Shown: positions 1-64,000 of the stretch, piece by piece
Position numbering within the stretch: the stretch's first letter is position 1
Layout: every line of letters starts with the position of its first letter
Assembly (NCBI GenBank): GCA_024330215.1
Contig: JANDLU010000006.1
Location: forward strand, 1-64,000
Source: Candidatus Gaiellasilicea maunaloa
GTDB lineage: Bacteria; Actinomycetota; Thermoleophilia; Gaiellales; Gaiellaceae
Direction: 5' to 3'
Length of the DNA: 64,000 bases
Notes under the pieces: model-generated
The model's input: only the letters and a program-made list of their open reading frames with translations
The model's database searches: none
What the model was told of the DNA's origin: nothing
Position numbers and translations under genes: made by a program

Positions 1-215
1 CCGTACCGCAACTCCCCTTCAATTACAAGAGACTAACGGAACGCTGCACTAGGCGCGCCGCGTCCCGGCCGAGCGTGCGGCGGCGTGGTTGCGGGAAGGA
101 TCGAAGGCACAGGCGGCGTGACTGGAGGCGCGGGCGGCCTCGGACTTCACGATCTTCCTGCCGCAGCCCTAGCACCCGTTTCTCCACAGGCGGCTGTCCG
201 TAGACTCAGAGCCTG
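1..215. other. Leader region without a recognisable gene
   Basis: I see no convincing gene here. A short open stretch ends in a stop at about 174, but its translation matches nothing I know and it could be the tail of a gene that begins outside the window. The segment directly before the ATG at 216 should hold the promoter of the amidohydrolase gene, but I see no clear -10/-35 pair or strong ribosome binding site. Confidence 0.4.
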
Positions 216-1364
216 ATGGAGGACGTGCTCGCCCGCTCGCAGTCGCTCCTCGAGAGCTTCGAGGCGGTCGTGCGCGCCGAGCTCCCCCAGGACGTCGAGA
301 TCTTCGACGCGCACGTCCACCTCGGCACCGATATCGACGGGATGACGGCCGACCTGGACGGGCTGCTGCGGATCCAGGAGCGCGCCGGGATCTCGCGCTC
401 GTTCATGTTCTGCCTCGACGAGCCCGACAGGCATCCCGGCTTCCGGGCCCCGAACGACCGGACGCTCGACTTCGCGTCCCGCTCCCATGGCGCGCTCGTC
501 CCCTTCGTCCGACTCGACCTCGGCGAGAGCCCGATCGAGGAGGCCAGCCGCTGCCTCGACCTCGGCGCGCGTGGGATCAAGCTCCACCCACGCGCCCAGA
601 AGTTCCTGCTCGACGACGACCGCCTTGCGCCCGTCTTCGAGCTGGCGGCGGCGCGGAAGGTGCCGATCCTGATCCACGGCGGTCGCGGCCTGCCGCCGAT
701 CGCCGACGCGCTCGCCCGGCTGATGGACGCCTACGAGCCGCAGCTGATCGTCGCCCATGCGGGAATCGCCGATCTCGCCGCGCTCGCGCGCCACTTCTCG
801 GGCCGGCCGGGTGTCTTCTTCGACACCTCGGTCTGGAGCGCGCTCGACATCCTCGACCTCTACCGGCTGGTCGCTCCGGAGCAGGTGCTCTACGCCTCCG
901 ACTACCCGTACGGCCAGCAACCGGCGTCGCTCCTGATCGCGCTCCGCACGGCGCGCCTGGCCGGCCTCGACGACGCGCAGCTACGAGCGATGCTCGGTAG
1001 CAGCGCGACCAGGATCGCGAGCACCGAGGAGGCGCTTCCGCTCTCGTCGCCACGGGGGCCCGCGGAGATCTCGACCCCGATCACATTTGCGCGAATCCAC
1101 CAGTACCTCTCGATGGCGACTCCGCTCCTCTGGATGCGCCAGGCCGACACGATCGGCGTGCTCGGGCTGGCCTTGAACGCCTGCGACGAGCGCTCGAACG
1201 GCCATCGTGAGGCGACCGATCGGATCCGCGAGCTGCTGCTCGTCGCGCGCGACCTCTGGCGCGTCCTACCCGAGGCCGAGGACGCGGACAAGGCCCGAAC
1301 GGCACGAACCGCGTTTCGCCTGCTCCACCTCGCGAACGTGCTGGCGGTGACCTCCGCTGCTTGA
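216..1364 (+). CDS. Amidohydrolase family protein (TIM-barrel metal-dependent hydrolase)
   Basis: A 382-residue protein of the amidohydrolase-2 type, expected to be a cytosolic TIM-barrel hydrolase or decarboxylase with a bound metal. Visible markers are the N-terminal metal motif FDAHVHLG (His 33 and 35), the strand GIKLHPRAQKF, a third histidine in PILIHGGRG, a fourth in LIVAHAGIAD, and the late aspartate in YASDYPYG. About 110 residues after the barrel are family-atypical and helical, and I cannot assign them. The substrate is unknown. Its stop overlaps the start of the molybdenum hydroxylase small subunit, so the two are probably co-transcribed, and the hydrolase may act on a product of that enzyme. 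Confidence 0.85.
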   Translation: MEDVLARSQSLLESFEAVVRAELPQDVEIFDAHVHLGTDIDGMTADLDGLLRIQERAGISRSFMFCLDEPDRHPGFRAPNDRTLDFASRSHGALVPFVRLDLGESPIEEASRCLDLGARGIKLHPRAQKFLLDDDRLAPVFELAAARKVPILIHGGRGLPPIADALARLMDAYEPQLIVAHAGIADLAALARHFSGRPGVFFDTSVWSALDILDLYRLVAPEQVLYASDYPYGQQPASLLIALRTARLAGLDDAQLRAMLGSSATRIASTEEALPLSSPRGPAEISTPITFARIHQYLSMATPLLWMRQADTIGVLGLALNACDERSNGHREATDRIRELLLVARDLWRVLPEAEDADKARTARTAFRLLHLANVLAVTSAA

Positions 1365-1794
1365 CCTCACGGTCAACGGCCACGCGTACGCCATCGATCC
1401 CGCGGTCGGCCGCTCGCTCGCGGATGTCCTTCGTGACGACCTCGGCCTGACGGGGACGAAGATCGCCTGCAACGAGGGGCATTGCGGCGCCTGCACCGTT
1501 CAGCTCGACGGCGTGGCGGTGCTCTCGTGCATCACGCTCGCGCATACCGTCGGCCCGCGCGAGGTGACCACGATCGAGGGTCTGCGCGAGCATCCGCTCG
1601 TCCATGCATTCGTCCGCACGGATGCGCTCCAGTGCGGTTTCTGCACGCCCGGGCAGATCGTCTCGGCCGCTGCGCTGGTCGAAGCGAATCCCGAGCCGAC
1701 GCGCGAGGAGATCCGGCACGGAATGGCCGGGAACCTCTGCCGCTGCGGCGCGTATCCCAACATCGAGGAGGCGATCGCGACATGGCGAGACTGA
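1357..1794 (+). CDS. Molybdenum hydroxylase small subunit, [2Fe-2S] (CoxS/XdhC-like)
   Basis: This is the electron-transfer subunit of a xanthine dehydrogenase/CO dehydrogenase-family enzyme, about 145 residues. Both iron-sulfur motifs are complete: a plant-type cluster (CNEGHCGAC plus a later cysteine in VLSC) and the C-terminal pair QCGFC ... LCRC of the helical domain. The family N-terminus (LTVNGHAYAIDP) reads back to about 1360, but a TGA lies in frame at 1348 and no ATG, GTG or TTG falls between it and the first cluster. The only plausible start is CTG at 1357, which overlaps the amidohydrolase stop. The first standard start (GTG 1513) would delete the first cluster. The 3' end overlaps the large subunit by 13 nt. 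Confidence 0.85.
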   Translation: MLDLTVNGHAYAIDPAVGRSLADVLRDDLGLTGTKIACNEGHCGACTVQLDGVAVLSCITLAHTVGPREVTTIEGLREHPLVHAFVRTDALQCGFCTPGQIVSAAALVEANPEPTREEIRHGMAGNLCRCGAYPNIEEAIATWRD

Positions 1795-4052
1795 TCCGCA
1801 CCGAGAAGGAGGTCGAAGGCCGCTACGAGGAGGTCTGGACGGTCGTCGAGGAGGACGCGCTCGACCAGTGGCCTGCGGGACCGCTCGAGGTCGTCGGCCA
1901 ACCGGCGCAACGGCAGGACGGGCTCCAGCGCGCTCGCGGCGAGGCGCGCTATACCGCCGACGTGCGACTGCCCGGGATGCTGCACGCCGCTGTGCTGCGC
2001 AGCGGAGTCGCACGCGCTGACGCGCGTGCGATCGACGTTCTGCCGGCGCTCGAGCTTCCCGGCGTGCAGGCGGCTTTGAGCTGCGAGGAGGTCGACTTCC
2101 TCGACGCCGAGGCCGGTTATCCCGGTGCGGCAGTCGCCGCCGTCGCCGCCGACACGATCGAGCAGGCACGGGCGGGGGTCGAGGCGATCGCGGTCGAGTG
2201 GGACGAGAGCGAGCCGCTCCTCGACCCCGACGAGGCGATCGCGCGCGGACAGCTCGTCTCCGAGTCGAGCAGCTACGAGCGCGGCGATCTCGAGGCTGCG
2301 CTCGCCGGCGCAGACGTCGTCGTCGAAGCCGAGTACCGGACGCAATCCGTGCTGCACAACTCCATGGAGACCCATCAGGCCGTCTGCCACTGGGAGGGCG
2401 ATACGCTCGTCGTCCACATCTCGACGCAGTACATCTGGGGCGTCCGCGACGAGCTCGCCGAGAAGCTCGGACTGCGCCCGGACGACGTACGAGTGGTCTG
2501 CGAGTTCATGGGCGGCGGCTTCGGCGCCAAGAACGGTGCCGGCGACTACAGCCTCATCGCCGCCGAGCTTTCCCGTCGCACCGGCCGTCCGGTCCGCTGC
2601 GCACTGACCCGCCGCGAGGAGAATCTCGCGGCGGGCAACCGCAACGCGACGATCCAGCGGCTGCGCGCCGGTGCTCGCTCCGACGGCACCATCGTCGGCC
2701 TCGGGGGGGAGTTCGTGAACGCCGTCGGCTGGAGCGGCTGGCTCGCGGGCACCGATGGGCCGATGCAGATGCTCTACGGCGTCGACAACGTCGCCACGAT
2801 GCTCCGTGGCGCGAAGCTGAACTCGGCGCCGATGGCGGCCTTCCGCGCGCCCGGCTTCGTCGAGGGCACGTTCGGGCTCGAATGCCTGCTCGACGAGCTC
2901 GGCGGGAAGCTCGGGATCGACCCGCTCGAGCTGCGCCGGCGAAATCACGCCGATGCCGACGTCCTCGACGGCCGACCCTACTCCTCGAAGAGCCTGCTCG
3001 AGTGCTACCGGCGGGCCGAGCCTCACTGGGATCGTCGGCACGAGGTGCGAGCGCGCTCGGACGAGACCTGGAAACACGGCGTCGGGCTTGCGAGCCAGGT
3101 CTGGTACGGAGGAGGCGGCCCACCCTCCTACGCGTGGGTGCGCGTCGGCTCGGACGGGAGCATGACCGTGGTCACCGCGATGCAGGACATCGGCACGGGC
3201 TCGCGCACGGCAATGGCGCAGATCGCGGCGGAGGAGCTCGGCGTCTCGCTCGCGCAGGTACGCGTCGAGCTCGGGGATTCGGCTCGCGGGCCGTTCGCGT
3301 CGATCTCCGCGGGCTCCTCGACGATTCCCTCGATGGGCCCGGCCGTCCGCTCGGCCGCCGGGGACGCACGTCGTCAGATCCTGGAGCTCGCGGCGCAGCG
3401 CTGGCAGAAGGAGCAGCGGACCCTCTCGCTGAAAGGCGGCAGAATCGTCTGCTCGGACGGCGGCTCCTGGCCGCTCGAGAGCCTGCTCGGGCTGCTCGAG
3501 GACGCGCAGATCCTCGGAATGGGCGCGCGCGGCCCCAACCCGACCGGGATGCGCGTGCTCACCTTCGGCGTCCAGGTCGCGGAGGTCGCGGTCGATGTCG
3601 GCACCGGCGAGATACGCGTCGGCCGAATCGCCGCGATCCACGACGTCGGCCGGATCATCAATCCGCTTGGGGCTCGAAGCCAGGTCGAGGGCGGAATCAT
3701 CCAGGCGCTCGGCCACACGCTCTCCGAGCACCGCTTGCTCGATCCGAGGACCGGAACGGTGCTGACCCAGACGCTCGACGCCTACAAGCTGCCGACGATC
3801 GCCGACGTGCCCGAGATCGTCTGCGAGTTCGTCGACGAGCCGGACTCGCACCTGACGAACCTCGGCGCGAAGGGCCTCGGCGAGCCGCCGATCATCCCCA
3901 CCGCAGCGGCGATTGCGAACGCGATCCGCGACGCGACCGGCGCGGACGTCCGCTCGCTGCCGATCGACCGTGAGGAGATGTTGAGGGCGCTCGCCGCTCT
4001 TGCGCGCGCGAAGGAGCGGTCAGGAGATCGCGTTGCAGCTCGTCCGGCCTAG
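1782..4052 (+). CDS. Molybdenum hydroxylase large (molybdopterin-binding) subunit
   Basis: A 756-residue catalytic subunit of the xanthine dehydrogenase family, binding molybdopterin cytosine dinucleotide and hydroxylating an unknown substrate. Visible: the glycine-rich FMGGGFGAKNG near residue 243, PMAAFRAPGF near 350, and the C-terminal GLGEPP near 696 containing the conserved active-site glutamate. The AAFRAPG loop lacks the cysteine of the form I CO dehydrogenase loop (AYRCSFR), so it is not a classical CO dehydrogenase. ATG 1782 is chosen because it overlaps the small-subunit stop and gives the usual short lead-in. Together with the flanking Fe-S and FAD genes it forms a complete S-L-M trimer. 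Confidence 0.9.
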   Translation: MARLIRTEKEVEGRYEEVWTVVEEDALDQWPAGPLEVVGQPAQRQDGLQRARGEARYTADVRLPGMLHAAVLRSGVARADARAIDVLPALELPGVQAALSCEEVDFLDAEAGYPGAAVAAVAADTIEQARAGVEAIAVEWDESEPLLDPDEAIARGQLVSESSSYERGDLEAALAGADVVVEAEYRTQSVLHNSMETHQAVCHWEGDTLVVHISTQYIWGVRDELAEKLGLRPDDVRVVCEFMGGGFGAKNGAGDYSLIAAELSRRTGRPVRCALTRREENLAAGNRNATIQRLRAGARSDGTIVGLGGEFVNAVGWSGWLAGTDGPMQMLYGVDNVATMLRGAKLNSAPMAAFRAPGFVEGTFGLECLLDELGGKLGIDPLELRRRNHADADVLDGRPYSSKSLLECYRRAEPHWDRRHEVRARSDETWKHGVGLASQVWYGGGGPPSYAWVRVGSDGSMTVVTAMQDIGTGSRTAMAQIAAEELGVSLAQVRVELGDSARGPFASISAGSSTIPSMGPAVRSAAGDARRQILELAAQRWQKEQRTLSLKGGRIVCSDGGSWPLESLLGLLEDAQILGMGARGPNPTGMRVLTFGVQVAEVAVDVGTGEIRVGRIAAIHDVGRIINPLGARSQVEGGIIQALGHTLSEHRLLDPRTGTVLTQTLDAYKLPTIADVPEIVCEFVDEPDSHLTNLGAKGLGEPPIIPTAAAIANAIRDATGADVRSLPIDREEMLRALAALARAKERSGDRVAARPA

Positions 4053-4908
4053 CTCGGTCGAGGAGGCGGTGGCAGCACTGCGGGGCGGTGCCGTCGCGCT
4101 CGGCGGCGGCACCGACCTCGTGCCGCTGCTGCGCGACCGGATCGTCGAGGCGGAGACGCTCGTCGAGCTGCACGCCGCCGTTCCGCGTGGAGTGCGCAGG
4201 TGTACACCTACATCTACATCTCCATCCCCCTCCAGCGCGAGGTTCTGGATCGGGGCCGGAACGCCGCTGGCCGTGCTCGAGGCAGAGCCCGAGATTCCGA
4301 CCACGCTCCGGGAGGCCTGCCGACTTGCAGCGTCACCGCAGCTGCGGGCGATGGGGACGATCGGCGGCAATCTCCTCCAGGCGACGCGCTGCTGGTACTG
4401 GCGACTCAAGTTCCCCTGCTGGCTGCACGGAGGTGAGACGTGCGACGCGAAGGAAGGCCAGCACCGCGAGCACGCGATCTTCGGCAACGAGCGCTGCGCC
4501 TCGGCCCATCCATCCGATCCTGCCGCTGCCCTGCTGGCACTCGGCGCGCGCATCCGCACCGACCGGCGCGACCTCCCACTCGCCGAGCTCTACCGGCTGC
4601 CGACCGACGACGACCGCAGCATGACGACACTCGAGCCGGGCGAGCTGATCCTCGAGCTCGAGCTTCCCGCCGCAGAGTCGAGCATCTACGTGAAGGCGAT
4701 GGATCGGCAGCGCTGGGCGTTCGCGCTCGTCGGAGTCGCCGCCGCGCGCGTCGGCGGGGAGACGCGAATCGCGCTCGCGGGGGTCGCGCCGGTGCCGTGG
4801 CTCGTCTCCTCCCCCGAGGAGCTCGAGCAGGCAACGCCGCTCCCCGGCACCGCGTACAAGCTCGAGATCGCCCGCGCTCTCGTCCAGCGGGCTTTGGCCC
4901 AGCTCTAG
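4033..4908 (+). CDS. Molybdenum hydroxylase FAD subunit with probable extra [4Fe-4S] cluster
   Basis: A 291-residue FAD-binding medium subunit. FAD motifs are LGGGTDLVPLL near the N-terminus and GTIGGNLLQAT near residue 110. Directly after comes an insertion with four cysteines (C120, C129, C137, C155, ending HAIFGNERC) of the pattern that binds [4Fe-4S] in the 4-hydroxybenzoyl-CoA reductase beta subunit, so the enzyme may be able to run reductively. The start is TTG 4033, preceded by AGGAG at 4022-4026 and overlapping the large-subunit stop. Odd: a threonine/serine/proline low-complexity stretch (4198-4243) lengthens the loop before WIGAGTPLAV by roughly ten residues compared with relatives. 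Confidence 0.85.
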   Translation: MQLVRPSSVEEAVAALRGGAVALGGGTDLVPLLRDRIVEAETLVELHAAVPRGVRRCTPTSTSPSPSSARFWIGAGTPLAVLEAEPEIPTTLREACRLAASPQLRAMGTIGGNLLQATRCWYWRLKFPCWLHGGETCDAKEGQHREHAIFGNERCASAHPSDPAAALLALGARIRTDRRDLPLAELYRLPTDDDRSMTTLEPGELILELELPAAESSIYVKAMDRQRWAFALVGVAAARVGGETRIALAGVAPVPWLVSSPEELEQATPLPGTAYKLEIARALVQRALAQL

Positions 4909-4932
4909 GCCCCTAATGCGTAAGCTCGCTCG

Positions 4933-5628
4933 GTGAAGCCACCCCGCCTGCTGCTCCTGCTCGCGCTCGTCCTCACCTTGACGGCCTGCGGCGGCGATGA
5001 CGGCGACGGCGAGAGCTCCGCGACGACCGAGGCTGTGACCACCGAGGCGCAGACCACCCCGGCTGCGCCCGAGGGGTCGGATTGCGAGACCGTCGAGGCG
5101 CCCGAGCCGAAGCCGGACGGCGGCGCGGAGGCGCCGGAGGAGCAGCTCGAAACCGGCACGAGCTATCGCCTCGTCGTCGAGACGAGCTGCGGGCCCTTCA
5201 CGATCGCGCTCGACTCGAAGGCGGCGCCGAATACGGCCGCCTCGCTCGTCGCCCTCGCTCGGGACGGCTTCTTCGACGGCGGCGTCTTCCACCGGGTCGT
5301 CCCCGGCTTCGTGATCCAGGGCGGCGATCCGACCGGAACCGGTACCGGCGGCCCCGGCTACAAGACCGTCGACCTGCCGCCGCCGGACGCGCAGTACGTG
5401 GAAGGCGTCGTCGCGATGGCGAAGAGCGGGAACGAGCCGCCCGGCACCTCGGGAAGCCAGTTCTTCGTCGTCACCGGCCCGGACGCGCAGCTACCGCCGG
5501 AGTACGCGATCGTGGGCAGGGTCGCAGACGGGCTGGAGACAGTGCTGAGAATCGATGCGCTCGGCGTCGGCGACGGCCCGCCGTCGACTCCGGTCGTGAT
5601 CGAAAAGGTCACCGTCGAGGAGGGTTAG
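4933..5628 (+). CDS. Lipoprotein cyclophilin-type peptidyl-prolyl isomerase
   Basis: A 231-residue cyclophilin that should catalyse cis-trans isomerisation of prolyl bonds outside the membrane. The N-terminus is a lipoprotein signal: basic MKPPR, a leucine-rich core and lipobox LTAC with Cys 19, followed by an acidic/Thr-Ala linker to about residue 75. The cyclophilin fold is marked by FHRVVPGFVIQGGDPTGTG and GSQFFVVTG. The start is GTG 4933. It lies between the FAD subunit and the cofactor cytidylyltransferase and overlaps the latter by one base, so it is transcribed with the molybdenum hydroxylase genes, although no functional link is obvious. Confidence 0.9.
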   Translation: MKPPRLLLLLALVLTLTACGGDDGDGESSATTEAVTTEAQTTPAAPEGSDCETVEAPEPKPDGGAEAPEEQLETGTSYRLVVETSCGPFTIALDSKAAPNTAASLVALARDGFFDGGVFHRVVPGFVIQGGDPTGTGTGGPGYKTVDLPPPDAQYVEGVVAMAKSGNEPPGTSGSQFFVVTGPDAQLPPEYAIVGRVADGLETVLRIDALGVGDGPPSTPVVIEKVTVEEG

Positions 5629-6146
5629 TGACGGTCGCGGCGGTCGTGCTCGCCGCCGGTGCCGCCACACGCTTCGGCGCTCCGAAGCAGGCGCTCCTCC
5701 TCCCGGCCGTGCTCGAGCGCGTCCGGGCCGCCGGGATCGGCGAGCTCGTCGTCGTGCTCGGCGCCCACGAGCTCGACGTGGACGCGACGACAGTTCGCTG
5801 CCCGGACTGGGAGCGCGGGCCTGGAGCATCGCTCCGCTGCGGGCTCGGAGCGCTCGCAGCCGACGTCGAGGCCGCGGTCGTCGTTCTCGCCGACGGCCCC
5901 GAGCTCGCTCCGGCCGCGATCGAGCGGATCGTCGCAGCGTGGCAAGCGACCGGAGAGAAGCTCGTCGCCGCGAGCTACGGAGCCGTCCGCGGCCACCCGC
6001 TCCTGCTCGCTCGGTCGGCATGGAGCGCGATCCCCGCTGAAGGCTTGCGCGCCCGCGATCCACTCCTCGTTCCCTGCGACGACCTCGGCGCTCCGGGCGA
6101 CGTGGACTACGTCTCCGACCTGCCGGAGCGGTTCAGGCCGGGCTGA
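5628..6146 (+). CDS. MocA/MobA-like nucleotidyltransferase (molybdenum cofactor cytidylyltransferase)
   Basis: A 172-residue nucleotidyltransferase with the signature LAAGAATRFGAPKQ at the N-terminus and a mid-protein aspartate motif VVLADGP. In this family MocA attaches CMP to molybdopterin to give MCD, the cofactor of xanthine dehydrogenase/CoxL-type enzymes, which fits the hydroxylase genes just upstream. It is somewhat short for MocA (usually about 190-200 residues), and the loop after KQ is trimmed. GTG 5628 overlaps the last base of the cyclophilin stop. Assignment as MocA rather than a sugar nucleotidyltransferase rests partly on context. Confidence 0.75.
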   Translation: MTVAAVVLAAGAATRFGAPKQALLLPAVLERVRAAGIGELVVVLGAHELDVDATTVRCPDWERGPGASLRCGLGALAADVEAAVVVLADGPELAPAAIERIVAAWQATGEKLVAASYGAVRGHPLLLARSAWSAIPAEGLRARDPLLVPCDDLGAPGDVDYVSDLPERFRPG

Positions 6147-6160
6147 TCGACTCAGAGCTC

Positions 6161-6406
6161 TCAGAAGGCAGGACGCTCGTCGCGCAGCTCGGCGAGCTTC
6201 TGCCGCAGCCCGACGGGGATCCGCTCGCTCGCGGAGACCCGGATGTAGCGCCGCAGCCGCTCTTCGAAGCGATAGCGCCGGCGGCAGTAGTCGCAGCCGT
6301 CGAGATGACCTTCGGCGACGACGACCTCCTCCGGCGCGAGGTCACGGTCCAGGTAGCCCTGCAGCAGCTCCTCGCACCTCTCGCAGCCGGGATCGTGATC
6401 GGTCAT
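6161..6406 (-). CDS. Zinc-binding anti-sigma factor (RsrA-like)
   Basis: An 81-residue cytosolic protein with the zinc anti-sigma signature HLDGCDYCRRRY (His-x3-Cys-x2-Cys) and two earlier cysteines in GCERCEELL. Proteins of this type hold an ECF sigma factor and release it when the thiols oxidise. The gene starts 13 nt after the stop of the sigma factor gene upstream on the same strand, the usual sigma/anti-sigma operon order. The matching sigma factor is SigR-like, so this is probably the sensor of thiol oxidative stress. Confidence 0.85.
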   Translation of the reverse strand: MTDHDPGCERCEELLQGYLDRDLAPEEVVVAEGHLDGCDYCRRRYRFEERLRRYIRVSASERIPVGLRQKLAELRDERPAF

Positions 6407-6419
6407 GGCGCTTCCTCGC

Positions 6420-7001
6420 TCAAGCGAGCGACTCCTGGGCGAGCTTCTGCTTCAGGATCCGCCTGCCCCGGTGGAGGCGGGACATCACGGTTCCCATCGG
6501 GACGTCCAGGATCTGCGCGGCGTCGGCGTAGCTGAACTCGCCGATGTCGACGAGGACGACGACGTCGCGGAAGTCGTGCGGCAGCTCCGACAAGGCGCTG
6601 ACGATGTTGTCCTGCGAGAGCTTCTCGACGACGCGTTCCTGGTCGAGCGCCTGCTCTCCCTCGGCGGCGGCGAGCTTGTTGGCGAGGAAGTAGTCGCCCT
6701 CCTCGAGCGGCTGCAGGTCGGGCGTGCGCTGGATCTTGCGACCGCGATCGAGATTCAGGTTCGTCAAGATGCGGAGCAGCCAGGCGCGCATGTTCGTGCC
6801 CGGCGTGTACGAGCTCCAGCTCCGGAACGCTCTGATGTAGGTGTCCTGCACGAGCTCTTCGGCCTCCTCACGCGTCCCGACCAGTCGGCGGGCTACCCGG
6901 TAGACCTGGTCGGCGAGCCCGAGCGCTTCCTCCTCGAACCGCACCCGACCGCGGGCCTCGGCAGCGATTCGACGCGCATCGGCTGCCTCGGTCTCGCTCA
7001 T
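6420..7001 (-). CDS. ECF RNA polymerase sigma factor (SigR/RpoE-like)
   Basis: A 193-residue ECF sigma factor. Region 2 is evident in VGTREEAEELVQDTYIRAFRSW and AWLLRILTNLNLDRGRK, and region 4 in LPHDFRDVVVLVDIGEFSYADAAQILDVPMGTVMSRLHRGR, a normal helix-turn-helix that contacts -35 elements. An in-frame ATG at 7001 (MSETEAADARR) fits family length; the open frame extends 99 nt upstream without similarity. It is followed 13 nt later by its zinc anti-sigma gene. By analogy with SigR-RsrA it should control thiol-redox and protein quality genes. The glutaredoxin/BolA and HtrA genes nearby would be reasonable targets, but I did not find a defining promoter motif. Confidence 0.9.
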   Translation of the reverse strand: MSETEAADARRIAAEARGRVRFEEEALGLADQVYRVARRLVGTREEAEELVQDTYIRAFRSWSSYTPGTNMRAWLLRILTNLNLDRGRKIQRTPDLQPLEEGDYFLANKLAAAEGEQALDQERVVEKLSQDNIVSALSELPHDFRDVVVLVDIGEFSYADAAQILDVPMGTVMSRLHRGRRILKQKLAQESLA

Positions 7002-7116
7002 CCGGGCCACCCTAGCAATCGGACCTGAGCCGGTCCAAACGCGCGTGCGGCCGCCGCTATTCCCGGTTGAGGACGCTGGCGACCGGGTACGGGACACCAC
7101 AAACGAGAGGAGGCCG

Positions 7117-7542
7117 ATGGAGGGCTACGACGTTCTTACCTTCGACGACGAGCGGGCCGGAACCGTCGTCGGGAAGCAGGGAAGCAACCTGATCGTCGAG
7201 CAAGGGGCGATCTTCAAGCACCGGCGGGCGCTGCCCGAGCTCTTCGTGACAGTGGACGAGGGCGAGCAGATCGTGCGAGCGACGGTCTCGAAGAACGTGC
7301 TCGAATCGGCGCCCGAGGTCGGAGACGACGGTGTCGACGAGCGGGCTGTGTCAGAGCACTACGGCCTGACCTCGGGTGACGCCGAGCCTGTAACCCTCGG
7401 CGACGGCTCGTTCAATCCCGATGACCCGGCGCGCACCGCCGAGGCGCAGGGGCGGCGGAGCGGAATCGAGCCGGCCGCTGCGGAGCGCGCGCGGATCCAG
7501 CAGCACCAGGGCAGGGGACAAGGGCCAAACGACCATCCCTAG
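7117..7542 (+). CDS. PRC-barrel/DUF2171-like small protein
   Basis: A 141-residue protein. The first 75 residues resemble the PRC-barrel/DUF2171 fold (MEGYDVLTFDDERAGTVVGKQGSNLIVEQG ... ALPELFVTVDEGEQIVRATVSK), a small beta domain found in RNA-processing and stress proteins. The rest is acidic, disordered-looking and ends in a glutamine-rich tail. ATG 7117 is preceded by GAGAGGAGG at 7105-7113, an almost ideal ribosome binding site, which decides the start over the in-frame upstream codons. It is divergent from the sigma factor gene, with about 115 nt between them. The function is unknown. Confidence 0.7.
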   Translation: MEGYDVLTFDDERAGTVVGKQGSNLIVEQGAIFKHRRALPELFVTVDEGEQIVRATVSKNVLESAPEVGDDGVDERAVSEHYGLTSGDAEPVTLGDGSFNPDDPARTAEAQGRRSGIEPAAAERARIQQHQGRGQGPNDHP

Positions 7543-7587
7543 CTAAGCTAGTCGTCCGGCCGCTCGCGACCGGACGAGCCACGGCCG

Positions 7588-7806
7588 CTAGAAGCCGGGC
7601 GCCTCGCGAAAGCCGGCCTTCGCGAGTGCACCGACGAGATCCTCACGCGAGGTCTTCTCGTCGTTCCAGGAGAGTACGACCTGGCCCAGCAGATTCGCAT
7701 TCGCCGCCTCGAGCCCTTCGTGCTCGCGGATCGCGGCAGCGAGCCGTCCGACGCACCGCTCGCACCGGACGCCGCTCACCTGGATCGTCTCGCTCTTCGT
7801 CGCCAT
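7588..7806 (-). CDS. Heavy-metal-associated (HMA) domain protein, copper chaperone-like
   Basis: A 72-residue single HMA ferredoxin-fold domain. The metal motif is VRCERCVGRL (Cys-x2-Cys), preceded by the usual first strand TIQVSGV. In the family MXCXXC the first position is normally Met; here it is Val, still typical for some CopZ-like proteins. It probably shuttles Cu(I) or a related soft metal in the cytosol. It ends just before the ABC protein gene on the same strand, but no copper ATPase or CsoR gene is nearby, so its partner is elsewhere. Confidence 0.85.
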   Translation of the reverse strand: MATKSETIQVSGVRCERCVGRLAAAIREHEGLEAANANLLGQVVLSWNDEKTSREDLVGALAKAGFREAPGF

Positions 7807-7810
7807 CGGT

Positions 7811-9370
7811 CTACCCTAACGAGACGACCTCGTCGGCCTGCTCGATCAGGAGCGGGTCGTGGGTCGCGCACACGACGACGGCGCCCGTGGTGCGCGCAAG
7901 CTCGGCGAAGAGCAGGCCGACAACGAGCGCGTTCGCTCCGTCGAGCCGCGCGGTCGGCTCGTCCGCGACGATCGCGCGAGGTCGGGCTGCGACCGCCCGG
8001 GCGATCGCGGCACGCTCTCGCTGACCGGCCGAGAGCTCGGCGACCGGGCGTTCGCCCTGCTCCGCGAGGCCGACCGAGGCGAGCGCTTCCGCGGCGCGGT
8101 GCCGCGCATCCTCGAGCTCGACGCCGCGGACCGCGAGCGAGAGCTCGACGTTCTCGCGCGCGCCGAGGAAGGGCACGAGGCCGGCGGTCTGGCCGATGAA
8201 CGCGAGCCGAGTGCGCCGGAGCTCAGCGCGTCCTGCGCGGTCGTGGGAGGTCGATGAGACGCCGTCGAGCGTCACCTCGCCCGCATCCGGGAGATCGAGT
8301 CCCGCGAGCAGGTGCAGGAGCGTCGTCTTGCCGGAGCCCGACGGCCCGGTCACGGCGTAGAGCCGCCCGCCCACGAAGGAGGCAGAGAACCGGTCGATCG
8401 GCGTCAGCTCATCGAAGCGGCGCGTCAGGTCGCGCGCCTCCAGCAGGGCTCGTGTTGTTTCAACACTAAGCGGAGCGAGAACGGCTTCGCTGCGTGGATC
8501 GGCGGAGGCTTGTGTTGTTACAACACAAGCCTCTTCGCTCGCCGGCGCGGCGACGACGAGGCGGTCGACATCGAGGCTGACGGTCGCGCGGCCAGAGATT
8601 CCCGCCTGCCGGAGGAGCTCCTCCGGCAGGCGCAGCCAGCCGCCGCGGCCCACGACGACGGCGTCGTCGGCACCCGCACCGAGGATCCGCTCGTCGCTGA
8701 CCCGCCCGTCGCGGACGTGGACGACGCGATCGGCGACCTCGACGGTCGCGGGGTCGTGGCTGACGACGAGCGCCGTTGTCCCGTGCTCGCGCACCAGCTC
8801 GGCCACGAGCCCGAGGATGTCGCGCGCCGTTGCCGAATCGAGCTCTCCGGTCGGCTCGTCCGCGACGAGGAGGCGCGGCCGGTGGGCGAGGGCGGCGCAG
8901 AGCGCGACGCGCTGCTGCTCGCCTCCGGAGAGCTCGCGCGGGCGTGAGTTGGCCCGGTCGCCGAGGCCGACGCGCTCCAGCAGCTCGGCTGCGCGCTCGT
9001 CACGGCTCGCGGCAGAGGCGCCAGCGAGGCCGAGCTGCACGCCTATGAGCTGCCGCGCCGTCAACTCGCCGGCGAGCGCCCGCCAGTAGTGCTGATCCGC
9101 ATAACCGAGCAGCTCCGATCGATAGCGTGCCGCGCCGCCAGCCGAGAGCGAGGCGATGTCGAGACCCGCGACGCGGACGGAGCCCGCCGAGGGGCGATCG
9201 AAGCCGGCCACGATCCGCACGAGCGTCGACTTGCCCGATCCGCTCGGGCCGAGGACGACGCACACCTCGCCCTCGCGCACGCTCAGCGTGAGGCCCTGGA
9301 GCGCCGCGACGCCGCCTTCGGCACTCGGATGAACTCTGAAGACGTCGCGCACGTCGACGAGAGCGGTCAC
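7811..9370 (-). CDS. ABC transporter protein with two fused ATP-binding domains (LolD/MacB type)
   Basis: A 519-residue protein with two complete nucleotide-binding domains. Domain 1 has Walker A LGPSGSGKSTL, signature LSGGEQQRVAL and Walker B LLVADEPTGELD; domain 2 has TGPSGSGKTTLL, LSAGQRERAAI and AIVADEPTARLD. Both resemble the LolD/MacB/FtsE group that drives FtsX-type permeases. GTG 9370 overlaps the permease stop (GTGA), so the two are translationally coupled; the permease has two FtsX halves, matching two ATPase domains. The linker of about 70 residues between the domains is encoded across two DNA palindromes (8452-8466 and 8505-8533). Substrate unknown; probably lipid, peptide or mechanotransmission. 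Confidence 0.9.
   Translation of the reverse strand: MTALVDVRDVFRVHPSAEGGVAALQGLTLSVREGEVCVVLGPSGSGKSTLVRIVAGFDRPSAGSVRVAGLDIASLSAGGAARYRSELLGYADQHYWRALAGELTARQLIGVQLGLAGASAASRDERAAELLERVGLGDRANSRPRELSGGEQQRVALCAALAHRPRLLVADEPTGELDSATARDILGLVAELVREHGTTALVVSHDPATVEVADRVVHVRDGRVSDERILGAGADDAVVVGRGGWLRLPEELLRQAGISGRATVSLDVDRLVVAAPASEEACVVTTQASADPRSEAVLAPLSVETTRALLEARDLTRRFDELTPIDRFSASFVGGRLYAVTGPSGSGKTTLLHLLAGLDLPDAGEVTLDGVSSTSHDRAGRAELRRTRLAFIGQTAGLVPFLGARENVELSLAVRGVELEDARHRAAEALASVGLAEQGERPVAELSAGQRERAAIARAVAARPRAIVADEPTARLDGANALVVGLLFAELARTTGAVVVCATHDPLLIEQADEVVSLG
8452..8466. repeat. Short palindrome, core GTGTTG-TTT-CAACAC
   Basis: Six-base perfect arms around TTT, inside the inter-domain linker of the ABC protein. 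The core is shared with the longer palindrome 39 nt further on, which suggests both come from the same element family. Confidence 0.6.
8505..8533. repeat. Perfect 14-bp-arm palindrome within coding sequence
   Basis: Arms GAGGCTTGTGTTGT and its exact reverse complement flank a single T, giving 29 nt of perfect dyad symmetry. It lies in the linker between the two ATPase domains, where it encodes part of EACVVTTQAS. Local AT content is above that of the gene. It looks like an inserted REP-like or palindromic mini-element tolerated in a flexible linker. Confidence 0.75.
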
Positions 9371-12300
9371 TCGATCGCCTCCACCCGGCCCGGAGCACCG
9401 TCGTTCGGGAAGGCATCGCGAGTCGCCGCAATCACGAGAGCACCCGCCGCGACGGTGTAGACCGCGAGCGCGACGCCGACGATCGTCCAATCCACATCGA
9501 GCCGGAGCGGGGGTTCCGCTGCAGTCGCCCGGGCGGTGAGCGCAACGAGATCGGTGACGACCGCGCCGAGAGCCAGACCGGTGAGCGCCCCGGCCAGGAG
9601 GCCCGCGAGCGTGACCGTGAGGGCGCGCAACCGGATGACCCGCCGCAGCAGCCGCGGCGCGGCACCCTCGGCCTCGAGATCGAAGAGCTCGCCGCGTTCG
9701 TCGCGGAGGTCGCCGAGCACGGTCAGCAGGATCCCGGCCAGCGCGAGTCCGAGAGCCACGAGCGCCGAGATAGCCAGCGCGAGAAGCGTGCCGTGCGCGA
9801 TCGGATCCTGCCGTGCCTCGGCCTCGAGCGCCCGCCGGGAGACGACCCGGAGCACGTCGTACGGCTTGCGCTCTAGCTCACGGGCGAGTCGGGCGGCGAC
9901 GGTGTCGTCCGCAGCGCCGATCCAGAGCTCGTCGACGCGCGCGGCACCGGGCCGCTCGGCGTTCAGCAGCGAGAGCAGCGCGCCCACGTCGCCGACGACG
10001 GCCTGTCCGTTCACGCCCGGGAAGCGCGCGATTCGCTCGGCGACCCGCACGGTGACCCGCTCGCCGGCGATCTGGAGCGGCAAGAGGCCTGCCGAGTCGG
10101 CCGCCGCCGCGAGCCGCGGGGTCGCCAGCACCGGCACCGGCTCGCGGTCGCTCGGCACCCGCGGCCGCAGGCGCGTCGCGATTTGGTCCGTCAGGGTGTA
10201 GCTGACGGCACCGTTCTCGAGCCGCGCGCCGCCGACGCCGATCCAGTCCTCGAGGGCCGGCGTGAGTACGCGAAAACGACCGCTCACGGCCTGGCCCGCG
10301 TCGGCACCTCGCTCCTGGAGTCGAGTCGCCGGCTCGATCGCGAAGCCGACGAGCCAGCCTGCACGCGCCTCCCGAGGCAGCACGGCGCGCAGTGTTCCGG
10401 TGCCGGTCAGGCCGAGGTCGAGGCGGAGGAACCTGCCGCTGACCGTGCGCAACTCGGCCGCGAATCGCACCTCGTCGCCGCTCGTCCGCACAACGAGCTC
10501 GCGCGTGTCGATCCCGAGCCGGACACTGCCGTCGCCGTCCGGCGCCTCGATTGCGGCACCGAGCGCCTCCGGCGAGCGCGAGCCGAAGTCGGACCGCCAA
10601 CGCAGCAGTCCGACCGATGACGGCGGGAGCCCCAGCAACGTGATCCCCGACTCGCCTTCCTGTCGGCCGACCCCGCCCGTCAGGCGCAGGATGGGGTCGA
10701 CGTCCACGCCGGGGCCGAGGGCACGGAGACGGCCGAGCGGCGCCGCGTCGAGCACGGGGATCAGGCGGCGCAGCTCCTGCCGGACGACGAAGTCGCGAGG
10801 TACCGCATACGCGGCGCCGTCACGCTCGCCTGCGCTGAGCGTCGCCCGGTAGGTCTCGGCGAAGAGCGCCAGCCCGAAGCTGACGACGAGAAAGGAGGTC
10901 GCTGCAACCGCGTAGCCCGGGTTGCGCCCCAGCGAGAGCACAGCGAGACGAAGCCCGAGCCGAAGCCCCCCGTGCGAGCCTCGATGCGTCAGCCGCTCCG
11001 CAACGCGCAGCACAGGCCGCAGGAGCCTCGCGATCGCAACCGCCGCCGCGAAGGTGACGAGCCCGGGGAGAAGCAGCACGAGGCCGCTGTCGTCGTCGCC
11101 TCGCCGGAGCGAGAAGACGACGAGGAGTGCCGCCGCGATCGCGGCGAGGTCGAGCGGCGTGACCGGGGCGCGACCGAGCCGTAGCGGCATCGACGCCACC
11201 GTCGCCACGAGCACGGCCGTCGCCGCGATCGCGACCAGACCGACCAGGAGCAGCCCCGTCCCGGAGAGGATGCTCTTGGCCAGCACGTCTCCGACTGGAG
11301 CGCCGGCCCGCTCGGCGACGAGCGCACCGCCTGCGAGCCCGAGCGCGAAGCCGAGCATCGTTCCGGCCAGGGCGATCAGCCCGGTCTCGGTCGCGGTCAG
11401 GAGCCCGAGCTGCCACCCTCTCGCCCCGGACCAGGCGAGCCGCCGGCGCGCGGCTCGGAGATCGCGCCGGAGAGTCATGGCCGCGAGGATCGCGAAGGCG
11501 AAGAGGAGCACCGCCGCCTCGCCGCCGACGAGCGCGAGTCGGTTGCCCGCACGCCGGCTCTCCGCCTGCGCCGAGCGCAGCTCCTCGACGGGGGCGATCA
11601 GGTCGAAGGAGGTCGTCCGCGCCTGCAGCTCCGAGCGGGCCTGCGTCACTCCGCCGGCCAGGTCGTCGATCTCCCAGAGCCGCGGCGTTCCGGCCTCGAG
11701 CGGAGCGACCCAAGCGTAGCTGCGATAGAGCCGGGCGAGGGCGGGCGCCCCCGCGAGCATCGCCACTCCCTCGGCGAGGAAGAGTGGCGGCGGCGCGGGC
11801 CGGTGGTAGCCCGCGGCGGCGGCAACGACCGGGCTCACCTCGGCGTCGGCGAGGGCGTTGTCGGTCGGCGCCAGGAAGTCGCCGAAGAGGACGTTGGACG
11901 CGAGCGCGGCCTCCCCCACCTCGACGAGGCGCAGGCCCGGAGGAGCCGGCAGGCGGCCGTCGCCGCGCAGCCGCAACACCTCGCACCGCTCCGGCCGACA
12001 GGCTCCCGGCAGCCTCCCGGAGCGGAGCTCCACCCACCTCGCGAGGCCCTCGACGCCGCCGAGCCCGGCGAAATCGCCGGCGATCGTCGTCTCCCGGAAG
12101 AGGACGAGCGCATGCGATTCCAGGGCGCCGGCGCGGCGCAGCGCAGAGCGCGCCCGGGCGTCGAGCGCCGGCTGCAGGTCGTCCGACTGCCCCGGCACCC
12201 CGAACCAGACGGCTCGAACCGAGCGCGATCCCTCCGGAATCCGCTCGACCGCCTGCGCGACGGCGCGATCCTGCGCGACCGTCGTGCCCGCCCTGACGCC

Positions 12301-12414
12301 GACGACGGCGGCGGCGCCGAGCGCGATTCCGATGACGACGAGCCCGGTTGCGCCGGTGCCGCGGCCGAGCCGCCGCAGCGCAAGGCCGAGCACGAAGAGA
12401 GCCGAGCGGAGCAC
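9367..12414 (-). CDS. Large FtsX/MacB-like ABC transporter permease
   Basis: A protein of about 1,015 residues. An N-terminal membrane segment (GTGATGLVVIGIALGAAAVVGVRAG) is followed by a long extracytoplasmic region, a cluster of membrane helices (around AVLLFAFAILAAMTL and LLLVGLVAIAATAVLVATVASM), a second extracytoplasmic domain, and a C-terminal set of four helices (LALAISALVALGLALAGILL; DWTIVGVALAVYTVAAGALV). This is the doubled FtsX layout seen in large actinobacterial permeases. It couples to the two-ATPase protein downstream, whose start overlaps this stop. The start is uncertain: GTG 12414 is the first suitable codon after the GCS2 gene stop (12429), but no good ribosome binding site is visible. 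Confidence 0.8.
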   Translation of the reverse strand: MLRSALFVLGLALRRLGRGTGATGLVVIGIALGAAAVVGVRAGTTVAQDRAVAQAVERIPEGSRSVRAVWFGVPGQSDDLQPALDARARSALRRAGALESHALVLFRETTIAGDFAGLGGVEGLARWVELRSGRLPGACRPERCEVLRLRGDGRLPAPPGLRLVEVGEAALASNVLFGDFLAPTDNALADAEVSPVVAAAAGYHRPAPPPLFLAEGVAMLAGAPALARLYRSYAWVAPLEAGTPRLWEIDDLAGGVTQARSELQARTTSFDLIAPVEELRSAQAESRRAGNRLALVGGEAAVLLFAFAILAAMTLRRDLRAARRRLAWSGARGWQLGLLTATETGLIALAGTMLGFALGLAGGALVAERAGAPVGDVLAKSILSGTGLLLVGLVAIAATAVLVATVASMPLRLGRAPVTPLDLAAIAAALLVVFSLRRGDDDSGLVLLLPGLVTFAAAVAIARLLRPVLRVAERLTHRGSHGGLRLGLRLAVLSLGRNPGYAVAATSFLVVSFGLALFAETYRATLSAGERDGAAYAVPRDFVVRQELRRLIPVLDAAPLGRLRALGPGVDVDPILRLTGGVGRQEGESGITLLGLPPSSVGLLRWRSDFGSRSPEALGAAIEAPDGDGSVRLGIDTRELVVRTSGDEVRFAAELRTVSGRFLRLDLGLTGTGTLRAVLPREARAGWLVGFAIEPATRLQERGADAGQAVSGRFRVLTPALEDWIGVGGARLENGAVSYTLTDQIATRLRPRVPSDREPVPVLATPRLAAAADSAGLLPLQIAGERVTVRVAERIARFPGVNGQAVVGDVGALLSLLNAERPGAARVDELWIGAADDTVAARLARELERKPYDVLRVVSRRALEAEARQDPIAHGTLLALAISALVALGLALAGILLTVLGDLRDERGELFDLEAEGAAPRLLRRVIRLRALTVTLAGLLAGALTGLALGAVVTDLVALTARATAAEPPLRLDVDWTIVGVALAVYTVAAGALVIAATRDAFPNDGAPGRVEAIE

Positions 12415-12428
12415 GAGCGCGAGCCTAC

Positions 12429-13469
12429 TCAGCGAGATCGTGCGACGAGATCGGCCGCCACGGCGACGAGCCCGTCGCGGCGGCCGACGTCGAGCTGTCG
12501 CTGCGCCTCGGGCGGGCCGCGCAACGGCTCGACGAGCTCCCAGGTGCCGAGCTCGCGCGTCGCCGGCTCGACGAGAGCGAGCAGCTCGTCGGTCGGAGCG
12601 CGGCCCGCAGCGGCGGCGGCACGCGCCACGAGGTAGGCGCCGCGATCGGCCGGCTCCACCGGCTCCGCCGACGCACAGAGCGCCTGCACGAGCGCCGCGA
12701 TCGCCGCCGAGCGATGCACGCTCGTCGGCTGGTCGGCCATCCGCACCTCGAGCGTGCCCAGGCTCGGATGCGGCCGCACGTCCCACCAGATCCGCGTGTA
12801 GTCGCCGCCGGCGCGCTCGATCGCCTCGGCCCAGCCCTCGCCGCTCTCGAAGAGCGGCGGTGGCCCTGCGCGCGGCAGCTCGAGCAGCCGATCGGCGCGA
12901 GCGGAGAGAAGACCGGTGTCCTCCCCGGCGAGATAGGGAGAGTTGAGCGAGAAGGCCAGCACCGCCGGCAACCAGGGAAGCACGAACTCGAGCGTCTCGA
13001 GACAGTGCTCGAGGCTCGCCATTCCGACGTGCACGTGCAGGCCACAGACGAGCTGGCGTCGCGCCGCCGGGCGCTCCGCCAGCAGCGCGAGATAGCGCGG
13101 CTCGGGCACGATCTCCTGCTCCTCGGGGGCCGAGAACGGATGACTTCCCGTCGCGGCGACGGCGAGCCCCTCGCGTTCGGCCGCCACTCGCACGACCCCT
13201 CGCAGCCGGACGAGCTCCGCGAGCGCCTCGCTCGCGCTCTCGCAGACCGGTGTGTTCGTCTCGACGAGGCAGGCGAAGAGCTCGGTCTTCACACCGGGCG
13301 GCCCGAGCAGCCGCTCGACCCCGGGCGCCGCCGCGCAGGTCTCCGGGTCGAGCAGCATCAGCTCCTCCTCGACGCCGAGGGTCAGGCTGCGCCCGAAGTG
13401 AGAGCCTCCAACACCACAAGGCTCTGAGGCCTCATGGCGTCGGAGGCTCTTACTTCCCTCTGACGCCAT
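12429..13469 (-). CDS. Carboxylate-amine ligase, GCS2 family (YbdK/EgtA-like)
   Basis: A protein of about 346 residues of glutamate-cysteine ligase family 2. Visible: the N-terminal GVEEELMLLDPET (glutamates for ATP/Mg), CGLHVHVGM mid-protein, and WWDVRPHPSLGTLEVRMADQPT with the conserved Arg and Asp. Members ligate an amine or amino acid to the gamma-carboxylate of glutamate; EgtA in ergothioneine synthesis and YbdK are examples, but no ergothioneine genes lie nearby. The only standard in-frame start before GVEEE is ATG 13469, which overlaps the upstream gene and would place a 36-residue leader, encoded by an inverted-repeat element, on the protein. A non-canonical start nearer 13385 is possible. 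Confidence 0.8.
   Translation of the reverse strand: MASEGSKSLRRHEASEPCGVGGSHFGRSLTLGVEEELMLLDPETCAAAPGVERLLGPPGVKTELFACLVETNTPVCESASEALAELVRLRGVVRVAAEREGLAVAATGSHPFSAPEEQEIVPEPRYLALLAERPAARRQLVCGLHVHVGMASLEHCLETLEFVLPWLPAVLAFSLNSPYLAGEDTGLLSARADRLLELPRAGPPPLFESGEGWAEAIERAGGDYTRIWWDVRPHPSLGTLEVRMADQPTSVHRSAAIAALVQALCASAEPVEPADRGAYLVARAAAAAGRAPTDELLALVEPATRELGTWELVEPLRGPPEAQRQLDVGRRDGLVAVAADLVARSR
13396..13455. repeat. Nested inverted repeats overlapping a gene junction
   Basis: Outer arms of 14 nt at 13396-13409 (AAGTGAGAGCCTCC) and 13442-13455 pair with one mismatch. A second pair, CATGGCGTC at 13432-13440 and GACGCCATG at 13462-13470, interlocks with the first. The outer stem covers the stop of the gene ending at 13450 and could act as a terminator-like hairpin for it, but there is no U tract. 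The loop contains CCAACACCACAAGG, reminiscent of the palindromes at 8452-8533. Confidence 0.6.
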
Positions 13470-13812
13470 GGACCGGCCGGCCGGCGGCCTCCCAGGCGTA
13501 GTACGAGGCGCTGGGGCCGAAGCCGCGCTCGTAGGAGACGACGCGCGGGTTGCGGCCGACCTCCATCGCGCGCTGGGCATGCCAGAGCAGGTTCGGGTCG
13601 TCGCGCTCCTCCCAGACGAGTACGAGGTGAGCCGCCGTCATGAAGTCGGCGACGAAGGTGCAGCCGAGCGCCGGGCAGGGGAACGGGTCGGTGCGAACGC
13701 AGAACCAGCCGAGGTAGTCGGCGTCGTCGTCGTCGGCCCAGAGCTCCTCGTCCGCCGCGACCAGCTCGTCCTCCAGCACGAGGTTTCCTCGTTGCGGCCG
13801 CGGCGCTTCCAC
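13450..13812 (-). CDS. Hypothetical protein, possible zinc-binding C2H-type site
   Basis: A 120-residue acidic protein I do not recognise. It contains WFCVRTDPFPCPALGCTFVADFMTAAHLVLVWEE, where two cysteines four apart and a following histidine resemble half of a C2H2-like zinc site, then a tail with DDPNLLWHAQRAMEVGRNPRVVSYERGFG. No signal peptide or membrane segment is evident. The gene stands upstream of the GCS2 gene on the same strand, and the two overlap by 20 nt if the latter starts at 13469. The ORF is convincing by codon use and by its conserved-looking zinc-finger-like segment; function unknown. Confidence 0.6.
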   Translation of the reverse strand: MEAPRPQRGNLVLEDELVAADEELWADDDDADYLGWFCVRTDPFPCPALGCTFVADFMTAAHLVLVWEERDDPNLLWHAQRAMEVGRNPRVVSYERGFGPSASYYAWEAAGRPVHGVRGK

Positions 13813-13860
13813 GCCGCAAGGGTAGCCACGGAAGCGACGGGCTCTCCCGCGCTTCGCCGG

Positions 13861-15045
13861 CTAGGGCGCTACGGGCTGTCGTCCGAGCGTCAGCTCGAGC
13901 GTTCGCTGCGCCTTGCCGCGGTAGATCTGGAGCTCGACCGAGTCGCCCGGCTTGTGCGTAGCGAGCACGTCCCGCAGCTCCTCGAGCGAGGCGACGCGCC
14001 TGCCGGCGATCGCCACGATCACGTCGCCGCCGAGCGTGTAGCTCTGACCCGCGACCACGGTGTCGCTCGTGCCGGCCCTGAGACCCGCCCGCGACGCGGG
14101 CGTCGCCGCGCCGACGCGCTCGACGAGGACGCCGGCATCGACCGGGAGCCGGAAGAGGCGTGCCAGCTCCGGCTCGATCGTGGAGCCACCGATCCCGATG
14201 AAGGCGCGGTCGACCTGGCCACTGTCGATCAGCTGGGCCGCGATCATCTTGACGGTGTTCGACGGGACCGCGAAGCCGATCCCGACGTTGCCGGCGACGC
14301 CGCCCCCACCGGTCGAGATCTGGGAGTTGACGCCGATCACCTGGCCTCGGTCGTTCAAGAGCGGCCCGCCCGAGTTCCCCTTGTTGATCGGCGCGTCGGT
14401 CTGGATCACGTGATCGATCGTGTAGCCGTTCGGAGCGGTGATCGGCCGCTGGAGAGCGCTGACGATCCCGGCGGTGGCGGTGCGGTCGAGCCCGAACGGG
14501 TTCCCGATCGCAATCACGGGATCGCCGACCCGAACGGTGTCCGAGTTGCCGAGCTCGAGCGGCCGGAGCCCGCGGGAGCTCGTCTCCACGCGCAGCACCG
14601 CGAGATCGGTGGAGGGATCGCTGCCCACGAGTTTCGCCGTCAGCGTGTCCTGATTCGAGAAGCTGACCTCGATCGTGTCGGCGCCCTCGATCACGTGGTA
14701 GTTCGTGACGATGTGGCCCGCCTTGTCGAGGACGAAGCCGGAGCCGAGCGCCTGCTCCGGGGTGGCGGGCTCGAGCGGCGAGCCGGGTCCCGCTCCGCTC
14801 TGGCGTGAGGTCGAGGTGATCTGGACGACGCCCGGAGCGGCACGGTCGTAGATGTCGCTGATCGAGAGGCGACCGTCGGCGGCGACCGGGGTCGCCGCCG
14901 CGGGAGCAGGGGGGTTCTCCACAACGGTCGTCGTGCCGCCGCCGAGGTCGCCTGTGAGCGCAACGCCCCCAAGCGCGACGAGGCCGCCGAGGAGGGCCAC
15001 GGCGACGAGACCGGACGCGCGGAGGAAGAGGCTGCGTGCGTTCAT
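13861..15045 (-). CDS. HtrA/DegP-like trypsin-type serine protease with PDZ domain
   Basis: A 394-residue membrane-anchored protease. One N-terminal membrane helix (GLVAVALLGGLVALGGVAL) is followed by a short linker and a trypsin-like domain. The catalytic triad is visible as His in NYHVIEGAD, Asp in DLAVLRVE and Ser in GNSGGPLL. A C-terminal PDZ domain (from about residue 290: AGVLVERVGAATPASRAG) recognises unfolded substrate tails. It should act outside the cytoplasmic membrane in protein quality control. It is single-copy here, stands alone on the minus strand, and could be under envelope-stress control; no promoter motif was identified. Confidence 0.92.
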   Translation of the reverse strand: MNARSLFLRASGLVAVALLGGLVALGGVALTGDLGGGTTTVVENPPAPAAATPVAADGRLSISDIYDRAAPGVVQITSTSRQSGAGPGSPLEPATPEQALGSGFVLDKAGHIVTNYHVIEGADTIEVSFSNQDTLTAKLVGSDPSTDLAVLRVETSSRGLRPLELGNSDTVRVGDPVIAIGNPFGLDRTATAGIVSALQRPITAPNGYTIDHVIQTDAPINKGNSGGPLLNDRGQVIGVNSQISTGGGGVAGNVGIGFAVPSNTVKMIAAQLIDSGQVDRAFIGIGGSTIEPELARLFRLPVDAGVLVERVGAATPASRAGLRAGTSDTVVAGQSYTLGGDVIVAIAGRRVASLEELRDVLATHKPGDSVELQIYRGKAQRTLELTLGRQPVAP

Positions 15046-15125
15046 GGGATTCGTTGTACCCTCGCCGTCTTAACGCGCTCTAAGCGGGTCGTTAAGCCTG
15101 CGTTGCGCTCCGTTCCGCGCAGGGA

Positions 15126-15146
15126 CCTGCCAGTTTTCTGGACAGG
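15126..15146 (-). terminator. Hairpin after the glutaredoxin gene
   Basis: A stem-loop, CCTG-T-CCAG / CTGG-CAGG with an AAAA loop on the minus strand (eight pairs, one bulge), begins a few bases past the glutaredoxin stop. There is no U run, so if it terminates it does so weakly or with Rho. Confidence 0.4.
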
Positions 15147-15149
15147 CTC

Positions 15150-15524
15150 TTAGGTCGCAACCGTGGCGACACCGACGGTGGCGTCGCGCTCGGTTCCGAG
15201 CGCGACGTCGAGCCGCTCCCGCAGCTCGCCGCTCGCCGCGAGCTCTTCGACGATGTCGGCGCCGCCGATCAGCTCGCCCTTGATGAAGACCTGCGGGATC
15301 GTCGGCCAGCCGGAGAGGTCCGAGAGCTCCTGTCGGATCTGCGGGTCGGGGAGGACGTCCACGGTCGTGACCGGAGCGCCGGCCTCCCGCAGCGCGCGGA
15401 GAGCGCGATCCGAGTTGCCGCACATGATCAGGCTCGGTGTCCCCTTCATGAAGAGACTCACCGGCTCGGTCGAGATGATCCGCTGGAGCTGCTTCCGTAG
15501 GTCGGTGGCGTCGGTCGTACTCAT
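15150..15524 (-). CDS. Monothiol glutaredoxin-like protein (Grx4/GrxD family)
   Basis: A 124-residue monothiol glutaredoxin of the family that carries [2Fe-2S] clusters with BolA proteins. The fold is evident in PVSLFMKGTPSLIMCGNSDRALRALREAG, WPTIPQVFIKGELIGGADIVEELAASGEL. The active-site motif reads CGNS rather than the usual CGFS, a substitution at the aromatic position. The N-terminus (LRKQLQRIISTEPVSLFMKG) matches the family. ATG 15524 overlaps the upstream BolA stop (ATGA), so they are translationally coupled, and the pair probably acts in Fe-S assembly or iron sensing. Confidence 0.9.
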   Translation of the reverse strand: MSTTDATDLRKQLQRIISTEPVSLFMKGTPSLIMCGNSDRALRALREAGAPVTTVDVLPDPQIRQELSDLSGWPTIPQVFIKGELIGGADIVEELAASGELRERLDVALGTERDATVGVATVAT

Positions 15525-15760
15525 GGTGTTCCTTTCGTCGTCTTGATCCGAAGCTCGTGGATCGACCCGTCGGCAAGCGGAGCGGCGAGCGCGTCGTAGA
15601 CCTGGCGGTGCTGCTCGACGAGCGAGAGGCCGTCGAAGCTGTCGCTCGCAACGATGACCTGGAAATGGTCGCCGCCGCCGGTGCGATCCTGGACGGTGAG
15701 ATCGCTCGCGTCGGGGAAGGCCTGGCGCAGGAGCGCCTCGAGCGTATCGGTTCCCGCCAT
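15521..15760 (-). CDS. BolA family protein
   Basis: A 79-residue BolA/YrbA-like protein. The family pattern is visible as ALLRQAFPDASDLTVQDRTGGGDHFQVIVASDSFDGLSLVEQHRQVYDAL, including the conserved histidine of HFQV and the H in EQHRQVY. BolA proteins form cluster-bridging heterodimers with monothiol glutaredoxins, and the next gene (four-base overlap) is such a glutaredoxin. The gene is divergent from the F420-dependent oxidoreductase with about 56 nt between, a likely bidirectional promoter. Confidence 0.93.
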   Translation of the reverse strand: MAGTDTLEALLRQAFPDASDLTVQDRTGGGDHFQVIVASDSFDGLSLVEQHRQVYDALAAPLADGSIHELRIKTTKGTP

Positions 15761-15816
15761 CGTGCCATCGTAGCCGTCCGCGTTTCGCGCCCGGAAGCAC
15801 GCGGTACGAGCGCCGC

Positions 15817-16770
15817 GTGACCACGTTCGGGTACTGGCTCTCCTCCGAGGAGCAGGCGCCGCTCGACCTCGTGCGCAATGCGGTCCGCGCCGAGGAGGAG
15901 GGGTTCGAGCTCGCGATGATCTCCGACCACTTCCACCCTTGGAGCGACCGGCAGGGTCAGAGCGGCTTCGTCTGGAGCGTGCTCGGCGCGATCGCCGCTG
16001 CGACGGAGCGGCTGCGCGTCGGCACCGGGGTCACGTGTCCCACGATCCGGACGCATCCGGCGATCGTCGCGCACGCCGCAGCGACCTGCGGCGCTCTCAT
16101 GCCCGGCCGCTTCTTCCTCGGTCTCGGCACCGGCGAGAACCTGAACGAGCACGTTCTCGGCGACGGCTGGCCGGCACCAGACGTGCGGCTCGAGCTCTTG
16201 GAGGAGGCGATCGAGGTGATCCGGCTCCTCTGGCAGGGCGGCGAGCAGACCCATCGCGGCAAGCACTACACGGTCGACCATGCGCAGCTCTACACGCTTC
16301 CCGACGAGCCGATTCCCATCGCTGTGGCGGCGGGGAAGCCCCTCGCGGCGGAGGTGGCGGGGCGACTTGGCGATGCACTCGTGAACGTCGAGCCCGATCC
16401 CGCGATCGTCGAGGGCTATCGCGCGGCGGGCGGCGACGGGCCGCACTATGGCCAGGTCAAGCTCTGCTGGGCCGAGAGCGAGGAGGAAGCGAAGCAGACG
16501 GTCTTCGAGCTCTGGCGACACAGCGGGCTCGAGGGAACGCTCAACCAGGAGCTGCCGCGCCCGTCCGATTTCGACGCGGTCGCCGAGAGCGTGACGCTGG
16601 AGATGGCCACCGAAGGCGTTCCCTGCGGCGCCGATCCCGCGCCGGTTCTCGCCCTCGTGCGCGAGTGGGAGGAGGCCGGCTTCGACCAGATCTGCCTGCA
16701 CCAGGTCGGTGCCGACCAGGAGGGCTTCTTCCGCTTCTGGAAGCAGGAGCTGCACCCGAACCTCGGCTGA
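15817..16770 (+). CDS. F420-dependent LLM-class oxidoreductase (FGD-like)
   Basis: A 317-residue TIM-barrel oxidoreductase of the luciferase-like monooxygenase superfamily, in the branch that uses coenzyme F420 (TIGR03557/FGD-like). Markers: FGYWLSSEE at the N-terminus, ISDHFHPWSDRQGQSGFVWSVLGAIA with the family His and Trp, GTGVTCPTIRTHPAIVAHAAAT, and FLGLGTGENLNEHVLG. Family enzymes oxidise glucose 6-phosphate or other small alcohols; the substrate here is open. The start is GTG 15817. It indicates that the host makes F420, in line with an actinobacterium. Confidence 0.88.
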   Translation: MTTFGYWLSSEEQAPLDLVRNAVRAEEEGFELAMISDHFHPWSDRQGQSGFVWSVLGAIAAATERLRVGTGVTCPTIRTHPAIVAHAAATCGALMPGRFFLGLGTGENLNEHVLGDGWPAPDVRLELLEEAIEVIRLLWQGGEQTHRGKHYTVDHAQLYTLPDEPIPIAVAAGKPLAAEVAGRLGDALVNVEPDPAIVEGYRAAGGDGPHYGQVKLCWAESEEEAKQTVFELWRHSGLEGTLNQELPRPSDFDAVAESVTLEMATEGVPCGADPAPVLALVREWEEAGFDQICLHQVGADQEGFFRFWKQELHPNLG

Positions 16771-16771
16771 G

Positions 16772-16909
16772 GGACATGTCCGGGCTCTGACCCCGGACGC
16801 GTCCCGCGGAGACAGGCGAGATTCCGCTCGATCGCGTGAATCGCGCGCGCCAGCGGCGGGCGGACGTGTCCGCGGCGGACATGCCTGGGGTCAGAGCCCG
16901 GACATGTCC
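16772..16909. repeat. MITE-like element with 23-bp perfect terminal inverted repeats
   Basis: GGACATGTCCGGGCTCTGAC followed by CCC at 16772-16794 is repeated exactly in reverse complement at 16887-16909, enclosing 92 nt with further GGACGTGTCC-like sub-palindromes. It fills the gap between the F420 oxidoreductase and aconitase genes. There is no ORF inside. The GGGGTCAGAGCC motif resembles REP sequences mobilised by REP-associated tyrosine transposases; no such gene is in the window. A hairpin of this length would also act as a strong transcriptional barrier between the two genes. Confidence 0.75.
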
Positions 16910-16947
16910 GCCCCGGACAGTGGTCGGCTCTTCGATAGATTCGACCG

Positions 16948-19700
<2,753 letters not shown>

Positions 19701-19704
<4 letters not shown>

Positions 19705-19859
19705 GGCTTCGCCTGCTCGCGCTCCTTCTCAGCTAGCACCTCGTTGTATGCGATCCGCTCGGCGAGCTTCCGCATCACGCGGGCAGAGCGCTGTTTCGGA
19801 TCCTCGTCCAGAAGCTCCTGCGCGCGCTGCTCAATCCTCTTCCTCGTCTCTTCGTCCAC
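19701..19859 (-). CDS. Small helical hypothetical protein (52 residues)
   Basis: Reads [20 protein letters not shown], then [20 protein letters not shown] and [11 protein letters not shown]: almost entirely charged helix, no cysteines, no membrane segment. The start is GTG 19859, inside the 3' end of another small gene read in a different frame, which suggests translational coupling. Its stop overlaps the aconitase stop on the other strand. Amphipathic heptad-like spacing makes a protein-binding helix likely. Codon use and the clean amino-acid pattern support it as real; function unknown. Confidence 0.55.
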
Positions 19860-19980
19860 CAGCGTCCTCCAATATGGCGCGGATAGCGCCGAGATGATCT
19901 GAGATCTCGGTGAGCCTCGTGTTCATCTCGAAGATGCCATCGATGATAAGCCCGACCTCGTCGGGCCGCCATTCTTCCAC
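19831..19980 (-). CDS. Small hypothetical protein (about 49 residues)
   Basis: A short gene giving VEEWRPDEVGLIIDGIFEMN and [29 protein letters not shown]. The segment DGIFEMNTRLTEISDHLGAIRAIL has coiled-coil character. GTG 19980 is chosen as start; ATG 19926 would give 31 residues. It overlaps the next small gene by 29 nt and is divergent from the P-loop kinase at 20017. The layout of two small overlapping ORFs facing a kinase is tight, and the three could share regulation, but there is no direct evidence. Confidence 0.5.
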   Translation of the reverse strand: MEEWRPDEVGLIIDGIFEMNTRLTEISDHLGAIRAILEDAGGRRDEEED

Positions 19981-20016
19981 GATGCGATCGTGGCGCAGCA
20001 GCGCCGAATGCACAAG

Positions 20017-20574
20017 ATGACGAAAACAGACCTGCCGCTCCTCGTCGTCGTCACGGGCGAGCCCGCGACCGGCAAGACAACCCTCGCCCGCGCGCTCGCG
20101 GACGAGCTCGGCCTGCCGCTCCTCGCCAAGGACGAGCTCAAGGAACGGCTCTTCGACACGCTCGGCGCCGGCGACCGCGGCTGGTCTCGCCGGCTCGGCG
20201 CGGCCACGTTCGAGCTCATGTTCGGACTCGCGGCCGAGCTGCTCGGGGCGGGCGCTTCCCTCCTCGTCGAGGCGAACTTCGACGCCCAGAGCACGCCGCG
20301 CCTCCGGGCGCTGCCTGCTCACAGGCCCTTCCAGGTGGTCTGCACGGCCCCGGCGGACGTCAGGCGCGCCCGGTTCCGGGAGCGCGCCACAAGCGGCGCG
20401 CGGCATCCGGGCCACCTCGACGACGCGGTCGGACTGGAGCTCGAGGCCGGCGAGCACGAAGGGCGCTGGCAGCCGCTCGACCTCGACGGCCGGCCCGTCA
20501 TCGTCGACACCGCGAGCCCGGTCGACGTCAGGGCGCTCGCCGCCGCCGCCCGCCTGGCGGGCGAGCGCTCTTGA
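20017..20574 (+). CDS. P-loop kinase / AAA family ATPase (zeta-toxin-like phosphotransferase fold)
   Basis: A 185-residue P-loop protein with Walker A VVTGEPATGKTTLARALADEL and, after it, KDELKERLFDTLG, a layout seen in small-molecule kinases of the gluconate/chloramphenicol/AAA_33 group. The second conserved strand (ASLLVEANFDAQSTPRL) and the LID-type arginine helix (ADVRRARFRERATSGARHPGH) are present. It probably phosphorylates a small metabolite or drug. ATG 20017 is favoured over 19990 because residues before it are not part of the fold. It has no clear partner; the next gene starts after two hairpins. Confidence 0.75.
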   Translation: MTKTDLPLLVVVTGEPATGKTTLARALADELGLPLLAKDELKERLFDTLGAGDRGWSRRLGAATFELMFGLAAELLGAGASLLVEANFDAQSTPRLRALPAHRPFQVVCTAPADVRRARFRERATSGARHPGHLDDAVGLELEAGEHEGRWQPLDLDGRPVIVDTASPVDVRALAAAARLAGERS

Positions 20575-20669
20575 CAAGCGTGCGTCGCAACGGACTACCG
20601 GCGGAGCCGGGGTTCCCCCGGCGGGAGCCGCGGTGACCGACCGCGCGGTCACTGCGCCGAAGAAGGGGG

Positions 20670-20700
20670 CTCCTGGGGGAACCATGGGTTCCCCCAGGGG
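20670..20700 (+). promoter_or_regulatory. Hairpin with the permease start codon in its loop
   Basis: CCTGGGGGAACC at 20672-20683 and its exact reverse complement at 20687-20698 leave only ATG (20684-20686) as loop; one wobble and one G-C pair extend the stem. A smaller GCCGGGG/CCCCGGC hairpin lies 60 nt upstream. If ATG 20684 is the true start, the stem would hide it, which suggests translational control. If GTG 20633 is the start, the repeat is just coding for GAPGGTMGSPRG. Confidence 0.5.
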
Positions 20701-21997
20701 AATCGAGCCGGTGCCGGACCGGCTCCGGGCGCTCGGGTTCCTCGACCTCTCCCTGCTCTGGGGCAACCTCGGCGTCTCGCTGCTCGTGCTCGTCGCCGGC
20801 ACCTACCTCGTGCCGGCGCTCTCGCTCCCACAGGCGTTCCTCGCGATTCTGCTCGGCAGCCTGCTCGGGAACGCGATGCTCGCCGTCGCCGGCCTGATCG
20901 GCGCCGACGGGCGCGTCCCGGCGATGGTGCTGCTGCGCGCGCCGCTCGGGCGGCGCGGCTCGTGGGGGCCGACCGTCCTGAACGCGGCGCAGTGCCTCGG
21001 CTGGTCGATCTTCGAGCTGCTGATCATCGCAACCGCCGCCGCCGCGCTCTCCGACGAGCTCTTCGGCTTCCGGGCGCAGTGGCTCTGGACGATCGTCTTC
21101 GGCGGCGTCGCGCTCGCCCTCGCGCTGCTCGGCCCGGTCGACCTCGTCCGCAGGCTCGTGCGCAGGTTCGCCGTCTGGGCGGTGCTCGCGTCGCTCGTCT
21201 ACCTGACCTACTGGGGGCTCGACGGGGCCGGGCTCGGCGACCTCTGGGATCGGCCCGGCGAGGGCGGCCTCACCGTACTCGAGGGCGTCGACCTCGTCGT
21301 CTCGATCACCGTCTCGTGGATCCCGCTCGCCGCCGACTACACGCGCTTCGGCCGCGATCGGCGGAGCGCCTTCTGGGGCACGGGGCTCGGCTACCTCGCG
21401 ACAAGCATCTGGCTCTGGGGCCTCGGCGCGATCCTCTTCTTCTCGCGTGATCTGACCGACGCGGCGGCGCTGCCGGCGGCAATCGCGGCCGGCGGGCTTG
21501 CGGCGACGCTCGCGCTCGTTGCGGTCACCGTGGACGAGACGGACGAGACCTTCGCGAACGTCTACTCGGCGGCCGTCACCGCGCAGAACGTCGCGCCGCG
21601 CGTGCCGCAGCGGGTGTTGATCGTCGCCGTCGCGGCGCTCGCGACTCTCGGGGCGCTGACGATCGACCTGCTCGCCTACGAGACCTTCCTGCTCCTGCTC
21701 GGCTCCTTCTTCGTGCCGCTCTTCGGCGTACTCCTCGCCGACTGGCTGGTCGCGGGCACGCGCTACCGCGAGGAGGACATCTTCGACGGCCCCGCGGTGC
21801 GACCCGGGATGATCGCCGCCTGGATCGCGGGCTTCGCGCTCTACCAGTGGCTCAATCCGGTGGGGCCGAGCTGGTGGACGAACGCGGTCGAGCGGCTCGG
21901 GCCACCCGACCTCGGGCTCGGCGCCTCGATTCCGAGTTTCGCGCTCTCCCTCGCGCTCGGGATGGCGGTCGCCCGGCTCTCGCGGCGTCGTCTCTGA
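20684..21997 (+). CDS. NCS1-family permease (CodB/CytX-like, purine/pyrimidine or HMP transport)
   Basis: A polytopic membrane protein of about 437 residues with some twelve hydrophobic segments, in the nucleobase:cation symporter-1 family. The opening GSPRGIEPVPDRLRALGFLDLSLLWGNLGVSLLVLVAGTYLVP matches CytX/CodB proteins, and the substrate helix SITVSWIPLAADYTRFGR is typical of the group. CytX members are thought to import hydroxymethylpyrimidine; others carry cytosine or allantoin. The downstream PfkB-type kinase may phosphorylate the imported compound. The start could be GTG 20633 (17 residues longer), but family similarity begins at ATG 20684. Confidence 0.82.
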   Translation: MGSPRGIEPVPDRLRALGFLDLSLLWGNLGVSLLVLVAGTYLVPALSLPQAFLAILLGSLLGNAMLAVAGLIGADGRVPAMVLLRAPLGRRGSWGPTVLNAAQCLGWSIFELLIIATAAAALSDELFGFRAQWLWTIVFGGVALALALLGPVDLVRRLVRRFAVWAVLASLVYLTYWGLDGAGLGDLWDRPGEGGLTVLEGVDLVVSITVSWIPLAADYTRFGRDRRSAFWGTGLGYLATSIWLWGLGAILFFSRDLTDAAALPAAIAAGGLAATLALVAVTVDETDETFANVYSAAVTAQNVAPRVPQRVLIVAVAALATLGALTIDLLAYETFLLLLGSFFVPLFGVLLADWLVAGTRYREEDIFDGPAVRPGMIAAWIAGFALYQWLNPVGPSWWTNAVERLGPPDLGLGASIPSFALSLALGMAVARLSRRRL

Positions 21998-22011
21998 CCT
22001 AGGATCGGCGG

Positions 22012-22797
22012 GTGCGAGGGATGGCGGTGATCGGCAACCTCACGCGCGACGTCGTCGACGGCGGCGCGCCGCGTGTCGGCGGCGCGCCGTATCACGCGGC
22101 GCGCGCCCTGCGGCTCCTCGGCGGGCGCACGCGCGTGGTCGCGCGCTGCGCCGAAGCCGATCGGCGGGCACTGCTGCCGCCGCTCGTCGCGCTGGGCGTA
22201 CCGGTCTTCTGGCACGCGGCTGCGAGCACTGCGACCTTCTCGCTGCGCTATCAGGGCGAGGAGCGGACGCTCGAGCTCGACGATCCCGGCACTCCGTGGA
22301 CGGTCGAGGACACCGGTGTCATAGGCCGCAGCGAGTGGATCCAGCTCGGCGGGCTGACGCGGGGCGACTTCCCGGCGGGGGTGCTCGCCTCACTCGCGCA
22401 CGATCGGCGCCTCGCGCTCGACGGGCAGGCGCTGGTGCGGCCGGCGCGGACCGGGAAGCTCGTGCTCGACGCGGACTTCGACCCAGCAGTGCTACGGCAT
22501 CTGACGGTGCTCAAGCTCGCCCAGGAGGAGGTCGAGGCGCTCGGTGGAGAGGAGATCGCCGCGGCGCTCGAGATCCCCGAGCTGTTGCTCACCTACGGCT
22601 CGCGAGGGGCCGTTCTCGTCACCTGCGGGCGCCGCGAGCCGATCGCCGTTCGAAAGATCGAGACAACGAACCCGACCGGTGCTGGCGACGCGTTTCTCGC
22701 CGGCTACGTCTGGGCTCGCGCGGCAGGCCATCGCCCCCTCTCCGCCGCCCGCAACGCAGGCACCGTGGCTTCGCGCGTACTCGAGCTCGGCCCATGA
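22012..22797 (+). CDS. PfkB/ribokinase-family carbohydrate kinase
   Basis: A 261-residue sugar/nucleoside kinase. The C-terminal PfkB signature TTNPTGAGDAFLAGYVWA contains the catalytic aspartate, and the N-terminal AVIGNLTRDVV and GGAPYHAARALRLLGGRT form the substrate region. It is shorter than typical ribokinase (about 300 residues), in the range of compact members. It lies 14 nt after the NCS1 permease, so import and phosphorylation of a nucleobase-, nucleoside- or pyrimidine-type substrate is a reasonable inference. GTG 22012 is taken as start; ATG 22021 is an equally good alternative. Confidence 0.85.
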   Translation: MRGMAVIGNLTRDVVDGGAPRVGGAPYHAARALRLLGGRTRVVARCAEADRRALLPPLVALGVPVFWHAAASTATFSLRYQGEERTLELDDPGTPWTVEDTGVIGRSEWIQLGGLTRGDFPAGVLASLAHDRRLALDGQALVRPARTGKLVLDADFDPAVLRHLTVLKLAQEEVEALGGEEIAAALEIPELLLTYGSRGAVLVTCGRREPIAVRKIETTNPTGAGDAFLAGYVWARAAGHRPLSAARNAGTVASRVLELGP

Positions 22798-22810
22798 ACG
22801 AGACGAAGCT

Positions 22811-23206
22811 GTGATCGCCTACGTCCGCACGATCGAGGGAACCTTCGCGCTCGACCTCGAGGACGAGCTCGTGCTCGGCACTGCCGGCGAGCTCGATTCG
22901 ACCTGCCCGGTCGAGCTCAACCTGCCCCGACTCGTGGCGGCAGCGGCGTCCGGCTCCGCGGTGGTCGCGGTCGTCGACCGCCGACCGCCGCTCCTCGTCT
23001 CACGCGACGCCGGCGCCACCTGGCGCGAGGCGGGAGGCGGCCTGCCGCCGGGCTACGCGGTCGCCATCGACCCGGACGACCCGGACCGCGTCCTCTACGC
23101 CGCCCGCAACCGCCTCTACCTCTCGACCGACGGCGGGCGCTTCTGGCGCGGCCTCGAGCCCGAGCTCCCCGACATCGAGGCGGTTAGGTGGGCTACGGAA
23201 TCCTGA
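22811..23206 (+). CDS. Short BNR/sialidase-repeat-like beta protein
   Basis: A 131-residue protein with two blades of the BNR/YCF48-type beta-propeller pattern: PPLLVSRDAGATWREAGGGLP and NRLYLSTDGGRFWRGLEPELP, both with the Ser-x-Asp-x-Gly-x-x-W Asp-box, joined by VAIDPDDPDRVLYAA. Whole propellers have six or seven blades, so this is a fragment-like protein that may oligomerise. It has no signal peptide. GTG 22811 starts 14 nt after the PfkB kinase stop, in the same operon. Its stop overlaps the PhzF gene on the other strand by 14 nt. Confidence 0.65.
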   Translation: MIAYVRTIEGTFALDLEDELVLGTAGELDSTCPVELNLPRLVAAAASGSAVVAVVDRRPPLLVSRDAGATWREAGGGLPPGYAVAIDPDDPDRVLYAARNRLYLSTDGGRFWRGLEPELPDIEAVRWATES

Positions 23207-24053
23207 ACTCGCCGCGGGCGACGGCGACCGCCGAGCCGCCGACCTCGACGCGCTCGATCGTCTCGCCGGTCCCGAACGCAGTCGCGTAGAGCGTCGAGGG
23301 ACGTCCGATCTCGACGCCCTGCGAGATCTCGAGCCGCTCACCCCATGGCACCCATCCGTGCCGGGCGAGGTGACAGGCGAGCGGACCCGCGGCCGAGCCG
23401 GTCGCGGCATCCTCACCGACCCCGTCGAGCGGCGAGAACATCCGCGTCTTCCAGCGGCAGTCCGAGCCGGCGAAGACGTTGACGCCGACAAGCGCGGCGA
23501 CGAGCTCGGATGCGGCGAGCCCGGTCCAGTCGGGCGTCACGCCCGCAACGTCCGACTCGCTCTCGAGTGCGACGTAGACGTGCTGGACGCCGTTGTCGTA
23601 GACCTCGACCGGCAGCGCCGAGCCGCGAACGCCAAGTGCCTCGCAGAGCTCGTCGACGCGCTCGAACGACGCCACGGTCGGCACCGGCTGGGTCATCAGG
23701 CCGAACGTGATCCGTCCGGACGCGTCGCGCTCGAGCTCGACCGGGACGATCCCCCGGCCGGTCTCGAGCAAGATCGTGCCGAGCTGGAGAGGGGCGCCGA
23801 GGACGAACGCCGTCCCGAGCGTCGGATGACCGGCGAAGGGCAACTCGTGCGTCGGCGTGAAGATCCGAATGCGCGCGTGGCCGCCCTCGCGCGGCGGCAG
23901 CACGAAGACCGACTCGGAGAAACCGAGCTCGAGCGCGAGCGACTGCATCGCGGCGTCGTCGAGGTCGCGTGCGTCGGTGAAAACGCCGAGCTGGTTGCCC
24001 TGGAGCGGCGTCTCGGTGAAGACGTCCGCGAGCACGTAACGGAAGCTGCGCAC
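23193..24053 (-). CDS. PhzF-family isomerase/epimerase
   Basis: A 286-residue protein of the PhzF family (diaminopimelate epimerase fold). Markers: YVLADVFTETPLQGNQLGVF at the N-terminus, the catalytic glutamate in LGFSESVFV, FTPTHELPFAGHPTLGTAFVLG, and GVGEDAATGSAAGPLACHLARHG in the second half. Family members perform a base-catalysed isomerisation; the physiological substrate of most, including this one, is unknown, and no phenazine genes are present. It is divergent from the SixA gene with 43 nt between. Confidence 0.92.
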   Translation of the reverse strand: MRSFRYVLADVFTETPLQGNQLGVFTDARDLDDAAMQSLALELGFSESVFVLPPREGGHARIRIFTPTHELPFAGHPTLGTAFVLGAPLQLGTILLETGRGIVPVELERDASGRITFGLMTQPVPTVASFERVDELCEALGVRGSALPVEVYDNGVQHVYVALESESDVAGVTPDWTGLAASELVAALVGVNVFAGSDCRWKTRMFSPLDGVGEDAATGSAAGPLACHLARHGWVPWGERLEISQGVEIGRPSTLYATAFGTGETIERVEVGGSAVAVARGEFRIP

Positions 24054-24096
24054 CCACCCAGCCTAGTTGGGCGCCGTCGGCGCCTATCCTGGAGCC

Positions 24097-24489
24097 GTGC
24101 GGCTCTTTCTCGTTCGGCATGCGGAAGCGGCACCGGGCAACCCGGACGAGCTGCGCCCGCTGACGCCGATCGGACGCGAGCAGGCCCGCGCGCTCGGGGA
24201 GCGGCTCGCTCCCGTCGAGCCGGCAGTCGTCCTCTCGAGCCCGCTCCTGCGCGCCCGCGAGACGGCCTCCGCGATCGCCCGGGCAACGGGAGCCGAGCTT
24301 CGCGTCGACGAGCGACTCGCACCGGGGGCGACCCTGGACGCGCTTCTCATGGCCGCCGACGGTCTCGAGGAACCGCTCGTCGCCGTCGGTCATCAGCCCG
24401 ATTGCGGCGAGATCGCTGCTGCGCTGACCGGCGGCGATCCGCCCGCGTATCCGCCGGCCGGAGTCGCGGAGCTCGACCTGCCTCTCTAG
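24097..24489 (+). CDS. SixA-like histidine phosphatase
   Basis: A 130-residue phosphatase of the histidine acid phosphatase branch-1 fold. The catalytic motif is FLVRHAEA (RHG-type), with second-shell SSPLLRARETA (Arg) and the late histidine in VAVGHQPDCGEIAAAL. SixA proteins remove phosphate from phosphohistidine; many actinobacterial relatives are annotated as phosphoglycerate mutase-like, so the substrate is open. GTG 24097 fits the family start (VRLFLVRHAEA). It ends 30 nt before the ABC exporter ATPase and could be co-transcribed with it. Confidence 0.88.
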   Translation: MRLFLVRHAEAAPGNPDELRPLTPIGREQARALGERLAPVEPAVVLSSPLLRARETASAIARATGAELRVDERLAPGATLDALLMAADGLEEPLVAVGHQPDCGEIAAALTGGDPPAYPPAGVAELDLPL

Positions 24490-24519
24490 CAGCCGGCCGA
24501 GGCCCCTAGACTGCCGCCC

Positions 24520-25365
24520 GTGGCAGCGATCTCCGTTCGGCGCCTGCGCAAGTCCTACGGCCCTCTCGAGGCGGTGCGCGGAATCGATTTCGAGGTGGCG
24601 GCGGGCGAGGTCTTCGGCCTCCTCGGCCCGAACGGCGCCGGCAAGACCACCACGGTCGAGATCCTCGAGGGCTATCGGAGCCGGGACGGCGGCGAGGTGG
24701 AGGTGCTCGGCTTCGATCCCGGCAGGGGAGAGCGCGGCTTCAAGGAGCGGATCGGCGTCGTGCTCCAGTCCTCGGAGCTCTGGGCGAGCCTGACGGTGCG
24801 CGAGGTGCACGCGATCTTCGCGGGCTACTACAAGGAGCCGCGCGACGTGGAGGAGACGATCGAGCTGGTCGGGCTCGGCCAGAAGCGCGACGCGCGCGTG
24901 AAGACGCTCTCCGGCGGCCAGAAGCGCCGGCTCGACCTCGGTGTCGCGCTCGTCGGCGACCCCGAGCTCGTCTTCCTCGACGAGCCGACGACCGGGTTCG
25001 ACCCGGCAGCGCGCCGGAACGCCTGGGAGCTCGTCCGCTCGCTGCGCGGGCTCGGGAAGACCGTCCTGCTGACGACGCACTACCTCGACGAGGCGCAGCA
25101 GCTCGCCGATCGGGTCGCCGTGCTCGTCGCCGGCGAGATCGTCAAGCTCGGCCGCCCCTCGGAGCTGACCGCGGGCGCGAAGGCCGAGATCCGCTACCGG
25201 CGCGACGGCGAGCTCGTCGTTCTCGAGACCGAGGAGCCGACGCGGGCGCTGCACGACCTGACCGCCGCCGCGCTCGCCGAGGGTCGGGAGCTCGAGGCGC
25301 TCGAGGTCCGGCGCGCGACCCTCGAGGACGTCTATCTCGAGCTCGTCGACGAGCAACCCGCATGA
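24520..25365 (+). CDS. ABC-2 type exporter ATP-binding protein
   Basis: A 281-residue ATPase: Walker A LLGPNGAGKTTTVEIL, signature KTLSGGQKRRLDLGVAL, Walker B ELVFLDEPTTGFDPAARR, then the H-loop TTHYLDEAQQLADR. About 65 residues after the core (from LTAGAKAEIRYRR) form the C-terminal regulatory domain of DrrA/NatA-type transporters. GTG 24520 is the start. Its stop overlaps the permease start by four bases (ATGA), so they are translationally coupled. This exporter class handles drugs, lipids or antibiotics; no substrate gene is nearby. Confidence 0.93.
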   Translation: MAAISVRRLRKSYGPLEAVRGIDFEVAAGEVFGLLGPNGAGKTTTVEILEGYRSRDGGEVEVLGFDPGRGERGFKERIGVVLQSSELWASLTVREVHAIFAGYYKEPRDVEETIELVGLGQKRDARVKTLSGGQKRRLDLGVALVGDPELVFLDEPTTGFDPAARRNAWELVRSLRGLGKTVLLTTHYLDEAQQLADRVAVLVAGEIVKLGRPSELTAGAKAEIRYRRDGELVVLETEEPTRALHDLTAAALAEGRELEALEVRRATLEDVYLELVDEQPA

Positions 25366-26111
25366 GGGTGCTCCTTCACCAGCTCCGCTCCGAGCAGCTG
25401 ATCTTCTGGCGCAACCGCGAGTCGGCCGGCTTCATCTTCGTCTTTCCGCTGATGCTCTTCCTGCTCCTCGGCGCGTTCTACGGCGACGAGACGACCGACG
25501 AGGGCTACGCGGGAATCGAGGTGCTGCTCGCGGGAATGCTCGGGTACGGCGCCGCGAACACGGGCTTTGCGGGTATGGCGATCACGCTCGTGGTCCGCCG
25601 CGAGTACGGGATCCTCAAACGGATCCGCTCGACGCCGCTGCCTGCGTCCTCGTACTTCGCCGCCGCGCTCGCCTCGACCCTCTTCGTGTTCGCGCTCCAG
25701 GCGCTCGTCCTACTCGGGCTCGGGCGCGTCCTCTACGACACCGCGCTCCCGGAGCGGCCGCTCTCGCTGGCGTTCCTCGTCGCCTTCGGGGCGGCCGCGT
25801 TCGCCGGAATGGGGATCGGCACCGCGTCGCTGATCCGCTCGGCAGAGGGCTCCTCTGCAGTCGTCAACTTCATCCTCCTGCCGATGGCGTTCCTCTCGGG
25901 CTCCTTCGGCGGCCGTGACTATCCGCGAGTGATCGAGGCGATCGCGAGCGTGCTACCGCTGAAGTACTTCGTCGACCTGCTCCGCGGCGTCTACCTCGAG
26001 CATGAGCGCGCCTGGAGCAACCCCGGCGCGCTCGCGGTCGTGGCGGCCTGGGGTCTCGGCGGCGCGCTCCTCGGCGTCCGTCGCTTCGGCTGGGAGCCGC
26101 GTGAGCGTTAG
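25362..26111 (+). CDS. ABC-2 type exporter permease
   Basis: A 249-residue permease with six hydrophobic segments in the ABC-2 pattern: SAGFIFVFPLMLFLLLGAFYG, GMLGYGAANTGFAGMAITLVV, YFAAALASTLFVFALQALVLLGL, SLAFLVAFGAAAFAGMGIG, AVVNFILLPMAFLSGSFGG and a C-terminal helix. The RREYGILKRIRSTPLPASSYFAA coupling segment after the second helix is the usual ATPase contact. It overlaps the ATP-binding gene by four bases. Confidence 0.92.
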   Translation: MRVLLHQLRSEQLIFWRNRESAGFIFVFPLMLFLLLGAFYGDETTDEGYAGIEVLLAGMLGYGAANTGFAGMAITLVVRREYGILKRIRSTPLPASSYFAAALASTLFVFALQALVLLGLGRVLYDTALPERPLSLAFLVAFGAAAFAGMGIGTASLIRSAEGSSAVVNFILLPMAFLSGSFGGRDYPRVIEAIASVLPLKYFVDLLRGVYLEHERAWSNPGALAVVAAWGLGGALLGVRRFGWEPRER

Positions 26112-26141
26112 CAAGGCGTCGCGGCCGGGCACAGCACCGCC

Positions 26142-26495
26142 ATGCAGGAAATGGCCCGGATCGCCTTCGTCGCCGACCCTCGGCCGGAGGCCGCGATCGA
26201 GGTGCGCGTCAACTTCGGGATCTTCGCCGGCCGCGAGGTCACGCCCGCCGAGATCGACGAGCTCGCTCGCGTCCTGCTCCCGGAGGTGAGCGCGGTCTCG
26301 ATCGTCTCCGAGCAGCGACACGAGATCGATGCGGGCGTCGAGGTCTCCATGCACCAGCTCCGGATCGAGGTCGCGCCCAACGCGCTGCCCGAGGACACCG
26401 ACGTGGCGACGCTCGGGACGCGCCTCGCCGTCCTCGCCGAGCACTGGGCCGAGGGCTGCATCTCGGAGCGGCACGCCGAGATCGCCGAAGGCTGA
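26142..26495 (+). CDS. Conserved hypothetical protein (about 117 residues)
   Basis: An alpha/beta-looking cytosolic protein: IEVRVNFGIFAGREVTPAEI, DELARVLLPEVSAVSIVSEQ, then a second strand set EVSMHQLRIEVAPNALPEDT and a closing helix LGTRLAVLAEHWAEGCISERHAEIAEG. I do not recognise a named family, though the pattern of VNFGIFAGREVTPAEIDEL is regular enough to be a small ferredoxin-like fold. It stands alone 30 nt after the ABC permease. Start ATG 26142 or 26151. Confidence 0.6.
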   Translation: MQEMARIAFVADPRPEAAIEVRVNFGIFAGREVTPAEIDELARVLLPEVSAVSIVSEQRHEIDAGVEVSMHQLRIEVAPNALPEDTDVATLGTRLAVLAEHWAEGCISERHAEIAEG

Positions 26496-26553
26496 GCTAC
26501 GCGCAGACGAAGCGCGTCGGCCCGGGTCTGGCTCGGCGCGCGCTCGGCGCGGA

Positions 26554-28335
26554 CTAGGGCTCCGGGCTCACCACCATCGCGCTTCCGCCACCACGGCGCA
26601 CGGGCTCGGCCGCGGCGAGCAGGCGGTGGCCGCCCAGGAACTCGATCCCGGTAGCGGCTCCGATCTCCGACGTCGAGCCGAACACGTGCCCGCGCGCCTT
26701 CAGCGCGGTCGCCTCGGCCGTCGCGATGAAGGCCGGCTCTGCCAGGGTCGTCGCCGTGTTCCGCTGGGTCAGTCGCGGATCCGCGATCGCCTCGGGCAGC
26801 GTCAGGCCGAGATCGAGCCGGTTGATCAGGATCTGGAGGACGGTCGTGATGATCGTGGACCCGCCGGGCGAGCCGACCGCCAGCAGGGGCTTGCCGTCGT
26901 CGAGCACGATCGTCGGGCTCATCGAGCTACGCGGCCGCTTGCCGCCGTCGGCCCGGTTCGGATGCGTCAACGAGTCGAAGTTGAAGTCCGTCAGCTCGTT
27001 GTTCGCGAGGAAGCCCCAGCCTGGCACGACGAGGCCCGCGCCGCCGGTCGACTCGATCGTGAGCGTGTAGGAGACGACTGTCCCCCAGCGGTCGGCGGTC
27101 GTGAGATGCGTAGTCGTGCCGGCCCGCGTCTCGCTCGGCGAGGCCTGAACGGTCGCGCCTTCGCCGCCGTCGAACCGATACGGGTCGCCCGGAGCGACCG
27201 GGCTCGTCGCCGCGGTTCCCGTGATCAGAGCGCGTCGCGTCGCCGCGAATCCGTCTGAGAGCAGTCCCACGAGCGGGACGTCGAAGTACCCCGGATCGGC
27301 GAGATAGGCGCCCCGGTCGGCGAACGAGTAGCGCGAGGCCTCGAGGTAGCGGTGCAGCGCCTCCTCCCGGGTCATTGCCGAGAGCTCGTAGCCCTCGAGG
27401 ATGTTCAGCGCCTCGCCCACGGTCGAGCCGCCGCTCGAGGGCGGGGCCATCCCGTAGACGTCGAGTCCGCGGTAAGACACATGCGTCGGCTCGCGCTCGG
27501 GGGCGGTGTAGGCACGGAGGTCGCGCATCGTCATCAGCCCGGGCCGCCACGTGTGGTTCGCGGTCGGCGACACGACCGGGTTCCGCACGGTCTGCACGAG
27601 CGCTTCCGCCACGGCACCGCGGTAGAAGCCCTTCGCGCCGAGCTGTCCGATCCGCGAGTACGTGCGCGCGAGATCCGGATTGCGGAAAACGGTGCCGACG
27701 TCGCGCGGCGTCCCGTCCGGGTCGAGGAAGAGTGCCGCGGTCGCAGGGATGTCGTCGAAGTAGTCGACGTTGCCCTGAGTCTGGTCGAAGAACGTCTGGT
27801 CGACGACGAAGCCTTCGCGCGCGACCCGGATCGCCGGCGCGAGCGCGTGCCCGAGCGAGGTCGTGCCGTAGTGATCGAGGGCGTCCGCCCACGTCTCGAC
27901 GGTTCCGGGCGTCCCCACCGAAAGGCCGCTGTAGCGCGCGTCGTTGAAGGGAAGCGGCTTCCCGTTCTCCCAGAAGGAGTCGGGGTGCATCGCGGCCGGC
28001 GCGGTCTCGCGACCGTCGATCGTGGTCACGATCCTGTCGCTCGCCCGATAGATGACCATGAAGCCGCCGCCGCCGATTCCAGCGGAGAACGGCTCCGTGA
28101 CGCCGAGCACGGCGGCTGCGGTCACCGCAGCGTCGACGGCGTTGCCGCCGTGGCGCAGCGTGTCGACGGCAGCTTGCGTCGCAAGCGTGTCGACTGTTGC
28201 CGCTGCACCTCCCGTCCCGATCGCGGTCGGCGGTCCCTGCGAAGGCGCGTCAGCGAGTGCGCCGGCCTGCGCGGCGAGCGCGGCTACTCCGACGACGAGC
28301 AGGACGGCGAGTGAGCGAAGCGGACGGCGGCGCAT
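26554..28335 (-). CDS. ggt: Gamma-glutamyltransferase (secreted)
   Basis: A 593-residue gamma-glutamyltranspeptidase that hydrolyses or transfers gamma-glutamyl groups from glutathione-like compounds outside the cell. The N-terminus has a signal peptide (LAVLLVVGVAALAAQAGALA). The large-subunit opening GGNAVDAAVTAAAVLGVTEPFSAGIGGGGFMVIY is classical. The autoprocessing threonine is in GTTTHLTTADRWG near residue 407, starting the small subunit, and substrate loop SPGGSTIITTVLQ follows. Actinobacteria of this type use mycothiol or ergothioneine rather than glutathione, so the natural substrate may be a gamma-glutamyl peptide. Confidence 0.93.
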   Translation of the reverse strand: MRRRPLRSLAVLLVVGVAALAAQAGALADAPSQGPPTAIGTGGAAATVDTLATQAAVDTLRHGGNAVDAAVTAAAVLGVTEPFSAGIGGGGFMVIYRASDRIVTTIDGRETAPAAMHPDSFWENGKPLPFNDARYSGLSVGTPGTVETWADALDHYGTTSLGHALAPAIRVAREGFVVDQTFFDQTQGNVDYFDDIPATAALFLDPDGTPRDVGTVFRNPDLARTYSRIGQLGAKGFYRGAVAEALVQTVRNPVVSPTANHTWRPGLMTMRDLRAYTAPEREPTHVSYRGLDVYGMAPPSSGGSTVGEALNILEGYELSAMTREEALHRYLEASRYSFADRGAYLADPGYFDVPLVGLLSDGFAATRRALITGTAATSPVAPGDPYRFDGGEGATVQASPSETRAGTTTHLTTADRWGTVVSYTLTIESTGGAGLVVPGWGFLANNELTDFNFDSLTHPNRADGGKRPRSSMSPTIVLDDGKPLLAVGSPGGSTIITTVLQILINRLDLGLTLPEAIADPRLTQRNTATTLAEPAFIATAEATALKARGHVFGSTSEIGAATGIEFLGGHRLLAAAEPVRRGGGSAMVVSPEP

Positions 28336-28408
28336 GATTCCCCTCTCCTCGATGTCGTGGCGAATCTACTCCTTGGCGCTCGGCACCTCAAGGCGCCGGA
28401 GTCGGCGG

Positions 28409-30220
28409 CTACGCGGCGCGCACGGAGACGAGCTGCGGCTGGGTCGCGAGCGCCTGGGTCGAGCCGGGATACTCCTTCGCCTCTACGACTGGGGCTACGG
28501 CCAGGACGTCCGTGAGCGCCTCGACGCAGCGGCCGTCGAATTGCTTGTCCGTGTTCGTTCGCAGCTCGAAGAGCGCGTCGGCGACGGTCAGACTCTCGCG
28601 GTAGGGGCGTGTCCCCGTCATCGCCTCGAACGCGTCGGCGACCGCGATGATCCGCGACTCGAGCGGGATCTGATCCGCCCGCAACCCGTGCGGGTAGCCG
28701 CTGCCGTCGACTCGCTCGTGGTGGTGGAGGACCCACACCGCCTCGGTGGGCAGCTCGGCGGAGAGCATGATCCCGTGCCCGATCGCGACGTGCTCCTTCA
28801 TCTCGTCCTCCTCCTCGAGCCGGAGCGCAGCGGGCTTCTGGAGGATCGCGTCGGCGACGCCGATCTTGCCGACGTCGTGGAGGAGACCTGCGAGCCGGAG
28901 CCGCTCGAGGCCCTCTCCGTCGATGTGGAGCGCCTTCCCCATCGCGACCGCGAGCTCGGCGACCGTCTCGGAATGGCTGCGCGTGCCCGCATCCTTCGCG
29001 TCGACCGCCCGCGCCAGCGCGGCCGCGAGCGTCCGCTGGTGGTGCGAGGGAACCGTCGCCTCGACCTCTCTACTCGCGGTCAGACCCGAGTGATAGGTAA
29101 GCGCCGTCAGCTTCGTTCGCTTGGCCTCGTAGAGGGCGACGTCGGCTTGGTGGATCAGCAGGTGGCGGGCCTCCGTCCCGGTCGACTCCGTCAGCCCCAT
29201 GCTGACGGCGCGCCGGCCAAGCGCCTCGCGCGTCACCCGGTCGATCGTGTTCGCGAGCGCCAGCGCGTTCCAGTTGCGGCTCCCCGGGAGCAGGATCATG
29301 AACTCGTCGCCGCCGGTCCGGTAGACCGTCCCCGCGGACCCGACCGCCGAGCGAGCAAGATCGCTGACCCGCTTGATGTAGACGTCGCCGGCCTGGTGTC
29401 CCTGCGTGTCGTTGATCTGCTTGAGCCCGTCGAGGTCGATCGCCATCAGGGAGAACACCGAGCCCGTCTGCGAGCGCCGCTGCACTTCGAGCGAGAGGTC
29501 GTGGTGGAAGCCGCGGTGGTTCCCGAGCCCCGTCAGGTTGTCGGTTCGTGCCTCGACCTCGAGCCGCTCCAGCTCGGCGTCGCGCTCGCCCACGCCCGCG
29601 GCGGGCCGGCTGCGCACCACGGCGACAGAGCCCACGAGCGCCAGCAGGCCTACGATCAGCGTCGCGAGGATCCGGAGTGCGTCGAGGAGCGGCGAGCCTG
29701 CCTGCATCACGGTGTTCTGGCGCTGCCGGAGCTCGGCCTCCGCCTTCCCTTGGATCGCGCCCAGCTCCCCCAGGGCGAGCCGGGAGGTTCGTTCCCGGCC
29801 GCCCTTCGACTGACCCCCGACCGCGTCCTCGCCGTGCCGTGCCGCCATCCGGTAGGAGACGCTGAGGGCTGCCGCGGTCGCCGCATTCGAGCTGGCGGCG
29901 CGGTCCCGGAGATCGTCGAGGAGCCGCTGCCCCTTCCGGCTCAGCGAGCTGATGTCCGCCTTCGTCGTCCGGGCTCGCCGCGAGGGGGCGAGCAGCTGCC
30001 GCTGGCGGCCCACGACGTGGACGATCCCGGCGAAGGCGCGCGCCTCATGGGCGCGCGCCGCCTCGGTGCGCCGCTCGGCGAGGCCGTCGACCGTCGCAAA
30101 CAAGGCGACAGCGGCGACAGCGACGGCAGAGACGACGAGGACGACTCGCGCCACCGGGGTGGCGCTCCGAATCTCCTTCAAGCTCACGACCCTCGTTGTC
30201 GCGGATGCCCAGGGCTTCAT
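28409..30220 (-). CDS. Membrane GGDEF + HD-GYP cyclic-di-GMP enzyme
   Basis: About 603 residues: membrane helix near residue 25 (VARVVLVVSAVAVAAVALFA), an extracytoplasmic helical sensor, a second helix near 205 (ILATLIVGLLALVGSVAVV), a GGDEF domain with intact RTGGDEFMILL, and a C-terminal HD-GYP domain with HDVGKIGV, HHERVDGSGYPHG and the GYP motif. It could both make and degrade cyclic-di-GMP. The inhibitory RxxD site five residues before GGDEF is absent, so synthesis should escape product inhibition. ATG 30220 is preceded by GGGGGAGG; a short CCTCC/GGAGG hairpin can hide that site. The pilin-like gene is 55 nt upstream. Confidence 0.9.
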   Translation of the reverse strand: MKPWASATTRVVSLKEIRSATPVARVVLVVSAVAVAAVALFATVDGLAERRTEAARAHEARAFAGIVHVVGRQRQLLAPSRRARTTKADISSLSRKGQRLLDDLRDRAASSNAATAAALSVSYRMAARHGEDAVGGQSKGGRERTSRLALGELGAIQGKAEAELRQRQNTVMQAGSPLLDALRILATLIVGLLALVGSVAVVRSRPAAGVGERDAELERLEVEARTDNLTGLGNHRGFHHDLSLEVQRRSQTGSVFSLMAIDLDGLKQINDTQGHQAGDVYIKRVSDLARSAVGSAGTVYRTGGDEFMILLPGSRNWNALALANTIDRVTREALGRRAVSMGLTESTGTEARHLLIHQADVALYEAKRTKLTALTYHSGLTASREVEATVPSHHQRTLAAALARAVDAKDAGTRSHSETVAELAVAMGKALHIDGEGLERLRLAGLLHDVGKIGVADAILQKPAALRLEEEDEMKEHVAIGHGIMLSAELPTEAVWVLHHHERVDGSGYPHGLRADQIPLESRIIAVADAFEAMTGTRPYRESLTVADALFELRTNTDKQFDGRCVEALTDVLAVAPVVEAKEYPGSTQALATQPQLVSVRAA

Positions 30221-30221
30221 G

Positions 30222-30238
30222 CCTCCCCCGTTAGGAGG
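30222..30238 (-). promoter_or_regulatory. Hairpin over the ribosome binding site of the GGDEF/HD-GYP gene
   Basis: On the minus strand CCTCC-TAACGGG-GGAGG directly precedes the ATG at 30220; the 3' arm is the ribosome binding site. Five G-C-rich pairs could limit translation. It is small and may be chance. Confidence 0.3.
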
Positions 30239-30275
30239 TTCACCGAGATACTTCACCGGGTGCGGAGCGAACGCT

Positions 30276-30656
30276 TCAGCAACCGTCGCCGGGAGCGACG
30301 GAACCCCTGCGGTCGGCGTAGCTGAAGGTGCGACCGTCGACGTCGATCTCGATACAGAAGCCGGATTCGGTGGCGTCCGAGACCTCGAGTCCGGACGCCA
30401 GACCGACGTCGTAGCTCCGGAGCCGATCCGCCGTCATCCCGACATACGTCGAGTTGTCGACGAAGTAGGCGTTCGCCGCAAACAGGGCGGGCCTGAGCGC
30501 GGACTCGGCGGTCGTCGCGGCTGCCGAACCGGAGAGCGTCGACGTGAGCGCCTCGTCCGCGTCGTCCTTCACCCTGCTACCGAGGTAATAGGCGCCAACG
30601 GCGAGCGCGCCGATGACGAAGGCGACGAGCAGCACGTTCAGGAGCCGCATTCCCAT
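30276..30656 (-). CDS. Pilin-like/pseudopilin-like membrane protein
   Basis: A 126-residue protein with an N-terminal membrane helix (LLNVLLVAFVIGALAVGAYYLG) and an extracytoplasmic domain whose ending resembles small type IV pilins: ALRPALFAANAYFVDNSTYVGMTADRLRSYDVG and a C-terminal disulfide-like loop from FCIEIDVDGRTFSYADRRGSVAPGDGC (two cysteines). The true prepilin peptidase motif before the helix is not evident, so it is pilin-like only. It is placed among cyclic-di-GMP enzymes, which often control pili. Probably co-transcribed with the gene at 28409-30220. Confidence 0.65.
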   Translation of the reverse strand: MGMRLLNVLLVAFVIGALAVGAYYLGSRVKDDADEALTSTLSGSAAATTAESALRPALFAANAYFVDNSTYVGMTADRLRSYDVGLASGLEVSDATESGFCIEIDVDGRTFSYADRRGSVAPGDGC

Positions 30657-30788
30657 GGCACAGCTCTGTTCGGTGGAATCGGCGAGACGCCTCCTTCGCG
30701 ACCGCAGCAGCCGGACCGTCAGAGCTCGAGCCGGCGCACCGGCGGCGATGCCGGCCGCAGCCGTGCCGATGGCGGATCGCGACCCGCA

Positions 30789-31517
30789 TCACGGCCCGCA
30801 TCCGAAGGAGGACGCCGACCAGGCTCGAGACGTCCGCGACGTCGAACGCACTCCGGTCGTCGGTGCTCTCCGCGTCGCTCGACGAGACCGCGCGGACGGA
30901 TCCGCTTCCCCGCCCGAGGTCGAGCGGTCGATCGCCACGAGCCTGCGCACGCACTCGGCATCGAACTGGCTGCCTGCGCACTCGACGAGCTCCGCGAGCG
31001 CGGCAGCCGCCGAGCGCGGCGCCGAGTAGGGACGAGCGGCGACGAGCGCCTCATACGCGTCGGCGACGGCCACGATTCGCGCGGGCAGCGGGATCTCCGG
31101 GCCGGAGAGCCGGTCGGGATAGCCGCGGCCGTCGATGCGCTCGTGGTGCCAGCGGATCGCGGAGCGCACGATCGGATGACGGATGAGGGGCGAGACGAGC
31201 ACGTCGCCTCGCGCCGGATGGGTTCTCACGACCGCCCATTCCGCGCTCGTGAGCATCCTGGGGGTCTCGAGCACCGCGGCAGGAACCGTCAGCTTGCCGA
31301 TGTCGTGCAGCGTCGCCCCGACCGCGATTGCGATCAGGTCGTGGCGCGGCAGGGAGAACGCCCGGCCGAGCCGAACCGCGAGCCGAGCGACGTTGCGAGC
31401 ATGCGTCCGTCCTTCGAAGTCGTGCGCGAAATAGCGCCGGGCGAGGGCCCCGAGCGCGAGCTTCTCCCGCGCCAGCCGAAGGTCTGCGATCGGCCCGTAC
31501 TGCTCTTGAATGCTCAT
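30789..31517 (-). CDS. HD-GYP phosphodiesterase
   Basis: A 242-residue single-domain HD-GYP protein. Motifs: the metal pair in ATLHDIGKLTVP, WHHERIDGRGYPDRLSG with the signature GYP, and PARIVAVADAYEALVAARPY. It should hydrolyse cyclic-di-GMP to pGpG or GMP. ATG 31517 (MSIQEQYGPIADLR) is the start; the frame continues 27 codons upstream without family similarity. About 50 arginine/serine-rich residues at the C-terminus lie beyond the fold. It is divergent from the GGDEF gene at 31670, so opposing activities share a promoter region of 152 nt. Confidence 0.87.
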   Translation of the reverse strand: MSIQEQYGPIADLRLAREKLALGALARRYFAHDFEGRTHARNVARLAVRLGRAFSLPRHDLIAIAVGATLHDIGKLTVPAAVLETPRMLTSAEWAVVRTHPARGDVLVSPLIRHPIVRSAIRWHHERIDGRGYPDRLSGPEIPLPARIVAVADAYEALVAARPYSAPRSAAAALAELVECAGSQFDAECVRRLVAIDRSTSGGEADPSARSRRATRRAPTTGVRSTSRTSRAWSASSFGCGP

Positions 31518-31669
31518 AGTCGCCAGTTCTCGTTCGTCACGTGGAGGAGTCACCCGTTCGGGGGATCTGGGGCTCCTCCTGCAACACAAGTCGGGCACAC
31601 GCGACTAGTGTCCGGTTCGGACACCCTGCGGGCTACTTCTGTCCAGCGAGCGATCGGATCGTCTCACTC

Positions 31670-32701
31670 ATGGCGAACACATGGACGTTTGCGGCGGTTG
31701 CCGTGCTGGCGCGGCAGGACGTCTTCTTTGGGCTCGCGCTCGCGGCGACGCTCGCGACCGTCGCCCTGCTCGTGGTCACCCTTCGCGTGGAGCTGCGCCG
31801 CCGCGGCGAGCCGGCTGCGAGGGCGGATCGGCGAAGCTCCCACGGTGACCCGCGGGATCCCCGTGAGGCGCTCGCGCTCGTCGGCGACACGCTCGCGGCG
31901 ACCCATAACCCGAAGGCCCTGCTGCCGGTCATCCTCCGAGCCACCGCCGAGGCAACGGGTGCCGCGGCCGGCCGGCTGATCGACGCGGGGGAGGAGATCT
32001 CGTCCGTCGGTGCGATCCCGCTCGGCGTCGAGCCGCTCACGCTCGAGCTCGCCCCCCCGGGCGAAGGACCGACCACGATGCTCCTCTACTCGTCCGCGGG
32101 CGGATTCGACGCAGAAGCCGAGCGGCTTGCCGTCTGGCTCGCCTCGCAGGCGGCGATCGCGCTCGAGAACGCGCGGCTCCATCACGTCGTTCAGCGGCAG
32201 GCCGTCACCGACGAGCTCACGGGCCTCGTCAACCGCAGGCGCTTCATGTCCGCGCTCGGTCACGAGATCGGGCGGACGACGCGGACGATGCCGCCGTCGA
32301 TCATCCTGTCCGATCTCGACGACTTCAAGCGCGTCAACGACCGCTTTGGCCACCCGATCGGCGACGAGCTCCTGCAGTCGTTCGCGGACGCGCTGCGCGA
32401 GCACGTCCGCGACATCGACATCCCGGCGCGGCTCGGCGGCGAGGAGTTCGCCGTGCTCCTACCGGAGACCTCGCTCCACGGAGCCTGCGCGGTCGCGGAG
32501 CGACTGCAGCAGTTCCTTGCGACCTCGCCGCTCCTCGTCGGCAAGAGCGGCGACATCCGCACGACGGCCAGCTTCGGCGTCGCCCAGCTCGTCGAGGGCG
32601 AGCCGGCGGACGCGCTCCTGCGGCGCGCCGACGCGGCGCTCTACCGGGCGAAGGCGGAAGGAAAGAACCAGGTCGTCGCGGCAGAGGTCACGGCTGCCTA
32701 G
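31670..32701 (+). CDS. GGDEF-domain diguanylate cyclase with N-terminal membrane helix and GAF-like domain
   Basis: A 343-residue protein: membrane helix near residues 20-40 ([21 protein letters not shown]), a GAF-like sensory region (about 65-170, ending [25 protein letters not shown]) and a GGDEF domain with [32 protein letters not shown] and intact [11 protein letters not shown]. The inhibitory RxxD (RDID) sits exactly five residues before GGEEF, so this cyclase should be product-inhibited, unlike the neighbouring dual-domain protein. ATG 31670 fits the membrane segment start. It is divergent from the HD-GYP gene. Confidence 0.9.
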
Positions 32702-32738
32702 TCGCCGCCGTCCGCGACTCTCGCAATACTTCCTGCCC

Positions 32739-33617
32739 GTGCGTTTTCCATGGTCGACCATCCGTGTCTCGTGCCTCGTCGCCTCGGCGGCCGCTTCCGG
32801 CTACTTCTGGCGCGGCGCACTCGAGGATCCCTCGGTCGTCCAGCCGCTCGTAATCCCGGTCTCGCCGGGTACCGAACGTTCCATCGTTCCGGGAGAGCCG
32901 CTGCCGGGGGTGCGGACGACAGAGCCACGTCGTGTGCTGCCGCAGCCCCGTCCCCGGACAGGTCGCACCGACGGCCGCGGAGCCGCCAGGCCTGCGACAC
33001 CGCCGCGGACGAGAGTGGCCGGATCCACGGCGGGGCTTGCTCGCCCGAGTACCGGCGGTGCGCCGGCCGGGAGCACGCAGCCACAGCCGCGAGCTGCCTC
33101 CCCCGCTCCCGATTCGGCCGAGACGCCCGTTCCGACACCGGTCTCCGCTCCGCAACCGATTCCAGGTCCCGCACCGACTCCAAGCCCCGCGCCGATTCCG
33201 GAACCCGCGCCGACTCCGGGTCCCGCGCCGACTCCGGGTCCCGCGCCGACTCCGATCCCGGCGCCGATCGCCACGCCCGAACCGACGCCCGCCCCAACTC
33301 CGATCGGCACGCCGAGTCCGCTACCGACGCCGACCCCAGCCCCCATGCCGATCCCTACTCCCCCGCCGGAACCGACGCCGAGCCCGGTTCCGGATCTCAC
33401 GCCGACCCCGAATCCCGCGCCAGAACCTCCGCCGAGTCCCGCTCCCACGCCGCCACACGTGCCCGCCCCGAGCGAGCCGCATCACGTGCCCGCGCCGCCC
33501 GAGGATCCTCATCTGCCGGCGCCGCCGCCACCGCCGGATCATCACGACGAACCGGGCTCCGACCACGGGGACAGCGACCACGAGCACACCGGCCCGCCCG
33601 TCCACCACACGGGGTAA
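32739..33617 (+). CDS. Secreted or anchored proline-rich repeat protein with His/Asp-rich tail
   Basis: About 292 residues. After a short hydrophobic segment ([14 protein letters not shown]) the protein is disordered, with roughly 110 residues of Pro-x-Pro-x repeats (for example [20 protein letters not shown]), then [19 protein letters not shown] and an ending rich in His and Asp ([17 protein letters not shown]). PxP arrays form stiff extended rods that span cell walls, and the tail could bind divalent metals. The DNA repeat makes antisense and frame-shifted ORFs look long. GTG 32739 is the start, 37 nt after the diguanylate cyclase. I recognise no family. Confidence 0.6.
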
Positions 33618-33697
33618 TCGCGACCCCAGCGCGCTCGTGAGCCGGGCTACAGTGGCGAGAACGCCAACCCGCTCAGACCAGGTGGTTGAGCAAGAAA

Positions 33698-33769
33698 GCC
33701 CTCGTAGCTCAGTGGATAGAGCAGCGGTTTCCTAAACCGCGTGCACAAGTTCGATTCTTGTCGGGGGCA
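33698..33769 (+). tRNA. tRNA-Arg (anticodon CCT)
   Basis: A 72-nt cloverleaf: acceptor GCCCTCG pairs with CGGGGGC (one G-U), anticodon stem GCGGT/ACCGC with loop TTCCTAA, giving anticodon CCT for AGG, T arm ACAAG-TTCGATT-CTTGT, discriminator A. CCA is not encoded (CAC follows). The 3' 41 nt are the target of an integrative island whose recombinase lies just downstream; the tRNA is left intact by the insertion. Confidence 0.95.
33729..33769 (+). repeat. attL: core repeat inside the tRNA-Arg 3' end
   Basis: The stretch from TTCCTAAACCGCG to the discriminator base (41 nt) recurs at 52434-52473. It covers the 3' side of the anticodon loop, the variable loop, the T arm and the 3' acceptor strand, the usual crossover region of tRNA-integrating tyrosine recombinases. 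Confidence 0.9.
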
Positions 33770-33865
33770 CTTCTCATTCTGGCTCACAACCGGCTTGAAT
33801 ACACGCCTTGCGACTAGCCAGTTGAACTCAGCGCTGTCCGCCTCAATCCGCTGATATCCGCTCTC

Positions 33866-33896
33866 GACTGTCGCAGACTGTCACAAGACTGTCGCA
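33866..33896 (+). repeat. Integrase arm-type sites, left end
   Basis: Three direct copies in 31 nt: GACTGTCGCA, GACTGTCACA and GACTGTCGCA. The last copy continues as ACGG, and the same 14 nt occurs at 51109-51122 near the right end. Regular decamers at both ends of the island fit arm-type binding sites for the recombinase N-terminal domain. Confidence 0.65.
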
Positions 33897-33918
33897 ACGG
33901 TGGTACTCTCTGGGAACA

Positions 33919-35100
33919 ATGGCCCAGCTCGCGGGCATCGAGGTCCGGCACCGGACGACCTGCGCCTCTCACACCGGCGGCAAGTGCAACTGCAAGCCGG
34001 CCTATCAGGCGAGCGTCTGGAGCGCCCGCGAGCAGAAGCGCCTGAGGAAGACCTTCCCGACGCTCGCCGCCGCCCGCGCGTGGCGCGCCGAGGCGCAGAC
34101 GGCGATCCGCCGCGGGACGCTGCGAGCGCCGATCGCAGTGACGGTCCGTGACGCAGGCGTAGAGCTCGTGGAGGGAATGCACTCGGGCCGGGTCCGGACC
34201 CGGTCGGGCGACCGCTACAAGCCGAGCGCGATCCGCAGCTACGAGGCGGCGCTCCGCGACCGGGTCGTTCCCGTCCTCGGCGGCAAGCGGCTCGGCGACG
34301 TGCAGCGGCGTGACGTGCAGAAGCTCGCCGACGACCTCCTCGCCGAGGGACGCGACCCGTCGACGATCCGCAATTCACTGATGCCGCTGCGAGTGATCTA
34401 CCGCCGCGCAGTCGAGGACGGCGACCTCGCCGTCAACCCGTGCACCCATCTACGGCTCCCAGCGGTCAGGGGCCGACGTGAGCGGATCGCAGCGCCCGAG
34501 GAGGCGCAGCGACTGCTGGCCGCTCTACCGGAGCGCGATCGTCCGATCTGGGCGACGGCGCTATACGCCGGCTTGCGGCGCGGCGAGCTGATGGCGCTCC
34601 GCTGGGCAGACGTCGACCTCGCCGCGGGCGTGATCCGTGTTGAGCGCTCCTACGACGACAAGGGCCGAGTCGAGATCGAGCCGAAGAGCCGAGCAGGTCG
34701 TCGCACGGTTCCGATCGTGGGCGCACTCCGCGACATCCTCGTCGACCGTAAGGCCGGCCACGTCGGCGACGGAAACCTCGTCTTCGGTACGAGCGGTGGA
34801 ACGCCGTTCCAGCCATCGAATGTCTGGCGCCGAGCCCGAACGGCCTGGAAGCGTGCGGAGCTCGAGCCGATCGGCCTCCACGAGGCGCGTCACACGTTCG
34901 CGTCGGTCCTGATCGCCGCCGGCGTCAACGCGAAGGCGATCACGACCTACATGGGCCACGCCTCGATCCAGACGACGTACGACCTCTACGGCAAGCTCAT
35001 GCCCGGCTCGGAGTCCGAAGCGACCGCGCTCGTCGACGCCTACCTCGCGCGAGCAGACACCGCGAATAGGCTCGACCAACTCGGCTCATCGGAAAGCTGA
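33919..35100 (+). CDS. Tyrosine recombinase (phage-type integrase)
   Basis: A 393-residue site-specific recombinase. Residues 1-60 hold a cysteine-rich arm-binding region (CASHTGGKCNCKPAYQASVW), followed by a SAM-like core-binding domain (about 75-180) and the catalytic domain. Catalytic residues: Arg in TALYAGLRRGEL, Lys in the following beta turn, His/Arg in LHEARHTFASVL, His in YMGHASIQTT and the nucleophile Tyr in YDLYGKLM. It lies 150 nt after the tRNA-Arg and is expected to integrate and excise the island. ATG 33919; three decamer repeats upstream may both bind the protein and regulate it. Confidence 0.93.
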   Translation: MAQLAGIEVRHRTTCASHTGGKCNCKPAYQASVWSAREQKRLRKTFPTLAAARAWRAEAQTAIRRGTLRAPIAVTVRDAGVELVEGMHSGRVRTRSGDRYKPSAIRSYEAALRDRVVPVLGGKRLGDVQRRDVQKLADDLLAEGRDPSTIRNSLMPLRVIYRRAVEDGDLAVNPCTHLRLPAVRGRRERIAAPEEAQRLLAALPERDRPIWATALYAGLRRGELMALRWADVDLAAGVIRVERSYDDKGRVEIEPKSRAGRRTVPIVGALRDILVDRKAGHVGDGNLVFGTSGGTPFQPSNVWRRARTAWKRAELEPIGLHEARHTFASVLIAAGVNAKAITTYMGHASIQTTYDLYGKLMPGSESEATALVDAYLARADTANRLDQLGSSES

Positions 35101-35113
35101 CGCGTCGCTCGGG

Positions 35114-35314
35114 TCACCCGCGACCCATCCGCTGATTGAGCATCTCGTCCCGAATCTCACCTAAGTTCTGCGCGATCATGGCTAGCGCGTTGCCGATATT
35201 GATGCCGCTGCCGCGCACCGCGAGTGCGAGTACGACGTCGCCATCGACGTTGTCCTCGCGAATCCGTTGATCAACCATCCTCTTCAAGAGATCATCGATC
35301 TCGCTTAGCTCCAT
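35114..35314 (-). CDS. Small hypothetical protein (66 residues)
   Basis: Reads MELSEIDDLLKRMVDQRIRE, then DNVDGDVVLALAVRGSGINI and GNALAMIAQNLGEIRDEMLNQRMGRG: an amphipathic helix, a glycine-containing turn and a second helix. I do not recognise it. ATG 35314 is set by an excellent ribosome binding site (AGGAGG, eight bases upstream). It is divergent from an XRE-type HTH gene with an operator-like palindrome between, so the HTH protein probably controls both. A toxin-antitoxin or small regulator role is possible but unproven. Confidence 0.6.
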   Translation of the reverse strand: MELSEIDDLLKRMVDQRIREDNVDGDVVLALAVRGSGINIGNALAMIAQNLGEIRDEMLNQRMGRG

Positions 35315-35374
35315 TCGTTCACCTCCTAACTGCCCCGATGAGACGACCGCATGGGATCGACGCCACGTGCAGAG

Positions 35375-35416
35375 TATAACATGCGTGGTATGGTGATGAG
35401 CCTGTACGGGCTCATC
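35375..35416 (+). promoter_or_regulatory. Promoter/operator upstream of the XRE regulator
   Basis: TATAAC at 35375-35380 is a plausible -10. Beyond it GATGAGCC (35395-35402) and GGCTCATC (35409-35416) form a perfect 8-bp inverted repeat with a six-base centre, 29 nt before ATG 35445. This is the right place for autoregulation by the HTH protein. Confidence 0.5.
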
Positions 35417-35444
35417 GGACGACAAGACCTCGAGTGCGGAGGAC

Positions 35445-35762
35445 ATGGCGACTAGATCCTTGACGGACGTCGATCGCGAGCTGCGAAAGGATTCGGAGTA
35501 TGAAGCAGCGCTCGAGGAGCTCGAACCGTACGAGCACATTGCCCGAAGGCTTCTTGCCTTCCGGACCGAGAGCGGCCTCTCTCAAGCAGAACTGGCAAGA
35601 CGCTGCGGGGTCTCACAGCCGGCGATCGCTCGGCTCGAACGAGGGGAACATGAACCCAGATTGGCGACGCTTCGTCGCGTCGCTCATGCGCTCGATGCAG
35701 ACCTAGTCTTGGACTTTTCGTTCCGCGCCAGCAATCGCCGGAAACGCCTCGCCATCCTCTGA
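35445..35762 (+). CDS. XRE-family helix-turn-helix regulator (antitoxin-like)
   Basis: A 105-residue protein. The N-terminal 40 residues are helical (LTDVDRELRKDSEYEAALEELEPYEHIARRLLAF), and the HTH follows: TESGLSQAELARRCGVSQPAIARLERGEHEPRLATLRRVAHALDADLVLDF. This layout is typical of HigA/RelB-linked XRE antitoxins. GGAGG lies four bases before the ATG. No RelE/HigB-like toxin adjoins; the divergent 66-residue gene is the nearest candidate partner. It probably binds the 8-bp inverted repeat in its leader. Confidence 0.82.
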   Translation: MATRSLTDVDRELRKDSEYEAALEELEPYEHIARRLLAFRTESGLSQAELARRCGVSQPAIARLERGEHEPRLATLRRVAHALDADLVLDFSFRASNRRKRLAIL

Positions 35763-35906
35763 TGGAGCGAGCGAACGGCGATCGGCAGTGAGGAGTGGTC
35801 AGGATCGAGTCTCTCGAGAGCGCGCTCGCCGTTGCCGCGCGAGGCAGGCGTATCGAGGTTTGCGAGCGCTCAACCTGACAACGATGCGCGGCTCGCCGAC
35901 CTCAGA

Positions 35907-36692
35907 TCACCGCGTCGCGAACGGCGTCATGTCGTCGCCGGTCATCCCCATGAGATGCCCAACGATCCGCTCGAGACCCCAGGCGGGATCGACGCAGTGC
36001 GTGCCAGGTCCCAGAAGCTGCTGGAACTGAGCGAACTCCGATTCGGGGCAGAGCCAGAGCGCCTTCGACCACCACGGCGAGAGGTCAAGGTCGCCACAGT
36101 GACGCCATTCCCGCTCCCACGAGAACTCCCGATGCCTGACTCCGCCGTTCCCGTTGGGAAAGCTCCCCATCCCCTCGATGAACGGCGCCAAGCGACTGAT
36201 CGGGCGATCCGCGAAGTCCTCGTGCGCTTCCGTAACGAGCGCATTCAGCGCCTCTTTCATCGGCCAGTCTCGCCATGCGCCGGGAGCCCGCGAAAGGTCG
36301 ATGTACCAGACCGGGTTGATCTCCATCCATCGCGCGACCATCTTCGGGAACGCGACTCCATAGCCGCGGAACTGGAGCGCACGACCTTCGATGACGGCGA
36401 AGAGTGAGTGGACATGCTCGAGTGGTGTCTCGCTGAAGCACACAACTCGCTGGGTCGCCAGGGCTTCGTCAGAGAGATCGAAGCGGTCCCACGTTGCCCA
36501 GCCCTTCGGTTCTCCGGCGCGCAACGTTCGGTCCTGGATTATCGAGGCGAGGTTCTCATTCGCCGTGCTGGTCTCGGAATCGCGTGTCAGATGAACGACG
36601 AAGGTCGAGAGGTCGGTCCGCCGGTGGAGGACCTCCCCGATCGTGAGGGACTGCCGTTCGCGCCTTCGGAGCAGAGGTATTTGCATCGCCAA
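35907..36692 (-). CDS. AbiGi-like abortive-infection protein
   Basis: A 261-residue protein resembling the AbiGi family (putative antitoxin part of the lactococcal AbiG system): FVVHLTRDSETSTANENLASIIQDRTLR near residue 30, then VVCFSETPLEHVHSL and FRGYGVAFPKMVARWMEINPVWYIDL, and a tryptophan-rich end (EREWRHCGDLDLSPWWSKALWLCPES). The His-Leu-Thr ... Cys-Phe-Ser-Glu arrangement also recalls ADP-ribosyltransferase-like folds. No AbiGii-like toxin is next to it. It is co-directional with a small HTH gene 45 nt upstream. Its placement beside the methylase/helicase operon supports an antiphage role. Confidence 0.65.
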   Translation of the reverse strand: MAMQIPLLRRRERQSLTIGEVLHRRTDLSTFVVHLTRDSETSTANENLASIIQDRTLRAGEPKGWATWDRFDLSDEALATQRVVCFSETPLEHVHSLFAVIEGRALQFRGYGVAFPKMVARWMEINPVWYIDLSRAPGAWRDWPMKEALNALVTEAHEDFADRPISRLAPFIEGMGSFPNGNGGVRHREFSWEREWRHCGDLDLSPWWSKALWLCPESEFAQFQQLLGPGTHCVDPAWGLERIVGHLMGMTGDDMTPFATR

Positions 36693-36737
36693 GCGAGAAT
36701 CGGCGAGCGACGCGCGCTACTTGAGGAGCTGGAGGCG

Positions 36738-36998
36738 TCAGTCGCTCCAGCGCGACGCGCTTCGGTCGACCCACCCTTCGAGCTCGAGGACGGGAATGAG
36801 AATCGTCTTCGAACCCTTCCGGATGATCCGCAGCTCGGGCTTGATGTGCTCGTCGAAGAAGTCTCGGCTGACGCCGAGCATCGAGGCGGCTTCAGTTGGC
36901 ATCACCGTGACTCGGGGTAGTGCGCTCTTCTTCGGCTTGCCGCTCGGCTCAGGCACCGGAGCAGCGGACAGATCGAAGCTGAGCTGCTCGTCCGACAT
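36738..36998 (-). CDS. Excisionase-like DNA-binding protein (HTH_17 type)
   Basis: An 86-residue protein with a winged-helix DNA-binding segment: VMPTEAASMLGVSRDFFDEHIKPELRIIRKGSKTILIPVLELEGWVDRSA. That is the excisionase/MerR-like fold used by Xis proteins and by some plasmid and phage regulators. The first 30 residues are flexible. It is divergent from the XRE gene at 37056 and precedes the AbiGi-like gene, so it could act either as a recombination directionality factor for this island or as regulator of its neighbour. Confidence 0.7.
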   Translation of the reverse strand: MSDEQLSFDLSAAPVPEPSGKPKKSALPRVTVMPTEAASMLGVSRDFFDEHIKPELRIIRKGSKTILIPVLELEGWVDRSASRWSD

Positions 36999-37042
36999 GA
37001 TGGGAACATATATGATCCGTTTGATGATCGCAACCCGAGGAC

Positions 37043-37055
37043 GTAGATTGTCTAC
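37043..37055 (+). promoter_or_regulatory. Operator-like palindrome at the start of the HTH antitoxin gene
   Basis: GTAGA-TTG-TCTAC ends exactly at the base before ATG 37056. Perfect 5-bp arms at that position suggest autorepression by the HTH protein it precedes. Confidence 0.45.
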
Positions 37056-37346
37056 ATGACTAGCGGCATGCTCATCCGCGAGGCCCGCCTCCTCGCCGGC
37101 ATCTCCCAAGGTGATCTCGGCGACCGTGTCGGTCGCGACCGCGCCCAGATCGCGCGCTGGGAGCGCGACGCCGTCCAGCCGAGCTTCGAGACGCTGCGCG
37201 AGCTGCTTCGTGCCTGCGGCTACGACCTCACCCTGCAGCTCGCACGCCACGAGCCGGACGAGCACGCGAACGAGCAGATCCGGAAACGGCTGCGCCGGAC
37301 CCCCCAGGAACGGACCCGCTCGATGCTGCGCACGCTCGACCGCTGA
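37056..37346 (+). CDS. XRE-family HTH protein, antitoxin of a nucleotidyltransferase pair
   Basis: A 96-residue XRE protein: LIREARLLAGISQGDLGDRVGRDRAQIARWERDAVQPSFETLRELLRACGYDLTLQLARHE. The TLRELLRACGYDL ending is typical of HTH proteins encoded directly before nucleotidyltransferase-like toxins (AbiE/MNT type). It overlaps that gene by one base. A palindrome abuts its start codon. The C-terminal 30 basic residues (RKRLRRTPQERTRSMLRTL) may contact the partner. Confidence 0.82.
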   Translation: MTSGMLIREARLLAGISQGDLGDRVGRDRAQIARWERDAVQPSFETLRELLRACGYDLTLQLARHEPDEHANEQIRKRLRRTPQERTRSMLRTLDR

Positions 37347-37855
37347 TGGCGGCCGACACGCCGGAACGCTTCGATCCGCTCGGTCTGCTCGCCGCGATCC
37401 AGAGACGGCACGCGAGCTTCATCTTCATCGGCGCCCTCGCCCGCGTAACCCGCGGAAGCGACGAGCTAACCAACGGCGTGGACATTACGCCGTGGATGCG
37501 ACCCACCACTCTCGCCAACCTCGAGCTCGCCCTCGCAGACGTCAACGCACGGCGCGCGGACGGCCGCCCGCTCGCGCTCGACAACGAAGAGCCCGTGATC
37601 GAGCTTCAGACTGACTTCGGCGAGCTCAAGATCGTTCCGCAGCCGGCGGGCACACGCGGCTACGAAGACCTCCGACGAGCCGCCACCTACGAACACCTCG
37701 GGAGAGGCGTACGCCCGCACATCGCTTCAGTCGGCGACCTCATCCGCATGGCCGGCGCGCTCGGTCGCGACCATGACCGCGACCTCGTCATCGTGAACCA
37801 GCTCCGGAAGATCGCCGAGCTCGAGCGCGAGCTCGGCATCGGACTCGAACTCTGA
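37346..37855 (+). CDS. Nucleotidyltransferase-like protein (AbiEii/MNT-type toxin candidate)
   Basis: A 169-residue protein with a degraded nucleotidyltransferase core: FIFIGALARVTRGSDELTNGVDITPWM parallels the family GG-A-x-HG-R-x-T-x-D-x-D pattern, but the second glycine and one aspartate are replaced (GALA, VDITP). The later EPVIELQTDFGELKIVP strand carries the third acidic position. Such proteins pair with XRE antitoxins in AbiE-like and MNT systems and may nucleotidylate tRNA or protein; here catalytic competence is doubtful. It is coupled to the HTH gene by a one-base overlap and lies 48 nt before the helicase. Confidence 0.7.
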   Translation: MAADTPERFDPLGLLAAIQRRHASFIFIGALARVTRGSDELTNGVDITPWMRPTTLANLELALADVNARRADGRPLALDNEEPVIELQTDFGELKIVPQPAGTRGYEDLRRAATYEHLGRGVRPHIASVGDLIRMAGALGRDHDRDLVIVNQLRKIAELERELGIGLEL

Positions 37856-37903
37856 CCGAAAGGACACTGTGACCTGCGGCACGGCGCGGCTACGGTTGAC
37901 CGC

Positions 37904-40900
37904 GTGACGTCGACCGGAAACCGGAGCCAGCTCGAGGATCTGACACCCGGAGCGGTTGTCGTCGGTCTGCGCCCAGACGGACCCGTGACGGTTGTGGCAG
38001 CCGTCTGGAATGGCTCGTCTTGCGTCACGCTCACGTACAGGACCGCCGGAGGCGAGGTGGCCGAGCAGCTTGTCTTTCGAGACGACGAGGCGAGCTTCGC
38101 GATCGAAGCTGCAGCCCAGCCGTTCAGCTTCGATGGAGATCCTGACCGCTTCCGCCTCGTCTCCGAGGCGCGGCGTATCCGCCTGGCGTATCTCTTCGAC
38201 CCCAGGCTCGCGGTTCACCTTTCCCTCCTCGAGCCGTTGCCGCATCAGATCCAGGCGGTCTACGGCGAGATGCTGCCGCGCCAGCCGCTGCGCTTTCTCC
38301 TAGCCGACGACCCCGGAGCGGGCAAGACGATCATGGCCGGCCTCTACATCAAGGAGCTAATGCTCCGCGGCGATCTCCGCCGGTGCCTCGTCGTCGCTCC
38401 AGGCGGCCTCGTGACCCAGTGGCAGGACGAGCTCGCGGACAAGCTCGGCCTCTCTTTCCAGATCCTCACGCGCGATCTGATCGAAGCGTCGCGCACCGTG
38501 GACGCGTTCAGCGAACACGATCTCGTGATTGCGCGCCTCGACCACCTCTCGCGAAACGAGGAGCTCGTCGAGCAGCTCAGCCACACCGAGTGGGATCTCG
38601 TTGTGGTCGACGAGGCGCACAGGATGAGCGCGCACTTCTACGGCAACGAACTGAAGGAGACGAAGCGGTATCAGCTCGGACGAGTGCTCGGTCAGGTGGC
38701 GAGGCACTTCCTCCTGATGACGGCCACCCCACATGCAGGCAAGGAAGAGGACTACCAGCTCTTTCTCGCGTTGCTCGACGCCGATCGCTTCGAGGGCCGG
38801 CTCCGCAACGGCGCCGGGAGCGTCGATGCCTCCGACCTGATGCGACGCATGATCAAGGAGCGGTTGCTCCGTTTCGACGGCCGACCGCTCTTCCCCGAGC
38901 GGCGGGCGTACACGCTCCCGTACCCGCTCTCGGAGCTCGAGCGAGAGCTCTACGACGACGTCACGACCTATGTCACAGAGGAGATGAATCGAGCCGACGC
39001 GCTCTCGAAACAGGGCGACGGGAGACGCGGCAACCGCGTCGGCTTCGCGGTCACCGTGCTCCAACGCCGTCTCGCCTCGTCGCCGGAGGCGATCTACAAG
39101 TCGCTGACCAGGAGACGGCAAAGGCTCGAGGACCGGGTCGCAGAAGAGCGCGAGGGCGCAGTTCGCGACGTGGGCGTGGAGATCGACTTCGACGAGCTCG
39201 AGGATCTCGACGACGCGGAGGTCGAGCGCCTCGAGGACGAGGTCGTCGACGAGGCGAGCTCGGCGCGAACGATCGCCGAGCTCCAGGCCGAGATCGCCAC
39301 CCTTCGGCGCCTCGAGGCGCTAGCCGCGCGAGTCCATTCCTCCGGAAGCGACCGCAAGTGGCAGGAGCTCGCCGGACTCCTCTCCGACTCACCGGAGCTA
39401 TTCGAGCCCTCCGGTGCCCGGCGCAAGCTCATCATCTTCACCGAGCACCGCGACACGCTCAACTACCTCGTCGAGCGCCTGCGGACATTTCTCGCACGCG
39501 AAGACGCGGTCATCTCGATCCATGGCGGCACGCCGAGGGAGGAGCGACGGCGACTCCAGGAGCTCTTCATGCACGACCGGGACACGACGATCCTCGTCGC
39601 CACCGACGCCGCAGGCGAGGGCATCAACCTCCAGCACGCGCACCTGCTCGTGAACTACGACCTGCCATGGAATCCGAACCGGATCGAGCAGCGCTTCGGC
39701 CGCGTCCACCGGATCGGTCAGGAGCAGGTTTGCCACATGTGGAACCTCGTCGCTGCGGACACGCGCGAGGGACTGGTGTACGTCCGCCTGCTCGAGAAGC
39801 TCGAAGAGCAACGCCGGGCGCTCGGCGGACAGGTCTTCAACGTCCTCGGCGACGCGCTACCCGGTGGGCGCTACGCGATCTGCTGATCGAGGCGATCCGA
39901 TATGGGGATCGCGATGACGTGCGGGCGCGCCTGAACGCCGTCGTCGATGACCGCGTGGGCGACGGCATCGTCGAGCTGATCGAGCGGGAAGCCCTCGCCG
40001 CGGACGTGCTCGGCCCCGCCGACATCGAGCGCATTCGTCGCGACATGCTCGAAGCGGAGGCGCGGCGGCTTCAGCCCCACTACGTCCGCTCGTGGTTCGC
40101 TGCCGCATTCGAGCTCACCGGGGGGCGAATGCTCGAGCGCGAAACAGGGCGCTTCGAGATCGTGCGCGTGCCCGGCCATGTTCGCGAGCGAGGCCGAATC
40201 TTGCCGGGCCGCGTTCCTGTGCTCTCCCGCTATGAGCGCGCAACCTTCGACAAGGGCCGCGCTCGTGTCGAGGGAAAACCGCCTGCCGAGCTGATCGCCC
40301 CTGGCCACCCGTTGCTCGAGGCCGTACTCGACTTGACGCTCGAGCGGGACGGCGGCGTGCTCCGCCAGGGCGCGTTGCTCGTCGACGAGGAGCCGGCCGC
40401 GGAGCCGCGCATCCTCCTGTATCTCGAGCACGCAATCACGGACGCACGGGCGACCCCTGCCGGTAATCACGTAGTCTCGCGCAGGTTCGAGTTCATGGAG
40501 GTGCTTGCCGACGGCACGGCGCGCCCAGCCGGGCCCGCCCCGTATCTTGACCTCCGCCCGCCGCTCGACACCGAGCGCGGCGCGGCCGCTGACCTGCTTG
40601 CCGGCTGGCCGCTCGCCCGGGCTGACGTCGAGCGGGTTGGTCTCGAGCATGCCGTCGGCGTTGCTGTGCCGGAGCATCTTGCCGAGGTGCGAGCCAAGGT
40701 CGTTGCCCGGGTGGCGAAGGTGCGTGCGGCGGTACACGAACGGCTCTCCAAGGAGATCGAGTACTGGGACCACCGTGCGAACGTCCTGAGCGAGCAGGCT
40801 GCTGCGGGGAAGCAGCCGCGCATGAATCCCGATCGCGCCCGCGCCCGTGCGAACGATCTTGCGGCCCGCCTCGAAGCACGAATGGGTGAACTCGATCGTG

Positions 40901-41376
40901 AGCAGCAACTCCAGGCGCTACCGCCCCTCGTCGTCGGCGCTGCTCTCGTCCTGCCGGTTGCGAGCGTCGCGAGCTCGGTCGACGGAGTCGGCCCGCCCCT
41001 GCACGCGCGCAACACGAAGGAGGTCGAGCTGCGGGCGGTCGACGCCGTGGTCGCAGCCGAGGAGGCACTCGGCCGCGAGGTCGAGGTGATGCCGCCGAAC
41101 AATCCTGGATTCGACCTGCGCTCGACGGCTGAGGACGGCCGCGTATGGTTCCTCGAGGTCAAGGGCCGCCTCTCCGGCGCGGCCACCTTCACGGTCACCC
41201 GAAACGAGATCCTGCACGCCTTGAACATCCCCGACGCCTACCTGCTCGCCTTGGTCGAGGTCAGCCCGGACGGCGCCGCGTCCGACTCGCTGCGCTACTT
41301 GCGCCGGCCATTCGGCGACGCTGTCAGCCTGCCGTTCGCGACCACGTCCGCCAACCTCGACTGGGATGAGTACTAG
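37904..41376 (+). pseudogene. SNF2-type helicase with C-terminal DUF3883, one frameshift
   Basis: A large DNA helicase/translocase of about 1,157 codons. Helicase core: [16 protein letters not shown] (Walker A, near residue 137), [10 protein letters not shown] (box II, near 233), MTATPHAGK (motif III), and in the second lobe [14 protein letters not shown] and [15 protein letters not shown]. The C-terminal region from 39875 carries on in another frame and ends in a DUF3883 nuclease-like motif (NPGFDLRSTAEDGRVWFLEVKGR). The first frame stops at 39886 after [13 protein letters not shown], while frame -1 continues with [13 protein letters not shown], so one base is missing near 39866-39875. This helicase type accompanies DNA methylases in DISARM-like defence. 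Confidence 0.8.
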
Positions 41377-41396
41377 CAACGGGGAGACGCGCCCTC

Positions 41397-44066
41397 GTGA
41401 CGAAGCTGATCGAGGTCGCGCTGCCGATCGAGGCGATCAGCGCCGCCTCGCGCCGTGAGAAGGACAAGAAGGTCGGGACGATCCGGAACGTCCACAAGTG
41501 GTTCGCGCCCATGCCCGGCCCGGCCTGGCGTGCGCTTCTGTTCGCCTCTCTCGTCGACGATCCTGGGGACGACGACCGCCGCCAGGAACTGCTCGACCTG
41601 ATCGTCAGGCTTGTGCCTCCAGACGGTGGGCCGCCGCCGGACGATGCGCTCGCCAAGGCGCGCGAGTTGATCGTCGACGCGATGGACGGCGATCTGCCGA
41701 CGGTGTTCGACCCGTTCTGCGGCGGTGGCTCGACGCTCATTGAGGCGCAGCGGCTTGGGCTACCAACGGTGGGGAGTGACTTGAACCCAGTGCCAGCGCT
41801 GATCACGCGCGTACTCACGGAACTCGTCCCCAAAGTAGCCGGACGTGAACCTTTGATTGGCGACCCGGCCCAGCTCGGGAAGATCGCAGGCGGACCGCTC
41901 GACGGTTTTCTCGCCGATCTTCAGCATTACGGTAAGCGTGTCCGCGAGCGCGCCTGGAACGAAATCGGACACTTGTACCCGGAGTCACCCAGCGGGAGGG
42001 TCACCGCCTGGCTGTGGGCGCGAACCGTGACCTGCCCCAACCCGGCCTGTCGCGCTACTGCTCCGCTCGTGAGTTCATTCTGGCTCTCGAGACGGCGCGG
42101 AGCCGCAATGTGGACTGATCCGGTCGTGCAAGCGAATCGAAAGGTGTTCGCTTTGAGGTACGAAGCGGAACGCCCGCCGGAACTCTTACCGGCACCGTGG
42201 CCCGCAACGGAGCTCGCTGCTTAATGTGCAATGGGACGATTCCCTTGAGTCACGTCCGGTCCGAGGGTCGCGCGAACCGCCTCGGTATACAGCTGATGGC
42301 CGTCGCCGAAGTTTCCGATGGCGAACGCTCATACAGAACGGCAACCTCCGAAGACGCCACCAAAGCCAATATCAAACGCCCTGATGACGCGCCAGATCTT
42401 CCTATTCCAGATCAAGCCCTTGGCTTTCGCGTGCAGCTCTATGGCATGTCGGAGTACGCGGATCTCTTCACGAATCGACAGATACTCGCATTGTCATCAT
42501 TTGCTGATGCGGTCGCATCGGTGCCTAGGCTGGTTCTATCCGACGGAGGCGACCGTGAGTACGCAGGTGTGATTGCGTCGGTGCTCGGACTAGGCGTGGG
42601 AAGCTCGCACAATCGAATTCAACTCAAGCACGCTGGTACATCGATTCGAGAAACGGCACTGCTCAGGCTCTGCCCGCGTTTGGGCGTCATGTGCTCTCCA
42701 TGATCTGGGACTTCGCCGAAGCCAATCCGTTCGGCGGCTCAGTGGGCGACTGGAGCGGGCAGCTCGAGTCCATCAGTCGGGGACTCCGTTCACTGCCCGT
42801 CGGAAGCACGCCGGGACAAGCAGTTCGTGAGGACGCTCGAAAGGCCTTCGGCCTTGTTCCTCAAGGGGGACTCGTAGCGACCGACCCTCCGTATTTTGCG
42901 CAGATCGGATATGCCGACCTCTCCGAGTACTTCTACATCTGGCTCAGACGGGCGCTCCGCGATGTGCACACAGATCTCTTTGCGACGATGTCCGTTCCGC
43001 GTGATCCGGAGCTGATTGCAGATCCTGCTCGGCATGGCGGAGACGCTGAAGTCGCACGTTCGTTGTTTGTCGATGGATACACCGAGACGTTCAGAGGTCT
43101 CGCGACAGCCTCTCGCCAAGAGCTCCCGATGCTAGTTATCTACGCACACCGTCAAGAAGAAAGTGACGACGGCGGAATCACGGCGACCGCTTGGGATGCC
43201 ATGCTAAGCGCCATTCTGGACGCCGATCTCAGGATCGTAGGAACCTGGCCGATTCATGCAACGCACAGCAGCAGGCAGAGAGGCCTCGGCTCGAACGCGC
43301 TCGCGTCGTACGTCGTCCTCGTCTGCCGGCCCCAGTTGGCGGAGGCGAAGGTCGGCGATCTCCAGTCGTTTCTATCCACACTGCGGGCCGAGCTCCCGAG
43401 AGCAATCGCCACGGTCAAGCAGGCTGCAATCTCCGCTATCGACCTCGGCCAGGCAGCGATCGGCCCCGGCATGGCGATTTTCTCGCGGTTCGTCTACGTC
43501 GTCGATCCGTCGACCGGGAAGAGGATGACCGTTCACCGCGCGCTCGAGCTGATCAATCAGGTACGCGCCGAGGCAATCGACGACTTCGCCGGTGCGCTTT
43601 CACCAGAGACACGATGGGCGATGAATTGGTTCCGCGATAACGGCTTCGATGAGGCCGATTACGGTCAGGCGGAAAAGCTCTTCACCCAGATCAACACGTC
43701 ACTCGAGCAGCTCAAGGCGGCTGGTATCGCCGGATCAACCGCGGCAAGGTGCGGCTACTCAGTCGCGATGAGCTGCCGGCATCATGGGACCCCGAGGTTG
43801 ACGGTCGCCGGCCCGAATGGGAAACGCTCCTCCACCTCGTCAAGCGGCACGAGGAGGGCGGCGAGGAGGCGGCCGGCGCGCTGCTCAGACGCGTCGACGA
43901 CGATGCACAGGCGGTCAACGACCTTGCGTACTGGCTTGTCGACAAGTGCCAGTTCACGCAGGGGCCGGAGGTGCTGGCATTCGACGACCTGATTACGTCG
44001 TGGCCGAGGATCACGGAGATCGCCGCGCGCGAGGAGCAGGGCGAAGCGACATCGCTACCAGTCTGA
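41397..44066 (+). pseudogene. DUF1156-family DNA adenine methylase, three frameshifts
   Basis: An N6-adenine methylase of about 890 codons once the breaks are joined. The DUF1156 opening IEVALPIEAISAASRREK ... RNVHKWFAPMPGPAWRALLFASL is followed by the AdoMet site FDPFCGGGSTLIEAQRLGL (41707-41763), a zinc-ribbon pair (TCPNPAC and, after a break, ARCLMCNG), and the catalytic TDPPYFAQIGYADLSEYFYIWLRRAL (42880-42957). Reading must change frame near 42180-42195, at about 42601 (an apparent missing A) and at about 43738-43748, each time as if one base were lost. GTG 41397 follows the helicase stop by 20 nt with GGGGAG before it. The 42200-42700 part is richer in A/T than its surroundings. Confidence 0.8.
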
Positions 44067-44105
44067 CCGGCCGTGTCCGAGCCGGCCGCGACGTAGCATC
44101 GGAGC

Positions 44106-45410
44106 ATGGCCATGGAACCGTCCGTCATCGAGGAGGTCCGGCTCGGCAGCTTCAAGAGCTTCCGCGACGCTGTCCTGCCGCTGGACGCCTTTACGTTGCT
44201 CGTCGGCAGGAACGGCAGCGGCAAGTCGAACGCGCTCGACGCCCTCTGGGTGCTCGCGCGACTGGCTAGCGGCGAGGACATCCGCGACGCACTAGACGGC
44301 GGACGCGACGGCCCGGCAGTCCGCGGAGGCGTCGTCGGGTCGGCACCGTTCGGCGAGCCCGCCTTCTCGCTCGGCTGCTCCGTGCGTACCGGCGAGGAGG
44401 TGGTTCGGCTCGACGTCACCGTGCAGGTCGAGCCCGTCGTCCAAGTACTCCAAGAGAAACTCGCGATCGGCGCTGACGTGGTGCTCGAGACCGATCCTGC
44501 GAGCATGGACTCGGCGGACATCGTCGCGGCCTGGAGCAATCAGAAGCCGGGCCACACCCAGAAGAAGGAGAACTTCCGGGCCGGCCGCCTGCTCACGACG
44601 CAGGTCCTCTCCCGCATTCCGGCCACGGGGCCCGGACAGCAGATCCATGTCGCCGCGGCCCAGGTGCTTGCGGCCTTGCAGGCAGTCTTCGTACTCGATC
44701 CCGTGCCACACCTCATGCGCCAGTACGTTCCGAGGCGAGACATGCTCCTTCGCCGCAACGCTGACAACCTCTCCGCAGCCGTCGCGTCACTGATCGAAGC
44801 CGGACCGACGAAGGAGCTCCTTCGGACGGCGCTCATGAACCTGAACGAGCAGCGGATCGACGACATCACGATGTCCAGTTCGGAACTCGATGACGTGATG
44901 TTGACCTTGAGCGAGCGGCAAGACAGGAAGAAGCATCCGGTGCCGGCGCGTCTCATGAGCGACGGCTCACTCCGCTTCCTCGCCATCCTCGTCGCGCTGC
45001 TCCAGGCGCCGACGGAGACGGCCCCAGAAGAGGTCGCATCCGAGGACGCCCTAGGCCAAACGACGCTCGTGATCGAAGAGCTCGAGAACGGACTGCACGC
45101 CTCGCAAGCAGGAACGCTGATCGGACTGATTCGCGACCAGGTGCAGACTCGCCGAGTCCGCGCGCTCGCAACGGCGCACAGCCCAGCCCTGCTCGACGCT
45201 CTGACCGGCAGCGAGCACCGCACTGTGATCGTCTGCGAGCGCGACTCGAACGGACGTAGCACGCTCAGTCGGCTCGTCGATTTGCCCGGCTATGTGAACG
45301 TCGTCGCGGGAGGTGGCCTCGGCAGAGCCGCTGTCGCGGATGAGCTTCGCGCGACGCCAGAGGCGAAGCCCGCGCGAGAACTCCTCGACGAGATCCTCGG
45401 CCCGCGCTGA
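44106..45410 (+). CDS. AAA ATPase (AAA_21/OLD-like)
   Basis: A 434-residue ABC-type AAA ATPase. N-terminal strand and Walker A: IEEVRLGSFKSFRDAVLPLDAFTLLVGRNGSGKSNALDALW (Walker A near residue 36). Walker B is LVIEELENGLHASQ near 321 with the double glutamate of catalytic ABC ATPases, followed by ATAHSPALLDAL (switch histidine). It is in the group with OLD, RloC-like and Gabija-like sensor ATPases but lacks their fused nuclease; the next gene supplies a PIN-type nuclease. ATG 44106 or 44112. It lies 39 nt after the methylase. Intact, unlike the two genes before it. Confidence 0.87.
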   Translation: MAMEPSVIEEVRLGSFKSFRDAVLPLDAFTLLVGRNGSGKSNALDALWVLARLASGEDIRDALDGGRDGPAVRGGVVGSAPFGEPAFSLGCSVRTGEEVVRLDVTVQVEPVVQVLQEKLAIGADVVLETDPASMDSADIVAAWSNQKPGHTQKKENFRAGRLLTTQVLSRIPATGPGQQIHVAAAQVLAALQAVFVLDPVPHLMRQYVPRRDMLLRRNADNLSAAVASLIEAGPTKELLRTALMNLNEQRIDDITMSSSELDDVMLTLSERQDRKKHPVPARLMSDGSLRFLAILVALLQAPTETAPEEVASEDALGQTTLVIEELENGLHASQAGTLIGLIRDQVQTRRVRALATAHSPALLDALTGSEHRTVIVCERDSNGRSTLSRLVDLPGYVNVVAGGGLGRAAVADELRATPEAKPARELLDEILGPR

Positions 45411-45411
45411 C

Positions 45412-45873
45412 GTGGCCGTGACGTTCATCGATACGTCAATCCTCTGCGAACTGCTTCGCGTGCCGGGGAAGTGCCAGCAGCACGAGGCCGTCCGCGACGA
45501 GTTCGAGCTCCGGATCGGGAACGGAGATCGCTTCGTGATTCCGATCACCGCTGTTATCGAGACGGGCAACCACATCGCGCAGGCGGGCGGTGATCGGCGC
45601 GGAGCCGCCGACCGCTTCTGCAAGATGCTGGCTTCCGCCGCTTCGGGGGAGGCGCCGTTCGTCATCCACCAGGAGAGTTGGGACGAGCGCTTCCTCGAGG
45701 AGCTGTGTTCGGGCAACGGAACCGGTCAGCAGTTCATCGATCTGGCCGGCAACGGCCAGATGGGGGCGGGCGACGTCGCCATCCTCGTCGAGCGCGACCG
45801 GTTCAGGACGCGATCCGCGTACGGCACGGTCGGCATCTGGACGCTCGAGAACGTGTTGGGAGCCTACGCGTGA
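45412..45873 (+). CDS. PIN-domain-like ribonuclease candidate
   Basis: About 153 residues. The PIN fold is suggested by the opening strand VTFIDTSILCELL with the first aspartate, a central acidic position in FVIPITAVIETGNHIAQ, the late GAGDVAILVERDRF with two more aspartates, and the closing IWTLENVLG. GTG 45412 (or 45418) starts one base after the ATPase stop, and the gene overlaps the RNA ligase gene by four bases (GTGA), so all three are translationally coupled. A sensor ATPase feeding a PIN nuclease whose cuts could be repaired by the adjacent ligase is the simplest reading. Confidence 0.7.
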   Translation: MAVTFIDTSILCELLRVPGKCQQHEAVRDEFELRIGNGDRFVIPITAVIETGNHIAQAGGDRRGAADRFCKMLASAASGEAPFVIHQESWDERFLEELCSGNGTGQQFIDLAGNGQMGAGDVAILVERDRFRTRSAYGTVGIWTLENVLGAYA

Positions 45874-46544
45874 CGGTTCCGCCGCCGTATCCCCGGATCC
45901 CACACCTCGTCGCCGGCCGTGGCACGAGCGACGATCGTGTCGTCCCAACCAAGGACGTCAATGCGTTCTTAACGCGACCTGCTCTCGTCGAGGAGAAGCT
46001 CGACGGAGCGAACGTCGTCGTCTGGCTCGATGATGGACGAGTCGAGTGCGCGCTTCGCTCCGGCGTCGGCGCTCAGGATCGCGGTCGTCAACTCGGTCCG
46101 CTGAGGGCATGGCTCGCCGAGCGAGCGGATCGATTTCGCGAGCTGCTCGATGGACGTGCGCTCTATGCCGAATGGCTGCTCGTCGCGCACGGAGTGCGCT
46201 ACGACGCGCTGCCCGCGTATCTGATCGGACTCGATCTCTGGTCCTCGGCCTCGGGCTTTGCGGCGCCGGATGCCCGGAACGACCTACTCCATCAAGCAGG
46301 CCTAGTCGCGCCGCCTGAGCTCCACCGCGGCACGACCCACGGAATCGACTCGATCGAGAAGCTGCTCGGCACCTCGCGTGCGGGTTCCGAGCCGATGGAG
46401 GGAATCATCGTCCGTCCGCTGGACGGACGCGAGCCGCGGGTTGCCAAGCTCCTTCGCGCCGGCTTCTCGCCGGCGACAGACGCCGCCTGGCTTCGAGGGC
46501 GCCCGCGCAACTTTCTTCGCGAACGTGAGCTCTCATGGCACTGA
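45870..46544 (+). CDS. RNA ligase (Rnl2-like ATP-dependent ligase domain)
   Basis: A 224-residue nucleotidyltransferase-superfamily ligase. Start VTVPPPYPRIPHLVAGRGTSDDRVV matches bacterial RNA ligase openings. Motif I is EEKLDGANVVVW (lysine about residue 43, the adenylation site), motif III-like YAEWLLVAHGVRYDALPAYLIGLDLW, motif IV MEGIIVRP near 177 and motif V VAKLLRAGF. No C-terminal OB or zinc domain, so it is a minimal enzyme of the T4 Rnl2 branch. GTG 45870 overlaps the PIN stop, and its end overlaps the DUF499 start by ten bases. RNA repair coupled to RNA cleavage is a plausible job. Confidence 0.8.
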   Translation: MTVPPPYPRIPHLVAGRGTSDDRVVPTKDVNAFLTRPALVEEKLDGANVVVWLDDGRVECALRSGVGAQDRGRQLGPLRAWLAERADRFRELLDGRALYAEWLLVAHGVRYDALPAYLIGLDLWSSASGFAAPDARNDLLHQAGLVAPPELHRGTTHGIDSIEKLLGTSRAGSEPMEGIIVRPLDGREPRVAKLLRAGFSPATDAAWLRGRPRNFLRERELSWH

Positions 46545-49500
46545 GCAATCGCGAGCGCGTCGGCCGGTCGTTCGAGCTGCTCGCTGCCGGTCTCGGCCCG
46601 TACATCGATCGGAAGATGCGCGCGTCGAGTCGGTCGGGCTCCGCCTGGCAGCGTGACTTCCCGCGCGAGTCGTCGCTCGACGACCCTTCGTTCCAGCTTC
46701 GGGTGATGGCCGATCGTTGGGACGAGGCGTTCCGGGACGAGCTGACGCCCACCGATCGAAACCTCGTGTTCGAGTTGCGTGACGTTCGCAACCGCTGGGC
46801 GCACAATCAGGCCTTCGCCGCCGACGATCCCTACCGCGCGCTCGACTCGATCGAGCGGCTCCTCTTGGCGGCCGGAGCTGCCGAGACCGCAGAGGTCGGG
46901 CGGTCGAAGGACGAGTTGATGAGGCTTCGCTACGAGGCCGAGGCTCGCCGCGCAACCCCAGCGGCGGAGATTCTCGTCGCCGACGCGGCCGGACTTACCC
47001 CGTGGCGAGACGTCGTGCAACCGCATGAGGACGTTGCCGCCGGCCGGTTCGCACTGGCCGAGTTCGCCGCGGATCTCTACCAAGTGCGCCAGGGCGAGGG
47101 ACGTGCGGAGTACGTGGACGCAGCCGAGTTCTTCCGCAGGACGTACCTGACCGACGGCCTACGACGCCTGCTGACCGAGGCGGTCGAGCGCGTCACAGGG
47201 CCTGGTGCTGCGCCCGTCGTTGACCTGCAGACCAACTTCGGCGGCGGCAAAACGCATTCCATGATCGCCCTCTACCACCTTTTCTCAGGGCTCGGGCTGA
47301 CCCTCTTCCCACAGGACGTTCAGGACATGCTGGCCGCGGCGGGCGTGTCCGAGCTTCCGAAGGTCCGGCGCGTCGTGCTCGTCGGTAACCAGCTCCGCCC
47401 CGGACAGCCAGAGATCAAGCCGGACGGGACGAGCGTGCAGACGATGTGGGGCGAGCTCGCCTGGCAGCTCGGCGGGCTCGATGGTTTCTCCATCGTCGCG
47501 GAAGCCGACCGGACGCGCACCAACCCAGGAGCAGCGCTGCGCGACCTCTTCCGGCGCTACGCCCCGTGCGTCATTCTCATCGACGAGTGGGTGGCCTACG
47601 CCCGACAGCTCTACACCGACGACGCGTTGGCGGCGGGCACGTTCGACACGCACTTCTCGTTCGCCCAGGCGCTGACCGAGGCGGCGCGAACCGTCGAAGG
47701 CGCGCTGCTCGTCGTGTCCATTCCCGCGTCGGAGTCGGCAGGAGCAGACATCGGCTCGGACATCGAGGTCGGTGGGGCGGGCGGTCGTGAGGCGCTTCGA
47801 CGGTTGCGCGCGATCGTGGGCCGGATGGAGTCGTCATGGCGGCCGGCGAGTGCGGACGAGAGCTTCGAGATCGTCCGTCGGCGCCTGTTCCGGCCCGTCG
47901 AGGCCTCCTCCCTCGCGGCCCGAGACGCCACCTGCCTGGCCTTCGGCGAGTACTACCGTGCAAACGCTGCCGACTTCCCCGTCGAGTGCCGGGAGCCGGC
48001 CTACGTCGAACGGATGAAGGCGGCGTACCCGATTCACCCAGAGCTCTTCGCCCGGCTCTACGAGGACTGGTCGTCGCTCGAACGCTTCCAGCGAACGCGC
48101 GGCGTGCTCCGGCTGATGGCGCAGGTCATCCACGCACTCTGGGCGCACGGCGACCAATCGCCCCTGATCTTGCCGGGCAGCGTGCCCCTCGACGACGCGG
48201 CCGTGTTGAGCGAGCTCGACCGAAACCTCGACGACAACTGGAAGCCGATCGTCGACACCGACGTCGACGGCTCCAGCTCGCTGCCCCGCGCTCTCGACGC
48301 CGAGTTCCGGAACCTCGGGCGCTACGGCGCGGCCCGGCGGGTCGCTCGCGCGGTATTCCTCGGCTCGGCTCCTCGCGCGCGCTCGCCCCATCGCGGGATC
48401 GAAGTCGAGCGCGTTCGCCTGGGTTGTGCGCTACCAGGTCAGGCGGTCGCTATCTACGGCGACGCCCTGAACCGGCTCTCCGACCGCGCAACCTTCCTCT
48501 ACGTCGAAAATGCGCGCTACTGGTACGGCACGCAGCCGGGGGTAGCCCGACTCGCTCGCGATCGAGCCGACCGCTATCTGACGAGCGATCGCGACTCGGT
48601 CGCTGCGGCAATCACGGAGCGACTTCAACTCGTTCGGCGCGAACCTGGAGCATTCGCGGGGGTCCACGTCGCGCCACGAGCCTCCTCGGACGTCGAAGAC
48701 TCCGACGAAGCGCGACTCGTGCTCCTCGGCCCCGAAGTCCCCCACGTCGCACGGTCGGACGACTCACAGGCGCTGCGCTCGGCACGAGATCTGCTCGAGC
48801 AACGCGGGAACGCAGCACGGACGCACCGGAACATGCTCGTCTTCCTCGCCGCCGACCAGCGGCGTCTCGAGGATCTCGAACTCGCAGTTGCGGAGCAGCT
48901 CGCGTGGCAGTCGATCGACGAGGAGGCCACCGAACTCGATCTCACCGCACAACAAGCGGCGCAGGCACGCAGCAAGCGAGCCGAGGTCGAGAGAGCCGTC
49001 TCTCTGCGGCTCGGCGATACGTACCACTGGTTGCTCGTCCCGGGCCAGCCTGATCCGAACGGCCCGATCGAGTGGGACGCAATCAAGGTGGAGGGCCAGG
49101 CGGGGCTCGCTGTTCGCGCGGGAGACAAGCTGGTCAACGAAGGACGGCTCTACACATCCTTTGTCCCGGTGCTCCTGCGGATGCGCCTCGACGGCGTCCT
49201 GGATTCACTCTGGGAGGACGGTCATGTCGCCGTGAACGACCTGTGGAGCACGTTCTCGCGCTACCTCTATCTGCCGCGCCTCCGCGATCTGCGCGTGTTG
49301 CTCGAGACCGTCCGAGCAGGTGCGAACTCGACGACCTGGGAGACGGAGGGGTTCGGTATCGCCGATGCTCGCGAAGCGGAACAGGATCGCTACCTCGGTC
49401 TGACAGTGAGCGGCATCCACGCAGCCGTCTCGGGAACGACGCTGGTCGTTCGGCCGCCCGAGGCTTCCAGCCAGGCTGCCGAGGACGACCGCGCGGCGAT

Positions 49501-49798
49501 GACCGACGACGGCGACGAAGCCGCGGAGGTCGAGCCGGACCGCGTCGCACCCGATGACGGGAAGCTGAGGCGCTTCTACGGCTCCGTGCGAGTAGATCCC
49601 GGCAGGCTGAACCGCGACTTCGGCCGGGTCGCGCAGGAGGTCATCTCGCACCTCAGCGGCCTTGTCGACGCACGCGTCGAGATCACAATCGAGGTACGCG
49701 CTGAACACGATGAGGGCTTCCCGGACGACGTCGTTCGGACCGTCAGCGAGAACGCCCGCACCTTGAAGTTCGAACCGCAGGGATTCGAGCCCGAGTAG
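46535..49798 (+). CDS. DUF499 ATPase with N-terminal Swt1-type HEPN domain
   Basis: A 1,087-residue protein. Residues 1-110 form a HEPN-like helical domain of the Swt1 family (ERVGRSFELLAAGLGPYIDRKM ... FELRDVRNRWAHNQAF, with the R-N-x-x-A-H motif of HEPN RNases). The ATPase part has VVDLQTNFGGGKTHSMIALYHLF (Walker A, near 235) and CVILIDEWVAYARQL (Walker B, near 352) and runs to about 700 (DUF499), followed by helical and acidic regions to EPQGFEPE. DUF499 proteins have been linked with DUF1156 methylases in defence islands. It overlaps the RNA ligase by ten bases and is intact. Confidence 0.85.
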   Translation: MALSNRERVGRSFELLAAGLGPYIDRKMRASSRSGSAWQRDFPRESSLDDPSFQLRVMADRWDEAFRDELTPTDRNLVFELRDVRNRWAHNQAFAADDPYRALDSIERLLLAAGAAETAEVGRSKDELMRLRYEAEARRATPAAEILVADAAGLTPWRDVVQPHEDVAAGRFALAEFAADLYQVRQGEGRAEYVDAAEFFRRTYLTDGLRRLLTEAVERVTGPGAAPVVDLQTNFGGGKTHSMIALYHLFSGLGLTLFPQDVQDMLAAAGVSELPKVRRVVLVGNQLRPGQPEIKPDGTSVQTMWGELAWQLGGLDGFSIVAEADRTRTNPGAALRDLFRRYAPCVILIDEWVAYARQLYTDDALAAGTFDTHFSFAQALTEAARTVEGALLVVSIPASESAGADIGSDIEVGGAGGREALRRLRAIVGRMESSWRPASADESFEIVRRRLFRPVEASSLAARDATCLAFGEYYRANAADFPVECREPAYVERMKAAYPIHPELFARLYEDWSSLERFQRTRGVLRLMAQVIHALWAHGDQSPLILPGSVPLDDAAVLSELDRNLDDNWKPIVDTDVDGSSSLPRALDAEFRNLGRYGAARRVARAVFLGSAPRARSPHRGIEVERVRLGCALPGQAVAIYGDALNRLSDRATFLYVENARYWYGTQPGVARLARDRADRYLTSDRDSVAAAITERLQLVRREPGAFAGVHVAPRASSDVEDSDEARLVLLGPEVPHVARSDDSQALRSARDLLEQRGNAARTHRNMLVFLAADQRRLEDLELAVAEQLAWQSIDEEATELDLTAQQAAQARSKRAEVERAVSLRLGDTYHWLLVPGQPDPNGPIEWDAIKVEGQAGLAVRAGDKLVNEGRLYTSFVPVLLRMRLDGVLDSLWEDGHVAVNDLWSTFSRYLYLPRLRDLRVLLETVRAGANSTTWETEGFGIADAREAEQDRYLGLTVSGIHAAVSGTTLVVRPPEASSQAAEDDRAAMTDDGDEAAEVEPDRVAPDDGKLRRFYGSVRVDPGRLNRDFGRVAQEVISHLSGLVDARVEITIEVRAEHDEGFPDDVVRTVSENARTLKFEPQGFEPE

Positions 49799-49816
49799 GC
49801 GCCACCTTCGTCCAGC

Positions 49817-49892
49817 GTGCACTAATAGGAACAGAAGTGATCAGCGTCACACAGATGCACTAGAAGTGCTATCGGCCGCAGTATTAGTGTAC
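49817..49892 (+). promoter_or_regulatory. TGCACTA repeats before the HTH gene
   Basis: TGCACTA occurs at 49818-49824 and 49856-49862, and in the opposite orientation as TAGTGTA at 49885-49891. The outer pair GTGCACTAAT/ATTAGTGTAC is a 10-bp inverted repeat with one mismatch, and GCACTAGAAGTGC lies in the middle. The last copy is ten bases before GTG 49902, fitting autoregulation. Confidence 0.5.
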
Positions 49893-49901
49893 GATCTCTA
49901 C

Positions 49902-50372
49902 GTGACCGCGGGTCGAAAGCGCCGCCGGGAGCGAAAGCGCGATCGACATCGGATCGCAACGACGCCGGCCAGCGAGTTCTTGGGTGTCAGAGAAGCCCGC
50001 CTGCTGACGTACACCCGTCAGCAGGCTGCAGAGGCACTCGGCGTCAGCATCTCGACGATCGACCGGCGAGTCGTGCCCTCCATCCAAACGGTGAAGACGC
50101 CGTGGGGCCAGCGGCTCATCCCCGTCAGCGAGCTCGAACGGTTCGTTCAGGACCACCTCGAGACCGCGAGGCGAGCGACCAGGCGGCCCGTCGGTCGCCC
50201 AAGGATTCTCCCGACGACGACCGTCCAGCGAATCAGACGGGAGTTCAGCGCCGGCCGAAGCCTCGGCGAGATCGCTCGAAGGCTGAACGACGACGATGTG
50301 CCGACGGCGCACGGCGGGCAGCAGTGGTGGCCCTCGACCGTGAGAAGCGTTCTGCTCCGCGCCTCGCATTGA
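49902..50372 (+). CDS. DNA-binding protein with excisionase-type HTH and resolvase-like helical tail
   Basis: About 156 residues. A basic lead (RKRRRERKRDRHR) is followed by an HTH_17 segment LTYTRQQAAEALGVSISTIDRRVVPSIQTVKTPWGQRLIPVSELERFV, then a second helical module GRPRILPTTTVQRIRREFSAGRSLGEIARRLNDDDVPTAHGGQQWWPSTVRSVLLRA that resembles the DNA-binding tail of serine recombinases (Gly-x-x-W-x-x-x-x-V-x-x-x-L). No catalytic domain is present. It is the likely ligand of the TGCACTA repeats ahead of it. GTG 49902 is chosen; upstream in-frame starts would lie within the repeats. Confidence 0.72.
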   Translation: MTAGRKRRRERKRDRHRIATTPASEFLGVREARLLTYTRQQAAEALGVSISTIDRRVVPSIQTVKTPWGQRLIPVSELERFVQDHLETARRATRRPVGRPRILPTTTVQRIRREFSAGRSLGEIARRLNDDDVPTAHGGQQWWPSTVRSVLLRASH

Positions 50373-50388
50373 TCGCGAGAATGCGCTC

Positions 50389-51075
50389 GTGGCTCGAACG
50401 AAGTCGCCGCCGATCCGAATCATCGTCGACGTACACGAGCGCCAGAGCGGGATCGCCGACACGCTCGCCGAGCTCGGAGCTGAGATTGAGATCGCGTCGC
50501 TCGCCGCAGGCGATTACGCCGTCGGCGCCGACACGCTCGTCGAGCGCAAACGCGTCCTGGATCTCCACGGCGCCATCCTCAAGGGACGCCTTTGGCCTCA
50601 GCTCGGCAAGCTCCGCGCCGCCTGCGCCTTCCCCTACCTGCTCGTCGAGGGGACCGACATCGACCGAGGCCCTCTCCACCACAATGCCGTTCGGGGTGCC
50701 TGCCTTGCCGTGATCGACCAGGGCATCGCGCTCCTCCGAAGCGGCTACCAGCGCGACTCGGCCCTGTGGATTCACCGCCTCGCCGTCCGCTGTCAGGAGA
50801 TCGAACCAGCAGCCGACCGACCGGCCTACGCACAGCGACCGCGGCCGAAGCCGCGTGAGGAGACGGCCGAGGCGCTGCTCTCAGCTGTTCCAGGCGTTTC
50901 GACTTCGTGTGCGCGCGCACTGCTCGCGCGGTTCGGCAGCGTCGCGGCCGTCGTCGCCGCCGAACCAGAGAAATGGCTCGAAGTGCCCGGCATCGGACCC
51001 GAGCGTGCCCGCGCGCTCGAGGAGACGTTCCAACTCCGCGCGACACCGCTCAGCGCTGTCCACGACCGCCCGTAG
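50389..51075 (+). CDS. ERCC4/XPF-type nuclease with helix-hairpin-helix
   Basis: A 228-residue structure-specific nuclease. The ERCC4 domain has RIIVDVHERQSGI, GDYAVGAD and the catalytic VERKRVLDLHGAI (Glu-Arg-Lys-x3-Asp, residues 52-58). After a proline-rich linker a helix-hairpin-helix pair follows (SAVPGVSTSCARALLARFGS and VPGIGPERARALEETF). Bacterial stand-alone XPF-like nucleases are rare relative to archaeal Hef/Mus81; here the gene closes the island operon, 16 nt after the HTH gene. It may cut branched DNA generated by the helicase. GTG 50389. Motifs are intact. Confidence 0.85.
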   Translation: MARTKSPPIRIIVDVHERQSGIADTLAELGAEIEIASLAAGDYAVGADTLVERKRVLDLHGAILKGRLWPQLGKLRAACAFPYLLVEGTDIDRGPLHHNAVRGACLAVIDQGIALLRSGYQRDSALWIHRLAVRCQEIEPAADRPAYAQRPRPKPREETAEALLSAVPGVSTSCARALLARFGSVAAVVAAEPEKWLEVPGIGPERARALEETFQLRATPLSAVHDRP

Positions 51076-51096
51076 CCGTCGACATGAACCGCGGAC

Positions 51097-51122
51097 GGCT
51101 GTCGCAAGGACTGTCGCAACGG
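51097..51122 (+). repeat. Integrase arm-type sites, right end
   Basis: GGCTGTCGCA at 51097-51106 and GACTGTCGCA at 51109-51118, the latter followed by ACGG exactly as at the left end (33887-33900). Supports these sequences belonging to the recombination system. No gene is seen between here and the IS element. Confidence 0.6.
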
Positions 51123-51231
51123 CAAGCTGGCGCGATTCGCATTCCGCTCAACTATGCGCCTTTGCGCCGCACCACCAAGCGGCCTTGACCGGACCCCGTT
51201 TGTCGGTCCACTCGCTATGAGCGTCGTGTTG

Positions 51232-52070
51232 TCAGGTCTGGCCCCAGTGTGCGGCGTAGGCGACCGGGGTCTTCCAGCCGCGGCTTGAGTGCGGCCGCCG
51301 GTGATTGTAGGTGGTTCTCATTCTTCAATAACGGTCTTCGCCTCGAGCAGCGAGTCAAACGCCTCGACGGCCAGCACCTCGTCGCGGACGCGCGAGCCGA
51401 ACGATTCGACGAACGGGTTCTGCCAGGGGGAGCCGGGCTCGATGTAGCTGGTACCCGAGCCGCCGAACCGGCACCAGTCGCGCAGGGCATTCGCGGTCAG
51501 CTCGGGCCCGTTGTCCATTCGCACCAGCTCCGGCCGCGCGCCTCGGCCGCGCACGATGCGGTCGAGGACGCGGACGGTGTGGTCTGAGTCGATCCGGCGC
51601 TCGACCTGGATCGCCAACGCCTCGCGGGTGTGCTCGTCGACGACGTGCAGCAGCTTCAGCACCCGGCCGTCGGTTGTGGTGTCGAACTGGAAGTCCAACG
51701 CCCAGACGTGATCGGGCCGCTCGGCGCGCAGCCGAGCTCCCTCCACCGTCGAGCTTCCGAGCCGTTGCCGCTTCCGCTTGCGCCTTGGGACGCGCAGGCC
51801 TTCCTCACGCCAGAGCCGCTGGATCCGCTTGCGATTGACCTCCCAGCCGTCCTCGCGCAACGACGCCCACGCCTTGCGATAGCCCCACCGTGGATGCGCT
51901 CGCGAGAGCTCGCGCAGCGTCGAGCGCAGCCCCCCATCGCGGTCCGTCCTCAACGGCCGGTGGCGCTGGGTCGAGCGGTGCTGGCCCGTGATCCGGCACG
52001 CCCGCCGCTCAGACAGCCCGAGCCGCTCCTCCAGCATGGAGACGGCTTGGCGTCTGCGCGACGGGCTCAC
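51232..52070 (-). pseudogene. IS3-family transposase OrfB (integrase core), frameshifted
   Basis: The integrase core of an IS3 transposase: HVWALDFQFD (first Asp), ELVRMDNGPEL (second Asp) and NPFVESFGSRVRDEVL (Glu) form the DDE triad, preceded by RACRITGQHRSTQRHRP and GYRKAWASLREDGWEVNRKRIQRLWREEGL. The frame stops at 51318 after AKTVIEE, while the next frame continues RTTYNHRRPHSSRGWKTPVAYAAHWGQT, the normal ending; a single G is missing near 51318-51322 (GAATGAGAA for GAATGGAGAA). The triad is intact but the last 28 residues are out of frame. Confidence 0.88.
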
Positions 52071-52351
52071 CAGTTTCCCTTCGCGATCTCCTTCAGCGCG
52101 TCGATCTCGAGCAATTGGTCGGCGACCATCCGCTTCAGCTTCCCGTTCTCACGCTCGAGCTGCTTGAGCCGCTTCGCGTCCTCGGCCTTCAGGCCGCCGT
52201 ACTGCTGCCGCCAGCGGTGCAGCGTCTGCTCCGACACCTCCAGCTGCTTGGCGACCTCCGGCACCTCCAGCCCCTCGCCCAGCAGCCGGTCCGCCTCCCG
52301 CAACTTCCTGATCACTTGCTCCGGCGTATGCCGGCGTCTTCGATGACCCAT
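52067..52351 (-). CDS. IS3-family transposase OrfA (HTH)
   Basis: A 94-residue DNA-binding transposase subunit: RRRHTPEQVIRKLREADRLL, EGLEVPEVAKQLEVSEQTLHRWRQQYGG (HTH_Tnp_1), then a leucine-zipper-like helix LKQLERENGKLKRMVADQLLEIDAL used for multimerisation. It overlaps OrfB by four bases (ATGA); in IS3 elements the full transposase is made by -1 frameshifting between the two. Intact. Confidence 0.9.
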   Translation of the reverse strand: MGHRRRRHTPEQVIRKLREADRLLGEGLEVPEVAKQLEVSEQTLHRWRQQYGGLKAEDAKRLKQLERENGKLKRMVADQLLEIDALKEIAKGNW

Positions 52352-52433
52352 CGCTCCGATTGTCCTCCTTGCCCATCGCTGGGCAGTAACACTCTCGTAG
52401 CGACCGGACCGAACTCAGGGGGTCACGTCAGCC

Positions 52434-52473
52434 TTCCTAAACCGCGTGCACAAGTTGATTCTTGTCGGGGGCA
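52434..52473 (+). repeat. attR: displaced copy of the tRNA-Arg 3' end
   Basis: Matches 33729-33769 base for base except for one missing C in the T loop (TTGATT for TTCGATT). It marks the far end of the island; chromosomal genes resume at 52550. The copy is not a functional tRNA by itself. Confidence 0.9.
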
Positions 52474-52549
52474 TTGTCTAGGACGGCGGCGAGGCGGCGC
52501 CCTTACCGGATGTCCGTGAGATACTTCCCGCCCCGAAGAGGAGAAGAAG

Positions 52550-53692
52550 ATGCCGATTCCCACCGAGTTGGTCGGGTCGTTGCCTCGCCCGATGAAGTTG
52601 CAGGAGGCCTACCAGTCCTACGACGACGGCGCGATCGATTTCGCCCAGCTCGAGGCGGAGCAAGACAAGGCCGCGGAGGATTCGATCAAGCGCCTGGAGC
52701 AGACAGGCGAGACCTACGTCACCGATGGCGAGCAACGCGAGTCGAGCTTCGCGACCTATCCGATCACCGACACGCTTGCTGGAACAGGGCTCGCCGACAA
52801 CCTCGCCGGCGACGGTCAGTTCTTCGCGATCTTCGACGATGGTCACCATCGCCAGCTCCCGCGGCTGACGGGCGGCCCGTTCCGTTACAAGCGCTTCGCC
52901 TCGGAGTTCGTCGAGAAGAACAAGGTGATCGCGGTCAAGCCGGTCAAGCAGGCGGTGATCGCGCCGTCGATGCTGATGCTGCTCTACCCGCTCGAGGGCG
53001 AGCTCGACGGCTACTCGCGCGAGCAGTTCCTCGACGACCTCTGCGACGAGGTCGAGAAGGACATCCGGCAGGCGTTCGCTGCCGGCGCAGAGCGTGTCTC
53101 GATCGACTTCACCGAGGGTCGGCTCGCGAACAAGAACGACGCCCGCAACCCGTGGACGAACAAGGACATGCTCCAGGAGTTCATCGACCTGAACAACCGG
53201 GTGATCGACCGCTTCTCGGCCGAGGAGCGACGCAACATCGGGATCCACACCTGCCCCGGCGGCGATTGCGACTCGGTGCACTCCAAGGAGGTTCCCTACG
53301 AGAAGCTGCTGAGCAAGATGTTCCAGCTCAACGCCGGCTACTTCCTGATCCAGTGCGCGAGCGAGGAGGATCGGGAGAGCGTCTACGAGCTCTGCGGCCG
53401 CTACAGCCGCGAGGACGCGAACGGCGTCGCGCAGGTCTGCTTCATGGGCGTCATCAACCCGCTCAGCCCCGAGGTCGAGACTCCCGAGCAGGTGAAGGAG
53501 CAGCTCGTCGCCGCGGCCAAGCACATCCCCGTCGAGCGTCTCGGCGCCACCGACGACTGCGGCTTCTCGCCGTTCAGTCGCGACGTGAAGCCGAAGCACG
53601 GCTCGCCCGATTTTGCGCGGGACATCGCCATGCAGAAGATCGCGAACCGCGTCGAAGGCGCGCGGCTCGCCTCAGAGGAGCTCGGCGTCTGA
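52550..53692 (+). CDS. Cobalamin-independent methionine synthase-like protein (MetE C-terminal type)
   Basis: A 380-residue UROD/MetE-like TIM barrel, the core catalytic half of MetE. Zinc ligands are visible as HTCPGGDCDSV (His-x-Cys near 237) and the late DDCGFSPFSR cysteine. The opening PTELVGSLPRP and acidic VSIDFTEGRLANK match the short archaeal/bacterial MetE-like group, which may use other methyl donors than methyl-tetrahydrofolate. ATG 52550 has GAGGAGAAG just upstream. First chromosomal gene after the island; its stop abuts that of the convergent amidase gene. Confidence 0.88.
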   Translation: MPIPTELVGSLPRPMKLQEAYQSYDDGAIDFAQLEAEQDKAAEDSIKRLEQTGETYVTDGEQRESSFATYPITDTLAGTGLADNLAGDGQFFAIFDDGHHRQLPRLTGGPFRYKRFASEFVEKNKVIAVKPVKQAVIAPSMLMLLYPLEGELDGYSREQFLDDLCDEVEKDIRQAFAAGAERVSIDFTEGRLANKNDARNPWTNKDMLQEFIDLNNRVIDRFSAEERRNIGIHTCPGGDCDSVHSKEVPYEKLLSKMFQLNAGYFLIQCASEEDRESVYELCGRYSREDANGVAQVCFMGVINPLSPEVETPEQVKEQLVAAAKHIPVERLGATDDCGFSPFSRDVKPKHGSPDFARDIAMQKIANRVEGARLASEELGV

Positions 53693-54730
53693 TCAGACCG
53701 AACCGAGATCTCGCAGCGTGCGCTCGAGCGCGTCGACCGCGAGCAGGATGTCCTCGTCGGAGGAGTGCTCGGCCGGTGAGTGGCTGACGCCGCCGTTCAG
53801 GCTGCGGACGAAGAGCATCGCGCTCGGGACGCCGGCGGCGGCGAGGATGCCCGCGTCGTGGCCGGCACCCGACGGGAGCTCGAGCGGGGTGACATCGAGC
53901 GACGCGATCGCCGCCTTGACGGCGTCGACAACCGTGGCGTCCATCACGGTCGGCTCGACACCGACGCCCGTCTCGAGCCCGATCGCGGCGAGAAGCCGAT
54001 CGAGGCGGCCCCGGTCGGGCGCCCGCACGTCGACGGTGAAGGAAACCGAGCCTGGGATGACGTTGACACCGCCAGGTGCGACCGTGAGCACGCCGACGGT
54101 CGCAACGGCCTCCGGGATCGCCCTGGCGGCGTTCCGGATCGCGAGAACTCGCTCGGCCGCCTCGCAGAGAGCGTCGTCCCGGTTGTCCATCGGCGTCGTT
54201 CCTGCGTGACCGACCCGGCCGGTGATCGTGACCGTCTGGCGCGAGTACCCGACTATGGCGGTGACGACTCCGAGCGGAACGCCCGCGTGCTCGAGCCGCG
54301 GTCCTTGCTCGATGTGCAGCTCGACGAAGGCGCCCGGCAACTCGCCGATCTCCGCGACGCGCGCGCGGCTGCCGATGCACCCGACCTCCTCGCCGCGGAA
54401 CGCAACCACTGCAAGCGTGCGCTCGCCAGGGCCGATCCGCTCGACTGCCTCGAGGCCGCCAAGCACACCGAGCGGGCCGTCGAGCCGGCCGCCTTCCGGC
54501 ACCGAGTCGAGATGGGAGCCAGCCCACAGCTCGGGCAGGTCCGGCCGGGTTCCGCGCAACCGGCCGATCAGGTTCGCCGCGGAGTCTCGTTCGACTTCGA
54601 ACCCGGCCTCCTCCAGCCACCCCGAAACGAGGTCGTGCGCGCGCTGCTCGCCGGCTGAGCCAGAGCGACGGTTCGCGCCTTGCCCACCGCCGATCGCGTA
54701 GAGCTCGTCGAGGCGCTCGAAGATCCGCAC
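53693..54730 (-). CDS. Zn-dependent amidase, hydantoinase/carbamoylase family (M20)
   Basis: A 345-residue M20-like amidohydrolase, probably hydrolysing N-carbamoyl-amino acids, allantoate or ureidoglycolate. Metal residues are in WAGSHLDSVPEGGRLDGPLGVLGGLEAV (His and Asp), FRGEEVGCIGSR (Glu pair) and the late SGAGHDAGILAAAGVPSAMLFV (His). The dimerisation domain (VGHAGTTPMDNRDDALCEAAERV) is intact. It is short for the family (usually 400-420 residues), mainly because of a brief N-terminus and compact lid. It sits upstream of nothing obviously related. Confidence 0.88.
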   Translation of the reverse strand: MRIFERLDELYAIGGGQGANRRSGSAGEQRAHDLVSGWLEEAGFEVERDSAANLIGRLRGTRPDLPELWAGSHLDSVPEGGRLDGPLGVLGGLEAVERIGPGERTLAVVAFRGEEVGCIGSRARVAEIGELPGAFVELHIEQGPRLEHAGVPLGVVTAIVGYSRQTVTITGRVGHAGTTPMDNRDDALCEAAERVLAIRNAARAIPEAVATVGVLTVAPGGVNVIPGSVSFTVDVRAPDRGRLDRLLAAIGLETGVGVEPTVMDATVVDAVKAAIASLDVTPLELPSGAGHDAGILAAAGVPSAMLFVRSLNGGVSHSPAEHSSDEDILLAVDALERTLRDLGSV

Positions 54731-54742
54731 CGGCAGACCGTA

Positions 54743-55351
54743 CTACCGCGGCAGCCGCAGGCCCGCCTGCTCGAGCTCGGCCCGGACGAGCGCGTCGAAC
54801 CGGCCCGCCTGGAGATCGCCGATCGGATCCTTCGTGTACTCGAGCAACGTCCCATACGGAAGCCCAAACGCGGCGCGCGCGGCGAGCAGCTCGCGTCGCT
54901 CAGGCGAAGTCGGGTCCTGGAGGACGCGCGCGGCCGCGTTCAGCCGTCGGATCTGGCGGACCCGCGGCGGCACCGCCCAGAGGAGGAGCAGCGAGGCCGG
55001 AAGCGCGAAGAACAGGATCCCGAGGAGGTTCGCCAGATCGTGGGCGGCTCCGGCGCCGCCGCGGCCGAGGTCCTCGACCTCGCCGCCGCTGCCCTCACCG
55101 GCTCCTCGTAGCCCGTCGGCGATGTCGTCGCCGACGACGGGCGTGCCGTCGACCGCGTCCGCCGCCGCCTCGAAGCCGCTCGACACGGCACCGCCTGCCG
55201 ACTCGACGCCCTCGCCGAGCACGGCAAGCTTGTCGACGGCGTCGTGCACCTCGAGCGCGATCTTCCCGAAGACGACGAGCGCGAGCACGACGGCCAGGTC
55301 ACGCGCGACGAGGCCGACGCGCTGACGGCCCAGGTCGGGATACAGGCGCAC
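54743..55351 (-). CDS. Hypothetical membrane protein
   Basis: A 202-residue protein with two hydrophobic segments, LAVVLALVVFGKIAL near residue 20 and LLGILFFALPASLLLLWAV near 115, separated by a glycine/alanine-rich acidic loop, and a cytosolic C-terminal half (VRQIRRLNAAARVLQDPTSPERRELLAARAAFGLPYGTLLEYTKDP). I associate such proteins with Thermoleophilia but recognise no domain. It lies between the MFS gene and the amidase gene on the same strand. Confidence 0.6.
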   Translation of the reverse strand: MRLYPDLGRQRVGLVARDLAVVLALVVFGKIALEVHDAVDKLAVLGEGVESAGGAVSSGFEAAADAVDGTPVVGDDIADGLRGAGEGSGGEVEDLGRGGAGAAHDLANLLGILFFALPASLLLLWAVPPRVRQIRRLNAAARVLQDPTSPERRELLAARAAFGLPYGTLLEYTKDPIGDLQAGRFDALVRAELEQAGLRLPR

Positions 55352-55370
55352 GCCCAGCCTCTACCCAGGC

Positions 55371-56429
55371 TCACCCGTCCCGCAACGGCCGCAGCGCGAA
55401 CCAGCCCGCGAGCGGAAAGAGAGCGGCGAGCGCGAACGCCGCCCGCCACGACGTCCACGAGACCGTGACGGCGAAGGCGATCGGCGCACCGACGCCGACG
55501 GCCGAGAGCACGGTCTGCTGGAAGCCGATCGCCGCACCGCTGCGGCGCCCGCCGAGCTCGGCGGCGATCGTGAACGAGAGGCCGTTCCACGCCATCGAGA
55601 GCCCCGTCGTGACGACGAGGATCGGCACCAGGATCCAGCCCGCTGCGCCCGCCGCCACCGCGACGAGCGCGAGCGAGACGGTCACGGCGACGCCGACGAG
55701 CCGGAGCGGCCGTACGCGCGAGCGGATCGAGTCCGACCAGCGGCCGACACCGATCCGCAACGCCGCCGCGAAGATCTGACCCGCCGCGAGCACGGCCGCG
55801 GCAGAGCCCGTCGACCAGCCGCGGTCGTCGACGAGGAAGAGGACGAGGAAGCTCATCGTCGCGATCTGAGCGATCAGGTAGAGCCCGCTCGCCCCGCAGA
55901 CGAGCCAGAGCCGCCGGTCGCGCAGGCTCGTCTCCACATCTGCCACGTGGACGTGCTCGCCGAGGCCCGACCGCAGGACGAGCGCTCCTACGAGCGCGCC
56001 GGCGAGGACGAAGCCGGCGAGAAAGAGGAAGCCCGCCTTGGTTCCGCCGAGGAACGGCAGCGCAAGCGCCGCGATCGCGCCCCCGACGGGCACCGCGGTC
56101 TGGCGGACGCCGAGGGCGAAGCCGCGCTCGTCGGCGGCGAACCACCGCATCACCGCGCGGCCGCTACCCGACTGGACGCTTCCGCCCGCAACACCCGCGA
56201 GGCCGAGCAACAAGATGAGCGAGCCGAACCCGGGCGCGAACGCTGCCCCGGCGAGACAGCCCGCGCACACCGTCAGCCCGCCCGCGAGCGTCCAGCGCTC
56301 GCCCCACCGGTCGACCGCGAACCCCCACGGAAGGAGGGCGAACGTGAGCCCGATCCACTCGGCGGCGAGGACGACGCCGGTCTCCGTCAGCGTCAAGTCG
56401 TAGCGGTCGCGCAACGCCGGCGCGAGCAC
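55371..56429 (-). CDS. MFS transporter (major facilitator superfamily)
   Basis: A protein of about 352 residues with eleven visible membrane helices and the MFS loop motif GFAVDRWGERWTLAGG after the second. The substrate is unknown. GTG 56429 (LAPALRDRYDLTLTETG) is the first standard start, but the same frame runs back to about 56505 with RYRWAVLAAGTAAQASFSTISFAVAV, clearly the missing first helix, and has no ATG, GTG or TTG before the aldehyde dehydrogenase stop. Either translation begins at an unusual codon or a base is wrong there. The gene follows the aldehyde dehydrogenase directly. Confidence 0.8.
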   Translation of the reverse strand: MLAPALRDRYDLTLTETGVVLAAEWIGLTFALLPWGFAVDRWGERWTLAGGLTVCAGCLAGAAFAPGFGSLILLLGLAGVAGGSVQSGSGRAVMRWFAADERGFALGVRQTAVPVGGAIAALALPFLGGTKAGFLFLAGFVLAGALVGALVLRSGLGEHVHVADVETSLRDRRLWLVCGASGLYLIAQIATMSFLVLFLVDDRGWSTGSAAAVLAAGQIFAAALRIGVGRWSDSIRSRVRPLRLVGVAVTVSLALVAVAAGAAGWILVPILVVTTGLSMAWNGLSFTIAAELGGRRSGAAIGFQQTVLSAVGVGAPIAFAVTVSWTSWRAAFALAALFPLAGWFALRPLRDG

Positions 56430-56506
56430 TGCGACCGCGAACGAGATGGTCGAGAAGCTCGCCTGCGCCGCGGTGCCGGCGGCGAGAACGGCCCAGCGGT
56501 AGCGGT

Positions 56507-57970
56507 TTACAGCCCGAAGGGGTTGATCGGGCGCGCGCCCGTGTTCACGATCACGCTCTTCGTCTCGAGGTAGAGCTCGAGCGCATCGATCCCGAGCTCG
56601 CGGCCGAAGCCGGACTGCTTGTAGCCGCCGAACGGGATCCCCGGGAAGGCCGTGTACGGCATGTTGATCCCGACCGTCCCCGACTCGAGCCGGCTTGCGA
56701 TCCGGTGTCCTCGCGCGGGATCGCCCGTCCAGACCGTCGCCATCAGGCCGTACTTGACGTCGTTCGCGATCCGGATCGCATCCTTCTCGTCCGTGAACGG
56801 GATCAGCGTCACGACCGGGCCGAAAACCTCCTCCTGCGCGATCGTGCTCGCGTTCTCGACCCCCGCGATCACCGTCGGCGGATAGAACGCGCCGGCATCT
56901 CCGGGTTCGCCGCCGGTCAATACCTCCGCTCCCTCGCCACGTGCACTCTCGACGAACCCGTGCACCTTCTCGCGATGCGCAGTCGAGATCAGCGAGCCCA
57001 TCTGCGTCTCCGCGTCGAGCGGGTCGCCCATCCTCACGGTCTGCGCCTTCGCTGCGAACTCGGAGGCTACGTCGTCGTAGATCGACTGCTCGACGAGCAC
57101 GCGCGAGCGAGCCTCGCAGCTCTGGCCGGCGGAGTAGTAGATCGACCAGACCGCGCTCGGGATCGCCGAGGCAAGATCGGCGTCCGCGAAGATCAGGCTC
57201 GGGCTCTTACCGCCGAGCTCGAGGGTCAGGCGCTTGATCGGGTCGGAGCAGAGCCGCATGATCTCGCCGCCCGTCCTCGTCGACCCCGTGAACGCGACCT
57301 TGTCGGTGCCCGCGTGCCTGACGAGATACGAGCCGGTCGTCGGCCCGTCGCCCGGAACGACGTTGATCGCGCCGGCGGGGAAGCCGACCTCGGCCGCGAG
57401 CTCGGCGAGCCGCAGGGCGGTCGCAGGCGTCTGCGGATCAGGCTTCAACACGACCGCGCACCCGGCGGCGAGCGCCGGCGAGAGCTTCCAGGTCGCCATC
57501 AGGAGCGGGTAATTCCAGGGCACGATCTGCGCCGCGACGCCGACCGGCTCCTTCTGCGAGTAGAAGAGGAGCGAGCCGCCGATCGGATTCGAGCGGCCGG
57601 CGATCGTCCCGACCGCGGAGGCGAAGAAGCGGAAGTTCTCGATCGCGCCGCCGAGCTCGGCCTTGACCGACGAGATCGCCTTGCCGACGTTGCGCGCCTC
57701 GAGCTCCGCGAGCTCCTTCCGATTCGCCTGAATCGCATCGGCGAGCGCGTGGAGGAGGCGCGAGCGCTCGTTCGCCGGAGTCTTGCCCCAGGTTCCGTCG
57801 AGGGCGGCTCGCGCTGCGGCGACCGCGCGGTCGACCTCGGCCTCGCCGGCGAGTTGCGCCGTGCCGAAGCTCTCGCCGGTTGCCGGCTCGACGAGCTCGC
57901 GCGACTCCGAGCCCTCGACGGTCTCACCGTCGATGAAGAGGCCGAACTCCCGTGCCGTCGCGACGCTCAC
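56507..57970 (-). CDS. NAD(P)-dependent aldehyde dehydrogenase
   Basis: A 487-residue ALDH superfamily enzyme. The catalytic cysteine is in SAGQSCEARSRVLV, the general-base glutamate in LTLELGGKSPSLIF, and NAD-binding in IVPWNYPLLMATWKLSPALAAGCAVVLKPDPQTP. Resembles betaine aldehyde/gamma-aminobutyraldehyde dehydrogenases. GTG 57970 overlaps the upstream peptidase stop by four bases, so it is part of a minus-strand operon with a thiolase and MqnD upstream. Substrate open; aliphatic or amino-aldehydes are the usual ones. Confidence 0.93.
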   Translation of the reverse strand: MSVATAREFGLFIDGETVEGSESRELVEPATGESFGTAQLAGEAEVDRAVAAARAALDGTWGKTPANERSRLLHALADAIQANRKELAELEARNVGKAISSVKAELGGAIENFRFFASAVGTIAGRSNPIGGSLLFYSQKEPVGVAAQIVPWNYPLLMATWKLSPALAAGCAVVLKPDPQTPATALRLAELAAEVGFPAGAINVVPGDGPTTGSYLVRHAGTDKVAFTGSTRTGGEIMRLCSDPIKRLTLELGGKSPSLIFADADLASAIPSAVWSIYYSAGQSCEARSRVLVEQSIYDDVASEFAAKAQTVRMGDPLDAETQMGSLISTAHREKVHGFVESARGEGAEVLTGGEPGDAGAFYPPTVIAGVENASTIAQEEVFGPVVTLIPFTDEKDAIRIANDVKYGLMATVWTGDPARGHRIASRLESGTVGINMPYTAFPGIPFGGYKQSGFGRELGIDALELYLETKSVIVNTGARPINPFGL

Positions 57971-59187
57971 GGCCCGGACGATACCGCGGCGCCGTCCTCC
58001 GCCGTGGCCCGGAGCTCACTCACCCGCACCGGCTCCGTCACCAGCCGCCGGAAGCGATCGAGATCGCCGCCGACATAGGCGCGGGCGAGCCTCAGTCCTT
58101 CGGTGTAGGTGACCACGTAGGCACGCCAGGTTGGATCGGTGACGAAGGCAATCGTGTGCGCCGCCCGCTTCGGCGGCGCGAGCGCCCAGCGCTCCACGTA
58201 GGCCTGGGCGTCCTCGACCGAGACACCGTTCTCGTGGATCGCGAGCGCCGCGTTACGGCTCACGTAGCCGAGTGGCTCGCGCGCGGCCCGGATCGCGGCC
58301 GCCTCGGCCGGGTCGTAGGGAACGCCGGCGGCGCGGAGAATCCGGGCGAACTCCGCCTCGAGCTCGTCGTCGATCAGGAGCTCGCCGCCCAGCTCGGCGA
58401 TCCCCTCGCTGAGGAGCGCCTGCGGGGTCGGCACGAGCTGGAGCGACTCCTCCAGGTGGCCGAGCCGCTCGAGCAGCAGCGCCTCCTTCGTCGCGTGCTC
58501 GGTGTGATGGCCTGGGTAGCCCTCGTGAGCAGCAAGGTGGACGATCTCGGCCCCGGAGAACGGAAGATCGGTGTTGACGACGATCCGGCTCCGATGGCCG
58601 CCGAGGTAGTAGTTGAACGCCGCCCAAGGCTCGCCGGCGACGAGCTCGAGCGCGAACTCCTCGTCGGCCGGAAGCGGCACGAGCGCGGCCGTGCGCTCGC
58701 GAAGCTGCGCCAGGATGGCGGTCATCGTCTCGACGATCAGCTCGGCCGGGACGGCGTTCGCCTTCCGCCAGGAGTCGTAGCGCTCGTGGAGCGGCCCTCC
58801 CGATTGACCCCGCAGAGGGGGAAGCAACTCGTCGAGCCGGCGGTGCGTCTGCAGGAAGGCATCCTCGTGCACGCGCTCGGGCCGGACGCCGTAGCAGCCC
58901 TCGACCTCGTCGAGGTAGGAGATCTTCTCGCCGGCGAGGATGCCCGCGTAGATGCGAGCGCCGCGAAGCTGGTCGCCGATCCAGGCGACGCGACTCTCGC
59001 CGAGTCCGGCGCCCGGAAGCTCGGCTATCAGCTCGTCCGCGTCGACGGCGAGCGCCGCGCCCTCGCGCAGCCCCTCGCGCTCGACCGCCGCGGCGAGCTC
59101 CGGCGGCCCGTAATAGGCGTCGACGAGCCCGTCCACGTGGCGGCCGAGCCGGAGCCCGAGCGTGAGATAGCGCTCGACGAGATCCAT
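57967..59187 (-). CDS. DUF885-like zinc peptidase/carboxypeptidase
   Basis: A 406-residue metalloenzyme. The active-site motif is HLAAHEGYPGHHTEHATKEALL, corresponding to the His-Glu-x-x-x-His set of DUF885 and related carboxypeptidases, and a second acidic position lies in LSEGIAELGGELL. ATG 59187 ([11 protein letters not shown]) is chosen; it overlaps the thiolase stop by one base. It has no signal peptide, so it should act in the cytosol, unlike many DUF885 members that are exported. Likely cotranscribed with thiolase and aldehyde dehydrogenase. Confidence 0.82.
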   Translation of the reverse strand: MDLVERYLTLGLRLGRHVDGLVDAYYGPPELAAAVEREGLREGAALAVDADELIAELPGAGLGESRVAWIGDQLRGARIYAGILAGEKISYLDEVEGCYGVRPERVHEDAFLQTHRRLDELLPPLRGQSGGPLHERYDSWRKANAVPAELIVETMTAILAQLRERTAALVPLPADEEFALELVAGEPWAAFNYYLGGHRSRIVVNTDLPFSGAEIVHLAAHEGYPGHHTEHATKEALLLERLGHLEESLQLVPTPQALLSEGIAELGGELLIDDELEAEFARILRAAGVPYDPAEAAAIRAAREPLGYVSRNAALAIHENGVSVEDAQAYVERWALAPPKRAAHTIAFVTDPTWRAYVVTYTEGLRLARAYVGGDLDRFRRLVTEPVRVSELRATAEDGAAVSSGP

Positions 59188-60344
59188 CAACGCTCGAAGA
59201 GGACCGCCTGGCCCTGGCCGACGCCGACGCACATCGTCGCGACCCCGTAGCGGCCGCCGCGACGCCGCAGCTCGTGGAGGAGCGTCACGACGAGCCGCGC
59301 GCCGCTCATCCCGAGCGGGTGTCCGATCGCGATCGCGCCGCCGTTCACGTTCACCTTCTCCTGATCCAAACCGAGCTCGCGGACGACGGCGAGGCTCTGG
59401 GACGCGAACGCCTCGTTCAACTCGACGAGATCGAGCTCCTCGACACCGATGCCGGCGCGCGCGAGCAGCTTGCGCACCGCGGGCACGGGGCCGATCCCCA
59501 TCACTCGGGGGTCGACGCCGGCGACAGCACTCGCCACGAACGCGCCGAGCGGCTCGATTCCTAGCTCACGTGCTTTCTCCTCGGAGGCGAGCACGAGCGC
59601 GGCGGCGCCGTCGTTCAACCCGCTCGAGTTTCCGGCGGTGACCGTTCCGTCGCCCCGGAAGGCCGGCTTCAGCGAGGCGAGCTTCTCGGCCGTCGTGTCC
59701 GGCCGCGGGTGCTCGTCGCGCTCGAGCTCGCCCGCCGCGACGAGCTCGTCGGAGAGATCGGCCTCGGCCCGGCGCTGCTGCGAGCGGAGAGCGAACGCGT
59801 CCTGCTCCTCGCGCGAGACGCTCCACCGATCGGCGACGTTCTCGCCGGTCTCGCCCATCGACTCGAGTGGGAATCGCTCCGCCAGCGCCGGGTTCGGGAA
59901 GCGCCAGCCGAGCGTCGTGTCGTAGAGCGTCCGGTCGCCGCGTGGAAACGCAGCCTCCGGCTTCGCGGTCACGAGCGGGGCGCGGCTCATCGACTCGACC
60001 CCGCCGGCAACGAAGAGATCGCCGTCGCCGGCGACGATCGCATGGCAGGCGCCGACGACGGCGGAGAGTCCCGAGGCGCAGAGCCGGTTGACGGTAACCC
60101 CCGCGACCGAGTGCGGCAGGTCGGCGAGCAGCGCCGCCATCCGCGCGACGTTGCGGTTGTCCTCGCCCGCCTGATTGGCGCAGCCGAGGTAGACGTCCTC
60201 GATCTCGCCTGAATCGACGCCGGCGCGCTCGACCGCGGCCCGGACCGCGAGCGCCGCGAGATCGTCCGCCCGGATCCCGGCGAGGCCCCCGCCATAGCGC
60301 CCGACCGGCGTGCGCACCGCGGAGAGAATGACTGCTCTGGTCAT
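59187..60344 (-). CDS. Acetyl-CoA C-acyltransferase (thiolase)
   Basis: A 385-residue degradative-type thiolase that cleaves or condenses 3-ketoacyl-CoA. The nucleophile is in [11 protein letters not shown] (Cys 89), and the second site has [17 protein letters not shown] (His) and [16 protein letters not shown] (Cys). [12 protein letters not shown] is intact. It probably serves fatty-acid or aromatic degradation. Next to MqnD (no gap, 60344/60345), with which it is co-transcribed for no obvious biochemical reason. Confidence 0.93.
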
Positions 60345-61169
60345 CTACCCGATGTAGTCGAGCCGAAGGGGCTCGGGGAACGCGCCGATCGCATCCCCGC
60401 GCCGCAGCAGCTCCTCGACCGCCTGCCGGCCCTCTTCGCCGTAGTCGCAGGTGAGCTCGTTCACGTACATGCCGACGAAGCGGTCGGCGAGCGCGAGGTC
60501 GATCCCGCGGCCGAAGCGCATCGCGTAGCGCATCGCCTCGTCGCGATTCGCGAGGCCGACACGGATCGAGTCGAGCAGGACGGCCGAGAGATCCGGCAGG
60601 CGCTCGCCAAGGTCGCGGCGGGCCACGTTGACGCCGAGCGGCAGCGGCAGACCCGTCTCGAGCAGCCACCATTCGCCGAGATCGAGCGACTTCGTCAGAC
60701 CCTCGTCGGCGTAGGTCAGCTGGCCTTCGTGGATCAGGAGACCGGCGTCCGCGCGGCCGGAGCTCACCTCGTCGAGGATGCGGTCGAAGGGGAGCTCGCG
60801 AGAAGCGAAGTCGCCGAGGGCGAGGCGCAGCGTCAGGAACGCAGTCGTCATCGTTCCCGGAATCACGATCTCGGTCGCCCGCAGCTCCTCGAGCGACAGC
60901 TCTCGGCGCGCAACGACGACCGGCCCGTAGCCGGCTCCGATGCTCGCTCCGTGCGGCAGGAGGACATAGCGGCCCTGCACGAACGGATAGGCGTGGAGGG
61001 AGATCGCGGTCACCTCGAGCGTCCCTTCGAGCGCCCACTCGTTGAGCGTCTGGATGTCCTGGACCACCTGCTCGAACTCGAAGCCGCGCGGATCGATCGC
61101 GCCGGCAGCGAGCGCCCAGAACATGAACGCGTCGTCCGGATCGGGGCTGTGACCGAGCCTGATCTGCAC
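60345..61169 (-). CDS. mqnD: 1,4-dihydroxy-6-naphthoate synthase (MqnD) of the futalosine pathway
   Basis: A 274-residue periplasmic-binding-like enzyme. LGHSPDPDDAFMFWALA at the start is diagnostic of MqnD; SLHAYPFVQGRYVLLPHGASIGAGYGPVVVA and GLLIHEGQLTYADEGLTKSLDLGEWW follow. It converts cyclic dehypoxanthinyl-futalosine to 1,4-dihydroxy-6-naphthoate in menaquinone synthesis. Other mqn genes are outside the window. ATG 61169; divergent from the metalloregulator gene with 44 nt between. Confidence 0.92.
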   Translation of the reverse strand: MQIRLGHSPDPDDAFMFWALAAGAIDPRGFEFEQVVQDIQTLNEWALEGTLEVTAISLHAYPFVQGRYVLLPHGASIGAGYGPVVVARRELSLEELRATEIVIPGTMTTAFLTLRLALGDFASRELPFDRILDEVSSGRADAGLLIHEGQLTYADEGLTKSLDLGEWWLLETGLPLPLGVNVARRDLGERLPDLSAVLLDSIRVGLANRDEAMRYAMRFGRGIDLALADRFVGMYVNELTCDYGEEGRQAVEELLRRGDAIGAFPEPLRLDYIG

Positions 61170-61213
61170 GCCGGCGAGGCTAGCACCGAAGCGCAGGTGC
61201 CTAGACTGCTGTC

Positions 61214-61657
61214 ATGCCCCGGGGCGACCTCAGCGCGTCGATCCAGGATTACCTGAAGGAGATCTACAAGCTCGGCGCGGCCGGGGAGCGCGTCTCCACG
61301 ACCGCGCTCGCGGGCCGGCAGCAAGTCTCGGCGGCCTCTGCGAGCGCGATGGTGAAGAAGCTCGCTGCGCTCGGCCTCGCCGAGCATGCGCCCTACCACG
61401 GCGTGGTCCTCACCCACGCAGGCGAGCAGGTCGCGCTCGAGGTGATCCGCCACCACCGGCTGCTCGAGCTCTATCTCGCCGAGACGCTCGGAATCGGAGT
61501 CGAGGAGGTCCACGACGAGGCCGATCGCCTCGAGCACGTGCTCTCCGAGGAACTGGAGAACCGGATCGACAAGGCGCTCGGCTTTCCGACGCACGATCCC
61601 CACGGCGACCCGATCCCGAATGCGCAGCTCGAGTGGCCAACGGAGAAGAGCGGCTGA
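61214..61657 (+). CDS. DtxR/MntR-family metal-dependent transcriptional regulator
   Basis: A 147-residue regulator. Winged helix: SIQDYLKEIYKLGAAGERVSTTALAGRQQVSAASASAMVKKLAALGLAEHAPYHGVVLTHAGE. The dimerisation/metal domain carries IRHHRLLELYLAETLGIGVEEVHDEADRLEHVLSEELENRID (His and Glu ligands) and ends THDPHGDPIPN. It binds Mn(II) or Fe(II) and represses metal uptake genes. It lacks the SH3-like FeoA tail of DtxR, so it is MntR/SirR-like. No transporter adjoins. Confidence 0.9.
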   Translation: MPRGDLSASIQDYLKEIYKLGAAGERVSTTALAGRQQVSAASASAMVKKLAALGLAEHAPYHGVVLTHAGEQVALEVIRHHRLLELYLAETLGIGVEEVHDEADRLEHVLSEELENRIDKALGFPTHDPHGDPIPNAQLEWPTEKSG

Positions 61658-61665
61658 TCCTCCTC

Positions 61666-61750
61666 GTGTCAGAGACGGTGCCAGAGACGGTGCCAGACAC
61701 GGTGCCAGAGACGGTGCCAGAGACCGTGTCAGACACGGTGCCAGAGACGA
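61666..61750. repeat. Tandem 12-bp repeat array (CAGAGACGGTGC-like)
   Basis: About seven imperfect copies of a 12-base unit (GACGGTGCCAGA with GACACGGTGCCA variants) fill the gap between two convergent genes. Within it ACCGTGTC and GACACGGT flank a single A. It could act as a bidirectional terminator; similar GTGTC-CACGGTGCC units are REP-like. Confidence 0.7.
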
Positions 61751-61753
61751 TGT

Positions 61754-62098
61754 TCAGCGGCGGCCGAAGAAGAAGCGCTCCAGAACCGGTAGCACCTCGG
61801 ATCGCGTGAACGGCTTGACTCGATCGTCCGAACCGTCCTGCTCGAGCACCTGGACGTCGTCCTCGAGCGCGTCGTTCGCAGCCTCGAGCGCGTCGCCGAG
61901 CTCGTAGCCCTCGAAGAGCCAGTCCTCCTGACGCGGCTCGTCGCTCGGTCGCTGGTGTGGATTCACCGCTCGCCCGACCGCCCAGAGCGCACCGGGCTTG
62001 CGGTCGATCCAGAGCACGATCCGCTCCTCGCGGCCGGCGTGGTCGACGCCGCGAAGCGTGCGCTCCGCGCACCGGCCGCCGATCGAGCTCCGACGCAT
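61754..62098 (-). CDS. Conserved hypothetical protein (114 residues)
   Basis: A small protein: IVLWIDRKPGALWAVGRAVNPHQR followed by EDWLFEGYELGDALEAANDALEDDVQVLEQDGSDD and FTRSEVLPVLERFFFGRR. The pattern suggests a compact alpha/beta fold with a conserved acidic helix; no metal or catalytic motif stands out. ATG 62098 is chosen over 62113. It is divergent from the 77-residue gene at 62122 with only 23 nt between, so they share a promoter. Confidence 0.6.
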   Translation of the reverse strand: MRRSSIGGRCAERTLRGVDHAGREERIVLWIDRKPGALWAVGRAVNPHQRPSDEPRQEDWLFEGYELGDALEAANDALEDDVQVLEQDGSDDRVKPFTRSEVLPVLERFFFGRR

Positions 62099-62121
62099 GA
62101 CGGGAGGATACAATCGCCGCG

Positions 62122-62355
62122 ATGGCGTTCAAGGATCTCTTCTCGTTCCTGTTCCAGCGCTCCTCGGCCGAGGAGCGGGTGGCGGCCTACGTGATCCGCG
62201 AGCACGACCGCGGGCGCGACCTCTCGCAGATCCTCGAGGATCGCTACGTGCAGAACCGGCTCACGCCCGAGCAGCGCGCCCGCCTGCTCGATCGGCCCGA
62301 GGTGATCAGGGCACTCGGCGACGACACGGTCGCGAGCGCTCGTCAGGGTTCCTAG
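62122..62355 (+). CDS. Small conserved hypothetical protein (77 residues)
   Basis: MAFKDLFSFLFQRSSAEERV then AAYVIREHDRGRDLSQILED and RYVQNRLTPEQRARLLDRPE: an all-helical soluble protein. I associate it with Thermoleophilia but know no function. Its stop overlaps the convergent ornithine cyclodeaminase-like gene by four bases. Confidence 0.65.
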   Translation: MAFKDLFSFLFQRSSAEERVAAYVIREHDRGRDLSQILEDRYVQNRLTPEQRARLLDRPEVIRALGDDTVASARQGS

Positions 62356-63281
62356 AGCTCCCGGCCGACCCCGCGCTCGCGGGCGCGCTCCAGCACGAAC
62401 GCGCCGACGGCGACGTCCCACGCGGCGAGCCCGTTCGACTTGAAGATCGCGATCTCCGTCTCCGCGGTCCTACCGGGCACGATCCCTGCGACGACGTCCT
62501 GCAGCTCGTGCACCTCGAGCCAGTCGAGCACCCCGCCGGCGACGGGCTCGATCAGGTCGCCCGACTCGAGCTTCGACTGCTCCCGCGAGTCGCAGCAGAC
62601 GAACGCCGCCCGCTCGAGGACGACGTTGTCGAGCTCGCGGGCGCGCGGATCGTTGGCGCCGATCGCGCAGACCAGTGCCCCCTCGTCGAGCCACTCGCCG
62701 CGGAGGACGGGATCCTTCGACGTGGTCGCGGTGACGACGACGGCCTGGGCGGCCGCCTCGCGCGCGTCATCGGCCGGCTCGGCACCGGTCTTCGCGCAGA
62801 ACGCCGCCAGCTTGTCGGGCGTGCGGCAGGAAGCGACGACGCGCGCGATCGTCGGCACCGCGGCACGAATCGCCTGGACCTGCGACTCGGCCTGCCAGCC
62901 GCAGCCGATCACCCCGAGGCTCGACGCTCCTGGGCGGGCCAGGTACTTGGCCGCCACGCCGCTCGCCGCGCCGGTGCGCCGCTGGCCGAGCGCGTCGGCC
63001 TCGAGGACGGCCGCAAGCTCGCCGCTCGCGAGCGAGAAGAGGCAGACGACGAACGCGAGCCTGCCGCCAACGACTGTGTACGACTTCAGGCCGGCGTAGC
63101 CGAGCTCGGCGTCGACGGCGGCCATGAGCGCGAAGTAGCCGTCGTCGAGCGGGAGGCGACGGCGCGGAACGTTCTCGACGCCGCCGCCTGCGAGCCGACG
63201 GAACGATTCCTCCAGCACGGGGACGGCCTCCGCCGGGGTCAGGAGCCCGGCGACGTCGGCTTCGGTGAGATAGAGCGGCAC
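62352..63281 (-). CDS. Ornithine cyclodeaminase/mu-crystallin family protein
   Basis: A 309-residue Rossmann-fold enzyme. NAD-binding motif SLGVIGCGWQAESQVQAI near residue 121 and the strands VVVTATTSKDPVLRGEWL and GALVCAIGANDPRARELD identify the family. Members deaminate ornithine to proline or reduce cyclic imines/keto acids. The catalytic Asp position (GANDPRARELD) is present; the N-terminal MPLYLTEADVAGLL is standard. Substrate open: it is not in an arginine operon. Five nt after the DUF421 gene on the same strand. Confidence 0.88.
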   Translation of the reverse strand: MPLYLTEADVAGLLTPAEAVPVLEESFRRLAGGGVENVPRRRLPLDDGYFALMAAVDAELGYAGLKSYTVVGGRLAFVVCLFSLASGELAAVLEADALGQRRTGAASGVAAKYLARPGASSLGVIGCGWQAESQVQAIRAAVPTIARVVASCRTPDKLAAFCAKTGAEPADDAREAAAQAVVVTATTSKDPVLRGEWLDEGALVCAIGANDPRARELDNVVLERAAFVCCDSREQSKLESGDLIEPVAGGVLDWLEVHELQDVVAGIVPGRTAETEIAIFKSNGLAAWDVAVGAFVLERARERGVGREL

Positions 63282-63286
63282 GGCCT

Positions 63287-63733
63287 CTACGACGCGGGCT
63301 TGGGAATGAAGCTGAGGCGGCCATTCGTCTCGAGCACGGCCCAGCGGAGGTCAGCGAGCGAATCGAATTGCTGCAGGCGCGCCTCCGCTGCGAGCTCCTC
63401 GATCGTGATCCGGTTGCGCCGCAGGTTGCGGTCGATCGGCTTGCCGTCCTCGAGCACGATCACCGGCTCGCCGTCGAGCGCAGGACGCAGTCGCGGGAAG
63501 CGGAAGCTCGTGTACGAGACTGCAACGGTAAGTAGGCCGATCGTCCCGCCGACGAGCAGCGCTCCGGTCACCGAGAAGTCGTTCTGCGTCACGCCCTGCT
63601 GGACGAGGTCGCCGATCATCACGAGCATGATCAGATCGAAGGGCTGGAGCGAGGACAGCTCCCGCCGGCCGATCACGCGCGTCAGCAGGAAGACGAAGAA
63701 GAACGCGATTACTGCGCGAATGACGAGATCCAT
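63287..63733 (-). CDS. DUF421 (YetF/YcaP-like) membrane protein
   Basis: A 148-residue inner-membrane protein with three N-terminal helices (LVIRAVIAFFFVFLLTRVIG, FDLIMLVMIGDLVQQGV, VTGALLVGGTIGLLTVAVSY) and a cytosolic alpha/beta domain PVIVLEDGKPIDRNLRRNRITIEELAAEARLQQFDSLADLRWAVLETNGRLSFIPK, all standard for DUF421. The GKPI ... ITIEEL motif is intact. Function of the family is poorly known; roles in stress or sporulation have been suggested. Its start overlaps the partial gene upstream by one base. Confidence 0.9.
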   Translation of the reverse strand: MDLVIRAVIAFFFVFLLTRVIGRRELSSLQPFDLIMLVMIGDLVQQGVTQNDFSVTGALLVGGTIGLLTVAVSYTSFRFPRLRPALDGEPVIVLEDGKPIDRNLRRNRITIEELAAEARLQQFDSLADLRWAVLETNGRLSFIPKPAS

Positions 63734-64000
63734 CAGGGAAACACCGTCAGCGTCCGATCGAGGCGGAGCAGCGAGGTCGTGCCGTCCTGGAGCTCGACGT
63801 CCTGCTCCCGGCGGCCGACGTTCGTCGGATTGACTTGGAAATGCAGGTAGAAGACGTGCTTGGTGCCGGCACGGATGCGGCCGAGGTCGAATGCGAGCTT
63901 GCCGTCCCGGTTGGCCTCGCCGACAGGCGATGGCTCCACCGTGTTGAGCGTGATCCCCTCTAGCCAGCCGGGATCGAGGACGAGCGTGGCGGCTTCGAGC
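63733..64000 (-). CDS. Partial gene, extracytoplasmic beta-sandwich-like C-terminus
   Basis: The gene starts beyond the window; the visible 88 residues read EAATLVLDPGWLEGITLNTV, then EPSPVGEANRDGKLAFDLGR and IRAGTKHVFYLHFQVNPTNV followed by GRREQDVELQDGTTSLLRLDRTLTVFP. The pattern of strands (LDPGWLEGITLNTVEPSP ... FDLGRIRAGTKHVFYLHFQVNPTNVGRR) suggests an immunoglobulin-like or DUF11-like extracellular domain. Co-directional with the DUF421 gene and overlapping it by one base. I cannot name the protein. Confidence 0.65.
   Translation of the reverse strand, partial: LEAATLVLDPGWLEGITLNTVEPSPVGEANRDGKLAFDLGRIRAGTKHVFYLHFQVNPTNVGRREQDVELQDGTTSLLRLDRTLTVFP

Follow-up and report, generated by a model that had tools for sequence, protein, structure and literature searches.

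Immunity that cuts RNA is usually taken as a form of suicide, with repair being assigned to the side of the phage, as in the case of T4, which employs Pnkp and Rnl1 against PrrC. "Guilt by embedding" is likewise an established idea. Pairs of an OLD-ABC ATPase and a PIN RNase have been reported inside BREX and BR (DUF499) systems, in a text that mentions no ligase (PMC12839542), and the prefix of the PADLOC candidate HEC-03 stands for Hma-embedded candidate (PMC12988326). A literature search for papers naming the PADLOC candidate PDC-M07 yielded none. Likewise, no literature linking PDC-M07 or HEC-03 pairs to an RNA ligase was found in a search that fell short of Burroughs and Aravind 2016 (RNA repair) and the Payne 2024 embedding preprint, either of which may mention the ligase. 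The nearest characterised relative found for the ligase described below, DRB0100 of Deinococcus, forms an AMP-lysine intermediate, yet it ligated none of the DNA and RNA substrates tried in vitro (PMC1997131). Its operon also encodes a PARG (DRB0099) and the end-healing enzyme HD-Pnk (DRB0098) (PMC11833690). ATPase-PIN pairs and their embedding are therefore already known, and what the present analysis adds is the RNA ligase as a recurrent third gene.

Layout of the cassette and state of its operon

In the window, i.e., the whole stretch of 64,000 nucleotides that was analysed, three tightly packed genes for an ATPase, a PIN nuclease and an RNA-ligase-like protein fill the junction between hmaB and hmaC (Table 1). 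The initial annotation had described a gap of one base followed by overlaps of four and ten bases, and the reading-frame coordinates reproduce this spacing exactly. The stop codon of the ATPase gene (45408-45410) is separated by a single base from the GTG start codon of the PIN gene at 45412, the stop codon of the latter (45871-45873) overlaps the GTG start codon of the ligase gene at 45870 in the four bases GTGA, and the ligase gene, ending with a stop codon at 46542-46544, shares ten bases with the HmaC/DUF499 gene, which starts with ATG at 46535. The combination of a DUF499 region with a Swt1-like HEPN domain assigned to this downstream gene was borne out as well, as it corresponds to HmaC of PADLOC. 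Within the cassette, PDC-M07A directly adjoins PDC-M07B, which is the gene composition of the PADLOC candidate PDC-M07; the pair does not match HEC-03 (HEC-03B ATPase and HEC-03A PIN-like protein). To our knowledge, an ERCC4/HHH nuclease at the end of an Hma operon is unusual beside DUF499 systems.

Table 1. Features of the cassette, the surrounding Hma operon and the island in the window.
Feature	Position	Strand	Evidence
tRNA-Arg(CCT), left attachment site of the island	33698..33770	+	ARAGORN
Tyrosine-integrase ORF, 393 aa, adjoining the tRNA	33919..35100	+	ORF and sequence motifs by eye
HTH_3 regulator heading the operon	37056..37346	+	Pfam HTH_3 2.6e-12
Nucleotidyltransferase-like protein, overlapping the HTH gene	37346..37855	+	sequence only; no match in Pfam or PADLOC
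hmaA, NOV_C-bearing SNF2 helicase, one frameshift near 39865	37904..41376	+	PADLOC HmaA; DNA view
hmaB, DUF1156 methylase, three frameshifts (about 42130, 42650, 43730)	41397..44066	+	HmaB profiles; DNA view
Cassette ATPase, AAA_21/OLD-like ABC type	44106..45410	+	Pfam AAA_21 2.6e-26; PADLOC PDC-M07A 1.5e-152
Cassette PIN nuclease (PDC-M07B), catalytic acids present	45412..45873	+	PADLOC 2.2e-48; AlphaFold2; conserved acids
RNA-ligase-like nucleotidyltransferase, catalytic domain only, 224 aa	45870..46544	+	Pfam RNA_ligase 4.8e-19
hmaC, intact; DUF499 ATPase with Swt1-like HEPN at the N terminus	46535..49798	+	PADLOC HmaC 1.4e-299; Pfam DUF499, HEPN_Swt1
HTH protein with recombinase-like segment	49866..50372	+	Pfam Recombinase 3.4e-7
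ERCC4/HHH nuclease (XPF/Hef type), downstream of hmaC	50389..51075	+	Pfam ERCC4 8.5e-19; NCBIfam Hef 2.2e-41, under cut-off
Right attachment site, copy of the tRNA 3' half over 40 bases (23 identical bases, then a one-base gap)	52434..52473	+	sequence comparison

The profiles of HmaA, HmaB and HmaC were all matched in the expected order within one operon. The reading frames of the first two genes are broken, a point absent from the initial annotation, with two ORFs of hmaA being collinear with positions 3-658 and 666-1162 of the PADLOC HmaA profile, and four pieces of hmaB covering positions 136-324, 335-452, 514-864 and 861-958 of the HmaB profiles. The earlier statement that the cassette is embedded among DNA methylase and helicase components thus holds insofar as homologues of HmaA and HmaB flank it, but both are frameshifted and, for this reason, an intact DNA-defence operon is not to be assumed. 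The whole operon, including the cassette, resides on an integrative island of 18.7 kb bounded by tRNA-Arg(CCT) and the 40-base copy of its 3' half, with a GC content of 0.663 inside and 0.710 outside the island. A search for the empty island site in relatives found no synteny, and no RNA families were found near the operon.

The four frameshifts in hmaA and hmaB and the IS3 genes at the right end of the island might suggest that the locus is in decay and no longer functional. This appears quite improbable, as the ATPase, PIN, ligase, hmaC and ERCC4 genes are uninterrupted and their active sites conserved, and the breaks affect only hmaA and hmaB, where they reflect either true decay of the genes responsible for restriction or errors in the assembly of the metagenome bin.

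Predicted folds and relatives of the nuclease and the ligase

The middle gene of the cassette encodes a protein of 153 aa, which is recognised by the PADLOC profile PDC-M07B and has no match in Pfam. Its AlphaFold2 model, built with six related sequences, reached a pLDDT of 92, and the leading matches in the PDB were PIN toxins of the VapC/FitB type (probability about 1.0, TM about 0.6, best E 0.002). In the alignment of class 1 PIN proteins, to which it belongs (see below), D5, E48 and D119 do not vary, and either D or E occupies the fourth acidic position. Both the fold and the acidic residues are therefore in line with the initial designation of this short ORF as PIN-like. PIN relatives were found in 3 of 397 genomes within the phylum, and none were found in the viral contigs searched.

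For the ligase, PADLOC holds no model. The AlphaFold2 model (pLDDT 91; built with 50 relatives) found the Naegleria Rnl5-type nick-sealing RNA ligase, T4 Rnl2, Rnl1, TbREL1 and the archaeal Rnl3 as best PDB matches, with DNA ligases ranking below them, and the profile matches in the PDB were RNA ligases of the Rnl3 and Rnl5 types. Motif I (KLDG, within EEKLDG) contains the lysine K43, and K43, D45, G46, E101, E177, G178 and K193, which belong to motifs I, III, IV and V, are invariant across the 50 relatives. The protein consists of a stand-alone nucleotidyltransferase domain and carries no C-terminal domain. Structure prediction hence supports the RNA-ligase fold proposed for the KLDG enzyme; the original label "Rnl2-type" turned out to be too narrow, because Rnl5, Rnl3 and Rnl2 are all among the matches and the C-terminal domain is absent. 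An assignment as plain Rnl2 was accordingly rejected, as profile and fold point to Rnl5, Rnl3 and Rnl2 in general.

An action of both proteins on DNA, with the PIN protein cleaving flaps or introducing nicks and the ligase sealing DNA in the course of restriction or repair, would be consistent with the embedding of the cassette in DNA modification systems and with the ERCC4 nuclease encoded in the same operon. Nevertheless, the nearest structural matches are RNases of the VapC type and RNA ligases, the profile of the ligase points in the same direction, and a DNA-binding domain is absent, all of which makes this explanation very improbable.

In the ligase tree, DRB0100 takes the position of the outgroup. 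A few members of the family stand alone (L057, L077, L031 and L036). Two of these (L057:9281-10627 and L077:9313-10675) are arranged head-to-head with a macro-domain-like (ADP-ribose) gene, a neighbourhood that echoes the ligase-PARG operon of Deinococcus. Distant relatives are encoded by Caulobacter jumbo phages, Flavobacterium phages and huge uncultured phages (records H43-H66), where they possibly serve in counter-repair. Within the phylum, ligase relatives were found in 5 of 397 genomes, and a search of the same family and order gave five matches in 199 genomes. The window provided the sole strong match among the latter, which argues for a horizontal gain of the cassette. RtcB is absent from the host genome.

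Recurrence of the cassette and exchange of its ATPase-PIN pair

Scanning 84,980 species genomes for the ligase family yielded at least 497 relatives, of which the best 80 were retained. An ATPase gene followed by a PIN-like gene with a DT[SN] motif lies directly upstream of the ligase gene in 66 of these 80, a figure that covers the best-scoring relatives and is not representative of the whole family. Most junctions between the PIN and ligase genes overlap or fall within 20 bases, and an overlap of one or four bases is possible at 38 out of 65. Taken together, the shared upstream neighbours and the junctions that allow an overlap argue against a pairing by chance. The ligase relatives span, among others, Actinomycetota, Pseudomonadota, Verrucomicrobiota, Acidobacteriota, Planctomycetota and Myxococcota, and were also found in Nitrospirota, Bacillota, Synergistota and Leptospiraceae.

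A search of other genomes for the triplet of PIN, ligase and DUF499 genes had been suggested. As a recurrent arrangement this triplet was rejected, as it is seen in the window only and a HmaC homologue is located beside none of the 80 related ligases. The natural unit is formed by ATPase, PIN and ligase, in near-constant order, and the Hma operon is one of several hosts.

Two kinds of ATPase-PIN pairs accompany the same ligase family. Class 1 (PDC-M07) is found in the window and at the loci L015, L016, L018, L019/L048 and L025, and class 2, corresponding to HEC-03 of PADLOC with a DUF3696-type ATPase, at most of the other ligase loci. A comparison of the PIN profiles of both classes detected no homology beyond the first motif, and they are consequently counted as separate families. 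The class-2 protein is probably PIN-like, as suggested by its match to HEC-03A, near-invariant acids of its own and weak matches to Pfam PIN_3.

The cassette is portable. It occurs in free-standing form on plasmids of Aeromonas, Azotobacter, Rhodococcus and Tistrella, and it is inserted in BREX, type I RM, DISARM-like and Hma operons. In BREX it adjoins PglX and BrxHI, with BrxC, PglZ and BrxA encoded in the locus (L019, L048, L022, L067), and a further copy lies with PglX at a contig end (L040). In type I RM systems it is positioned between HsdS and HsdR (L088) or beside HsdR (L083, L055), and DISARM/type IIG-like loci carry it in four cases (L026, L043, L078, L086). E. coli genomes gave no DNA match to the cassette of Lelliottia. 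Pairs of the M07 type that contain no ligase were found as well, namely in the hsdS-hsdR slot of Photobacterium pAQU1 and alone on cyanobacterial and Acinetobacter plasmids. On a plasmid of Acinetobacter soli (L104:6538-7296), a HEC-03-like pair is followed by a gene for an HNH nuclease in the position of the ligase. With regard to the Hma operon, 16 Actinobacterial loci (from L134-L150) contain both genes of the junction; hmaB abuts hmaC in eight of them, and the other eight carry extra sequence, which by eye includes AbrB-VapC, MNT-HEPN and MqsA-like pairs. The hmaB-hmaC junction is therefore a cargo slot.

Two nearly matching BREX loci (L019 and L022) document an exchange of the pair. Their BrxHI proteins are 88% and their ligases 83% identical; the PIN proteins cannot be aligned, and the ATPases share 21% identity. 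At the DNA level, homology ends at the end of pglX (8158 in L019) and restarts at the start of the ligase gene (9979). The exchange of the ATPase-PIN pair thus follows the gene borders exactly, and the neighbouring ligase was kept. The ligase tree agrees with this change of partner, as it places the Verrucomicrobial class-1 ligases and the class-2 ligase of L022 in one group with 100% support, apart from the Actinobacterial class-1 group. Across 57 class-2 loci, the distance correlation (rho) was 0.82 for ATPase and PIN, 0.41 for ligase and ATPase, and 0.33 for ligase and PIN. The exchange and these correlations indicate that ATPase and PIN form a matched pair and that the ligase outlasts a change of its partners. 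Such a retention is to be expected if the ligase acts on a shared product, i.e., RNA breaks, and judging from the sequences it seems to do so rather than to serve as a cognate protein antidote.

The same co-variation, weak as it is between the ligase and both ATPase and PIN, would also suit a ligase that is a general RNA-repair passenger, mending the damage done by other toxins or by phage nucleases and found near the pairs since defence cassettes collect such genes. The stand-alone family members fit this explanation, as does the sister operon of DRB0100 with its PARG and HD-Pnk repair enzymes (PMC11833690). On the other hand, a passenger would hardly be expected directly behind the PIN gene in so many of the best loci and at such close junctions, nor as a companion of two unrelated ATPase-PIN families in cassettes that contain no end-healing enzymes. 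We consider this explanation unlikely.

Many ATPase-PIN pairs occur without a ligase, which shows that the latter is dispensable for the role of the pair. This dispensability might also be read as a sign that the ligase domain takes part in the attack and, in the manner of other nucleotidyltransferases, marks or blocks the PIN-cut ends by AMP transfer or RNA capping, so that they are not rejoined by phage repair. The presence of the catalytic domain alone and the behaviour of DRB0100, which was adenylated yet did not ligate (PMC1997131), are compatible with this view. Still, the RNA-ligase motifs are kept across 50 relatives and the best structural matches are all strand-joining ligases, and such a role is therefore rather improbable.

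A possible cut-and-seal mechanism and its relation to known systems

All in all, we slightly favour the reading of the cassette as a portable ATPase-PIN-ligase guard module of a "cut-and-seal" type, in which the co-encoded ligase would reseal the cuts made by the PIN nuclease. The OLD/ABC-type ATPase would hold or gate the PIN nuclease, probably in a manner similar to AriA and AriB in PARIS or to the ATPase part of PrrC/RloC. When a phage blocks the restriction-type system of the host, or upon another signal, the PIN nuclease might be released and cut host RNA, most likely tRNA or rRNA if it behaves like its VapC relatives, and the cassette may in this way protect against phages. By resealing the cuts, the minimal ligase domain could limit the damage caused by leakage and allow recovery. 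Cleavage by PIN nucleases generally yields 5'-phosphate and 3'-hydroxyl ends. Such ends are the substrate of ATP-dependent RNA ligases, with neither a kinase nor a phosphatase being needed, and the absence of an end-healing partner beside the PIN-linked ligases is what would be expected if these ends require no healing.

A damage-and-repair module is the best reading of the locus because the coupled RNA-cleaving and RNA-ligase folds recur widely in defence operons. To that extent the initial annotation, which had suggested RNA damage and repair, was upheld, and the cleavage of host tRNA with self-rescue that it gave as an example is a possible form of it; DUF499 as a recurrent partner and an intact surrounding operon found no support. 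The distant ligase relatives in phages also count in favour of a cut-and-seal function. By contrast, the ligase-free pairs, the stand-alone ligases and the broken hmaA and hmaB genes count against it, and the failed ligation by DRB0100 in vitro is the main caution.

In a more general form, and tentatively, with slightly less than even confidence, immune modules may carry their own RNA-sealing enzyme: translation would be shut down upon a phage alarm, the cut RNAs would later be rejoined, and the ligase would be a product-directed antidote that can be shared among unrelated nuclease pairs. If true, a cutter and a sealer would be united in one widespread bacterial cassette, making an immune shutdown reversible, and immunity that harms its own RNA might carry a built-in repair enzyme. 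It would also provide a substrate for an orphan ligase family, the only assayed relative of which ligated nothing, and account for the occurrence of a single ligase with two unrelated nuclease pairs.

Among the known systems, PDC-M07 and HEC-03 share the ATPase and PIN genes, to which the cassette adds the RNA ligase as a recurrent third gene. The locus resembles Hma/Type-1 BR (DUF499) in that HmaA, HmaB and HmaC flank the cassette in order, and differs from it by the insertion between hmaB and hmaC and by the frameshifts in hmaA and hmaB. With Deinococcus DRB0100 it shares the minimal ligase family, whereas the partners there are PARG and HD-Pnk, i.e., repair and end-healing enzymes, instead of an ATPase-PIN pair. 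VapBC has the PIN fold and its catalytic acids in common with the cassette, which contains a large ATPase and a ligase in place of a VapB-type antitoxin. PARIS likewise consists of an OLD/ABC ATPase gene followed by a separate gene for a nuclease that is likely a gated effector; however, the neighbour of the ATPase in the window is a PIN protein without any Toprim match in Pfam or PADLOC rather than an AriB Toprim (DUF4435), and an RNA ligase is added. Finally, PrrC/RloC is an RNase gated by an ATPase and encoded between hsdS and hsdR, a location shared by the cassette of L088 and the pair without a ligase in pAQU1. Unlike this single protein, in which an ABC ATPase is fused to a HEPN anticodon nuclease, the cassette encodes its ATPase and a PIN nuclease by separate genes, and its ligase is on the side of the bacterium instead of that of the phage.
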